64,000 nt of DNA from positions 56,218,039 to 56,282,038 of the forward strand of contig OY997593.1 in NCBI GenBank assembly GCA_963921825.1, in the 5' to 3' direction. The stretch's first letter is position 1; each line of letters starts with the position of its first letter. The stretch comes from Erodium maritimum. Its lineage: Eukaryota; Streptophyta; Magnoliopsida; Geraniales; Geraniaceae. Below, in pieces: positions 1 to 64,000 of the stretch. Below the pieces are notes generated by a model. It was not told the origin of the DNA, made no database searches, and worked only from the letters and a program-made list of their open reading frames with translations. Position numbers and translations under genes: made by a program.

Positions 1-187
1 AGCATACTTTTTCATTTTCATCAGTCTGAACTCTCAACCCTAGATATGCTTTATCAGTGTCAATGGATACTGAACCTGGAGTTGTCATGTGTGCACGTGC
101 ACATAATTGTAAGAACTGGAATCATCATGCAAATTTGTGGTTCTTGTTGTTTTGTGAGATGATTTTATGCTTTGCGAATATAAACTA

Positions 188-447
188 GGGTTAATTGCTA
201 AAAACTACATTATGTATTGTCCACTTGCAAAAAACTACATTATGTATTGTCCACACTTTTAAACTACACTATCCTTTGACCACGATCGTTTACTTACAAA
301 ATTTGAAATATTCCGTTGAAATTTTGGAATATTCCGTTAAAATTAGGCATGTGGACAATACACAATGTAGTTTTTCGCACGTGGACAATAGATAATGTAG
401 TTTTTCGCAAGTGGACGATACATAATGTAGTTTGTAGCAACTAACCC
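188..447. mobile_element. Fold-back miniature element, Mutator-like (9-bp TSD)
   Basis: The two halves are near-inverted copies built from units reading 'aaactacattatgtattgtc' and its complement. It starts gggtta and ends taaccc. The flanking 9 bp tataaacta (179-187) is repeated exactly at 448-456, the target duplication length of Mutator-like elements. It has no coding capacity. A related copy lies at 53587-53802. Confidence 0.75.
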
Positions 448-752
448 TATAAACTATGTATCTGTTAATGACAAATTCGCAATGTAGTTTACCTCACAAA
501 AACTTTATCTTCTCCATATGGGGAAAGTGATTGAATCGTAAGATTATATTTTATGAAAGCTACCAAGTATTTAAGTCATTACATCAGTTAGCTTAAAGCA
601 TTGCAATGACGATCTTAGACATAGAACAACTCTAAACCCTTATAGAGTAACTTAGCATGATTTTATGACAGCCTGAGTAGTCTTTAGATTTTTGAGGATT
701 ACATGTGGTGGCACTCTCCAAGACATTAAGTTGTTACTCTGTGATGTTGCAG

Positions 753-896
753 AAACAGCGCCATGGACAGCTGAAACAAGATGGTGCTTCTAAACAGGCC
801 TTGCAAGATTACATTGAGCAACAGAAAGCTTACTTTGACGAGGTAGATGCATTTGAACTTGAAGAGGAGGTTGGGTCTGGTAACGAGTCGGGCTGA
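753..896 (+). CDS. Last coding exon of a plus-strand gene, possibly sororin-like
   Basis: A splice acceptor (gatgttgcag, ending at 752) opens an exon of 47 codons that ends in TGA at 894-896. The peptide is charged and ends in KAYFDEVDAFELEEE followed by a short acidic tail. The layout of a helix, then an aromatic residue and an acidic FEL motif at the C-terminus, resembles the end of sororin, the cohesin protector that opposes WAPL. This assignment rests on motif shape recalled from the family and is tentative. The rest of the gene lies upstream, outside the window or in unrecognised exons. The reading frame is open upstream to 705, but coding use there is unlikely because a good acceptor precedes 753. 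A polyadenylation-like AATGAAATATA lies near 1128-1139. Confidence 0.4.
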   Translation, partial: KQRHGQLKQDGASKQALQDYIEQQKAYFDEVDAFELEEEVGSGNESG

Positions 897-1929
897 AATG
901 TGACTTTGCAAAGAAGCCTAACCCGTGTAACATTCTCTGTATAGTAAAAGTAGAAATGGCAAAGTCCTAGTGTTAATGCATGTATCCTGTTACATTATAT
1001 CAACCGTGTTTTGTAGTAGTAGTTTAGATACGTAGTGTATAGTTTTGTGGTAGCATTTGAGTTTGTACTTTCTTGCGGTATTCAATTGTGATTACTGCTG
1101 TGATATTAGACACTGTATCATAATGAGCAATGAAATATATTGGCAACAAGTTACTAGACAAGAAATGTCAAACATTGATTGATTTTGTTTTGGGTTCAAG
1201 CTGTATGAAGCCTTGAATGTTATCATGTCAAAGCCCAACTCATGTAACTAACCAATTCCCCAAGATGTTTATAAGTCATGGATATGTAACATCTGTATTG
1301 GCCCATTGGCCTATAATTTTGAAGTTAAATATGGGTGGAAATGGATTTTAAGGGCTTGAGAACCTTTAGGTGGACATTGTTCAAATGGCCCATTGGGTAG
1401 TTGTCAAATGCCCCAATGGCCTCAGATGGTGGGGCTAATCTAAACTAGAATCAGATTAAGATTAAGGGCTTTAATTTGTTGCTCAAAGCCTTTGTTAAGA
1501 CATGTTTGGTCCAAGAGAGCAAAAACATTTCTCAATATCAAATAGGGTGTTGGGCAAATGTTACATGTTAGGTCCAAGAGAGCAAACGATGTAGACGTTG
1601 TGTAATAAATATCGCGAGCCTCTGTTCCCAAGTCTTAGGTTTTAGATTGGATCGTCCTTTGATAAAATATTATGTATTGATTGAAGCACATGATATGTTT
1701 GTCATATTTTGATCCTTACATGTGGTCCATGCAAGGGATTATGTAGTGAAGGTCATGGGACATTTATTCGTAATAATATTTAATTTTTTCAATGTAATAT
1801 CCAATTCAAATGGACATTTTTCTCTCTTTAACACTGAATTCTTATTCGTAATATTTTGAGTTATTGTTGTTGGTATCAGTAGTCATCGTGACTTCGTTTT
1901 CCCTGTTTGCCACTGATCATCGTCTTCAC
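897..1929. other. 3' UTR and intergenic DNA, no gene seen
   Basis: Follows the stop codon at 896. The first 250 bases are probably 3' UTR. The rest is AT-rich and holds only short chance reading frames. No repeat or RNA gene was recognised. Confidence 0.5.
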
Positions 1930-2833
1930 TAGGGGTGTAACCGGACCGGATACCCGGTCCGTAGCCCATTAAAATGTCCGGTTCGGATCATCCGGATCTC
2001 AAATATTGATGTCCATAACCAGTCCGGATTAAATCTAAAATTATGGATTTTTAAGCTTTCGGATTCGGATCGGTTTGGACTGGGTCCGGATTTTATCCGG
2101 ACCTCAATGGGCTCACTGTTTTGAGCCCATTTTCCAGTGCAGTTACAGGTTTTACAAGATTCTATCATCCAATTGCTACCTAATTCTTATACCAGTATAG
2201 TTCAGTTATCATGTCAACATTTAAAACTTACATGCATCTAGACAATGTTATTTCTTACATTTTAAATTAAAATAAAATTATAAAAATATCAGTAGACATC
2301 CATTTCTTCTTATCTGAAGTTTGGAATGCCTTCATCTACATGTCAAAAAATCAAAGTTGTAGAGAGGAGAACTTACTCCGATCTCTCCTCAATACGAAGT
2401 CCTTTGTGTGGCTCAGGTTCGTGACCTCTCTAGGGTTTGGACATGGATCCTATTTGTGAGAGAGTGGAGAGGAAACTGGGGAAATCTAAATAATAAGGAG
2501 ATGGAGCGAGAGAAAAGGGTAAAGTATCCCTAGAAAATCGACGAAGAAGATTGGGGAAACGAAGAGGCGCGTTAGGTTTAAGGATTGGCCATTCCACTAT
2601 TTTAGTTTCTACGAATGGACTTGATGCAGTTGTTGGGCTTCACCAGTATAGATGGGATTGCTCTTGAATCCGAAATCCGTCGGATTTCAAGTAATGGATC
2701 CGTATCCGGATCCATATCATCCGGATATCCGGACCAGATTTTGTCCGATTATATCCGGATCGGTTAGTTTTCAAACCGGATTTGTCCGGATTCGGTTATT
2801 TTTCCGGATTTCGGATTTTTCGACACACCCCTA
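1930..2833. mobile_element. Non-autonomous hAT-type DNA element
   Basis: The ends are the inverted repeat TAGGGGTGT / ACACCCCTA. The 8 bp before it, gtcttcac (1922-1929), match gtcttcat after it (2834-2841) at 7 of 8 positions, the 8-bp target duplication of hAT elements. About 250 bases at each end are packed with the hexamer CCGGAT and its inverse, the type of subterminal array that hAT transposases bind. At 904 bp with no transposase reading frame it must depend on a helper element. Confidence 0.85.
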
Positions 2834-2841
2834 GTCTTCAT

Positions 2842-4478
2842 TACCCCTTTCCTCTGATCGTCTTATATGTCTGCCACATTCCATCGCCCTCCACCCAGAT
2901 CTGCCCCTGTATCGTCCTTTCCGCCTCCACCGTCGTTCCCCACGCCTCTCCTCTCCTCTCCTCTCCTCTCCTCCCTTTCTCTCTTTGCCACACCCATCGA
3001 CCGATTCATTTACTCATCTCCTTTGGCTTGATCCCCCCGTCCTGCCCTCCTCCGACCAAATCCACCCCACCTCTAGCCAGTTCCGCCCTCCAACTCCGCC
3101 TTGGTCCCCCATCCAGACTCTTCTCCCTCGACAACAGTTACTTGTCAGTTCCCCTTTCCGATCTCATCTCCCAACAACCCGAGTTACTCCGGTCGAGCCT
3201 CTCCGTCATCTTTTTTGGCCAGACGGTCAGATCTAATCCCACCTCCCGTCGGAGCTCCGCAATCCGAGTAGCTCAGTCGTGCTTACCGTGCTCTTCCGGT
3301 CAGACCCGTGAACCAGTCTCAAGCGAATCAAATCTACATTCGCCAACACCACCCACCTCCCCTCTCGCTCTGATTTCAGCCCTAGACATCGGAGGTCGGT
3401 CGCGTGTAGTACATGCTCGTAGTTTTCGTTTAGGTTTGTTTGTTTTTTCTGTCCCCTCTGTCGGTGTCTCGAATCTCCAATAGGGGTGTTTTCTGTTTTT
3501 GGTGGCGTGTTCGGCCGGATGTCTCTATTAGCATATCTTTCGGGAGAGTCGACAAGAGAGATCAACCTCTATTGACATATCTTTCCTAATATCTCTATTG
3601 ACATATCTTTCTAAATAAGAGTTATTCATCTTGGTGTTTGTCCATTAGGATCTCTAAAACGACCGGTGAATACAACATTTATATTGTTCGGTTTGCATTG
3701 TTAAGAGCATAAGCTTTATTAATTTATTATGAAAAAAATTGGAGAACTATATATACTTTGATTGCATAAATATATCAATTTTTAGATCAAGTAAGGCTAA
3801 TATATTGCTCTCATATTTATATATATTTGTTATTTACTTGTACCCAGAATTAATGTGAAAAAACCCAACAGAGGCTGCACTGCTGCAGTGTACATAATAC
3901 ATATACATAGGACTGTGACATGGGCCTTTCATTAATGGACCAAACTTGCAGATCTACCTACTTTCTCTCTATCTTAATAATGCAACAAAATACAGTTGAG
4001 CTTACCCATCAATGTCATGCTCCTATGATCCCATTCAAATTATGTTGTATCAACCAACCAACATAGATTATATGTATTTGATGCATAACTATAATTCATT
4101 TTCAACTCCTACCAACACTAAGCTTAGGCTAAAGTACATCATGATATCAAAATCTATATAATATGGCCATGTGTCATCCCTTGCGACCTCTTGTTCATAT
4201 ATCAACGTGTGTACTATTTAACTGTACACATGAAATAAACGTTGAAATATAAAATTCACATAAAAATATATATTGATTAGAACAAAAGAGTCACATCCAA
4301 CCATCAAAAGACCTTTTAGGTGTGAAACCAAACCCGTCATGATATATGCAACTGGATTTAACATTCTACAATTAATCAGACTTGATATTCATCTTCACTA
4401 GCCAACCACATATCCTTTGGAACTTCAAATGATCATGTAGAGTAAAAGACTGAAAAGATGACTAGAATTACAGGTAGC
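2842..4478. other. Intergenic; CT-rich tract then AT-rich 3' flank
   Basis: 2842-3480 is pyrimidine-rich, with a (CTCTC)n run near 2944-2975. It carries long open frames only because stops are rare in such composition; no domain is visible. 3560-4478 is AT-rich and probably includes the 3' UTR of the minus-strand VIN3-like gene. Confidence 0.5.
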
Positions 4479-7400
4479 TCAATGCCAGAACCTGGTGCAG
4501 AAGCCAGGTTGTGGCTGTGGCTGTGGATGGGGTTTATGTTCCGGGCAAATTTGATCAGCAAATGTATGGATGAGCTGCCCAGCCAGGCTGGGCGGATCAT
4601 CCATCATCGCATCCACAAATACACCAACCACCCTTCGCTCTTGCGCTGTCGCTTTCAAGCTGAACCATGTTAGAAACTTTACCCTGAAATCTTCATCTAT
4701 GTGCCCATCACGCTCCAACCATTTCACCATTCTCACACAGTGATCATAACCACTCTCATCCGCTTGCCTCTTGCACCCTGAACCAGCTATTCCTCGTGTT
4801 CCACTCACTTTACAAGGTGTGGGTGGAGAAACTGACCCGGGGCTTGCCAATGAAGCCGCTTCCATCAAAGGACTCGAGGAGAACTTATCATACTTGTTCT
4901 TCTTGATGGCATTCAATGAAAGCTGCTTCCCTAGCCGGTCTCCGGATGCTATCTTAATGTCACTAGAGTTGGTTGATTCAACCTGAGATAGAATTTGAAC
5001 AGTTGTGGTCTGGTCCACCATTCCATTCACTTCAGCAAAGCTTGTTGATGATGGCGTGACCCACTTTGCTTCTGAAACAGAAAAGGTGCCTGTGCTGCTA
5101 AATAAAGAGACCTTGCACATATACTGGGTTGAAGGGTTGAGATTGATTAGATTAAATCTCTTCTCTGTGCGCAAGACAATGAAAGTGGGTTTGTCTGGAT
5201 AGTCTTTCTCAGTAGACGTGCAATGCCAAACCCTGCAGCCCAGAAACTCTTTTAACAAATGATCTGCATAGTCCAGGACGATGGTGGTACATGTTGGGGA
5301 GCATTCTTCAAAACCAATCTTAATAGCTGCCAAAATAATTCAAGTATCAGAAGTTAGCATAAATCATAAAACAGATACAATCTACAGAGAATCAATTCAA
5401 GTGTAACGGTTCTAGTACACATCTAGATAAGAACTAATTAGAGTAACAAATAGGTGAAAACCAAAAGTTGCAGAAACCTAAAAACCATTTGTGTCCATTG
5501 GGTTACAGTTTTTAGGCTTAATTACCTTCTGCACCCCTTCTGAATTGGTAACACACCTTTAATACACATCTAGATAAGAACTAATTAGAGTAACAAATAG
5601 GTGAAAACCAAAAGTTGCAGAAACCTAAAAACCATTTGTGTCCATTGGGTTACAGTTTTTAGGCTTAATTACCTTCTGCACCCCTTCTAAATTGGTAACA
5701 CACCTTTAATACACATCTAGATAAGAACTAATTAGAGTAACAAATAGGTGAAAACCAAAAGTTGCAGAAACCTAAAAACCATTTGTGTCCATTGGGTTAC
5801 AGTTTTTAGGCTTAATTACCTTCTGCACCCCTTCTGAATTGGTAACACACCTTTAATACCCTTATGTTTAGTAACATTCAATAACAGTCCCCACGTTTCG
5901 GTAACCATCGTAGTAGTTTTTTTTATGAAATAACTGTTTTACCCAAACAAACAACAATTTTACCATTAAAATCAATTCTGACTAAATCTTCTTTTTTATT
6001 CTTTTTTTATATAATTTTCAGTATTTATTTTTTTTATAGTTTTTTATAAAATAAATTTTCTTTTTTATTAATCCTTCCTTTTTTAGTAATTACTTTTTAT
6101 TAATGCTTATTTTATTTATTTATTCCTTTTTCTACCTTTTTTTATCTTTTCTTTTTTTGAATTGGTAAGTTTTTAATTTTTAAACTTTTAAATTATTTCT
6201 GAATTTTATTATTTTATATTTATTATTATTTTCTATAATTTAATTTATTATTACAAGGGTAATTTCATCATTTAGCATTTATTTTTGAGAATTCTGTCAA
6301 TTTTAACAGAGCATTCTGGAATATTCCATCAATTTTAACAGAATATTCCAAAAATTACAACGCCTGGACTGTTTTAGAACGTTACAAAACAAAAGGGTAC
6401 TAAAGGTCTGTTACCAATTCAAAAGGGGTACAAAAGGTAATTAACCCTATTTTTTAATGGCTGAGATGTATCTGAAATTAAGTTTGGAAATTTAACTTTA
6501 CGTTGATAAGTTTGTAGTTCTGAAAGCTCAAACCTTAAAGTTTGGAAACATCTCAACCATAAAAATTGTATTCCAAAGGCTATGATTAGTATTCAATTTA
6601 ACAATCTTTGGTTTTCACCGCAGTTTTCCCCTACCTAACTAATCATGTCTTCAAAATTTAGGTGGAAAAATAAAACATACTTGATTGCAGGCCATTCTTC
6701 TCTACATCATAATGAGGAGCAGGGTCAGAAAACATGGCATCAAAAGCTTCGACTGCAGAGGCACAGAGTTTTTGAACCTCAGCACCACAAGAAAGCCTCT
6801 TAACAATGCCTCGCCCCATCTTTGTGTACACTTGGTCCAAAGGCCCCACCTCCTTCTTCAGTAGAGTTGCAGCTGTTTCTACTGTCTTTTGTAGTTCTTT
6901 GTAGTGCTCGGTTCCAATAAGAATCTTTTGACTCAAAGAGACTCGTAGACACAGCACATCCATTCTTCTGGCCTCCTTGGCAACCAAAACTTGTTTTCTC
7001 CAGATTCTGGAAAATCCAACTGTTCAATTAGCATTACTCATATCTTTTTCTTGGTTCTGAAAGCATGTTTAGCTTGTAATTAAGCTGAAAATGCTGTGTG
7101 AAGTATACACTTGAATTTAAGTTGACCCAAACCAACCTTCAGTTAATTTCAACCACAATGAAAATACCTACATAGCAGGGTTACTTACAACGAGAAAACG
7201 TATACTACATACTGAGTACCATTTTTATAGATAACGCGAGAGCCGATGTGCAACGTTAAGTGTACCATGACGATGCTATTATGTAAGTGCAAAGGCAGGT
7301 GATGAAAAAGTCCAGTGAGGAGCTGACAAGTGTAACAAAGAACGTATATAGCCCCAAAAATAGGACATCTATGATAGGCAACACATAGTGACTACATATT

Positions 7401-10276
7401 TTTTTTAAGGAACATAGAAACTACATATAGTGAGCTATATAGGCGTTGAAAAGGTGATGAAGAATATATGATTACCTCATTAATCCGTTGATTTTTCCAC
7501 AAGAAACACAACAGAAGCTTCCATCCAACTTAGTATAGCTGTTCTTCATGATCCCAGACTTCTTATTCTTCATAGCACATATAAGATGGCATGACATTCC
7601 ACATGCATCAGTTTCATTTACAGAATCAGAGCCACAGGTTAACCATAGACTAGGATCCTTGTTATCATCAAACAGGTGACAAATACAACAAGAGCATCTC
7701 TTGCAAAAAGCATCATTTGGGCTCAGAGTAGCTTTGCAAGCAACATTCCGACATAATAGGTTACCAACATTTTCTTCTCCATTATCCTCCTCAACAGGAA
7801 GAAGCATTAGTTCATTTGATTGCTGAACTATGGGATCTCTCTTCTTTTGCCTTTTGAATCCAGATTCAGTTTTTGAGGGAGAAACGGCTTCAACATCTTC
7901 AAGTTTGCTTGCATGGGACTTTTTATCAATCAACTTTAGAAGGTGTTCTATCATTTGAGCTTTCGTAAATCCTGTGTATTTCCTCTCTTTACCCATTTCA
8001 GCACAAATGATTTCAAGAAGTTCCCTGCGGGTAAATGATTGAAGAATATCTGGAGCATCTTTTGGCCATTGGGCAATTGCATGAACTAGTTCTCGTTTCT
8101 CTCCCAAGCTTAGCTGATTGCATTTTGTAGGGTCAAGGACATAACCTGATGAAGAAGAAAATGGAGTGAGCTATTAGTCAGTCATAGAGGGACATTTCAA
8201 GTAAGAGATAGGGTACAAAAATTGTGTTCTCGATATCCATGAAAGGTTGGCAATATGTACTCAAGTCAAAGACTAACTATTCATCATATTAAAACCTAAA
8301 TCATGCACCAAGATTATGTATGGATATATTATATTGCCTGAGAGATCATACAGGTTCACAAAAAGCATGTCCTTGTACTTATGCACGTTAACAAGAGAGC
8401 GTGAACTGAAATGACCCATCAATGTCCAGTCCAAAAACATCAAATTTAAAGTAAACCGAAAATAATTTCACAGACAAGGCTGAACATACCAACCAAGCAC
8501 CCTCTAATCATGCAGCCTAATAACCATGTTAAAATCAATTGATGTAAACAAAACTCATGAACCACAATCCTCATTAAGACACCCCCATCCATGATTTTAG
8601 CAAACTAAGCTTTCTGGCAACACTGGGATTCCGGCCAAATGAAAGAGTATAGCAAGTGGTATACAAGCCTAGTTCAGCATATAATTGCATTTGCAGTTGA
8701 GAACAGTAATAGAAACTCATGAAATTAAATGCATATATAGTCAGCACACAACATCCTCAGAAAATGTGGATTTTTTATCCTACTTAAACATTCTTCCAGG
8801 TCTCTTTAGTATTTCCCCTCACAAAATAAGTGTTGTTAAAATAACTCCAAAAATATACTCCCAAGCACTAAAACTTAGTCTCATACCATAGATCATGTAG
8901 TAGATACATTGGCAATGCACTCCCATACTTCATTCAAGTAGCCAATAAAAATCTCAAATTTATGCATTTTGGTAATTTTCCACAGATTTGCCTTCAATTG
9001 TGCCCAGACAAGAAGGGTTTCAAGTGCAAAAAATGGATTAGATCATTTTGTTTCGAAGGATACACACTATTAAGGAGACACATCTACGTACGTGTTTCCC
9101 GAGCCTGACAACATTCTACTCAAATGAACTTTGTCCGATAAAAAAGGCATATGAAGGATGCTTGATGATGTCCACCGCACCATGGTAAGCACACTAAACT
9201 AAAACCATTTGCAAACATCATTCCAAAGAACAATAGAACATCAGTGTTCTGAATATCCCGACATCCCCCGATAACTCGGTGAAACTTAACCACCGAGTTT
9301 TGCCCGATTTCCACCGATAATTAAAAATCAGTCAAATTTGGACAACCCAATCAAAACTTAGTCAACTAGTTTTCATATATAGTTCTGAAGTGTATATGAA
9401 AATTTGTACCAACACAAACACAACATGAATTAAAATGTGTTTGGAATTATCTTATTTAACTAAATTATTACAACTTTTTTGTCTTTAATACAATCATTCA
9501 TTCACTCAATACAAAACACGGATTATTCTATATCTCCCCCCAGTCGGCACCTAGCCCGGTTTTGACCGTTACAGAGTTTTAGAGCCTTGTAAAACACAAT
9601 ATCATTTGTAGGTAAGCCCCCAAAATGTGAGGTTCACCCAGAGATTAGATGTTGCAAACCCCAACACACCTCCATATGAGTTACTTTAGCTAACCTACAA
9701 AGACTGGGTTTTGGAAGGCCAAACTTAACCACTAATTTGCATTGTGTGTCTAATCTCAATGGAGTAGTTGAGTCCATTCCGAAATATATTACCAGAAACC
9801 TCTGTAAGAGACACCAACAAAATAATGATTGATTCGGATGGTTCTTAAGGTAAGAGCTTTGTGAACAAGATGCTTGTTCAGAGATAGCGCACACACAAAC
9901 ACACACCTTTACATATACGAAAGCACAAAGAAACTATACCCATAAGACGATAAACCCAGAATGCAGAAACTCAAAACCACTGCTACAAGTCTAGATTTTG
10001 ACATTCACAAAATAGCTTACGACCCTCAGATAGAAAACCCAGAAAGTATACAAACGTTCGTCTGAAATGGCAATGTGGGTTGCGGAAATAGGAGCGAGAA
10101 ACGTCGGGAAAATAAAACCCCAGATGCAATCAACCTCCATATCGGGCATTGCAAGAAGAAGAACGCAGCACAACACATCACAGACAAACTGATCGCAGCC
10201 ACAGAAACGAAATAAAAAGGAAGAGAGGGAGAGAGAAGGGGAAAAGACCTGAGAATCTGGGCTCTGGCTCGCTCAT
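4479..10276 (-). CDS. VIL: VIN3-like protein (VEL family; PHD, FNIII, VEL domains)
   Basis: Four coding exons join in frame to 623 codons: 10276-10249, 8145-7476, 7006-6681 and 5326-4479, all with GT/AG borders. Exon 1 gives [10 protein letters not shown] and exon 2 continues [19 protein letters not shown], the family N-terminus. Then come the N-terminal helical region (about 20-85) with [12 protein letters not shown]; a basic patch (FKRQKKRD, about 106-113); an atypical Cys/His-rich PHD finger (about 141-228); a WRKQ..VAKEARR linker segment; a fibronectin type III domain (about 342-433); and the C-terminal VEL/VID domain (about 523-604). The family (VIN3, VRN5, VEL1/VIL2) partners PRC2 and promotes H3K27me3 silencing, classically of FLC during vernalization. 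The [12 protein letters not shown] segment looks closest to VIL2-type members, but paralog identity is inferred. Intron 1 is about 2.1 kb. Intron 3 carries a repeat triplication and a fold-back element. No lesion is seen. Confidence 0.92.
5417..5857. repeat. Three tandem copies of a 147-bp unit
   Basis: The unit beginning acacatctagataagaacta starts at 5417, 5564 and 5711, an exact 147-bp period. The copies are almost identical; one visible difference is tctgaattgg versus tctaaattgg in copy 2. It lies in intron 3 of the VIN3-like gene and includes the left end of the fold-back element at 5809-6448, so the end of that element was copied with host intron sequence. The near identity implies a recent origin. 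Confidence 0.93.
5809..6448. mobile_element. Fold-back miniature element in VIN3-like intron 3
   Basis: The left end (ggcttaattaccttctgcac) is the inverse of the right end (gtacaaaaggtaattaaccc), with about 50 bp of similarity. The middle is very AT-rich. Nine bases before the left end (cagttttta) and after the right end (tatttttta) agree at 7 of 9 positions, a possible decayed 9-bp target duplication. No coding capacity. Confidence 0.65.
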
Positions 10277-11810
10277 TGTGCTCTCTCCAGAAACTATAGA
10301 GAGGAGAAAGGGGCTCCGCTTTACAATTCAGCGAGAGTCATGAAACAAACAGCGCAAGGATTCAATGTGGGTAGAGAGAGAAAGTAGGGTAGAGAGATAA
10401 ATAAACTAAATGTCAAAAGAAATAAATGTATATTTTCTCATAAAAAGAGATGGACTGAATTTCATTAAAGATATTTTTTTAGGGGATAATTACAATTACA
10501 TCCTTTCAAGTTAGCATGGTTATCTAAGATTTATTCTCATGTTTTTTTAACTGATTTCTTTTTTTCAGTAATGTTGAAACTATTATTAATACGCATAATA
10601 GAGTAAGAACACAATAGTGTGCTATGAACCCGCTACTTTTTTAACTGATACATTCTCATGTTACTATATTTAACGATTTATTCATTCTGTTTAAATTTTT
10701 CATCCATTTATTATTATTTTTTTCTTAAATCAAACTTCTATCTTAAATCTCTCTCCAAACCTAAATTTAATCCTAAATCTCTCTCCAACCTTAAAATTTT
10801 ATATTTATTAAATAAAAATTAAATTAATTTTAAAAATAGAATTATTAAAATATTTAATATTTATTTTTCTTTCCAATTTTTCTTTATTCTTTTCTAACAA
10901 AACTTTATAATTTTTTTACAACTTTTATAAAAAAAATAATCTTTTTTTAATAACATTTTTTTTACACGTCTACAAAAATTAAAAAAATCTTAGTTAATTT
11001 TTTATTGAAATTTATTACTTAAATATTGAAATTTATGAAAGAGAAAAAAATTAAAAAATTATTAAATGAATAACTATGGGTCCTGTGAAGGTTTTTTCTG
11101 TTAGGGTTTCTTTCGAGCCGCCGCTAGCCACCACGACGTTGGTTTCATCCCGTCACCAATGAAGCGTCTCTCGATCTTATTCGGTCCCCCTCTGCAAATC
11201 AGATGGTTATCGTACTCTATAGAGTATGCATCGTTTAAGCAAGACCTTGAACAACCATAGTCAATTTTGTTTTAGTGTCATGGTAGTTTGCCTATATGGC
11301 AGTTTCAATATCGTTTGTAACTGTTATAATGATAAAAGAATAGCGAACGTCTAGTGTTCTAGGTCTGTTCTTGTGGTCAAAGAATATTGTTCCTTGATGC
11401 ACTCGCTTGTAGTTGAAATCTAGATTGATGAATTTACACCTTTTAGTCAAAAAAAATCCTTCGACCCATAATTGGTCCTTTTTGAATCCTTCAAACACAA
11501 TCATGAATCAACGCAGTACCATGACCTTGTTTTTTTGCTCAACAAAATATTTTGTTTGACAGAAATATATGAAGAATTCCAAAAGTTAAAACACCAAAAT
11601 CACTAAAGTGATGGAGTTTCACATGTAAGTTCAACAACAAACCAAAACAGCTTAGTTTCAACAAAATCAAATGAGTAAATATGTCTTGTACAACTAAAAA
11701 TTTGAAAGCAAAAAACAGAACAAGGACATGCTTTGATAAAAAAAACGACCGAAGCTATCAAGCTTGGAAAGGTAAAAGGATCATAAGGCTAGGTTTTGTG
11801 ATGTCTGTGG
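10277..11810. other. Promoter side of VIN3-like gene and AT-rich intergenic DNA
   Basis: 10277-10420 should hold the 5' UTR and core promoter of the minus-strand VIN3-like gene (GA-rich, untranslated). 10430-11080 is extremely AT-rich. Near 11098-11200 a GC-richer patch (gccgccgctagccaccacg) resembles the 5' leader of a retroelement and may belong with the RRM pseudogene downstream. Nothing else was recognised. Confidence 0.45.
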
Positions 11811-11820
11811 GATTCGATCT

Positions 11821-12460
11821 ATGAGGAAAATCTCCCAGTTTTGTTCAAAATGTAGGTCTTCTCGCCTATATGTGAATGATGGTTGTTTGGTTTTGGATCG
11901 GAAGAAACGAACTCGCAAGGGAGGTGTTCTGGATCGGAAGAATCAAACAATGGGTGTGAGGCGCAAAGGAGTGAGGTCAATTTTTTTTCATCGTACAAAT
12001 GGGTTGGAGAATGGAGAAGCGACACAGATACAATGTAGTGTGAAGACTCCATCCGGGGTCGATTAGAGTTTGGCGTTTGTTTCATATTCAGGTAAGATTG
12101 ATCCTCCAATGCTCAACTCTGCGAAGACATCGACTTCCACGACAAATTCAGGTGCGACTGTAAAGGAGGCAGAGGAGACTTCAACGAGAATTCCATGTAC
12201 TAAGGTTTTCGTTTATAATCTGGTGTATTATGCTTGGATGTTTGGATCCAGTCCACCTTTGGTGAGTTCGGAGATGTTGTATCGACCATTTTCCTTAAAT
12301 GGACTAATAGAAAAGTAAGGTATTTTGGTTTTATTGATTATCATTCGGCGTTGTCTGCTCAAATGGCCATTGATGCTTTTGATGGGTGTAAGTTCAATGG
12401 ATTCAAGCTTCTGTTGGCCTTGCTCAGCCTGAATCGGAACCCTTTCCAGTAAAAAATTGT
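11821..12460 (+). pseudogene. RRM-domain pseudogene (retroelement or gene derived)
   Basis: An RNA-recognition motif is readable only by changing frame near 12230-12245: one frame gives TKVFVYNLVYYAW (RNP2-like), the next gives FGEFGDVVSTIFLKW then YFGFIDYHSALSAQMAIDAF (RNP1-like), followed by FDGCKFNGFKL. The upstream part (11821-12066) is basic and ends in a stop. It could be the RRM-containing ORF1 of a BNR-type plant LINE, or a copy of a Bruno/CELF-like gene, whose last RRM it resembles. The sequence cannot separate these. It is disrupted by the frameshift and stops and is cut off by the LTR insertion at 12507. Confidence 0.55.
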
Positions 12461-12506
12461 GTCGTGCCAAAACAGAGTAGGGTTGTGTAGGGTTGGAGAT
12501 GAACCA

Positions 12507-15445
12507 TGTCACGCCTCAAATCCGGTTTTGACCGAATTCGAGACGTGAACTAAAACAATAAAAATTTCATCGAAAATAAAGTCAACAAGTCTCAATTCAC
12601 AATTTTTAAAACTTTAAACAATGCCGCGAGTCGCAGCTCGATAAAACAACAGTAAAAAAATAGTTCAACAGTTAACGGTACATCGTTAGACACTAGCTAA
12701 ACCCTCGCTAGCTCCCAAGCTCCGAGAGTCCTGCTAGCACAGATCCCGCTCAACACCTGAAACACAACAAAGTAAGGGGATGATCTTACGCTCAGTAGGA
12801 AAAGTAGTTAAGGTTCGAAACCACAGTTCATCACCACGGGTAACCGTCCAATTAGGGCATACTAGTAACACACCATTATTAGAAACAAATATACCATTAC
12901 TCACAGACGACACTTGACCTTCACTCATGCACAACCCGCAAACAACTCACAACGAACCGAACTCAATACCACTTTCCACTATCAGCTCTTGACACCCATC
13001 ACCTAACAATTCTCAAAGGACAACGACCACGGTTATCTTACAACCAACCACACGTGCGAACTCGCACTGTAACACAGCAAACAGGTACAACATCACCTCG
13101 AGTCACCCACACTCTCACAAGATCAAAGTCTTACTTAACCCAATGCACCAAGCCCAACAACACACTTCCCCGTTATTGCCCATTTCCACAACCTTAAGCG
13201 TACTTATACTAATGCACACAGCCAACCAATGAGAATAAAGCACACGGCAAGACACACACAGATGTCGTAGGACAGCACACAACCAATCAGCCAGAATAAG
13301 GCACGGGCGAGACACACACATATGTCGTCTAACGGCATAAGCCATACCACCGGATGCACACAGCCACTTATATCGTACCGGACCATACAACGTCAGTCCC
13401 GATATCTTCCTCCGCAGACAGACGAAGAGTTCCACGCACACAGACGTGGGCAAAATCTTCCTCCGCACACAGACGGAGGGTAACATCCTCGACCCGGTCT
13501 GATGTCTTCCACGCACATAGACGTGGGCAATATCTTCCTCCGCACATAGACGAAGGGTTCCACGCACACTGGCGTGGGGCATCTCTCACCACACGTATAG
13601 GATCGGTACACGCCTCGGCCAAACATCGTCCCGGACCACGAGTCATCGGGTACTGATCACACCATCCTTGGCCTGGATACACTTCACCGGAACTATCCCT
13701 CGGTGTAAGTCCACTCCGGATACGCCGTCTCTTGGAACACCCCAAAACAGGATATAACACACAGCACAAACCACTGATGGTCTCGGTATACCAACCGGAC
13801 CATCTTAACATAGCACACAGCCGGTCTATCACTCACCCGGTCATATCACAACCAAGGGTTCACATTATCAAACATGGCACACTTGCCCACACACAGTCAC
13901 AACATGCAACACCGAGTATAATCTTACTTAGACTCTCACACAACGATTATAGCACACATCACGCAATCCTAAGGCTCGACATGGCCCATCTACCAGCATG
14001 GAAATTTCCCAAGTATTGAAAGCAGATAACGCAAGTAACTAGTGAATCTCGTCCTACATGTTACTAGACTCGTTCGTTTAATCAATTAAGTAAAGCAGTC
14101 ATTCCTATATGCCAACTAGGACCTTTCCGATTATTATTAAACCCTAATCATGCATACTAGTAACTTTCCGTAATTAAAGCGGTATCCACTACTTTCCCTA
14201 CCTCAAGATGATACCACAGCAACGTCTCCTAGCTGCTGACGACCGGGCCAACTCCGTCTTCTAGGGAGAAGTCCACGAAGTCCAAGTCTGGGTTTTTAAA
14301 CAGGCAAACGGTCCAATCAGTTCTCAAGTGTCCAAGGTCCTTGGAAACGTCTCAAACGTCTTTAAATTAACCAATTTTAAGTCAGATAAATAATTTAATT
14401 AATTAATTAATTAACCCCGACCCGGATTTGACCCGGATCCGCGAACCAGACCCGGATCCGAGTCCAAACCCGACCGGACCCAAACCCGACCCGGACCTGG
14501 CTCCAGACCCGACCCAGGTCCAAGTCTAGACCCGGTCCGGACCCGAACCTTGGATCTGGACCTGGCCCAAAGCTCGTCCTGATCTAGGCCCGTGTCCGGT
14601 GTCCAAGCCCAACTACCCAGGCTCGAGCTCGTCAACGGTCAGAAGACATCTCCGGCGAGGTTCGTGCGCTCCGGCCACCGTCTCCGGCAGCGACGAAGCC
14701 CAGAACCCAGCGAAGAGTGATGGCGAAGCTCGGGAAGGGCGGTGGGGTTCAAACCGTGGCTGGATGAGAGCTAGGGCGTCGGGTACGACTTCAGAAATTG
14801 AGCTCCGTCTCAGATCTAGGGTTCGCGAGGTCGCCGGCGGTGGTTCCGACCTAAAACCGCTTGCAACGAGCTCGGAACGGCCAGAATCCGAGAGAAGCGA
14901 GGCCGGAGAAGAAGGAAAGTGGGAAGAAAGGGCTCGATTTGAGCTCATAGAGGACGAGCAGACCGATAATCTCCGACAACGTCTCGGTTCTCACACGGGA
15001 GGCTTCGGCTGAGCTCAGAAGGGAAAGAGAAGAGGGAGGAGAGGGCGAGGTAAGGTGAGGCGAGGGTGGGGATGAAGTTGCAGAAGAAAGTGGAGGGAGA
15101 GGAGGTCGGGAACGGAGAAGGGAACAAGCGGCGGCGAAGACTCGGTCGGGTGCGCAAAGAGAGAGAGGCGAGCGAGGAGATGAACAGTACCACGAGACTA
15201 GGGTTTGACCCCTTTTAAAGCGTTGGACCTCGAGTCTGACTTGGGTTGGGCTCACTCAAATGGGTCAGCGCTTGTTCAACCATTGGGCCCTGAGCTGGCC
15301 CAATCCCCAGCTCGACCCAAACATGCCCTTTCCCTCTTCTTTTTTTAAAAAAAAAATTATTTTCCAAAAATAACTTGTTGCAAAAACCTACCCCCGCGTT
15401 TCAGATTGTAGTTTAATACTCTTTTAAAACAAATTGGGTTTTACA
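12507..15445 (-). mobile_element. Solo LTR of a large LTR retrotransposon (2.9 kb)
   Basis: The block begins TGTCACGCC and ends TTTTACA (TG...CA), and is bounded by an exact 5-bp duplication aacca at 12502-12506 and 15446-15450. The sequence cca|actcgc resumes directly after it. There are no internal gag-pol domains and no second LTR, so this is a solo LTR left by recombination. On the minus strand it runs TGTAAAACCC ... GGCGTGACA, the usual orientation for plant elements ending in ggcgtgaca. It contains (G/C)-rich repeats of 'gacccgga' type (14415-14560), a hairpin array (13405-13577) and GC-rich untranslated leader-like sequence (14600-15200). Long LTRs occur in Tat/Ogre and some copia lineages; lineage is not assigned. 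Confidence 0.82.
13405..13577. repeat. Array of six short hairpins of two alternating types
   Basis: Inside the solo LTR, two hairpin types alternate: cctccgcacacagacggagg (13460-13479; variants near 13407 and at 13537) and ccacgcacacagacgtgg (13432-13449; variants at 13509 and 13560). Stems differ, while the loop core cgcacacagacg/cgcacatagacg is kept. Upstream at 13230-13330 a roughly 66-bp unit with gagacacacaca.atgtcgt is duplicated. Confidence 0.8.
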
Positions 15446-16986
15446 AACCAACTCGCATCGGAAAATTAATGAAAACCAAGAGACGATTAAAACCATGAAA
15501 CAACTAACAAAGAATGGATTCACAAGAGAAAAATTCAGCACTATTTCTTACCAAAACAAGAACACCGGGTAACGAATGATTTGGTTTGAGTCTCTAAGAT
15601 GCCTATGTATCCACATGGGAATCAAAGCCACGTAGTTTTTCTCTTTGAGAACTCAAGAACACAAAATGGAGATGAAAGCTTGGGGAGGGGAGGGAGAGAA
15701 AATTGTGTTTCCTTTTCTTGTCTTGTGTTTGTTATGTTGAAAAAAGATGACTTAAACATAACAAACCACATACTTGTCAAACTAGATGCATGAGACAAGT
15801 ATGGTGACAAGTAATGTGTAAATAGGACAAAGTATGGCTAGACAAGATGGGGTTAGGCGGTGAATCACCAACACCTTAATCTTTGTCTTGCTTACTTAGT
15901 ACTAATTAATCAAGACTTGATTAATTAGTTCCATGGGCCTTGGTTTCATGGGCCTCTTGGAATATGGCCCGTGGCCATTTCCAACGAGGTCCCGCGATTC
16001 GCTCATCGCCTTTAAGCCTTCCATACCAAAAATGTCCAACATTATCCGAGGCGATCAATCCCAAGACTCCAAGCCTTGTCTTGATTCGTAAAGTCTTATT
16101 CACTTACGGGCACATGACCCAAAACCCAGTTTTGGTCATGTCCCGAGACAACTCCCTTTTGGCCATTCTCCATAAAGGTGTCAATGAGTTTCACCCTCCG
16201 ATGTGACCCTTAGGTTTATGCATGTCAATAGATCAACGTAAAGTCCCATTTTACTTGATCCTATTTAAGTGGCAACTAACGAGACTTTAGTATTGTCTGA
16301 CACTGCATAACGAATCGACCCTGTCGATTCTAACCTTTCCGTCATCCCTGTCATTATCCTTTTATCTCTGATATCCTGATTGAGATAAGGCATAGAGCCG
16401 TCATCCTTATTATTCTCAATCATTGTTCCTTGATATGTGAGATGACTGAATATATGATACCCAATATCATGTGCAAGACCATGCTATTGTTTTAGTCACT
16501 CTCGATCAAGCGGCCGAGAACCGATATCTTTCCCATACCGTAGTATGAGGGATAAATCCCTTAGCCGTCTTTCGTGTCACTCATGCATTCCGTCCCCATG
16601 CCAATCATGGCCGTTATGGAAGCTCTGTTACGGACAACGTTAGGCTCATGTCAAACTCAGTTGTTTACTGCATATCGATCACAAAGACTCCTTGGTATAA
16701 GGATACATGACAAGCTACGACAATGAATATGTTCATGGCTTGATCTATGGAACATATTCATGTCATGTCGGCCAATATCATATCCCACATGATATCTATG
16801 ATCAGACTCCGAAATCTCATTCCAATGACTAACAAAACGTAAGCCATAAAGAGCCATCTTTCATACTAGTCGCTTCTATTGAAGCTTTGTTGACTAGGGA
16901 CCCATCGAGTGTGATCTATCTCGATATATAGTTCTATTCGCATGGTGGGCATAGATCAGAACACATATCGATATATTACTCCAACA
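15446..16986 (-). mobile_element. Probable LTR of a Ty1/copia-like element
   Basis: Read on the minus strand the block begins TGTTGGAGTAATATATCG at 16986, a typical copia LTR start. Its other end has the look of an LTR end (cattaattttccgatgcgag), interrupted by the solo LTR at 12507-15445, so it may continue to about 12486. It has no coding domains. No matching 5-bp duplication was found (cataa follows position 16986), so the far boundary and intactness are unresolved. Confidence 0.45.
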
Positions 16987-17045
16987 CATAAGTAGTATAA
17001 AGCCACTTTAATTTTATTGCTAATGATATATATATATATATATAT

Positions 17046-17293
17046 GAGAGCTTTCGGGTACAAACCTTATTTCAGGTCAGAACGTAGAACTAATCTGAAC
17101 CATTGATTACTCAAATCGGATGGCCACCGAAATTCAGGGGGGTGGGGGTTATTGATTACGAAATCAATTACAAGATATGCATTAATTAAAAAGATATGCA
17201 TTAAATCTGGGTCTTTAATTATACGATCCAAGGGTCTATATTGATAGTTATACGTTCTGACGAAAGATAGAAGTTTGTTCTTGATTGTAATTC
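17046..17293. mobile_element. Short inverted-repeat element in a (TA)n tract
   Basis: The left end gagagctttcgggtacaaac and the inverse of the right end (gaattacaatcaagaacaaac) share the internal block cagaacgta in inverse orientation. The element sits between runs of alternating TA on both sides, so it seems to have inserted into a TA microsatellite. Noncoding. Confidence 0.55.
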
Positions 17294-17303
17294 TATATAT
17301 ATA

Positions 17304-18164
17304 GGGGAACTTTCAGGTACAAACTCATCTTTAGATACGAAATACGAATTAATCCCAACTTTGGAATCGCATAATACTCAAGGGTTGCGATTTCGCGTGG
17401 GATATTTTTTTTAATTTTTTTTTCACCAAGTTTCTTATTTAGATATTTCCCGCTTCGTTTCAACTCCGATTTAATTTTTTCTTGCCCCAAAACTTTCTTT
17501 TTTCAAGATCTATCTAACAAGTAGCATATTGAATATATTTTGAAGTAGAAAAAAACATGTACAAGCAAAAACACAAATTGTTAACTCTGCACTAATGTAT
17601 GTTTTTGCAACTGCATTTGTATGAATAAGCTAATTTTAATGTATGTTTAAGCTAATCTTAATTTATTAGCTTACACGTACAAAACATACATACACATACA
17701 AATGAAAATAGTAAGAATATACATTAAGTTTAGTGTACACATACAACTGAAACAACATGCATTAAGGTTGGCTTACACATACAAATGAAAATGGCAAGAA
17801 CATACATTGAAAAATGCATAAACATACATTAAGTTCAGCGTACACATATAACTGAAAATTATAAAACATGTAGTTGCAACAATATATATACAAAAACATA
17901 CATTACGATTAGCTTATTCATACAAATGCAGTTGCAAACACATACATTAATGCACGGTTAACAATTTGTGTTTTTGCTTGTACATGTCTTTTCTTGCTTC
18001 AAAACACATTCAATATGCTACTTGATGGATAGATCTTGAAAAAAGAAAAAAAATTGGCCCAAGAAAAAAATTCAGCATTTGCCTTATGCGATTACATGCG
18101 ATTCCAAGGCTGGGATGGATTCGTATTTCGCAAAAAACCGGCATGGTCGTACCTGAATATTATC
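17304..18164. mobile_element. Inverted-repeat element, 861 bp, in a (TA)n tract
   Basis: The left end (ttcaggtacaaactcatc, then tacgaaatacgaattaatcc and ttggaatcgcat) is mirrored at the right end (gcgattccaaggc, ggattcgtatttcgc, gtacctgaa). Deeper inside, 17501-17650 and 17880-18050 are also inverse copies (aagatctatc, tgtacaagcaaaaacacaaa). Both ends abut TA microsatellites. Short frames inside are not credible genes. Confidence 0.65.
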
Positions 18165-18270
18165 ATATATATATATATATGGACATTTATGATTGAACTA
18201 CGTGCACTAAGATTAACAGGTTGATCATGTTGTACCAGTAAATCGGAACAAAGACCTGGGAGAAAAAAAA

Positions 18271-19165
18271 CAGAGCATGGCTTTGGGTTTACAAGATCAA
18301 GAATTGTTGGGGAAGGAGGTTAACTCGTGTCCTTATGGGACTAGGTCGAAATTGAAGCTTCTTCTGAATGGTGATCAAAATTATTTCTCGGTGTTCGATT
18401 GCTCATCGGAGTCAGAGTTGGTTCGGGCGGAGATCTTCAAATGTTAGTGTGGATTATTTTGCGATTACCATATCTCTTTGAATCCTTGTTCCGATATTGA
18501 AGCGTGTGTATCATATGTCTTGACTGAGGATCCAGGCCGTAAATAAAGCCCATGAAATGAGTTACTCTCGGTCATTTGACGTGCACGCATCACAAAACAT
18601 CGAGGCGGGTACATATGTTGCATTTGCAAAGAAGAGCTCTGGTGAAGCCCATTATTCTGGCGAGGTGGGTTTCACTGCTTCTAATTTGATTTCAAGTCCT
18701 TTTCCAGTAGAGGAAAGTGAGTTGGTTGGTTTGGGTGGTCCAGAAGTTTAGAATGACAAGCAGTTGCAAGAAGTGGTTGAAACTCTGATGTCGGAGGCTT
18801 CGAACTTGGGAGCGGAGTCAAAAGAGAACAGTCCGTGGAAGGTGCCCTCAAGTATGCACCTCCTGCTTCGAACTTGTTACTAGGTCGAGAACTCGTTCGT
18901 TGAGTCGGGAACGTGCCCTCAAGTCTGCACCTCCTGTTTTGGCTTTCTAGAAAGCGTATCATAAGGCTTCCAAGAAACCAGCAGTTTAGTTTGGCGGTTC
19001 CTGTGTTTCGATTTTTGTTCTAATGTTTTGTTTTGGTTGGTCTTTGTTCTTTGGATAAGGTTTGGCCTTATAGATCCCCCTGGCGAAGCTCCTTTATAGG
19101 CGTGTTATTGGTCTTTTGACCTCCAGTCTCATTTCTTCTTGAAATGAGTCGCCTTTTTAATAAAA
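18271..19165 (+). pseudogene. Degenerate retroelement remnant (3' part)
   Basis: An ATG near 18277 opens 56 codons (beginning MALGLQDQELLGKE) closed by TAG. Further open segments in other frames follow to about 18960, then a T-rich noncoding tail ending in ttaataaaaatctgagcttat, typical of a LINE-like 3' end. A 26-bp unit (gtgccctcaagtatgcacct) is repeated 72 bp apart near 18842 and 18914. It may be the 3' half of the same element as the RRM pseudogene, split by later LTR and fold-back insertions; this is an inference from order and orientation. No catalytic domain was recognised. Confidence 0.35.
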
Positions 19166-19183
19166 ATCTGAGCTTATAAAAAA

Positions 19184-19661
19184 GGGTTAAATATCGGAAC
19201 TTACTCTTAAGTATTGGTCACGAACACTACACTACCCACGCTTTCAAAATGAACACTACATTACTTTTAAGTATTGGTCACGCGATTTTGTTAGTAAAAA
19301 TGGATGAAATTTTGCATTCTGTTAGTCATATGACCTCAAGTGTCATATAATGGATGGTAAAAATGATGTTTTTGCCCTTAAGTATTTGACCTCTATACAT
19401 TTTATAAGGAACAATACCGAGGGTACAATTGTAATGTTCCTTATAAAATGTGTAGAGGTCATATAATTAAGGGGAAACGTCATTTTACAATCCATTATAT
19501 GACACTTGAGGTCATATGACTAACGGAATGCAAAATTCCGTCCATTTTTACTAACAAAATCACGTGACCAATACTTAAAGGTAGTGTAGTGTTCATTTTG
19601 AAAACGTAGGTAATATAGTGTTCGTGACCAATACTTAAGAGTAAGTTCCGATATTTAACCC
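19184..19661. mobile_element. Fold-back miniature element, Mutator-like (9-bp TSD)
   Basis: Begins gggttaaatatcggaactta and ends in its inverse; both arms contain the unit acttaagtattggtcacg. Flanking tataaaaaa (19175-19183) and tataaaaac (19662-19670) match at 8 of 9 positions. 478 bp, noncoding. Related by sequence to the element at 42244-42462. Confidence 0.75.
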
Positions 19662-19670
19662 TATAAAAAC

Positions 19671-20990
19671 ATATTAAAGACAACAGCAAAAAATTCCATG
19701 ATTTGATGAAGATAACCGGTAACGACGAAAGGAGAGAGTTTTGTTCCTATTTCAAGTAGGCCTTCTTGAAGGTCGGGCTTTGTGGTTCCTCATACTTGGT
19801 TCTTTGGTTAATGAGAGCTAAATGTTGCTGCTTTAAATGTGTTAAAAGTTTAAGAGAAGAAAGAAAACCTATTTGTTGGAATCTTGATTTGCGACGGTAG
19901 TTTGGAGAGATGAAATGGTTTCATGCTTATTTAGAAACATCGGTTCAATAGAATTAATTGTTGTGTTAGAGAAAGCAAGAATCGAGATCACTCAGTGACT
20001 GTAGGAACAAAAGCAAGGTTAATGTTCATCATTTCTCAATGTGTTCTGGTTCTTCTTAGCTGAAAAGAGTAAAAACTTATTCACACTACTTGTTGAGTAA
20101 TGGAAGAAACAAGCCAATGTGATTTCTTGATAGAACTTTTATTGGTAACAAAATAAAAAAATTATTCTCTTGTGAATTGTCATAGTTTTGGATTGTATTG
20201 TACTTCTCGGATGTTTTTTGGTTAATCAAAGGGGCACGTGGATACCGGTTGTGGGTCATCGTGGACAGATCGCTCTATTATGAGGCCTAAAAGTAGAGGC
20301 CACGACATACAGCAAAGATGCATGATGCATCGATATGAGGATTAGGATCCCAGGCCGTGAGGATTTCCAACTCACAGGAGTGTATGGCGAACAAGGAAGA
20401 ATCAATCAGACGGGGTTTGTTGTGCAACCTCACCAGGTCCAATGAGTCCTAAACGGAAGAGGGAGACATTGTTGAGGAGACCTGTCCTAATGGGACATGT
20501 CACAACCCCATCCCACGCCTCCTCCTTATGTTGGAGAACTCCTCGTCTACCTGACGCTTTTCATCCAATGATGCGTCCACTAAGACTGGCAAGAATCTGA
20601 GACACCACAGGTTCACCCGAATAGAGTCGGGAGAAGAGATAATAGTACTTCATCATGAGAATAAGGATAAATCGTTTAGTTTGTTACCTTAAATATCCAA
20701 GCCTCTTTATTATAGGATATGCATTCCGGACATGTCCAAAACTTTGTCACGTCCTCTATTTTTCGTTTTCGTAATAAAATACCACACTTCTTACGCTAAA
20801 ACAAACAAACTAGAATGACAATTTGATCTACTATCATATACCTTATGTCATAGAAAACCAAATTGGTTCCGACATCAATTTTAAACCCCATACGTTTCAA
20901 AGAAATGTAATAAAGAGAAATGAAGTATATTAAAGTGAGAGTAAGAGAAAGAAAGACAAGCGAAGTGAGAAGCGGGTATGGGTCTCTACA
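19671..20990. other. Intergenic DNA upstream of the CER2-like gene
   Basis: No gene, RNA or clear element recognised. 20220-20660 is GC-richer than its surroundings with no credible frame and may be an old retroelement fragment. 20700-20990 should include the CER2-like promoter. Confidence 0.45.
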
Positions 20991-21000
20991 TATTTAAAAT
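20991..21000 (+). promoter_or_regulatory. TATA-like box for the CER2-like gene
   Basis: tatttaaaat lies about 140 bases before the start codon at 21141, at a distance that fits a 5' UTR of roughly 110 bases. No second candidate lies closer. Inferred from composition only. Confidence 0.4.
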
Positions 21001-21140
21001 CCCCAACAACACGGACCAACAAATGCCAAGCAAGCACTTCCGTCTGACCGTGTGACAGCGATCACAATAATTGCACCTCATCTCATTTCCCCTAGTTATT
21101 GGAGCCAACTTACCCAAGAACATCATACACAAAAACAAAC

Positions 21141-24100
21141 ATGGTCTCGTCCTCCCCATACGTCGCCGCCAAGAAGCTGTCCACGGTGGTTCCGGCCAAC
21201 GTCACCGGCCACGACAAGTCCGTGGAGCTCACCAACATGGACCTGGCCGTGAAGCTGCACTACCTCAAAGGCCTCTACGTGTTCCACGGCAGCGACGCAA
21301 TCCGAGCCCTCACCATACACGATTTGAAGAAACCCATGTTCCCCCTGCTCGACCTCTACCACGCCGCCTCCGGCAGGATCCGCCGCCACCCCGACTCCGG
21401 CCGCCCCTTCCTCAAGTGCAACGACAGCGGTATAAGGATCGTCGAGTCCACCACCGACCGAACCGTCGCGGAGCTATTGCAGGACGTCAAGGACGGCTCT
21501 TCCTCTCCTCAAATCGACCTCGTCCCGACCAGCGCCCTTGGTCCTGATCTGAGCTTCTCTCCGCTCGTTTTCATTCAGGTAATAATAATATATTTCTTCT
21601 TGTTATCATTGTTTCGTCTAAAATATAGAAGCGTTTATCAATGCAAATCAGGAGTTACAAAATAGAGCTAACGGTTCTGGACATCTAAATATTGTCCGAG
21701 GGGTTCTCTTAGAGCGATGCTATTTTTTTTATCGTAAACACAAAACTAAAGACGATCTCCTATCATATTTTCAAGATTATTCAATTTAGTACGAAAAAAT
21801 CAATTGAAATCCAAACAAGAATATTCTAAACTTCGACCAAAATAGAATAATAAAACAATAAATTTTGATCATAAAAAGATCTTAAAATTGAACTAAGATA
21901 CAAAAAGAAGTTGGAGTTCCTATTGTCGTTCGCTTTAGATCACACCGTGTGTGTCCGGTATTAATTGAGATGACCAAACTGACATGTGATCCAACTTTAG
22001 AACTAGTTGTCCAATTGATAAAAGTCAATCCTCAAAACTGGCTATCAAGATCTAAGGGCCACCTAAAATTAATGAATTGCGACGGAAAGTTGCTCTATGC
22101 TCCTTTCTTTGCTTTGTTGCAATTACAACTTGTCAAGTTGATGTAAAATGTGAACCCTTTTTCTGCGCCGAGCATTCATGTATGTTTATACTGCTATTAG
22201 AGTTTATATAAATTAATGAGATTGATGAGAAACTCATAAAAAAACCAGAGTATTACGTAAATGATAGGTCAATCGTTTTTTTTTTGGTTTAGAGGATGAA
22301 AAACCGTACCCAACTCAAAATACCGTCGGGTTGGTATTTTTTAAACTGTAACCGTCATCGGTGATTCCGGTGATGGGGACGATCAGTTTTCCATGACAAC
22401 CAGATATTTGCACAATCCTACTAGTTATTACCTCTTCAATTTTCGTGCAAGTACAATGGTTAAGTATGCCTATTCAAATTACACTGATCAATTAATTATA
22501 AAGTCTAATTTTACATATTAGTGTTATTTTATGAAAAGATTAATTCGTTTACCACCAACTAAATTGACCAACTTAAACTTGTATATATTCGATTATATTA
22601 TAAATTTTGTTATGCTTAATCGTCCGAAGCATTTATACGTGGAAGTCTTAGTTCGATCATGTCTAAGACAATAATTGTATTTAGTATAAATGTTCGTACT
22701 TTGTTATACTTGTTTTTGTTTTGACATGGAGTTTGTTTAGCAAATCTAAAATTTGTTATTTTGAACGTTCAAGTAGTATAATGCATATCTCAATATTAAA
22801 AAGTAAAAAATGTGAACATAAAATAAGCTTGGTCTTTAAAGTGTAAAATCCAACTCCATATAATAATTAATTACATCATTTCTAAATTTCCTTTTTTAGC
22901 TTAGTTGCCAAAATTTAAAATCACAACAAGTTTTGTTTGGATTCTTGAAGGGTATTTCTCTAAGTAGAGTGGTCCAACCCCTAATTAATCTAATATAGCT
23001 CCACCGCACGTATTGGTAGAAATGTTGGTCGGCATGGTTTGTTTATTTTGTCAAATTAAGATTAATATAAAAAAATAATTAACATCTTGATGTCAATTTG
23101 AGAGATGCATTTTTTTTATTTTTGCTCAGAAGAGAGATGCATCCTAAACACTACTAGAGATCAACTATTCCCAACATCTATATACTCAACTTATGAGAAG
23201 TGGCTTAGTAATTACGTGGGAATGATTGATTGTGAATTGTACTATATTTTCGGGTTTCTTTTGAAAATTTGATAATTTATCTAAACATGAGATTTTTTTA
23301 TATATATCAGTATAATTTGAAATTTGAAGTGTGTGTTCTTCACATTTGTTAGGACAAAAACATTTTTATTACATTTCAAATAAATATTGAATTAAGTATT
23401 TCTTTTTCCTCCCACAGTATGGTGGACACTTCTCTAGGAACTCAATCATATTTTAGAGTTCTTTTTATGGAATGCAAAGAATATGTTACCCTAGGTTGGA
23501 CATATGAGATTAGTTTAAATACTTTTTTGTCTTTAAAAAATTACTAGTTTTCAAATAAATGCTCTAAAATATCCGCATCCTTTTTGTGTTCTATAACAGA
23601 GCTAAACAAAAATTGAAGCACTCAAATGAAGATTCTTATTTTTTTTTTGTGAATGTTCAAATAAATACTTCTAATTCTAAACACTCAAATTTAAATTTTT
23701 AATGTTTGAAAAACAATTACTTGTTTTTATTATTTAATTATTTAATTTTCAACATTTTAAATAAAATAGTTTTAGAGTGGATAGTTTTAATACAAATATA
23801 TCTAAAAATTAATATCTTATTTGGCTGTTTATGAAGAAAAAAGAAATCAATTTTAAGGATTTAACTTAAATAATATATATATATATATATTTTTTGAAGT
23901 AAACGATTTGATATTATAAATGTAAACTGATGAAAGACAGATTAGCCACCAAACACCAAAACAAGAGTGTTGAAAATGAAAAACTAACAGACTGCAATCG
24001 TAACAAAAGTAAATCAAACTCTTTGAACCGAACCGCTTCGCTGATATGTTCAGAAGGTGATATGCGGTAGCATCGAGAGACACCGATACAGCTAATCTGA

Positions 24101-27100
24101 CCTGGAAGTTAGGGAAGAGCGGACCCATTTTCGGAGTGGTTCTATGGTGGACTAAGTACTCCCTCGGGATGCCAGCGTGCATCGTCCTCCCTGAAATGAT
24201 AATTGTAAGGCTCCTAAACACGGAGTTGCTAGCCTTAAATGAGGTAGGAGGGTATTGTGCCAGATCTTGATGGAACCTCTTCCACCTTACATCCAGTGGG
24301 GCGGTGATATTGGTCACCCCCCTCTAGACCGCTTCATACTCATTCGGCGAGGCGAGGGTGCTTAAAGCCCCCCGCCGCTGCAAGTGAAGCGTCCCCGGAA
24401 CGTATAGCTCCTTCCCATTACGGGTCCTTCTTATGAATTGGATCTGCGTGTTATCGCTCCCGGGTTTGGCCCATCAATGATTTTAGATCCGAGACAGGCC
24501 CAAGATTCAACCCAAGCCCATAAACCTCATATTTTAGCCCAAACCCATTAGCATCATGGATCTGGGTTGGTTGGGTCGGGTCACTTGGTTTCGTAGGTGT
24601 CCCATTCGGTTCTGGAACCCTACCCGGATACTTCTTCTCATGTCGCCACCCTCTAGTAGCCATCTTCGTTGTCGAGCACACAAGCCTAGGCTCCCCGACC
24701 TTGTCCTCCACAAATGGTTGATTCTTCCTCATCACACGTAGTCCACCTCGATTGGTTCCCGACGAAACTCCACCGGATCTCCATAGACCGGTGAGATAAC
24801 CAAACTCCCTCAACACTCCCAACCGTCCCAAGCGGTCTAGTGAGCGAGGTAAGGTAAGTCCTCGTTGCTAATGAGGACGAGGGCCAATTGCAGGAAACCC
24901 CCTCGATAGGCCTTTTGGCTTCTCCATGAGAAGTCTCTGTGATTGTCTGCCTCCCCTTCCTGGAGAGTTTGCGGGAGGGTCTCGTTCCACCGCCGGAGAG
25001 GTGAGAAACACAGGGCATCGACCCACCACCGTTGCACCTTCTAGGGTTACAGGAGGCTTTGAACGAGGAGGGGGGGACTTCACGCAAGGAGATGAGAGTT
25101 GTGGCGTCATGAGGTTTTCTCCCTCCATCCGCGACTCCGGCCTCTCCGTCAAAATATGAAAATATATTTTTTGATTTTAAATTATATTAATATGTGAAAC
25201 AGGTATTCCCGACGACGACGACGACGATAATAATAATAATAATATGAAAATATATTTTTTTATTTTAAATTATATTAATATGTGAAACAGGTATTTTCAC
25301 AAACACAAAAGGAAACAGTATTTGAGTTGGGGTGAATTAGTTTAAAAGAACAAAAAGAAATATATATTTTTGTGTGTTTTAGGTGAATCCACGTTGTTTA
25401 GTTCAAAATATACCAATGTTATGCGAAAGAACACAAAAAAACGTGGCACCTAGCATCTTGGAAGAACTAAGACCATTTCCTACGATCGACGTAGTGCCGT
25501 AGTTTGTGTGTCGTCGCATGCTCTACCACGACTCGCTGCTACGACTAATCGTCGCTAAAGCAGCGGTTTAGACAGCTGTCGTAGGCTGTCGCCTTAGAAC
25601 CCTGCAGCGACACGACGAGCCGTCGTTGACCCAACGGTTAGTTCGAGGGTCTGTCCCACGTCAACACATGACGACGTTAGAATTCAAAAAAACCCAAATT
25701 TTTTCCTATAAATACACAATGACCTCTACCCCAAATTCACACATCTCTTCTACATTACACTTCATCCTTCATCTTCTTCTCTCTCAAACTTCTTTCTCTA
25801 TTTTTTTTCTTTTATCGATGTATCGTTTTCCAACGTTGGCGGAGTTAGAGAAAATGACTCCTCAAGAAATAGAAGACACGATGACAAAGGTGAATACAAC
25901 AACGGCGCAATAAATTCAGAATCGGCTTTTGGGAAATATACATCCAAGGGCAGAAGATGATGTCGAGGGTTCAACCTCGTCGACGCCACCAAAGCGGAGA
26001 GTGATAGAGCGTAATCAAGACGAAGGAAACAACCGCTTGATTGCTGACTACTTTACGCATAATCCGGTGTACAGTGACCAACAATTTCGTCGATACTTCC
26101 GGATGTAAAGATAATTGTTTCTACGGATCATGAACACATTGAGTGACCGGTACGCGTACTTTCGTCAACAACAAGATGCTACCGAGAAGCACAGACTCTC
26201 TCCACTTCAGAAGTGCACGGTTCCACTTCGTCAGCTCTGTTATGGAGGTCCCGCCGATGCCATTGACGAGTGTTTGTGAATGGAGGTGAGCACTGCTTTA
26301 TAGTGCGTCAAGAAGTTTTGCATCGGCGTTATCAGGATTTTTGGGCGGTCACATCTACGACGCCCGACCGAGAAAGATACCCGTCATCTGTTGGAAATCA
26401 ACAAACTACGCGGCTTCCTAGGGATGATAGGGAGTCTCGACTGTATGCATTGGGATTGGAAGAATTGTCATGTGGCATGGGCTGCACAATTCTCAAGTAG
26501 GGACCACGGGAACGTCCACACAATCATGTTAGAAGTTGTTGCATCCCAAGACCTGTGGACATGGCACTCCTTTTTCGGAACATGTCGTTGCAAACATTTG
26601 AGACGTCGCGTTGCGCCGACACGCCAAACAGCATCACATGCATCGACTAGCCGTTACATCTAACCGTTGTAGCGCCTCCACGATACGCAACCATCGGTCC
26701 TCCAACGATTATTGGAGGTGCTCTAAAGACGAGAAGACGAAGGTGGATATGTGGGCCCCTCCATAACACATTAAATTATACCTTTTTTTAAACGGGAAAG
26801 AGGTATTGTATTACGGTAACATGTCAAACTTACAATGGAGGACATAACAGTCCCGGATTCTAGATTTCTGTCCCAACCGGCCGTAGCCCGTCAGGCGTTC
26901 ATGGATCCATACATAAAATCTGCTTTGGCTCGCATATCCAAACTCACGAGTTCCTCGATCCAACGTTACAAAATGATAATAAAACAAAATCCTAAACTTA
27001 TTTAGCCATAAGATTATTCGACCTAAAACAGTGAAACCTTCTAGAGAATCAACCTTTAGTGCGGATTCCCCGAGACCTTTATGCTGCAAAAGATTGTTCG

Positions 27101-30100
27101 GGTTGAGAGTCCCGATTTCGGGTGTCGGTGAAATAGGTCCCATCCTACCGTCCCTCCTCCCAGATCCCAGATCCATCGAGGGAGCGGACCCATGCCGGCG
27201 AGGGGTGACCTTGGGGAGGGAGGCCGCTGCAGATGGAAGACGGCGCGTGGAGCACGTATTCCGGAGAACGGCAGGGGGGCCACGGTGGCTACTGGCTCGA
27301 GGGGGGACCGGTCCGGCGACGCATGAACGGTAGCGCGAGACGAGGGAGAGTCCGTGGAACGGATTGAACGATGGGCGGCGACCTGCGGAGGTAGACCGGC
27401 TACAAAAAAAGACAAAAAAAATAAAACACATAAAAGGATAGATTGGAACCTATCCATAGGTAAACCCGTTAAGAGTAACCGGAAAGATGGACAGAACGCT
27501 TTGAGTCAGGAGCTTCAATGGCGGAGAAAAGGGGGAGGGGGAGGAGGCTGCGCCGAAAGAGCGCAACCCCTAGGGTTTTTGTCCATTATATTATACCATG
27601 TTTTTTTTGAAACGGGATTTATACCATTGTTTTAGTGAAACGTGGAAATGTGACAAAAGTAGATATTGGGCATCTCATAACACATTAAATTATACCATTG
27701 TTTTACTGAAACGTTGAAATGTTTGCTGGTTTCACGGACAAGGATACGGTTGTGAGTTCCACCCCAATCTCATACTTGATTTAATACAAGGCCTCCATTC
27801 ATGTTATCTGTGCTTATTCTTTCCATCAATCATCAAATTTAACAACCGTTTTAATTTGTCTGATAACAACTATAGCCCTTCTCTCGCTAAAAGCGCTCCA
27901 CACACCTCTTCTGAGGTTCTCTCATACCCTATTAGGGTCGCCGTCGCCGTCGTCTTCATCTGCCCCTGTCGTTCATCCGCTTCCATCCCTATCACCACTT
28001 CCATCCCCACAGCCTTCGTCCCTACAACCCGACGTTCCCCAGGCGTGCTTCTGGCCTCCTTCGTCACGAACTCGGAGCCTGGCCGTTTGCACCAACGAAT
28101 TCACCACCGCCACGGGAGCCATTCCGACGTCGCCCTCGATCATTTCTGCTTCTCCGATGTTGGATCTCCCTACCCACCGCCCTCACGTGCCGAAAATGGT
28201 CACCCCCGACCAGATCCACCCACATGCAGAGGTCTCTCGTGACCTCGAGGTCTCCGCCCAACAAGATGCAGGTCGCGCCGCCGCCCCTCTCTCGCTGCTC
28301 GGTACGGGTCCTACCTCTCCTCGAGTGCCGCCGCTTCCGGTATATCTGAAGGACAAGCCGGACGCATCCTTGTCTGTCGGAGCGTCCCTGGCCGTCGGCG
28401 TGCCCCCAGACCCACCGGTGCCCTTTCCGCCTGTTACCGGACAATCATCCACGGCGAGGGAGATACAGGGGGATCTGACCACTCTCCCCCGACCAACCCC
28501 TTCTCCGATGGTTCCTCGCCGCCTCCCTCCGGCGGAGCGGGTGCATACTTCTAGCCCTATCTGTCAGAGTGCTAGCAGGCCATCGGGGTCGTCTTCGGAG
28601 ATTCAGGCAAGCCGTATATCCCCGATCCCGGATTGGGAGGATGAGGACGACGAGCTGGTGGTGTCGGACGACGGGGTTCCACTTTTTACGTCTGGATCGT
28701 ACGGATTCTCCCTCGCAGCGAAGGTCGTAGGGGATCGATCACACAACCAACACATCGTCTGTGCGATGATGTTGTAGAAATGGAAGGTTACGGGGATTCG
28801 GGTGGAGTTCATGTCTCCCGACGTCACAGGCTACCACTTCCCGTCAGCCAAGATCATGGAGGACATCCGCCATAAGGGTCCATGGAGCTTTAAGGGATAT
28901 CCCCTCCTCCTTGAACCGCTTCGGCGATTCGATCGGGCGGAAGAGATCAGCTTCAATCATGTTGAACTCGGGGTCAGGGCATTCAATATACCGGGAGGAG
29001 CCAGAAATAGCTACATCCGGGGTCTCGTTGCGGGCATCATAGGCATGCAAATCCTGTCGGCCCCAATCCCGTCGTCCCCGAGGGACCTGGATGTGGACCG
29101 GTTGATGCAAACGGTCTGGAATGCACCCCCCCAGCATCACACCCGACGATCACGTGTCTTCTGAGTGATCTCACCCTGAACTCTATGGTCCGTTCTAGGG
29201 AAATCACCATGGGCGTTGAATCGTCCACTGCAGGCACTCCGAAGCCTGACTACCTGGCTAAGGTTTACCGGGAAGGGTTGACCAATATTTTGTAGGGGGT
29301 GGCCATGGAGCACCCACACCGCCTCCCAATTCCACAAAGCCTGACTACCTAGCTAACATCCGCACTGTTGCCGGCCCAGTGAGCCGAGCTGCCCCCGGAT
29401 ACAATGCGATGATGAGGGAGGGAGAGGAGACAGATCCACGTGGCTATCAGACGGACCCCCAAGAGAGCCTATGGAAAGGTGGGCCCAACCGAGACAAAGG
29501 CAAGATGACCACTCTGAAGACCAGAAGTGGTTCGATGTATGTACGCCCACCGGAGACAAAGAGGCAGAGAGGAGATCCGATTACCCAGCCGCAGCCCTAG
29601 TACCCGCCCTTTTAGGGGACGGGTCGAGCAGATGGAGCGGAGGTCCAACGGCCTCCGATGGAGGAATGATCTGCCCCACCAGGGTGGGTGGAGTCGGCCC
29701 CAGACTATACCTACAGACCCGGGACAGCCACTGCTGGAAGGTCCCGGGAAGCCTGTAGTATCAGCACCAGTTATTTCTGTTTATTGCTATTATTCATATT
29801 TTTGTTGGGATGCTTTACTTTTTGCGGATTTTAGAACTTGGTTTATTTTCCCTCGTTATGTTGGAACGATGGTAGGGAGTTGTCTTGAGTTGTTGCCCAC
29901 GATTTCAAGTGGGCTAATATTATGGGTCCATGAGCGCCGGACTTGGTACGGTCGGCCCAGAAAAATATCTGGAACCCGAGGCGGTTACGCCTCATCCTGT
30001 TTGATTGCCATTGGGCATTAATGAAAGTCTCCGGTTACCCGTTTAAAAAAAACAACCGTTTTAAATAATAATTTTATCTCGTTATCTTATAACATTTGAT

Positions 30101-31337
30101 TTTCAAATTATTATTCTAACTTGTATTTTTTCTTTTTTATTATCTTAAGGTTTCAAAAATTTCAAGTATTATTTTCATCAAATATTTTTAAATTCGATTT
30201 TTAAATTATTACTTATTATTCATATTTAAAATTGGATGAAAAGAATGATTTGAAAACTTTAAAATGTTAAAATAGTAATGAAAGAATACAGAATATGATG
30301 GTAATCTGAAAATCAAAATATTTTGAAACAACAAGTTGAAATTATCTCTTTTAAATATGACGGCAACCAATTACATATTATCAAATATATCTAAATATTC
30401 TAACATGTTCACATTTTTAGGATGATTACACGAAGCATGTGATTGATAATCACTATTACATTCACGATTAACATTTGGAGACAATGTCTTTTCTTTTCAG
30501 TTCACTCAGTTCAAATGCGGAGGACTCTCAGTGGGCCTTAGTTGGGCCCACGTCCTTGGAGATGCATCGTCAGCATCAGCGTTCATAAAGACGTGGGGCC
30601 AAATCTTGTCAGGCGGCGATCCTCCGATATCCCTACACGTGCCGGCTCCTCGTAAATCTGAATTCCCCCTCTCAATTCCAGAGAAACCGATTTCCCTGAA
30701 AACGGTCGATCCCGTCGGAGACAGCTGGCGAGCTCTCACCAGCTGCAAAATGAACACCCACACCTTCACCGTCACAGCCAAACAGCTCGAGCACGCGGCG
30801 GCGACTTCCATCTCCGGCGAAGTTTCGCAGTTCGAGCTGATCTCGGCGGTGATATGGAAATCCTTATCCCGGATCAGAGAAGATCCGCGTCTGAAAGCGG
30901 TGATAATCAGCGGAGACAATCCCGGAGAAAACAAAATCCCGACGAACGGGATGAGTTTGGACACCGCGGAGGCGGATTGTTCGATTCTCGAAAGCGAATT
31001 GGTGGATTTGGCGATCCTTATTGCGACGAAGAAGAATTCAGAGAATGGGGTGGTTGAGGAAATGCTGGAGAAGGACGACGGGAAATCCGATTTCGTGATG
31101 TATGGAGCGAGCTTGACATTCGTGAACATGGTGAATGCAGATGTGTATGGTTTGGAGGTGAAGGGGCAGAGGCCGATCTTCGCGAATTACACCATCGACG
31201 GAGTCGGGGACGGAGGGGCTGTCTTGGTTCTGCCGGGGAACGGAGAAGAGGGCGGCGATGGGTGCTCGGTGACCGTGATCTTACCGGAAAATCAAGTTGC
31301 AGAGCTGAAGGACCAACTTCATCGATATGGGTTTTAA
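21141..31337 (+). CDS. CER2-like: CER2-like BAHD-family protein (very-long-chain wax synthesis)
   Basis: Two exons, 21141-21578 and 30501-31337, join in phase 0 to 424 codons; the intron of 8.9 kb has GT and AG ends. The protein opens MVSSSPYVAAKKLSTVVPAN, has LTNMDLAVKLHYLKGLYVF, then FSPLVFIQ/FTQFKCGGLSVGLSWAHVLGD, which carries the BAHD HxxxD motif at residues 163-167. The C-terminal half includes VMYGASLTFVNM and FANYTIDGVGDGGAVLVLPG. The usual BAHD motif DFGWG is not present, as in the CER2/CER26 clade, whose members act with CER6-type condensing enzymes in the endoplasmic reticulum to extend acyl chains beyond C28 for cuticular wax rather than by known acyl transfer. CER2 versus CER26 is not decided here. 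Both exons are intact; the intron has been enlarged by transposons. Confidence 0.88.
23870..25155 (-). mobile_element. LINE-like retroelement fragment in CER2-like intron
   Basis: Read on the minus strand, a GC-rich, proline- and arginine-rich segment with open frames at 25152-24686 (SPAVERDPPANSPGRGG) leads to a noncoding tail ending in ttacttcaaaaaatatata near 23880. GC content contrasts sharply with the surrounding AT-rich intron. The layout (ORF1-like leader followed directly by a 3' tail) matches a non-autonomous or internally deleted LINE. Frames are broken; there is no reverse transcriptase. Confidence 0.5.
25153..25295. repeat. 55-bp direct repeat around (CGA)n(TAA)n
   Basis: A 55-bp unit beginning aatatgaaaatatatttttt and ending gtgaaacaggtatt occurs at 25153-25207 and 25241-25295, separated by cccgacgacgacgacgacg and (ata)n. 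The copies are almost identical, pointing to a recent duplication by microsatellite slippage or a retroelement boundary. Confidence 0.8.
25471..26723 (+). mobile_element. PIF/Harbinger element with decayed transposase
   Basis: The ends are gaccatttcctacgatcg and, inverted, gagcacctccaataatcg, flanked by the 3-bp duplication TAA (25468-25470 and 26724-26726), as expected for PIF/Harbinger. Inside, a 5' leader with a TATA-like tataaataca (near 25707) precedes ATG at 25819. Segments match plant HARBI1/ALP1-like transposases: NNRLIADYFTHNPVYSDQQF, then RHRLSPLQKC-type region near 26190, and GFLGMIGSLDCMHWDWKNC with VVASQDLWTWHSFFGT (26410-26580), which holds one DDE-type aspartate. Stop codons at 25912, 26107, 26116 and 26278 break it. 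The C-terminal part with the last catalytic residue is missing. Dead copy inside the CER2-like intron. Confidence 0.8.
26783..27675 (-). mobile_element. Truncated retroelement fragment, minus strand
   Basis: Starts on the plus strand with a T run (a poly-A tail read in reverse), and has GC-rich, stop-poor sequence at 27000-27560 like the leader of the nearby LINE fragments. A 21-bp block (ataacacattaaattatacc plus one leading c) lies at 26762-26782 and again at 27676-27696, consistent with a target duplication, although similarity continues a little upstream of both copies. A second T run near 27600 suggests a nested insertion. Confidence 0.5.
27855..30050 (+). mobile_element. LINE-derived insertion with ORF1 (DUF4283) only
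   Basis: Exact 14-bp duplications aacaaccgttttaa (27841-27854 and 30051-30064) bracket a plus-strand insertion that ends in an A run. It carries a proline-rich leader (28157-28777) and then a DUF4283-type domain, seen as SAKIMEDIRHKGPWSFKGYP and VELGVRAFNIPGG (28802-29164), the nucleic-acid-binding ORF1 domain of plant L1-like LINEs. A TAG at 28775-28777 separates leader and domain; CAG would restore continuity. The 3' part (29760-30040) is noncoding. There is no endonuclease, reverse transcriptase or RNase H, so the copy is internally deleted or belongs to a non-autonomous family. Confidence 0.72.
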
Positions 31338-31657
31338 TTTTAAAGCTGGTTCGGAACGAGTGAGATCAAGTTTCTGGTGCTTGTTTGCTATTAGTAATTG
31401 TTTTATGATTTATTATTCGTAATTTGAATAATCTCTGGTTGTATTTTATTATAAGAATTATAATAAAAAAATAATTTTATTTGACACGAATGAGTTTTTC
31501 ATTTAAAAGCGCGTTGATCACACGCTCCAGTTCCGTTCTTATTCACACCTCTCTACAAGTTTATCTCCGACTGTGTATGGTGATTTTTGTGTATCTCTAA
31601 AGCTAGCATTCTAGGTTACTTTCCGATGGTGTGATTAATCTTCTCTCTGCGAGGATT

Positions 31658-31681
31658 ATGCAATTTTGCGACCATGAGTGA
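31658..31681 (+). promoter_or_regulatory. Upstream ORF overlapping the DRMY1-like start codon
   Basis: ATG at 31658 opens seven codons and stops at TGA 31679-31681, overlapping the main ATG (31674) in another frame. If the transcript includes it, it could reduce translation of the MYB protein or work by reinitiation. Confidence 0.5.
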
Positions 31682-34600
31682 GCGAGCTCGGAAGAAGAAA
31701 AGGGCGTCTATCAGTGAAGACGACATAGCCACTGTGCTGCAGAGGTGTTCACACGATTTCTTTTTCCTTAACTGTCGATTCAATTTTCATAGGGTACTGG
31801 GGATTTTCCATATTTTAGTTTGGGATCGTGTTTCTCATGATTTTGGGTAGGTACCCAGCGACGACGGTTCTGGCATTGCTCAAGGAAGTGGCTCGATACC
31901 CGGACGCGAAGCTCGATTGGAAGGAGCTGGTGAAGAACACTGAAACTGGGATTTGTAATGCTAGGGAGTACCAGATGCTATGGCGCCATTTGGCTTATGG
32001 GCAAACCTTGCTGGATAAGCCTGAAGATAGGGCTGCGCCTCTTGTGAGTCTGGTTTTGCTATTTTGATTTGTTTATGAGTTAGGTTGAAAATGTTGTAAT
32101 GAGCATCAATTGGTAAACATGGTATTAGTGTGAGTGCATACTTACTGCTGTGAAGGGAACCCCTATTGACCTAAAAGTTAAACCATTTGAAATGAATTTT
32201 GGAAAAGGATATTAAGGGTCGGCTGTTTGTGTCTAAACTTGGCTGGCCAGCTGGCCCAGATCAAGAATTGTGTCTATAGTTGTCTTGTGCATCTTTATAC
32301 TAGATGTTACAATAGGGTTGATAAACTATTGCTCCCTCCATCCAAAAATAATTGTCCTACTTTCTAAAATGGGATGTCCCAAAATAAGGGTCAAATTTCT
32401 TGTTTAGGAGTTAATTAGGTATGAATTACCAATGATTTAGTTACAATCACTTAATGGGGGTACCACATGGAGATCATGGAGGCACGTAGTGAAAAAGGAG
32501 CACCGGATTAGTCTTAAAAGTAAATGAGGCACTTATTTTGGATGGGGAGAATATTAGTAAGCTTTGCTGCTAACGGCTGTTTTAGTATCTTAGAATTTCT
32601 TCAGCATCTCTGTAAACGGGCTTGGGTCACTTGTATGTCATTGGTGTAATGAAAGTGTGATTTTCCAAAGCTTTTCTTTTTGAATTGTCTTTTTAGCAAT
32701 TATTATGATAGCAAGGTCGTTGTGTGATTGCATAGTACCTCTTAAATTATTGGAAATTTTTTACTGTGCTGCTAAAACAAATATATTTTGTGTGATTGAA
32801 TATTGAGCAGAAGCAATTCAAAAAATTAGGCGAAGTGGCTATTTTAGAAAAGGTGGATTGTGATATGAAATTACAGATATTTTTGTTAGATTTCTAGCTA
32901 GTAGTAGATAATTAATCCACTAACATTTGTCATTTGTTCATTTGAACAGTTTTTTATGAAAATAAGTTCTCTAAAGGTATGAGAAACAATTTTGTTTTCC
33001 ACTCCTTTTCCTGTATATGGAGGATTACAAACTGTTAGATGCATCTCTAATGAAAGTAATGTTATCATTTTAGCCTGAATGAGTGCATTGCAATGTGCAT
33101 AGATATTTGGGTGTTATATGGAGAGAGTGGTTTGTTAGAGAATTTAAACATCTCTATTTTACAGCAAAAACCTATGGATGAATCATGACTTTACTCTGTG
33201 TTATGCTTTGATTAGATTTTGCACCTTACACTTAAGTTGCAAATAAATTGTTACTGTCTTTGATGATACTACAAATGTTTTGCAGGATGATGATAGTGAT
33301 TTAGAGTATGAGTTGGCAGCTTTCCCTCTTATCAGCCTTGAAGCTTCAGCTGAGGCTGCAGCATGTGTCAAGGTGAGTCAAAACTAACACTGTTTGTGCT
33401 GAATCAATGGCTCATTATATATAATTGAATTAAGTTTGACATCTCAGTGGCATTTGGGATAGCTGTAATTCTTTGTTTAGTCCTTCACAATACTTCTCCA
33501 ACATATCATGGTTTGCATTTCCAATGGATGTGATGTATTTCTTTTGGTCAAATGGTTATGCTTCAACTGTTTGTTGATGTAATGGATGCATAATTTTTTA
33601 AACAACAACGATTATTTTCATAAAACTGTTTTTGTCAGGTAATGATGGAGTCTGGTTCAAGTGACTCAGGTAACCCTGGCTGCACAATGGTGGAGGCTCC
33701 GTTGATGATAAATATACCAAATGGCCACCCATCCTCTCTTCCTTTTGAAAATTCAAAAACTCCATGCTCAATGCAAGGAAAAAATATTACAGTACCTATT
33801 TGTGTTCAGAAACAGCCAATTTCCTCATTAACATTGACTGAAGGTTTAGATGCCTGTGGAACAGTGGGTGGCAATATGCCTCCTCGAAGAAGAAGAAAAC
33901 CATGGACTGAAGCAGAGGATGCAGAATTGCTTGCTTCTGTACAAAAATACGGTGAAGGGAGTTGGGCTAACATCTCAAAAAGAGACTTCAAGGGTGATAG
34001 AACTGCCTCACAGTTATCTCAGGTTTTTTTTCTTTATTCACAAATACTAAATTTTACGTAAGTTCACAATTGTTTCCCTTCTATTTCTGACTGACCTGAG
34101 GTTCAAGTTCATCCCAATGCTTATCTGAAAATCAGATTCTGTTTCTGACTGACCAGATTTCAAATTCCTCCTGACAATTTAATTTCCAACTGCCAACGAG
34201 TCCCGGCCCGGTGGTTAATTGTGTAGGAACTCTACCCTGACCTAATAGGCTAGTAATATGCTAGAAGTCCCAATGTATCACTGGGTTGCAGTGACGTACC
34301 ACCAAGGAATTTATTTTTTCGATGTTATCATCCAGTTTGTTATACTCTTGCATATTTAAATTTGTGCATTAGTAACTGACATGAAAGAGGATAAGTGAAT
34401 AACTTTACTTGCCTCTTGAATTAGTGAATTCTGGGATTTGTTTATATTTCTTAGGATTTACAACAATGCAACCTAATGGAGCAAGGTAAGATAATTAAAG
34501 AGATATAGCGGATATTTTAATTTTAATATTCTTATTTATTTGTTTATTTTAGTTTAGGAGATAACTAGTAGTAGGTAGCTCTCAGTACTTTTTAGCGTAT

Positions 34601-37600
34601 AAAGGAAAACAAAAAATGAAAGGTTTTAAATAGAAAACTGAAATGGAAGGAAAGAAAAATGTGCCAAAAAATTATTTGAAGTGATTAAGAAGATTGAAAG
34701 GACCCCCAGTTGCAAAACTTTTATCAGATAAGCTTCTTTATATGGATATAATTGAATTGATTATGCTTTTTTCTTTTTCAATTTGCACGCAATATATTTT
34801 ATCCCCTGAACAGGATCCTTGATGGGATGCATATGGATATAATTGAATTGGTTATGGCTTGTTTTTGGTATTAGCATGTAATATAGCGTATAACCAGACC
34901 TGGCTTCGTCAATGTATCACCATTGCAATAAAATGCTAGGCCGCCTGTCATTATTTGCTGCAGGGCACAACTTTCAGGGCCCTATTTATACTTGCCCGCC
35001 TAAATATTTATTTGGTTGAGATATGGTTACTGCTATATAGGAGCAATCCGTTGTCATCTAGTCCGGTCAGGATGCCTGGGTTTTACCCAGTTTTCCCGGG
35101 TTCAAATCCCGGCAACGGAATTGTTTCTTTCGTGGGTTAATTTTAACATTCTTGATGATTTGTGAACAGAAATGTAAGATATGGCATGATGGTAAATTTT
35201 CACGTGTTGCATATTGCTTTCCACGATACTCCACTGTGTTTTAGTTCTTCTAGTTACCATGGGTTTATTCTTGTATTTGTAGAGATGGGCGAGTATTCGT
35301 AAGAAAAACGGAAACTTTAATGTTGGAAGAGTGAAACCATTGTCTGTTCCACAACTATCTGAGGCACAGTTGGCAGCTCGTAATGCAATGAACCTTGCCC
35401 TCAATCCACGGGTTAAAAATATAACATCATCTTCCTCAATTGTTCCTGGTGATTTTCCACTCCATCTTCAATGTTCCTTGTTGAGTTAAATAAAGTTTAT
35501 AATTTGTCCTTTCTAATAATATTACCGATAATTGCATGTGCTTATAAAATGAGAGAAGATAATTGTTATCTTCAGTAGTACTTCAACAGCTGTAAGATTT
35601 ATTCCCCCTCTGCTCTTATGAAGACCCTCATTAAATATCTCAACATTTAGGGAAAAAACGATTCATATCTTGTCTACATTTTTGGGTAGTGGTAAAATGT
35701 TGATACTTGAGGTGATTTGTTGTTTCTCGTCAAAAGGTCTTTTGGCCAAAGTTCCTGGCGCAGCCGGTGACATGGCCGTTCAATTTTGGTCTTGCTCATG
35801 TGCGTAACTAGGTCGTGGGAATTTATGTTTACCTGTTTTATTTTGGAACAGTGTCATGATACTAGTAGTGTTTTGTATCGGTTAGATTTTTTAGATATGG
35901 TCTGATGAGTTGCTCTATCCTGACCAGACCTTGGATAATGAATAACTAGAAAAAAAAGTCTGAAAGTTCCAGATTTTGTGCTTTAGATGTTCTTATAAAT
36001 TGAAAGTAATGACTTTGTTATTAATTGATTTTATTTATGACCTATTATTATACGCACATGGTATGCACTTTTTGTTTGCAAAGTTTGAATTTGGAGCTCC
36101 TTGGATTTTCAATAACTGGGACAGGTGTAAATTCCACACCTGGCATTCCTGTGCGTCCTAAAGCTGAGATTAGCTCCATGCAAGCTGGACATCAATCTCA
36201 ACAAGGTTTGTTTGATTTTAAAGCTTCAATCCACCTGCTCCTTCTATGGTTATGAACCCTAAAAACTATGATGACTTTGTTATTGCCGTTTTTTCTCTGT
36301 AAACTAGTGGTATTCTACATATACGATTTGTGTCCTTTATACAAACTAGAATGTGTATCTCCTTCCATTTTTGGATTCTGTTTTTGGTTCACCCTTTCAA
36401 TGGTGTTTCTTGATGGACTAACTTCTCTTTTTAAGTTTTGAGTTCATTGTTATTCTCATTGTTTTTCTCTGTTTTAGTTTCCATCTTTGAAATGATTTAT
36501 ATGTGGTGTTACTCTCAATATTGTATTCTTTGCTGATAAAAAGGCATCAAGTGAATCTGTAGACCTGATGAATTGAGATATATGTGATAAGTGATAACAC
36601 TGTTACTGTATTTGGTTTAGTACTCCATCTAATATAATTTTCGTGCTTTGAGCAAAATTTGAATTTGTTTTTATAGCAACTGGGACAGGTTTAAATGCTA
36701 CATCCAGAAATCCTGCACCTTCCTAATCCTGATGTGAGCAGCTTGGTGCAAGCTGCACATCAGTTTCTCAACAAGGTTTCTAATCTGAATTCTTCCTTGG
36801 ATATTGTGCAGCTGGGACAGGTTTAAAAGCTGTTTCGAATAGCTCTGTGCGTCCTCCAAATATTGAGGCTGGTAGCTCTTTACAAGCTTCACATCAGTCT
36901 CAACAATGTCCCATCCCTTCAAAATCATCTCCAATGGGAACACTGGGTTTATCCCCAAAATCTCGGTTAATTGCTAAAATACCTTCAGCCAAGTCTATCT
37001 ACAATTCAGATTCTATGGTTATAGCTACCGCAGTTGCTGCTGGGGCCCGCATTGCCACACAATCAATTGCAGACTCAGTGATCAAAGCTGCTAAGAATGT
37101 TCATATTATGCCCACGGGTGGAGCAACTACGCATTTGCCAGGTCATCCTAATGTACATTATATCCGTACTGGCCGGGCAGCTATTCCACATCTCTTGCAT
37201 CCTTCTGGCATGACTAGTTCTCCATGCAGTGGACCAACAAGAATTTCCCCATCAACAATCCAGTGGTCTTCGTCCATTTCCTCCGCATTGCCAAATTTGT
37301 CATCTAGACAGACTAATGGTAGTATCCCATCAAGTCTAACTTCTGAATCTCCACTACATGATGTCAAAACTGTTGAAGAGAACAGAGTTCCTCAGATAGA
37401 TAATGCGCGAAAAGAGAAAGTCCAAGATGATGGTGCTAGTGTTGCTGACTCATCAAGCATCAGTGCGCCTAAAGAGCAAGTCCAAAAGGATTGTGCTTGT
37501 GTTGCAGATGCACCAATACAAAATGTGCCTAAAGAGCAAGTTCAGCAAGATGGTGGTTGTGCTGTAGACGCACCAAGCAATCAAGTTGAAGAAGACACAA

Positions 37601-38067
37601 CATCCTTATCAAACCAAGCAGGGTTAAACGAAGGGACTATTGATGAGGATCTCTTGAAGTTAAAGACAACAGTGGGTAAAAGTGTTTGTGTTCTAGGCTC
37701 ATTAAACAATCAAATTGAAGAAGATAAAACTGTCTCGTCAAGACAAGCAGGGTTAAAAGAAGAGACTATTACTGAGGATCCCTTGAACTTGAAGACAACA
37801 GTGAGTAATGAAGCCTGTGTTGTGGATGCTCCAAGCAATCAAGTTGAAGAAGACAAAACAGCCTCATTAAAACAAGCAGGATTAAAAGAAGAGACTGTTG
37901 CTGAGGATCTCTTGAACTTGAAGACAACAGTAAGTAATGAAGCAGCTGCTGTTGCAAAGAAAGCTGAAGAGAGTCAAGTTTCAAGTCAGAACTATAGCAA
38001 GATTGGGGTGAGTTTAGATGCAAATCAGGACAAGGACAAGGTCAAGGAGTGCCAAGATGCAAATTAA
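31674..38067 (+). CDS. DRMY1: DRMY1-like MYB/SANT nuclear protein
   Basis: Seven coding exons join in frame to 742 codons: 31674-31744, 31851-32043, 33286-33372, 33639-34022, 35283-35448, 36125-36205 and 36821-38067. The start gives MSERARKKKRASISEDDIAT. Exon 2 has TVLALLKEVARYPDAKLDW and GICNAREYQMLWRHLAYG. The single MYB/SANT repeat (about residues 197-257, RRRRKPWTEAEDAELLASVQ then RWASIRKKNGN) spans the exon 4/5 junction and resembles telobox/TRF-like MYB domains. The C-terminal half is low-complexity, with an alanine-rich stretch (VIATAVAAGARIATQSI) and three acidic 43-residue repeats. This matches the family of Arabidopsis DRMY1 and its paralog DP1, which tune ribosome function and organ growth. 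A broken duplicate of exon 6 lies between exons 6 and 7. Confidence 0.8.
32329..32551. mobile_element. Stowaway-like MITE in DRMY1-like intron 2
   Basis: The left end ttgctccctccatccaaaa and the inverted right end ttctccccatccaaaataa form the CTCCCTCC-type terminal repeat of Stowaway (Tc1/mariner) elements. TA flanks both sides (32327-32328 and 32552-32553). 223 bp, noncoding. Confidence 0.8.
35047..35119 (+). tRNA. tRNA-Glu-like sequence with UUU anticodon, possibly a pseudogene
   Basis: 73 bases fold as a tRNA: acceptor stem tccgttg/caacgga with 7 pairs, D stem atct/ggat, T arm ccggg-ttcaaat-cccgg with 5 pairs, and a consensus pol III B box ggttcaaatcc. The body is that of plant nuclear tRNA-Glu. 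The anticodon arm is cctgg-gttttac-ccagt: the loop reads TTT instead of TTC, base 32 is G, and the top pair (C-T) is mismatched. The A box is also weakened (A at position 10). It lies in intron 4 of the DRMY1-like gene, same strand. No CCA is encoded. Probably a decayed copy. Confidence 0.6.
36689..36775 (+). pseudogene. Duplicated, frameshifted exon in the DRMY1-like gene
   Basis: It has the same acceptor context (gggacag) and donor context (caacaag|gtt) as exon 6, and the same start as exon 7 (gtttaaa). Joined in the normal phase it reads through NATSRNPAPS to a TAA. One base later the frame resumes a matching peptide (PNPDVSSLVQAAHQ). Inclusion would create a premature stop. Confidence 0.7.
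37579..37965 (+). repeat. Three in-frame 129-bp repeats in the DRMY1-like gene
   Basis: Units start at 37579, 37708 and 37837. Each encodes 43 residues beginning NQVEED or NQIEED and containing QAGLKEETITED and LNLKTTVSNE-like text. They are acidic and probably disordered. Units 2 and 3 are the most alike. Confidence 0.92.
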
Positions 38068-38865
38068 AACAAGAACAACGCTGCGGAGAGTCCTAAAGCA
38101 AATCAGAACAGTAAACAATGCTGATGAGAGTCAAGATGCAAATGTAATGGGCGATTCTTAAATTAATAGAGGGTGAAGGTGAATCTGTCATTGGGAATTG
38201 TAAGAATGAGATACTGAAAAGCTTGTTTCCTATAGTGGCAGCAGATGAGGCCAGTTAAATGCTTGATGTTGTAAGTGAAGCTGCATTTGTCAGAGGGGTT
38301 TAGGTGGAGAAGGTTAGGGACCTAGGGTATCATGTGAGAATTAACATGGCTGTTTTCACCTTTATTTTGTGATTATTTGAACTAGTAGGTAACTATTCCA
38401 TGTAAATCCTGAGGTTAAAATGAAATAGAAATGGCATTGTTGATGTAAATTTCTTTACTTCTTCCCCCAATAATGTGGGGCGTATTAGTGCTGGGATGAT
38501 CATAACTAGTGGAAAAGATTATTTCGGGGATAGGTTCAGAAGGGAAGGGACAATCAACTATTGGCTTGTTTACCTTATTTGTAGGTTTTGTTTGCTGATT
38601 TCGTACATCTTATTCCTTGCAAAGTTTTGGCCAAAATATGGCAAGTCTTTATTTGATTAGTTCTTCCAACTTGTTAACAACTTGAATAATGCCCAGAACT
38701 GGGTTGGTTTTGTGATGACCCTTGCTCATTCCTCAGGTTGACTGAAGAGCTGGGTAATCAGGGGAGGGAAAAAACTACCGATGGTTGTGTGTTTAAGGGA
38801 AGGAGGTCGGAACGATACTTCATTAGCCAAGGGACAAAGCGGACAGCAGAGCAACTTCTCAGTTT
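38068..38865 (+). other. DRMY1-like 3' UTR and sequence up to the gap
   Basis: Noncoding sequence after the TAA at 38065-38067. The UTR probably runs to about 38450 or beyond. The last 150 bases before the gap have open frames that run into N and cannot be judged. Confidence 0.5.
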
Positions 38866-39065
38866 NNNNNNNNNNNNNNNNNNNNNNNNNNNNNNNNNNN
38901 NNNNNNNNNNNNNNNNNNNNNNNNNNNNNNNNNNNNNNNNNNNNNNNNNNNNNNNNNNNNNNNNNNNNNNNNNNNNNNNNNNNNNNNNNNNNNNNNNNNN
39001 NNNNNNNNNNNNNNNNNNNNNNNNNNNNNNNNNNNNNNNNNNNNNNNNNNNNNNNNNNNNNNNNN
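38866..39065. other. Assembly gap, exactly 200 N
   Basis: 200 consecutive unknown bases, a placeholder length. It lies between the 3' ends of two convergent genes, so missing sequence is probably UTR or intergenic. True size is unknown. Confidence 0.99.
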
Positions 39066-39204
39066 TATCTCTCTCAGGTGTCTGTATATGGGCTTTGCAC
39101 CTGAATTTAGAGGTTTATTCTTCACTTTGAGAGTCGATAACTCTGCTTTTAAATCCTGGATTGTAGCTAGGAATTTTCGTTTCTGCTGAATAGTATACTA
39201 AATC

Positions 39205-41625
39205 TCAACCAGAATTCCAGGTTATCCTCCAAGAGTTGATCAATTTCTCTCTGGATTTTTCCTGAGAAGTTGAAATAGCAATGTATTCACCTATATGGTT
39301 GACCTTGATGTCATTTTCTTTCTCCTCTACTGGAATTCCTGTCAAGCTTGTGGATATATTCAATTCATCATTCTTGACATCTTGACTGCTGCTCTCCATG
39401 TCTAGAGATCTAGTAGAAACGGGGGAGCCATCTACTTTGCTCATACTTTCACTTGTACTTTGCAGAGGTGAGTAAAAGTATCTTGGGGAACTAACAGGCG
39501 ACTGATCTAGTTGGTTTCCTTGTGGAGTGCTCAGTTCTCGACGTAGAGCTTGTATCTCTGCATCCCTCATCGTATTGGATTTGACTAACTCCCGAACTTG
39601 TACCGTCAGGTCATGGAGGCTGTCCCTGTTTCTCTCCTCCACATCATTGAGCTTCCTCCGCACATCTTTGTAATTTTGAAGAACTGATGAATACTCCTCC
39701 AGTAGGTTCTTTTCTCTGTCATCCAGTGTGTTTAAGTACAACTGCCTCCAGGCAGGTACAGCTTCTTCCTCTGAATCTACCTCACTTGGATCCTTCTGTT
39801 GTGTTCTTCTAGTGATTTGCTAGAATCACCAGAAACTGAAACTTCATCTTCTTCTCTGGTTTCCACTTCCCTCTCTTCTCTACCTGATGAATCTTTGCTT
39901 GGATCCTTCTGCTGTGACAATTTTTCAGAATCGCCTGAAACCGGAACACCATCTTTCAACCTTTCATCTTCTGGGGCTGTGGTATTTGAATTGTCTTTGG
40001 CAGCCAGCTTCTCCTCCTCAAGTTTGTTGGTCTCTTTGTCTACTGATGTGTTTGGATCCTCTTTCACTTCTTCGAACAATCCTTCATTCTCAAGGTCTTC
40101 ATCCAGCTTCACAGTGAGCATTTTCTTAGAAAGATCTACAATGTTACCATTAGCTTCCACAAATTGTGATTGGATTTTGGTGTTCTGTTCTTCGACAGTT
40201 TGGTTGAGACTTCTAACTCTACATAACTCATCTTCAAGCTCCTCTATCTTTTTTCTCATAATTTCTGAACTCTGAGTTAGATTTTCTTTCTCCCTTTCCA
40301 ACTCCTGGATATGTCCCTTAAGGTCAGCTGTCTCAGATGCCAATCTCTTTACCAAAGCATCTTGAGATGTGACTGAAGTTTCTAGCTTCACAACTTCGGT
40401 CACAAGCTCATCAATTTTCTCCGACATCTCTATTACAGAGAGGTTTGTGTTTGAGCTTGGAACAACATTTTCTTTGACAGTCTGTCTTAGCTTGTCCGAA
40501 TCCTGTTTCTCTTGTTCAGGGCTCGAACCTGGACTTGTCCTCTCAGTGTTTGATTTTTCAGTGCCCTCTTTCTTGTGACCTAAATATTTGGTAAGAAACT
40601 CCTCCTTCAGAGCCTCTAATTGATAATAAGCTTCCTTAATCCTCAAATCTTCTGTTTTTGCATCTTCAGATGTCTTCTCATGTTTGTGTTGCAATTTTTG
40701 CAGGGTCTGTTTACATGATTTTAGAGCTGAAGTTGCCATCAAAGACCGAGCTTCACTGTCCTCAATGACAGTCCCTATACCATACTCGTCTTGCAGAGTA
40801 GTAACTTTGGCCTGCATTTCAGTTATCTGATTTTCCATATCCCAATACTTTGTAGCTGCATTTTCATACTCGTTTCTCACAAACTCTTTTTCGGTTTGCA
40901 GACCCAAAATTGCTTTCTGCAGCTTATCGATCTCCTCCAGTGCCTCCGATTTGCTTAGCCCTGAACTCGGGATTGCTACAAATCCAGCTGAAGTACAACT
41001 CCTCTTAAGCTGCCCCGTTCCCCTTTTCATCATACTTGGGCTCCTCATATCCTTCCTCGTTGCCTTCGGGCCTTTCGGGCAGTTCTAGGGGTCTCTGGAG
41101 ATGCTTCATCTTCTTCATCCAAGGAAAATTGAGCTCGTTCTGGGAAAACTTGGGAAATGGTACGATTAGCACTCTGCAGCTCTCTTGACAGATGATCATA
41201 TTTCTCAGCCAAAGACCGGTATGCCTTGAATGATTCTTCCACAAAGCCTATGATCTCAGGCCGTCTCCTATAGTACATTTCTGCCCTTTTTGCAAAGGAA
41301 TCCCCATCATAAGCAACGATCTGGAGTGTTTCGTTGACCTTCTCCTCCATATCTGCAATTTCAAACATGCATCCAAAACAAAGTGCTACTTGTTATGGTC
41401 TTATAGCAATATTGTCATCTTCATTGCCATAAACATTTGTGTTGCAGAGAAAAAACATGAAGGAGAAGGAAAATGATGCACAGCAGTTGAATGTAAATAA
41501 TAAGGGAAAAGTGGAAGTTTGAAGATTGGACCTGCGAGGCTTTGTTCGAGCCATTTGGACTGCTTTGTCCTGATATGGCTTGCCCACCACCATGAATATG
41601 CATTGCTTGCTGCTCTCTGCAGCAT
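39205..41625 (-). pseudogene. NET2: NET2-type NAB-domain actin-binding protein, two frameshifts
   Basis: Exon 1 (41625-41532) encodes MLQRAASNAYSWWWASHIRT and exon 2 (from 41352) continues DMEEKVNETLQ and AEMYYRRRPEIIGFVEESF: a complete NAB domain, which binds F-actin. This is followed by SGLSKSEALEEIDKLQKAIL and long coiled coils, then LYLNTLDDREKNLLEEYSSV near the end, the NET2 architecture (a pollen-enriched Networked/KIP1-like family linking actin to the plasma membrane). The frame breaks twice: near 41081-41086, after SPETPR, and near 39803-39812, after GDSSKSLE. In both places the conserved reading resumes in another frame with no credible intron. Elsewhere the coding sequence is clean over about 700 codons. 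This may be a recent pseudogene or two assembly indels; the nearby gap favours caution. Stop at 39205-39207. Confidence 0.8.
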
Positions 41626-43136
41626 TTTGGTCTTGCCTGTTTTCTGTCTCTTTCTAGGGAAAAATATTCAATCTGTTGCATAGAAAATCTGAGCAATGAT
41701 GACCGGTCTATTGGGCATATACACACACACAAGAATAATGGAGGGAGAAGTGAAGATTTGTTAGTTTTATTATCTGTGGAGAAATGCAATCAATTTAACA
41801 TAGATGACCTTATCATGTCATCTATGTTAAATTGTGGAGAAAAGGTGACAACAGAGAAGTAAAACAGGTCTTTGGTTGTGAGTTGTGAAAATGGAGGTAG
41901 AGACATGGAGGAGGAGGAGAGGACACTATTTGTACTTGCCAGAATTAGCTTCGGTGGTAGTGCTAAATTTGGGGCCTCCAGTTTAAAAATGTCTAGCATC
42001 TTTTTTAAATGTAAATTCTTTGCTAAATTCCATCTAAACCTGTTTTTTCTCTGGCAAAACCTTTGTTTAGATATGTTTTTCTTGTTAAGTCTTTGTTTAG
42101 ATCAAGACTCAATATTCTTATCAATCTTTCCTAAAAATGATGGGATATTCATTTTTCTTCTTCTTCTTCGAATAGCTCTTTAATTCTACATTTTTTTTTT
42201 GTGATAAGCTCTTTTTATTCTTTGCTAGTGTACGGATATATAAGGGTTAAATGTAAAAATTTACTCTTATGTTTTGGTTACGAACAATAAGTTATCCTAA
42301 AATATTGGTTATTATTAAGGTATGTAAATGATATGTGATCAATTCATAAAGACATGTAAATGACCTGTGACCTAAACGTATTGTCCTTCCTTAAACACTT
42401 AAATTTTGGACAACTTATTGTTCGTAACCAATACATAAGGGTAGTTTTTTACATTTAACACTTATATATAACTCACGATATAGGAGTAGGATCCAATTCA
42501 CAAGTAAGAATAAGTTGAGCTCCACAATGTCAGATAGAACAAACTCAAATCAGTGAAACTTCGACGGTTACATACACAGTACATAAGTTTACAACTTAAA
42601 TATTTTACTATTTACAAAATAGAATACAAAGAATGTATAGATAGAATAAAGAGTATGGTTTCTCAAACAGAGACTTAGTTTACATCAAAGAATTGGAGCT
42701 TCAGTATCTCTCTCACACACACACAAACACACACCTTTTTGTGTTTCGGTTTTCTTTTTTGGTCATGAAAGCTCAAAAAACATATATACATGGGAATGGG
42801 AATGGGAATGGGAATATATGTACAATCCCGGTCCCTCGTCAACAAGCCAACACAGGAATCATCATACTGTAGTTCCTTCATCCTAGCTGCCATTTCTCGT
42901 AAAGTAGCATTAACTTGGACTGCAACGCTAGCCAGTCGTCAATAACATGTTACATCGAACAAGTGTAACATCTAACAAGACCATCTTTCCTTTCTTTTTC
43001 TCTTCTTTTTCTTTTCCTCTTTTTTTTTTTCTCTTTTCTCTTTTTCCTGTCCTCGACAATCTATTATATACAATAATCATTCACAGTAGGCTTGGCACGA
43101 AATGAACACACATCCCAGTATGCTACCATCTCAAAG
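41626..43136. other. NET2 upstream region, fold-back element and 3' flank of next gene
   Basis: 41626-42240 should hold the NET2 5' UTR and promoter. 42540-43136 is AT-rich with (ac)n, (gggaat)n at 42790-42815 and a T/C-rich run at 42985-43050, and probably contains the 3' UTR of the minus-strand gene ending at 43137. Confidence 0.5.
42244..42462. mobile_element. Fold-back miniature element, Mutator-like
   Basis: Left gggttaaatgtaaaaattta mirrors right ttttttacatttaacact. Arms share ggttacgaacaataagttat in inverse orientation. Flanks gatatataa (42235-42243) and tatatataa (42463-42471) match at 8 of 9 positions, although the TA-rich context makes this weak. Sequence resembles the element at 19184-19661. 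Confidence 0.6.
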
Positions 43137-45145
43137 CTAGCTGTTTTGAAGAGTTAAGAGCCAATTTTCCATGTACATCTTGCTATCTGCACATACACCC
43201 CAAAAATTCAATCAGCCAAATCCCAATATAATTAAACAAAGCCACATTAATCCAATTGAGAACTAAAACATATTCATTTGTATTGATATGTCAACACACA
43301 ATGTTCTAATGTTTTATGCAACACAACAAAATTGCTATCCAAAAAGGAAAGAACAATATGAAACAAAACAATCCTCAATGCAGAGCTAAACTTAACAAAT
43401 TTTCTTACTTTAAGATTCGCTATGAACCTTCTTCAGTAGCAGCTACTGGGAGACTTAATTAGAAAATATACCAATTCAATCACTCCAACTGCTCATATGG
43501 TAAATTGATAAACAAAGGTGTAAAGCCTCTAAGCCATCAATTAATGAGTTTCACCAGCGACTTAATATCAACAACATGATAAGTCTAATCAATGTTGTTT
43601 TAGTTTATGTCAAGTAGGAAACAAAAAGGGATTTTAGCTAGGCGTAAGGCATTACTCCTCCAAACTTAAGCAACTATTAGTTGTGAGAGAATGACGGATT
43701 TAGGATAAATAAACAGCTCTTACCATCAGGATAGATATCTGGCATGTTCATAATAGTGCCCAAAATATTCTTCTTTGAATCCTCTACTGCATCACGACTC
43801 TTGCCATAACAAGGAACCAGAACAGCAAAGCTGTTGTCTGTATCATCCTCACTCTGGAACCCAAGTCCATGAGGCTCCAACCATCCAATCGACCAATCTG
43901 AGCCATCAGATTCAGAACCAGAAACACATCCACCATCAGAAGGCACAAGAACAACATCATGCTCCCTATCAATTCTACGCTCTTCACGGCTATGCCATTT
44001 GCGCTTTACCCTTCTTGACGAGGATGCCATGTTGGTCCTCTTAACCCAAGGAAATTTAATGGTATCTGAATCCCACAACCCCGTATCAGCTGAAGTATTC
44101 AAACACGATTCCTTAGCAACTTTGGGCTCCTTTTGCTTTCCTCTCCACAGCAACCTTGAAAGACTGGTTAATGCCACATCCATATAATCGCCGGATCCTT
44201 CGGGCAAACGATTTGGAGCTAAAAGTGATGACAAATGCTATTATCTGATGAGTGCCTCTACCTGTTGCACCAACTACAAATTAGACCAATTGAAATGCAC
44301 AATAAAACGAGGGACTGAAAGAAGCATATCAAATTTCAATTTAAAGGTATGCTTAGCTAATATTCATTGTGATAAATCAGATGATGATGATAAAAGAATT
44401 GAGATAAAGCCGAAACCTTCTATCTTCTCTAGTTTTGTCTAAATCTCAAACTACTGCAAATTAAACAAAAAAAAAATCAACTTTGGGCAATTCTTTGGCT
44501 TAGTTAAGAGGATTCTGGCATTATCAAATTGATTAGCAGAACAACAAATTGAGTACTCTTTCCTTGTTTGCGTTCAATGTATTTTCTAGGCAAGCAGATA
44601 ATGAATTGAATATCATACCATATACCCTCAATACAATGAATTAAGACACATAAATGTATCTACAATATCCCCATATCACAATGAATCTAGACACATCACT
44701 GTATCTCCAATATCCTTATTTCACATCCAGATAGATCAGACCCACCAACAGAAAAATAAAATTCACTGTCCGATTTTGCTAAATATAATACAGACGATCC
44801 AAAAATGCAATAAATGAAAAATAAAAAATACCAACGAGCAACACAAAAACAAAAACAGAAAAAAATGAGGGAGGAACAACCGAAGCTCATAGGCAAAAAT
44901 AAAAACTCTCCCTTTCACCAAAATACCCAAAACCCATTTGTGCAATTCCTGTAATTTTCACGAATCATTGGAAAAACTTGAGACCCTGTTGATCATTTTG
45001 CAAACCCCAAATAGAAGAAGAGAGGGAAAAAAAATCCTTGCCTTGTGGCTGAAACTTGGAATATGAGAGAGATTCAAAGCAACCCAAAGCTGAAAAAAGG
45101 GGGAGATTAGAGATTTAATTGAGAAGATTGTACCTTAAAAGGCAT
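43137..45145 (-). CDS. Small conserved plant protein, function unknown
   Basis: Proposed coding exons are 45145-45134 (12 bases, MPFK), 44237-43724 and 43186-43137. They join in frame to 191 codons and end at TAG 43137-43139. The protein contains GDYMDVALTSLSRLLWRGK, a basic stretch RRVKRKWHSREERR, a serine-rich acidic segment (GSESDGSDWSIGWLEP), DDTDNSFAVLVPCYG, and the closing MNMPDIYPDDSKMYMENWLL. The last segments look strongly conserved in plant proteins I have seen without a named function. No signal peptide or membrane span. The tiny first exon is inferred from frame compatibility; translation could instead start at the ATG of MDVALTSL in exon 2. Intron 1 is about 0.9 kb. Confidence 0.65.
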
Positions 45146-45786
45146 AAGACTTTAGATTGTTGAGCTCAAGCTTTCGCTGCAAAGCAATAACAATGTCAAT
45201 TAAATGGGAAAAGAAAGGAAGACTTATATATTTCCTCTCTCTATCTTCAACCAGAAGAAACCCAAAAGGGGGGATTTATGGGATTGCTCCAATGTGCATT
45301 TTCCAGAAAGAGAGGCTTTCAGCGTTCTGAATAATAAATATATATATATATACAATCACATGTGGCTGTGTGTTTGGATGACGATGAGCAATAGCCAACA
45401 GGATGGAGAGGACGATGAAGATGAGATGGTTATTGTGTGCCGTGAGGTGCATGGTAAGGTCTCGGACCATCAGTGCCAGGTCAGACACGGGAAGCGATAA
45501 TCTCGGAGAGGTGGGTCAGAATTGAACTTTTTTGAAAAAGAAATGGCGTTGACGTGGCGGCGCGTAGGAACTTCCTTTGGCGTGCGCGTATGGATCACGC
45601 AAACTTCCCCTTCCTTCTTCTGTTCCGTGTTCTTAATCCTCTCCCCCACCAGCCAGGGCCTTTCCTTCTGTTGCCCACGACCAAACACTCCCTTTTTCTA
45701 TTTACACTTCTGCCATTTCATTATTTTATTTTTATTTTTATCTCACTTGAAACGTTTTGTAATTAAGTTAAATATGTTTAGTTTAT

Positions 45787-47217
45787 AGAGATAATAACCA
45801 ACTTTTTTTTTTGACGAAATGCTTGAATTCATTAACTTAAATCTGAAGCCAGTAAACCCGGTATCGGGTCCGGCATACAATCAAGATCAAAAGAAGTAGA
45901 CGTCCATTCCCGGGCTTTATGAGCTATGGAATGAGCTACTTGGTTAGCTTCCCTGCGAACATAACTAACCCTGTAACCCTCTAAGCCCCTCAACAAGACC
46001 TTACAGTCCTCTATAATACTCCCCAGCGGGGTAAATAGTCTATCATCAGAATTTATTGCCAAAACCACTCCAAGGCAATCCGTCTCCACATCCCCTTCGT
46101 TCCATTCCCCCTGTAACAGCCATCGGAGAGCTTCCCGAACCACCATCGCCTCTATCAATTCCGATTCCTTTAACCCCGGAAATACAATACTCCTAGCTCC
46201 CAAAACCTCCCCTTCAGCTCCTAGGACTACAATACCGCCTCCTCCACCCCACCCTTCAAAAACAGCTCCATCAGCATTCAATTTCACACGGTTCAAAGCT
46301 GGTCGACGCCACTTCCTGTTCGAGTTCACTGACGTCGTCCCAACCTTCGAACTAATTGACTGCGCTTCCACCCACTCCTTCCACAAACCCATAGTCATCT
46401 GAAACAAAGCTTCTCCTGCAACTTTCTTTGACTGCCAAACCCTTTGATTTCTTGCACGCCAAAGAACCCAACAACCCATAACAATTTGTCCTATGAGCTC
46501 TGTATTCCCTGCAACTTTCTGCAATTCCAACCAATCCCTGAATGTGACATATTGACCCAAATTTACATCCGGTACCCTCCCCCAAAGTTCTCTAGCCACC
46601 GGACAGTCTATAAACACATGCTCCACACTCTCCAATTCACCACAATCAGTGCAATGGCCCTGTACTGGAACATAACGGGCTCTTAAGTTCATATTAGTTG
46701 GCAAATTACCTGAAACTCCTCTCCAAATCAGGTGGTGCACTTTGGGCGGGACTTGGAGCGCCCATACCCATTTCCAAAAAACATCCCGCTCCTCCTGTCT
46801 CCACATTCCTCTTCTAGCCTGGATCTCCCTGTAAGCCACTTTGACTGAATAAACACCATCTCTAATACCCTTCCAATACCACCCATCCTCCTCCATTGAT
46901 AGACTAAGAGGGACACTTAAAATTGCTTCAGCGTCTCTCTCAGAAAATATACTGCACACCAATTCTGAATTCCATCTCCTTTGACCCAATAGTATCAACC
47001 GGTTAATGGCCCAACCATCCACCACTTTCGGTTCATCCTGAATAAAACCCGAATCAGAGTTAACCCACGGGTTATTCAGGATATCCGAATTTCCAGTCCT
47101 CACTACCCTTCTGATTCCTCTCCGAACCACCTCCTGACCGGCCAATATACTTCTCCAGATTGGACTAACGGGTCCCCGCACTTCAGCATAAATGAACTCA
47201 GAGATAATAACCAACTT
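45787..47217 (-). mobile_element. 5'-truncated LINE with 18-bp target duplication
   Basis: agagataataaccaactt occurs at 45787-45804 and again at 47200-47217. The plus-strand T run at 45803-45813 is the poly-A tail of a minus-strand LINE whose body is 45805-47199. Long perfect duplications, a tail and 5' truncation are the signature of target-primed reverse transcription. The copy lies about 640 bases upstream of the gene at 43137-45145. Confidence 0.93.
45832..47199 (-). CDS. LINE ORF2 C-terminal fragment: zf-RVT and RNase H
   Basis: An uninterrupted frame of about 455 LINE codons. The N-terminal part is the end of the reverse transcriptase region. Next comes the zf-RVT segment with VFWKWVWALQVPPKVHHLIW and the CTDCGELESVEHVFIDCP zinc motif. 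A plant LINE RNase H domain follows, with LNADGAV, the glutamate region ESELIEAMVVREAL, and ETDCLGVV, ending in VRREANQVAHSIAHKA. Endonuclease and the reverse transcriptase catalytic core are absent through 5' truncation, so it is not autonomous. The open frame runs a few codons into host sequence at its start, so no true start codon exists. Lack of any stop indicates a recent insertion. Confidence 0.9.
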   Translation of the reverse strand, partial: EFIYAEVRGPVSPIWRSILAGQEVVRRGIRRVVRTGNSDILNNPWVNSDSGFIQDEPKVVDGWAINRLILLGQRRWNSELVCSIFSERDAEAILSVPLSLSMEEDGWYWKGIRDGVYSVKVAYREIQARRGMWRQEERDVFWKWVWALQVPPKVHHLIWRGVSGNLPTNMNLRARYVPVQGHCTDCGELESVEHVFIDCPVARELWGRVPDVNLGQYVTFRDWLELQKVAGNTELIGQIVMGCWVLWRARNQRVWQSKKVAGEALFQMTMGLWKEWVEAQSISSKVGTTSVNSNRKWRRPALNRVKLNADGAVFEGWGGGGGIVVLGAEGEVLGARSIVFPGLKESELIEAMVVREALRWLLQGEWNEGDVETDCLGVVLAINSDDRLFTPLGSIIEDCKVLLRGLEGYRVSYVRREANQVAHSIAHKAREWTSTSFDLDCMPDPIPGLLASDLS

Positions 47218-47499
47218 GTTACTTGTGAACCTTGAAAACACTGCACCTAATTAAAGCTGTATAGTCAAACAATTGCACCACATACATGAACCTGGTTTAA
47301 AAGTGGTACAATATTAGTTTTTGGATGGGTATTTACTTTTAATTCTTAAAATAATATTTGATATGTAATCAAGGTCGAACTTTTTTGTCTTAGTTTTAGA
47401 CCCAAATATTAATTAGTCATTTTAATCTAACTATTGTTTTTTACAATTTATTCTAACAAGCTCACGACACTGATTATCTAATCTCATGAAAGGGATAAC

Positions 47500-47718
47500 C
47501 GTTAGAATATAACTATAAATGGACCTTCAACTATCAGCTTAAGCTAGTTGAATTGGTCATCTAATATGGTATCATAGCTTAGCACCTCATGGACCCGGGT
47601 TCAAACCCCACTCTCTACAAAAATTTCTACCTTGTCTATGAGGGCGCGTGTTAGAATATAACTATAATTGGATCTTCAACTATCAGCATACGCTTTTAGT
47701 TAAGTTGGTCCTCTAATA
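47500..47718 (+). mobile_element. Miniature LTR retrotransposon (TRIM/SMART type), 219 bp
   Basis: Terminal direct repeats 47500-47566 and 47649-47718 (67 and 70 bp) share gttagaatataactataa and cttcaactatcagc. Right after the left repeat, tggtatcatagc matches the initiator-Met tRNA primer site TGGTATCAGAGC with one mismatch. A purine-rich gagggcg precedes the right repeat. Exact 5-bp duplications ataac lie at 47495-47499 and 47719-47723. The ends are CG...TA rather than TG...CA, by single-base decay at each end. The internal part is 82 bp and noncoding. Confidence 0.85.
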
Positions 47719-48099
47719 ATAACTACCTCACTTTTGATCACGGGAAAAATGATCTATGCTGAGTTGTGTGCAAACTCTTCTTAGTCGGGACATAACCTGA
47801 ACTACAGTGTTACCTAACAAAACTAAGAAGAACAAATATGCTCCAATAAGGCATTGGGTCGGGAAGCTTGTTACGTGTAGAGAAGCTAGTTTGCATGCAA
47901 ATACTCATCAAACCATTGAGACGAGGTTGCACATTGCGAACTTGAATACTCCCTGACTTTCAAGGTACGCGACCTTATACTCAAACTCAATACCGACCGT
48001 GGAGAGCGCTTTAGTCCACAACTTAATGACCTTTGATTAGCGTAGCTGGGATTATGGTGAGGACATTTTTTAGGTGCGTGATCTAATTCAGCAAGATTC

Positions 48100-51000
48100 T
48101 TTGAGCCTCATGACGGGTGATGATATATGGGCTTGGAGTAATGAGATGATAGGTTTCCTTTCTAGATGATGTTTAACGAATGCTTGTAGATAGCTGATTT
48201 GATTAAAGAAGGGAGTTCAAATGAAGACAAGTATAGAGAGTTCTAGCCCCCCAAAAATTCCAGATGCTCCTGCAGCGAGTAATGGCCAAGGTATGTTCGA
48301 TCCAACTTGGCGAACAGGAGCATCTATTCCAAAAGGAAACCCGCAAAAAGTAAGGGCCCGCGAACAAACAATTTCAAAAAGAAACAACTTGATTTTATTT
48401 CAATGAAATCAGTTAGTGGAAAAGAAAATACAAAAGTACTTGAATGATCAGAAGAAAGAATAAAGGTAATATGATTCTCCTTTTAGGTATTCATGTTATA
48501 GAAATCAGTTTATTTATTTTCTATTTTTGGATATTATATCTGAATCTCACATTCGTACGAATGTGTAGGGAAAGAAAAATAGCTCATTGACGCAATACGA
48601 AGTAGGCTTACGAGTTGGGGATGACCATTAGTGTTATTTCTTTATCCATAGGAACATATGAATTAATTCTACCTGACGGATTTTGTTTAGAGTTGAATAA
48701 TTGTTATCATGTACCTACTTTTCGTACAAATATCATTTCTACTTCATGTTTGGACGTGGAAGAGTTTGAGTTTGTTATTAACAATAATAAATGCGATATT
48801 TACCATGATTACATGTATTATACAACTACTTCACGAGTTAGAGGTCTCTACATTTTGAACATAAAAAACGCTAACGAAAGGTCTCTCTATAAACATCAAT
48901 ACTAAAAAAATTAAGTCTAGGGACTCGAACCTCACCTATCTCTGGAATTTTCATTTAGGGCACATAAACGGGAAACACATATCAAAACTCCAACACATTG
49001 TGCTTTTGAGTTCTTTGATTGTGAATAACTCAAAACATGTGAATCTTGTTTGATGAGCAAAATGACGAAGACAACTTTTCAAATTAGGTGAACGAGCTAG
49101 TGGCTTACTAGGCCTTATACACTAAAATGTATGTGGTTCTTTAAGCACAATTTCTAGAGGAGGATTTATGTACTTTATTACATTCACTAATGACTTTAGT
49201 AGATATGATTATGTCTATCTAATAAAACATAAATCCAGATCTTTTGAAAAGTTCAAAATTTTCAAGAATGAAGTGCAGTTACAATTGGTCAACCTATTAA
49301 AGCACCTCGATCTGATCAAGGTGGTGAATACTTGAGCCAAGAATTCAAATATCATCTAGGAGATTGAGGGATCATTTCTCAACAAACTTCTCTGTAAACA
49401 CCACCACGGAATGACGTGTCTGAACGGAGAATCAAACCTTATTATATATGGTTCGATCCATGATGACTAACAGTGATCTCCCAATCTCATTTTGGGGTTA
49501 TACTCTAGAAATAGCTGCATTTATCTTGAACAGAATTGCATAAAAAGAAGTGGAAAAGAGACCATATAAGATATGGACTTGAAGAAGTCACAATTTGTCT
49601 TTTCTTAAGATTTGGGTTTGTGAAACTTATGTGAAGCGTCTGATTTCAGATAAGCTAGCACCCAAATCAGAAAAGGGAATCTTTGTGGGGTATCACAAAG
49701 AAACTAAAGGATATTACGTGTATAATGATAAAGAGAACAATGTGTTTGTTGCTCAAGATGATGCCTTTCGAAAAGAGAGTTCATTTCCAAAAGAACCACT
49801 GGGAGAACAATTGAACTTGAAGAAATTTGAGATCCACAAGATCTTAGCACTTGAAGTTATACCCAATATAGAAATCAACAAGAAAATTTAGCACTTGAAG
49901 TTATACCACAAGAACAGAGAAGGTATGATAGGACACGTAACACTCTTGTAAGATATGGGTTCCTCGTCTTTAACGATAATGACATGATAATTGTGGAACA
50001 AGATGAGACCATATCCCATCAAAAGGCCATTAATGGTCATGAATCTGAAAAATGGTTAGAGGTCATAAAGTTAGAAATGAAATCTATGTATGAAAATCAA
50101 GTTTGGAGTTTGATTGAACCAATAGATGGTATGAAAACATTTGGGTTCAAATAGGTCTTCCAGAAGAAGATCTATACGGATGTCAATGTGCATACCTACA
50201 AAGTAAGACATACTACAAAAGGTGTTAAAAACTCATGGAATAGACAATGATGAAACTTTTTTACTAGTAGCAATGATTAAATCCGTTAGGATTCTCCTTA
50301 CCATATCCGCATATTACAACTATGAAATATATATAAAAAAAAAAGATGTCAAAACGGCGTACTTTTACATAAACTTACTTGAGGATGTGCATATGACACA
50401 CCTGAAGGTTTCGTCGATTATTGGAACACTAGAAAGGTATGCAAACTTCAAAGGTCCATTTATGGATTGAATTAAGCTTCTCGTAGTTAGACACTTTGCT
50501 TTGATGAAACGTTCAAAGAGTTTGACTTCATCAAAAATGAAGAGGAACCTTTTGTATACCAAAAGGTTAGCGGGAGTGCGATAACTTTCCTAGTATTGTA
50601 TGGAGATGATATACTACTAATTAGAAACGACATCCCTAGCTTGCTAAGTGTGAAAACATGGTTATGGAATTGTTTCTCAATGAAATACTTAGGCGAAATT
50701 GCTTATATATTATGTATCAAGATTTATATAGGTAGATCCAGAAAACTCATTGGTCAAAGTTAGAGGACTTACATTGATTAGGTGATAAACAAGTTTAGTA
50801 TGCAAGAATCTAATAGAATTTTCTTGTCAATGTCACGTGTCATTAGTCATTGGATGAGCGAGACCACATAAGTAATATTTCATATCTTTCGGCTATTAGA
50901 TCTATCATGTACATTATGTTGTGTACTCAACCTGATGTCTCTATACCCGGAGTGCAACGAGTAGATACCAGTCAAACTCAGGTGAACGTCACTGGATGAC

Positions 51001-51577
51001 AATTAAAACCAACTTAAAGTACTTGAGAAGAACTAAAGATGCGTTTTTACTGTATGACGATCAAGAAGGCGGGCTAGTTGTAAATGGTTACATCGACGCC
51101 AACTTTTAAAATGACATAAATGATTTTATATTACAGTCTGGCTATGTGTTTTGTTTAAATGTGGCGCTTATAGTTGGAAAAACTCAAAACAAGACATCAT
51201 TACTTATTCCACAACAGAAGAGGAATAAATAATCGTATCGGACACAGCTAAGGAGGTTGTTTGGATAAAGAACTTCATAAAATTATTAGGTGTTATTCTT
51301 AGTATATCAAATCTGGTGAGCCTATATTGTGACAACAATGAGAAACAACGCAATCTAAAGAGCCAAGAACTCATCAAAGGTCCAAACACATACTGAGACG
51401 TTTTCATATCATTCGATATATCATTTCGATATGGGCGATGAAGACATGTAGAGTACCTACAAACGATAATGTAGTTGATTCTCTAACTAAGGCTCTTCCA
51501 CAGCCTAAGCACGAGAGTCCTATTAGATTTATGGGCATTACATGTAATGTAGATTGGGCATAATAAAAGTGGAGGAC
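48100..51577 (+). pseudogene. Decayed Ty1/copia retrotransposon internal region
   Basis: Pieces appear in copia order on the plus strand: protease/gag-pre-integrase region (48615-48905, YELILPDGFCLELNNCYHVP), integrase core with many stops (48940-49560; APRSDQGGEYLSQEFKYHL near 49301), integrase C-terminus (49595-49890, KSEKGIFVGYHKETKGYYVY), reverse transcriptase (50040-50760, including YGDDILLI in place of YVDDILLI), and RNase H (50880-51330). A purine-rich tract aaaagtggaggac precedes the 3' LTR. Numerous stops and frameshifts make it inactive. A matching 5' LTR was not found upstream, so the 5' part is lost or heavily diverged. Confidence 0.8.
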
Positions 51578-52950
51578 TGTTGGTTTATGCATAAGGCCAA
51601 TCTGGAGCTCTGTATTACTTCATCATTAATACAATGACATTTTTCATTATAATTTTGTGAAAGGTCAAATGAAATGATAAACGACTTTTCTTAAGATGAT
51701 CAAGTACATGACTTGATAGTAAAACTGTTAGAATTACGAAGATCATTATTCCCACTTCCTTAGTCTTAAACGATATACTACAACTAGTATGATATTGATT
51801 GGTGATTATGTTTTACTGATCATAATATAGAGATAAGTAGTCAAACATTAGATGTCTATTAGATAATTAGCATTGGGTGATCCACATTGAGAATGATAAA
51901 TAGATGATGTCTTGAGTATCTCTCAATACTTTAGCTTGACTCAAGTCTTAAGACCTTGGAGTCAACATGGTTTTCTACACGATTGTGTTTATGTCTGGAG
52001 ACAACCCAACATTGTCTTTAACCCGACAATAATAAAGGTTCTAGTTGGGTAGGTAATCATACATATGAGGAATGTGAGTGATTGTCGTTGGAATTGTCCC
52101 TCGTGACACAAGCATGAGTTATATCGTTCGACCCTTTGATAATGGGACTGCGGAAATGCATGACTATGCGGATAGACAAATGAGTTGTCACTCACAGTCT
52201 ATTTAGAATCATGAAACAAAGAATTGAACCAGAATAAGGATGACACCACTATGCATTATGTTCAATAGTTGGATGGCTATGTTGCCTTGCTAAAGGATTT
52301 TCGTAACTTATAGGCAAAATGAGAATTTCGAGCCTACTACCAACATTGTGCAAACCTACATGGTCACACACAAGAATGAGCTCAAACAAATAGGACTTTA
52401 GAAGTTCATTTAAATAAATGTATTTAAAAAAAATATATGTTACTTACATTAAATAAATATCTTGAAAAATATTTATGGGAATGTATTTATTTAGTTGGAA
52501 TGAATAGAAAAATGAAAATCATAGTTCAAAGTAATTCAGGAAATTGGAAGAATTTTTATTGTCTTTTGATTCAAGGTTTTTTTTTTTACACTTGGTTTAA
52601 GGAAACCTATAATTATAAATACCCTATTGGCCGAAAATCCTATAGTGATATCATACTTGTGATTTTTGGCCACCACCTAAGAGAAAGAGAGAGAGGTTCT
52701 AACAAACTTAAGTTTTGGAAGACCTTTTTTCGTTTGGATATCGGTGTAGAGTTGATTCTTTTGGAGACGCCTTGACAGCTACACCAAGTAAAGTTCTCTT
52801 ATTGAACCAGATGACAACCTACTAGAGTTAATTCAATTTACTTACAATGTTTATCTACAATTACTCGAATTACTTGGATACGATTTGTGGTTTTAGGATT
52901 AAAATATTATATTCCACTGCTTGTATGTACCCTAAAACCCCAAATTGCTC
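51578..52950 (+). mobile_element. 3' LTR of the copia element (right end approximate)
   Basis: Begins TGTTGGTTTATGCATAAGG immediately after the purine tract, the usual copia LTR start. The right end lies somewhere between about 52920 and 53000, where ccctaaaacccca or ccctaaca could be the end. No duplication was identified. Noncoding. Confidence 0.6.
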
Positions 52951-52994
52951 TACGCACATGTGCGAGAATGATATCATGCAGGTCTACCCTAACA

Positions 52995-53325
52995 CAACAT
53001 AACATTTAGGAGTTCGAGAGGTTGTGGCATGGTTAGCAGAAAGAGATTGGGAGCACGTTCTTATCGAAACAAATTTTCAAATATGTCTTGCAAGGAATCC
53101 AGAATGAGGGGCAATTTCCCTTCTCTTTTGATTATATTATTTCTTATTGTAGGTCTTTTGTTCACTATTTGACAGATTGTGGCGTTGTTTTTGTAAAGCG
53201 GACAACAAATGAGGATGCCCATGTTTTGACTAAGTTTACTCTATTTTTTGTAGACGGTATAGGAGTTTCCTTATCTGAGACTTCGAATTTGATGTCTATA
53301 ATGTCTAGACGCCTTTTGAAGTAAT
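52995..53325 (+). pseudogene. LINE RNase H domain fragment
   Basis: Read with one stop (near 53104) and a short frameshift, the segment gives VREVVAWLAERDWEHVLIET then FDYIISYCRSFVHYL and FVKRTTNEDAHVLTKF, the second half of a plant LINE-type RNase H domain including the N-x-x-AH motif. There is no upstream part; it is an isolated fragment. Confidence 0.6.
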
Positions 53326-53586
53326 AAAAACCCTCTTGATTTTTCTCAAAAAATATTCTCCATCATGTCAATATTGACCAATAGTTAAAGTTGGGATAAG
53401 ATTTCGTCTTCTTTTCTTGTAATATCCTTGTTATAATGCATCCGTTTCATGGCAATATCCGAATTTGACTCTTACTACGATAACAAGATACCCATCATGT
53501 CCTAATTACTTGCTCTTGAATTTTGACGATTTCTTGTATATGGTAGGATCACATGATACACTCCTTTCCTTCCTTACTTATTTTCA

Positions 53587-53802
53587 GGATTAATTGCTAA
53601 AAGCTACATTATGTATTGTCTACTTGCGAAAAGTTACAAAAAAAATTACATTATATATTGTCCACGTGCGAAAAACTACGTTATATATTGTCCACGTCCC
53701 TAATTTTAGTAGAACATTCCAAAATTTTATCGGAATATTCCAAAAAAAAATAACCATTATCAAAAGATAGTAGTACATAATATAGTTTTTGACAATTAAC
53801 CC
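53587..53802. mobile_element. Fold-back miniature element, same family as 188-447
   Basis: Left ggattaattgctaaaagcta and right tttttgacaattaaccc are inverse. Internal units tacattatgtattgtctac / tatattgtccacgtgcgaaa match the element at 188-447. No clear 9-bp duplication remains. Confidence 0.65.
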
Positions 53803-54309
53803 ACTATAGTTCTGACCATTATGAATCAACAAAAAAGATGACCTAGTTTGACCGTTGTGAAGCAACTTAGAAGTATCTTTGAAATCATGGTTGACCATTA
53901 TGAAATAATATCACCATATGCATTACTAGTCTAAGTTCGATGATTTGGTTGGGTTTGAAAATGGAGGGTTGTCCATTTTGTTCTTGTATGATGTTTGGGT
54001 GATTCAATGCTGGAGATGGTCATCTATTTGGTAATATTAATTTGAATTCCTAATACACAAATTTGAATTACTACAGTGAGTCAAAAACCAAACTTTTTTT
54101 GTATATCCAATATACAGTCACTACTGCCCAGATTTGACTCTGTTCATTCCTATATTCTATCTCAACCAAAACACTCTTTCTAAAGAAAAAACACATGTTT
54201 TTATACTTCCATCATACATATGAGAGAGGATATTCAGTTAATTGATATATACTAGTAGTTACCCTTGCAACTAATCTTGGCAATGAGTAATTCATATCCC
54301 GATGATACT

Positions 54310-56822
54310 CTAATCGAATCCAGGTTTTTTACATTTTCGTTTTCTTGTGCTCGTTCTCGTTGTAAGTGCTTGTGCAATTTTAGATCCAGCACCAATACTA
54401 GCAGCAGCTTCAGGACTCTCAACTCCTTCTAATGGCTCTTCCTTGTGTGCCTCATGTTTCTTGAGGAGCTGACTTCCCATTCTCTCAAAACTATGTAAAC
54501 CCTCCTCTTCTTCATTATGTATCAAAATCTCACCCTCCTCCAGCTGCAGACATTCAAAATTAAGAAAATTACCCAAAACAAAGTGTACCAACCATGCTGA
54601 ATAAGATTTTTATATATCAGCTATTCTTTTTTTCTTTTGATACATCAATAAACTATATGTTCTGTGATAGGCGAAAATCTTACCTCATCATATGAACGAG
54701 CATGAGGTTGATGTGTGAAATCGAGCATATTGGGAAGAGGAGTAACCTCTCCATGACTCGAACACACACTCTCAGGCATAGGAAGATCTTCCTTCTTACA
54801 TTCAGATTCTGGACGAGATTTTATGTTCTTGGGAGAAGTAGCGTTGTGATCACAACTGTTAGGTACATCATAAGGCACATGCGAGCTCAACTTGTTGATC
54901 GAACAGAACTTGACGGGGTGCTCACTAACCACCTTATCGATGCGAGTCTTCAGTTTGCTAATCTGAAAACGTACCTCATCAATCTTCCTCAGGACTGGTT
55001 CTGTAGAACTGTGGTCATTCCACAATTCAAGAGAGGGCCATTCAACATCAAATCCAAATGTATCTTTTCCATTCACAGTCTTCCCTAAAAAGGGCATGAT
55101 ATGAGCAAAAGGTGGATCACTTTAGAATTAATAGGGTTTAGCCAAATTGCATGTAAAAGATGAATAAATAATAATAAAACAATGAACATTCTTCAAAAAT
55201 CAAGATGATCATGTTTCTTAGTTACATTACCACAATAATCATCCAAAGGAGCATCATCAGCCAACCTCTTCTTTTCTGCAAAACACAAATGAATACCAAA
55301 TAAAAAACTTATTCATGAAAAAAAATGATGATGAAGATTTACAATAGACTTCATACCATAATATGAGAACAAGTTATGGTGAGACAGATAAGTTTCTAAA
55401 TCAACCGTCTCTTCAAATCTTTTTCTTTTCTTCCTCTTCATGACTCTCTTTCGTTTCACTTGACTAGAAAATGGCAATGTCTTTGCATTCAATCCTTCTA
55501 GCATATAACTTTCATATGCAAGCTGCTTCACTTTATCATGCTCTGCAAGTTCTTTATCATATTTGAGTGCTTGGGATTTGAATTCCTGAACTTGCAGTTC
55601 TATCCATTTACATCGCCACATTAAGGGACGTATAAATTTCCTCCAGTGGTCTGTCAACCTTTTCTTTCTAGAAAATTGGAAGTACAAAAGAGATTTATTT
55701 CAGTTCCAAAGCAAGGAAAATACAATGAGAAACATAAAATAAGAAGTACAACAGACAATCACCAACAAAAACAGGAAAAACCTCATACACTTCAAATATG
55801 TGTTATAACAATTACTTAGTAGAATACACCATGTTAACGTATCTTGTAGGCACCAAACTGGTTCATTGTGAATAAGATATATTACATAGTCAAAAGAACT
55901 ATCATGTATCAACGTCCAAATGCATAGATATTAAAAGATTGCTCTTTGACTACATTTTTGTTAAGACCTAATTTTTCAAGTTCAAACTATAATCTAATAA
56001 ACATTCAGAAAGTGTCATGCAACACATAACTAATACTCTTTCTCCAGGTTTGCGGTCATTGGAAACAGTGACAGAGATCTTTAAGATTTTCTTGAAAACC
56101 CCAAATTTACAGTTGTTCAAACATTAATGAACAAGCTCTAAGTCTTAACAAATTTATGACATGCCAGAGATTTGATCACAAATTCACCGACTCATCAACT
56201 ATAACAGTCAATAAATCTTAGAGATGATATAATATAACAAACCAAAAATGCCTTCAAACAGAAGTACCTCGGCAGAAATAATTCTCTGTATCCATTGAAC
56301 ACTGATACTGTTGCTGATGTATCCGTACAGCATAATTTTGACTCGACTTCAGTATCATTCAAACTTGACCTCTCCTCGGTGTCCGATAGAGTGTTCCCAA
56401 AAGAACTTGAATTATCAGTTGCATCATGGCATTCAGATTCAAGTTGCCCACTTCCAGAAGAATTTGAGCCCAATGTTACATCCACATACTCACTTGCATC
56501 ATACACCTTAGCTTGTTCCTCCAATACAATCTCCATGTCAAAGGTGTTATCCATTTGATTACTCTCACACTTCATGAGCTTCTCTTCCGGAATAAGAGGC
56601 AGCTCTTTAGTACCTATGAATACAGCTTCATGTTTTTAAATTTTCATTACACATATTCAAGGAATGACTTACCAAGCACACTTGAGTAAATCTTTCAGCT
56701 CAGATACACTGTAAGAACTAACAAAGCTTACCTACCTGACATATTAGTTAGTTGTAAGAGGATAAGCCTTTCAGCAAAATCTTCAGAGGAAGGAGAATAA
56801 TTCTCAAAGAGATCACAAGTTT
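54310..56822 (-). CDS. Conserved plant protein, function unknown (5' end unresolved)
   Basis: Six exons join in frame to 473 codons with GT/AG borders: 56822-56736, 56613-56268, 55667-55357, 55275-55231, 55084-54684 and 54543-54310. The order is an acidic N-terminus (CDLFENYSPSSEDFAERLIL); a serine-rich acidic stretch; KKRLTDHWRKFIRPLMWRCK with a helical segment; a strongly basic run KRKRVMKRKKRKR, a likely nuclear signal, followed by ETYLSHHNLFSYY; KIDEVRFQISKLKTRIDKVV, probably coiled coil; and a C-terminus closing in STRKRKCKKPGFD. The HHNLFSYY and SKLKTRIDKV segments recall a plant-wide uncharacterised nuclear family; no function is known to me. The first exon found starts in mid-codon, so at least one more coding exon lies upstream. 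A 5' UTR exon may lie near 57860-57975 (donor cacg|gtacg). Confidence 0.7.
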
Positions 56823-58085
56823 CTATACAGCATGAGCCCAACCAGAATCAAGAAAGCTACAAAACATTAAAACCAGATGGATATTATACAAAACATTAAA
56901 TATGTAAAGAAATAATAAATTAACTATTTCACACTAAAATCATCAATCCTATGTTTCTGTACAAAAGTAACAATACGAAGCAATAGTTAGGATTCTGGTG
57001 TAAATCTCGATGTGTGTCGTCTCACAGACTCACACTAGAACAGTAACCGTGTCCTCTTGTTGTCGTTGGATCTCTGTCTTAGAAGACGAAGCCATCGTCG
57101 TGGCCGTGAAGGTCGTTGCTCCCATATCAGGCAGCTCAGCTCCTCTAAAGTCTCTCAAAGCCTTTCAACTCACCGTTCTCTGATCTTGCTCTGACAATCT
57201 CTCTTGGCGATTTTTACCATTGAGGAGGTATGTAGTCTTTTTTTTATCAAAATGTAACCTTTGGTGCTATGTTTTTTCCTGATCTCAAGATTAATTTTGT
57301 ACTTCATTTGGTTTTTATCATGGTTATGTTTTTGAGCCTTTTGTTTCATCCTCTATGTTGTTATCATTTTTCTACACAAAGTCGCCTATCTGGGTTATCT
57401 AGTTTCAGTTTTCATTTTGGGTTTTGTTCCAGGTTGTGTTTTTAATTGATGTTGATTAAGGGTTTCGTGCAGAATGATCAAGCCTCTTCGGCTGTGTGAA
57501 TCAGCTAAATATTACTTCAAAATCATGGGTACAGTGACTGTTTGGATGTTGAGAAAAGAAAACAGTTGGAAATTTTCAATCTTAACAATAAATAAGACTC
57601 AGCAACATATATACGATGTACGATCTTACAATGTACGAATATAAAAAAAGATATGCAAATAGATTTCAGACCTCAGATAACCATCAAAGATCCGAAAAAT
57701 AAAATTTTCAGATATAAGATTCGAACATCACAGATCCGAAAGAACAGAAAAAATCGAAACTAAAGAAAAAGATCATAAATTTGGATAGAACAAAAAAATT
57801 ATATGAAAAAATAGATCATAATGAAAGCTAAATGGAGGAGAAAGAGTAGTCGTACCGTGACTGAGAGGTGGCGGAGAGGCGCGGCTGAGGAGGAGAACGG
57901 CGGCGGGAGGCGTGGCTGAGAGAGGGTCAGAAGAAGTCAGTGATTCGTATGGAACGAAGGATAGGTCTAGGGCTCGGTGGGGGAGTGGGCTGAGGTTTTA
58001 GGTGGGCTGGGCTCAGTGATGATAGGCTGGTTAACGGCTGATGATTGGATAGCTGGAAAGTTTCCAGGTGAATGCACGGCTTAGT
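56823..58085. other. 5' region of the 54310-56822 gene, incompletely resolved
   Basis: Contains the missing 5' exon(s). 57000-57240 is GC-richer with several short ATG frames on the minus strand ending at donor-like gtgag, but none joins in phase to the acceptor at 56822. 57860-57975 looks like a CT-rich 5' UTR exon on the minus strand. The rest is AT-rich intron. Confidence 0.4.
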
Positions 58086-58088
58086 GAG

Positions 58089-59040
58089 TTTTTTTTTTTG
58101 AAGTGTGATGATATAAGATTTTATTAATAATTCCGATCAATCGTTATAGAAAAGGGTCAAAGATCCTAGGTACCAGAATATGTATGAGATCTCCATAAAG
58201 TTCTCAGCGTTCTTAGAATCGTGGAAAAGTCTAATTTCCATCTTAGACAACAAAACTAAAGCGTACAAAGAATTGAAGCAAAAGTAAACATAGAAAACAG
58301 TAAATCAATCCATGATCGAAGTTACCTAAGGATCCTTGAACAGAGTTGCATAGGTGTGCGTTCAAACGCCTCATGATAGATCATGTTTTTAGGATCTTGG
58401 GATGCTTTGCACGGAAAGGACTGATCGGCATGTCGTTTTGAAATTTTGGGATAACTCGGCATAGGGTGTTGTGGAACTGTACATTGTCTTATTGTGCCAC
58501 CCTCCTATCCCAAATCCATCTGATAATCGTTGCGGAAAAGACTGCAATAAAGAGGAAAGACGAAACTCGTACCTAACGGGTGCTCAGGGATTTTCCTAGC
58601 CCAACGGTCATGGCTCTCACCGTGAGGAGGATGAACTTGACGGCGCCAGAGATCGAAAAAACATCCATACATCCATAGAGGAGGGAAGGAAGATAGATAA
58701 TGTTATGTCGTAACAATCGTTCAAGGAAAGGAGGAGGTTGGAGGATAGATAATGTCTGTCCCCTATGGGTCGAGGCGTGACTCCTCTTGGACACCACGTG
58801 GTGCCCTAGCGAACTCGTGGAGACCCGTGAGGTCGTTGTGCAAACAGCCTCATGTCCGCCCCATCGGGGCCCTCTCCCCTTCGATCCTATACTTTCGTGA
58901 TCGGCTCGCAGTAGTGAGGGTGGCGACGGATCCGGCTTGAGAGGAAGGCCGCATCTAATTGGCGAACCCACAGTCCCCGTTACCCCGGGCGGACCATGGT
59001 TGGACAACGCTCGTGGCACCGGGAGGGAAAATGGTCAGTT
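58089..59040 (-). mobile_element. Retroelement fragment with poly-A tail, minus strand
   Basis: A T run at 58089-58099 (a poly-A tail in reverse) is followed by a T-rich 3' part and, further in (58573-59019), a GC-rich stop-poor stretch similar in style to the ORF1-like leaders in the CER2-like intron. No recognisable domain and no confirmed target duplication; the right limit is approximate. Confidence 0.45.
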
Positions 59041-59404
59041 GAGGAGGTGGTGTCACCATGGGCGAACTAGTCGATGGTGTTGCCGACAGGGATGTCCCGT
59101 AAGATATCAGTGGGAGCAGCATGGAGGATGAATGGGAGTACTACACTAGTAGAGATGGTGGACAGGACGAGGCCCGAAAAAGAAGACTGCACATGACGAC
59201 AAAGTGGAACTTCATAAAATGGAGGAAGAGAAGGCGACAATTTGTTGCAAAACCTAACAAAGATATCCTCGCAAATGAAAACATTCTCATAAATCAATCT
59301 AAACATATTAATAAAAATATTTGAATTATGACCTTACCCAAACCTCCCTTTTAAGTGATTCCATGTTTTTTAAAATTCTTGTGATACTATTGATGTTTAA
59401 ATTT

Positions 59405-60287
59405 GAGAAAATGACACATAACCCTGGCTAACTATCACCGTTTTTCACATCACCCCCTAACTATTTTTTGTGACATTTAACTCCTTTAACTTTTTTTTTC
59501 TTCACTTTAGTCTAACGGTGTTAAATTTTGGATGGAAACAACCATGTGCAAAGCACATGATGTTTTATTTTTATTAAATGACATAATTATCCTTTCATAT
59601 ATACTAACTTAACCTAACTAAACTCAAACCCTTATCTCTCCCCCTCTTCCTCTTTCTCATTTCCTCTCAACCGCACAAAGCTTGCAACTCCAAGCTCTCA
59701 CCTCCAATTATCTCCTTTACTCTTCTCTCATCTCAAGCACTTCTTCTTGCCCTCACCCTTCTTAATATATAAATATAAAAAAACATTAATGAAAATAAAA
59801 GTTAGTATATTGATATTTTATTAATTCTATTTTTAATATTGATATTTTTATTTTGAATTAAATATTATTACTATATATTAAAAATGTTTTTTTTATTTAC
59901 TAACCTTTATTTTTATTAATGTTTTTTTATACTTATATATTAAGAAGGGTGAAAGCAAGAAGAAGTGTTTGAGATGAGAGAAGAGTAGAGGAAATAATTG
60001 GAGGTGAGAGTTTGGAGTTGGAAGCTTTGTGCGGTTGAGGGGAAATGAGAAAGAGAAAGAGGGGGAGAGAAAAGGGTTTGCGTTTCGTTAGTATGTATGA
60101 AAGGATAGTTATATCATTTAATAAAAATAAAACATCATGTGCTTTGCACATGGTTGTTTCCATCCAAAATTTAACACCGTTAGATTAAAGTGAAAAAAAA
60201 AGTTAAAGGAGTTAAATGTCACAAAAAATAGTTAGGGGGTGATGTGAAAAACGGTAATAGTTAGTCAAGGTTATGTGTCATTTTCCC
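59405..60287. mobile_element. Large fold-back element, 883 bp (9-bp TSD)
   Basis: Begins gagaaaatgacacataaccc and ends ggttatgtgtcattttccc. The two arms, each roughly 390 bp, are near-inverse over most of their length, meeting in an AT-rich centre near 59800-59920. Flanks tttaaattt (59396-59404) and tttatattt (60288-60296) match at 8 of 9 positions, pointing to a Mutator-like origin. A short palindrome tgtgcaaagcaca sits in each arm. Noncoding. Confidence 0.8.
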
Positions 60288-60424
60288 TTTATATTTTTTC
60301 GGTTTTTATTTCATGTTGTGTAACTTGGTTTAATCTTTCTAATTGGCAAGGATAAACAACAATACTATAAATTAAGTGCTTTGTTATATAAAAAACTATT
60401 AAGATTTAAATTGTATTTTTATTA

Positions 60425-61560
60425 ATATGTACGACCAGTAATTAATAAGAGTTCATATGTTCGGTCCCGATCCCTTAAGAGTCCACCCCAATATTCCAGT
60501 ATCACGGTTGGATTACCTGTCAGTATGAACCCACTATGAGAGGTATAAGTGTCGACCCAACTCAGCCAATCCCGTACGGCTCGCCAATTCTTCCATTCCA
60601 CATGAGACCATCCTAGGAGGTGGTAGTTGTTACTGCAAGGGACCCCCGGGTCGGGTTCCAAGAGACTTTGGCATAGGATTTAGAGGAACCCAAATTTTTG
60701 GCGAGCTAGAAATCATTACTATTAGAGGAATATAGTCTCTACAGGCCTGTTTGATCGAGGGTTCCCCGTCATCCTCCTATGGTGTCCATGGTCGTAGGAC
60801 CAGTCATATCTGCCACTTAGGTGGTACACGTCAAAGGGCCAAGGGGTCGTCCCGTAAGGGCTCGGGAGCAGCCATGGTTTGGGTTTAGGAACAACCATGA
60901 TTTGGGTTCAGGTTCACCTTGTTGTATTTTCCTTGCCGTGACACCATATATGATCGACATAACTAGGATTCCCTTCATATTTCCCCTTGTGGGTCGAACC
61001 CATAGGGTCATTTATGTATTCAGTTTCTGGCTGTACTGTTCCCATTGATGGGAGAACCTCCCACAGAGATCCTTAGGGAACAATTTTCGGGTGAGGTCGA
61101 CTTTCATCTGTCCTCCATCCCCTTGATGAAATAGGAGATTCACGATTTGTGGGAGGATACGTGGGTCGGGAAATGATAGGAGAGGAGGTGGCGACGACAG
61201 AGCTTGTGGCGGTGATAGGTTCAAGAAGGCAGGCCAGAGCAATGTTGATGAAGTCGGACGGGGTTCGAAATGGGGTCCCAGAGCTGCTTCTACTTCCTCT
61301 ATATTTGACCGTTCCCTATCATGGTATAGTGGATGTAACATGTTTTGAGGAAACGAGCTGGAGATTTTAGCTGAGATTGGTGGCAGCGGGGAGACATTCG
61401 TGATTTGCAGCGACATAGAACTCGACGGCTGAAGGAGAGGAGCAAAGGCAGAAACCCTAAAATAGAAACAGAAACCTGAAGGTTTTGTAGAAAACGTTTT
61501 TTTTCTTGCGGAGATTATAATGATTCTTATTAATTTATAGATATACATTAAAAATATATT
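60425..61560 (-). mobile_element. Probable retroelement fragment, minus strand
   Basis: On the minus strand a leader and ATG near 61415 open a proline-rich frame (MSLQITNVSPLPPISAKISS) to about 61012. A GC-rich stretch follows and ends at 60425 in cgtacatattaataaaaata, tail-like. The style matches the other ORF1-like fragments here, but no domain can be named. Could also be an unrelated pseudogene. Confidence 0.35.
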
Positions 61561-62592
61561 TGTATGGTCAACAATTATTCAAACTAAAAATTGATACTAA
61601 GGCCTCTTAATTAAATAAAAAAGAAATATCGGGTGAAGTTAAACATTATTTACAATGAGGTGAAATTGATAATATGTATCAAAATAGTTTATTTTTATAC
61701 ATACTTTTGTAAATTATTAATATATTTAGAGGTATATTTTGTATTAAGGTCTTAATTTTTATATCAAAAATAGATCTAACAACTTTTTTGAATTTAGTAA
61801 TTTATTTTTTGGAGGCATAATTTAGATAGGGGCCTTAAGCAAGGGTTGATAAGAAGAACGGACCCCGGGTGTTAGGATTAATGTGTGTAAGTAACTATAT
61901 TTCTAGCCCTGATATCTTAGGCTATGCATAGTAGGTTGCGGTTAGGCTCGGTGTTTATAAAATTCTTAATGCACCGCGAGAAGCTCGATGAAACAAGCAA
62001 CGTTTTGGGAACCGACGATAAATCATGCATTGATCATTAACGCCGACAATTGATGCATTTTGACTTGTTGATTCTTGTATCGGACCATTAATTTTGTGCC
62101 ACGTGGCACCACATGAGGCTGTATTATTTCATATTTAACCCTATTTTTACGATGGTGTGGGCTAATTCGATCCTTTTTTTTACGACAATATGAACTTCTC
62201 CATTGCAAAGATGTAAGAAACTCCTATCCAAGATGACCTCCAATACAAGTGGTCTAACCCCGAGCTTACCTTTGAAACTCCTCATCCTCTCGGGTTCATG
62301 ATACATTTTCCAAACTCATCCTTAATATCATAAGGTTTAGGACCCTCCAACCTATCAAGTGTGCCGGAAAAAAAAAAAGGTCGTGGATCAAATGAAGTAT
62401 CTCCAATAAGGAACGTCTCATCACCGCTTGGATGCACAATTCTATTGACCCGTTGTTCGAGAACAGTAAGAAGAAAGATGGTTATTGGGAATATATTTAG
62501 AAAGAGGTCAAACTCATGCGAAGGTCTAATGATCTGGTTCGTTCTGGGAAGAATTGCAAGAATAATCGGCAATAGATCAACCCTAGGGTCAT
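61561..62592. other. Intergenic DNA, no gene recognised
   Basis: AT-rich to about 61830. 62100-62590 has moderate GC and overlapping open frames on both strands with no recognisable domain; it may be an old element. Confidence 0.4.
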
Positions 62593-63170
62593 GAAAAGAC
62601 AATTTTACCCTTATACTGATTTTTACAATTTTTATTAATTTAGTAATATTTCACATAATTTTTTAAAAATAATTTTATATTTTGTTTTATTTATAATATA
62701 CATAATGTTTATATATATATATACGAACTCACCAGGTGCTGACACGTGGGCGCGCGCGCTGCTGGTGCGCGCGCATAGTGCTGACACGTGGCGCGCATAG
62801 TGCTAATAGTTTGGGCGCACAGTGCTAATAGGTTGGCACTGTGCTAAACTATTAGCACTGTGCGCGCCAAACTATTAGCACCGTGCGCGCGCGTGGTCAA
62901 CACGCGCGCGGGCAGAGGCGCGCGCGAATCTGCCACGTGTCAGCATCGCGCGCGCTCTGCTGACGTCACTTTGACCGCATCATGTGACTTAGATTGGTTC
63001 GTAGTTTGCACAATAAGGATGGTTTTTACTGGATAGCTACCCTATATATATATAAACATTATGTATATTGTAAATAAAACAAAATATAAAATTATTTAAA
63101 AAAAAATTATGTGAAATATTACTAAATTAATAAAAATTGTAAAAATCAGTATAAGGGTAAAATTGTCATT
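62593..63170. mobile_element. Fold-back element with a second element nested in its centre
   Basis: The AT-rich arms 62593-62722 and 63044-63170 are inverse copies (gacaattttacccttatact versus agtataagggtaaaattgtc; and ataatgtttatatata versus tatataaacattat). Between them, flanked by TA repeats, lies a GC-rich block (62723-63043) of different composition. Confidence 0.8.
62723..63043. repeat. GC-rich palindromic block with CGCG runs and G-boxes
   Basis: It holds inverse copies of gtgctaatagttt / aaactattagcac and gctgacacgtgg / ccacgtgtcagc, runs of alternating CG, and three CACGTG cores. Its right end (ggtttttactggatagctacc) adjoins a TA tract. It probably is a TA-microsatellite-targeting element like those at 17046-18164. 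Confidence 0.7.
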
Positions 63171-63248
63171 TTTATTTCTAATATATATATATATATATAA
63201 TTCTTTTCATTTTTTCATTAAACTTTTATTTTCTATTTAATCATGGTT

Positions 63249-63908
63249 CGTGTTCATCTTCTCCAGCAGACCCTAACCTGCCATTTCATCTTCTTCGAAG
63301 CAACCCAAACTCCCAAATCGGAAGACACATGGAACACACCACCTTACCCTAAACTCCAAACCGAACCCTCAAGAACACAAATGCAAGGATTGTAGTCTCA
63401 ACTCCATTACAACCCGCAAAACATAAATCTCAAATGAACTCACATAATTTTCAAAATCTGATAAACAAAAATCGATTCACATGTATTTTCAGATCTCATC
63501 TTCTATTAGTCGATTTTTTCTACAACTCATCCCAAAAACTGATTAATAGAAATCAATAGTAAACGAAGAACAAAAAATCGAGCTAAACTCGAGCAAATCA
63601 ATTGTTAAACGATTTCCCCCAAAACTCGTCCTACAAACCCTAAATAAATCCCAAAAGACAGAAGAACAATAGAGAAGAAGAGCTGAAATCGAGATGAACG
63701 CCACTGGACCACGCCACTGTCGTTGCCCCACGTCCAAGGATCTATCTTTGCTCCTCGTCCAAGGATCTGCACGATCGTCGAAAGCCCTCGCCATGAGCTG
63801 AACTCGGTCGTCGATGGAATCCCTCGTCGTCGTGTTCATCTCCTCCGACATATCCCAACACGCCATTTCATCTTCTCTGAAGCAACCCAAACTCCTAAAT
63901 CGGAAGAC
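63249..63908. repeat. 78-bp direct repeat, 582 bp apart
   Basis: 63249-63326 and 63831-63908 share cgtgttcatct, cgccatttcatctt-type text, gaagcaacccaaactcc and aaatcggaagac, in the same orientation with scattered differences. Sequence between them is AT-rich on the left and GC-richer on the right, without a recognised domain. Possibly a decayed tandem duplication or the ends of an element running off the window. Confidence 0.7.
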
Positions 63909-64000
63909 CATGAAGCTAGGAGACTTGGTTATCGTCGGAGACTCCCAACCCTTTCCCATCTGAACCCAACCCAAACTCCCGTGAAGCTGAACCCATCTCA

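Follow-up and report, generated by a model that had tools for sequence, protein, structure and literature searches.

A 219-bp LTR retrotransposon copy in Erodium maritimum is an ordinary, internally deleted member of a TRIM/SMART-type family

The small element at positions 47500-47718 of the window, by which we mean the whole 64,000-nucleotide stretch of Erodium maritimum DNA analyzed here, is an ordinary TRIM/SMART-type LTR retrotransposon with a private internal deletion, and it does not set a new record size. We are confident that it is an old copy of an abundant family of ~329-bp elements that inserted at ATAAC and from which ~107 bp of internal sequence have been lost. The TRIM/SMART criteria applied here are those in the available text of PMC4717578; the window copy at 219 bp and the family at ~329 bp both fall below 1,500 bp and both have two LTRs.

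The window copy lies on the forward strand between two identical ATAAC pentamers at 47495-47499 and 47719-47723 (no strand assigned). Its 5' LTR (47500-47566, 67 bp) begins with a private C in place of the family T and has lost 3 bp compared with the 70 bp usual in the family, and its 3' LTR (47649-47718, 70 bp, TGTTA...TAATA) has the standard ends of the family. Between them, the 82-bp internal region (47567-47648) consists of the primer binding site TGGTATCATAGC directly at the LTR end (47567-47578), a retained 5' part (47579-47629), the junction of the private ~107-bp deletion (47629/47630, with a 1-base ambiguity), and a retained 3' end containing the weak purine tract TATGAGGGCGCG (47630-47648). 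The two terminal repeats of 67 and 70 bp, the Met-tRNA-type primer site, and the exact 5-bp duplication that a preliminary description had read from the letters are all borne out at these positions. The purine tract claimed there holds up only in part, as a short GAGGG stretch inside TATGAGGGCGCG does precede the 3' LTR but is weak. Since a match to TGGTATCANAGC with at most one mismatch is expected by chance about once per window, the primer site carries weight only through its position at the LTR end. The LTR pair has in common an ungapped block of 45 nt at 91% identity, and alignment over 67 sites gives 8 differences plus the 3-bp gap, corresponding to K ~0.13. No open reading frame of at least 100 codons overlaps the window copy, and internal regions of 82-190 bp leave no room for a retrotransposon protein.

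The family was searched in the 763-Mb genome, whose 40 contigs include nine large ones of 62.6 to 158.6 Mb. A first search produced 2242 first-look candidates, 40 of which were scored. With at most one mismatch, a 22-nt pattern from the LTR start has 2129 copies genome-wide and a 25-nt pattern spanning the junction of internal region and 3' LTR has 893, while reversed-pattern controls returned 0 in both cases. The copy search proposed in the preliminary description thus recovers an abundant, dispersed family, represented by the 893 junctions. LTR starts outnumber junctions by a ratio of 2.4. Solo LTRs in modest numbers would fit this ratio but are not proven by it, given that the junction pattern is the longer of the two. 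Three sets of loci were used to describe the family: a first set of 61 loci, for which the query was all or part of the window copy and which is accordingly biased towards that copy; a junction sample of 40 loci picked solely by the 25-nt junction; and a second sample of 30 loci of a second pattern.

In the junction sample, a 5' LTR was found no more than 600 bp away at 34 of the 40 loci, with internal lengths of 185-195 bp in 26 of these 34 and below 100 bp in only one. A typical copy consists of 70-bp LTRs and an internal region of ~189 bp, for a total of ~329 bp. The commonest form of the primer site is TGGTATCAGAGC, exact in 17/34 copies. The commonest form of the purine tract is CGTGAGGGCGCG, which itself includes only GAGGG and is present as an exact 12-mer in 13/34 copies, a count in which the last three bases belonged to the pattern by which the loci were selected. 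Among 26 full-size copies, the primer site is the best conserved of the regions compared (mean pairwise identity 0.950), with values of 0.77-0.86 for the LTRs and the other internal parts. Five of the six junction loci without an upstream 5' LTR are degraded or interrupted versions of the same small element, and the sixth (L116) is unrelated sequence; no autonomous partner was found among these six, and no frames above 80 codons were reported in the 600 bp upstream of their junctions.

Some loci show multimeric arrangements. Tandem arrays with common LTRs (LTR-internal-LTR-internal-LTR) are present at L015, L027, L028, and L031. At L020 (G000:C8:48717689-48719539), two full elements stand head to tail with LTRs that abut exactly (TAATA|TGTTA) and with a single outer duplication, gtaat; this looks like an integrated two-LTR-junction dimer and not the usual shared-LTR tandem.

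Target site duplications identify the copies as products of transposition. In the junction sample, after 20 of the 34 copies with a 5' LTR had been left out as partial or tandem, exact 5-bp duplications flank 11 of the 14 intact non-tandem copies and a match of at least 4/5 flanks 12/14, against 0/182 exact and 6/182 at 4/5 or better in mismatched flank pairs. In the second sample, where 6 of the 30 loci lacked an LTR pair and 7 of the remaining 24 were excluded as partial or tandem, the corresponding values are 10/17 and 15/17, against 0/272 and 5/272. The duplications differ in sequence between copies in both samples, several further copies of the first set also have exact ones, and a duplication of at least 4/5 is absent in 2/14 and 2/17 of the intact copies. 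Because exact duplications are frequent in the true pairs and absent in the mismatched ones, the family copies are independent integrations, and the window copy can be considered a genuine retrotransposon insertion on this basis. The original proposal of a TRIM/SMART-type element inserted with a 5-bp duplication is well supported by these counts. The observation named beforehand as counting against it was a lack of other copies with independent target duplications, and many such copies were found.

This evidence also leaves practically no room for an explanation of the window copy as a chance or tandem-duplication repeat having nothing to do with retrotransposition. Such an explanation could appeal to the weakness of the purine tract and to the other short-range repeats of the window, in which 14 pairs of complex exact 17-mers recur within 400 bp, several of them in tandem arrays and the LTR pair of the window copy being only one of the 14. 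Such pairs are nevertheless not what chance predicts, as 30 order-1 Markov windows gave 0. A dispersed family with independent duplications, and 2129 LTR starts against none for the reversed patterns, already refute it.

The ends of the LTRs are noncanonical. The filter for intact copies favors LTRs ending in TA, and end frequencies were therefore taken from the 24 unfiltered pairs of the second sample; with unaligned ends extrapolated to 70 bp, TG..TA ends are found in 20/24 5' LTRs and 21/24 3' LTRs. TG...CA ends, which are usual but not defining for LTR retrotransposons, are not the norm in this family. Since the family ends in ...TAATA, the 3' end of the window copy is normal and only its 5' T-to-C change is private, so of the two outermost bases initially thought to be mutated, the first is and the last is not. 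TGTA is among the entries of the motif library of LTR_retriever in the portion of PMC8220671 available, and TG..TA ends are therefore no bar to membership among LTR retrotransposons. This library entry also weakens the expectation that tools requiring TG...CA would miss the window copy, although a tool insisting on TG would still fail at its private 5' CG. A few family LTRs (L029, L031, L080, and L127) end in TTACA instead of TAATA and possibly constitute a TG..CA subfamily; L029 is flanked by the exact duplication ggatg.

The short length of the window copy is its own. Relative to its closest full-size copy, L008, it lacks ~107 bp corresponding to internal positions 64-170, and a genome-wide search allowing up to 3 mismatches finds its deletion junction a single time. 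A strict pattern (reversed controls 0) found 246 copies with the 115-145 base gap of full-size elements and 3 with a gap of 5-35 bases, the window copy included. The first set contains ten short units, again including the window copy, with ten different pairs of breakpoints, measured for each against its closest full-size copy and accurate to a few bases between units; the nine others came from searches biased towards short copies. The left edge of the deletion falls close to an A-run, at internal positions 54-64, in 8 of the 10, a clustering to which the query may contribute since it favors copies that keep this internal part. The uniqueness of the junction, the differing breakpoints, and the predominance of full-size copies lead us to attribute the 219-bp size to a private deletion. 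Several copies with the same short structure, as a 219-bp family or subfamily would have, were not found. The preliminary description of a "complete" element with 219 bp as its proper length must accordingly be given up, as the family unit is ~329 bp long. Of 15 full-size copies folded, 14 gave less than 1 expected pair of the RNA pairing that would join the deletion edges and L096 gave 7.25; for this reason we do not claim a template-folding mechanism for the deletion.

An important question is whether the ~220-bp form was itself mobilized, which would make it a distinct minimal element smaller than a known TRIM of 233 bp. Short copies do occur at several places, and three have duplications of their own, exact at the window copy and at L002 (225 bp) and 4/5 at L005 (218 bp). 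These duplications show or suggest insertion, but not movement in the short form. Against such mobilization, no two of the ten short units agree in their breakpoints, the flanks of L010 (208 bp) and L012 (230 bp) match at only 3/5, and short copies number 3 versus 246 under the strict pattern. With a single genome-wide occurrence at up to 3 mismatches, the idea is largely refuted for the window junction within this genome, and we regard it as improbable overall. A different suggestion, which is unlikely, is that the 208-230 bp forms are one-off products of reverse transcription and not of decay, RNAs without the stretch from the A-run (54-64) to the 3' end having been packaged, primed, and integrated. 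The duplications at L002 and L005 also fit the mobilization of already shortened RNAs, and in this respect they count against our preferred explanation, a loss of internal sequence from an ordinary family copy.

A tRNA-derived, Helenus-like small element promoted by Pol III was considered because of GGGTTCAAACCCC, an internal motif near the primer site, which is exact in 14 of 18 aligned units and which we take to resemble a tRNA T-arm or B box. The internal stretch containing it (positions 13-57) is conserved at 0.798, which is no better than the middle of the internal region (0.809) and well below the primer site (0.950). Rfam gave no tRNA match over the window copy at either gathering or relaxed thresholds, and ARAGORN found no tRNA in the 10 loci examined out of 134 related ones. 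Helenus, in the description accessible in PMC10886601, is a TRIM with a tRNA-like sequence in its LTR, and the one plant family reported, Helenus-1_SMo, combines 5-bp duplications with an internal region of 85 bp. The motif here is instead internal, and no tRNA-like sequence was detected in the window family, so that membership in Helenus was rejected given the Rfam and ARAGORN results and a tRNA-derived origin appears highly improbable.

The window family resembles several described elements. SMART, or FRetro129, of grasses is noncoding and 292 bp long, with 85-bp LTRs, a 122-bp internal region, and 5-bp duplications; it ends in TGT...ACA, no homologs were found outside grasses, and FRetro64 is its putative autonomous partner, with the primer site and purine tract in common (PMC3281118, as excerpted). 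It has been deemed likely to be mobilized by Copia elements (PMC10886601, in part). The window family, apparently noncoding as well, is likewise very small and has 5-bp duplications, but it differs from FRetro129 in its TG...TA ends, 70-bp LTRs, and internal region of ~189 bp. The available text of PMC4717578 reports 156 TRIM families from 43 plant genomes, including tandemly arrayed TRIMs, and proposes that TRIMs originate by internal deletion of larger elements; the window family is like these in size class, apparent absence of coding capacity, and tandem arrays of the L3I2 type. The smallest TRIM reported there is CcaRetroS9 of pigeon pea, with 233 bp, 52-bp LTRs, and 10 complete copies. 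Those 233 bp describe a family and the 219 bp found here a single deleted copy, and the window copy is smaller only because it is internally deleted. Among the literature matches listed for the sequence strings of the element, only the general primer-site string occurs.

That string, TGGTATCAGAGC, is complementary to tRNA-Met in published Copia elements (PMC3852365, in the portion available), a complementarity taken from this source and not from the host's own tRNA gene. In the same source, Jatropha lineage III, assigned to Ale, has the tract GAGGGGGAG and a primer site that follows the LTR without a gap. The Jatropha Copia Ale elements Jc8 and Jc9 are like the window family in having TGGTATCAGAGC directly after a short LTR, and their GAGGGGGAG resembles GAGGGCGCG of the window family. 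They differ in being autonomous, ~5 kb long, and equipped with LTRs of 161-210 bp; the likeness is one of anatomy. We therefore expect that family RNA would be transcribed, that reverse transcription would be primed by Met-tRNA, and that an autonomous Copia-type element would supply in trans the proteins for integration. For this helper the Ale lineage is the best guess, given the primer site that adjoins its LTR and the likeness of its purine tract.

For the window copy, the duplication and the family show insertion at ATAAC, and the loss of ~107 bp from its internal region reduced it to 219 bp; this loss more probably followed the insertion than preceded it. Subsequent aging would account for the 8/67 differences between its LTRs, and K ~0.13 lies towards the older end of the values for intact copies, which run from 0 to 0.20. 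Common plant substitution rates are ~7e-9 to 1.3e-8 per site per year. With these rates the insertion dates to roughly 5-9 million years ago, an estimate whose error is wide, as the comparison covers only 67 sites.

The window contains other features of interest. An open frame of 472 codons on the minus strand (45832-47250) encodes zf-RVT and RVT_3 (RNase H-like) domains and is probably a LINE remnant or a LINE-derived gene; the window copy lies ~250 bp beyond its upstream end. Some 1.9 kb after the window copy, at 49583-49891 (+), an open-frame fragment with a retroviral-polymerase SH3-like domain is probably a Copia remnant. A 147-bp unit at 5416-5859 is present in three tandem copies that are 99% alike and hence recent. 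A 30-bp unit with AAAAACTACATTAT occurs as tandem copies at 195-254 and 53641-53697 and in inverted orientation at 347-440; such units are possibly the subterminal repeats of a DNA transposon. A tRNA-Lys (ttt) gene is found at 35047-35120 (+).

By itself the single copy in the window matters little, and it cautions against taking one deleted copy for an element of record size. If the short forms were one-off products of reverse transcription, ~80 bp of internal sequence together with 70-bp LTRs would suffice for mobility. The family to which the copy belongs is large and well behaved and has noncanonical TG..TA ends, and its natural deletion copies could help to map the internal sequences that such elements require.
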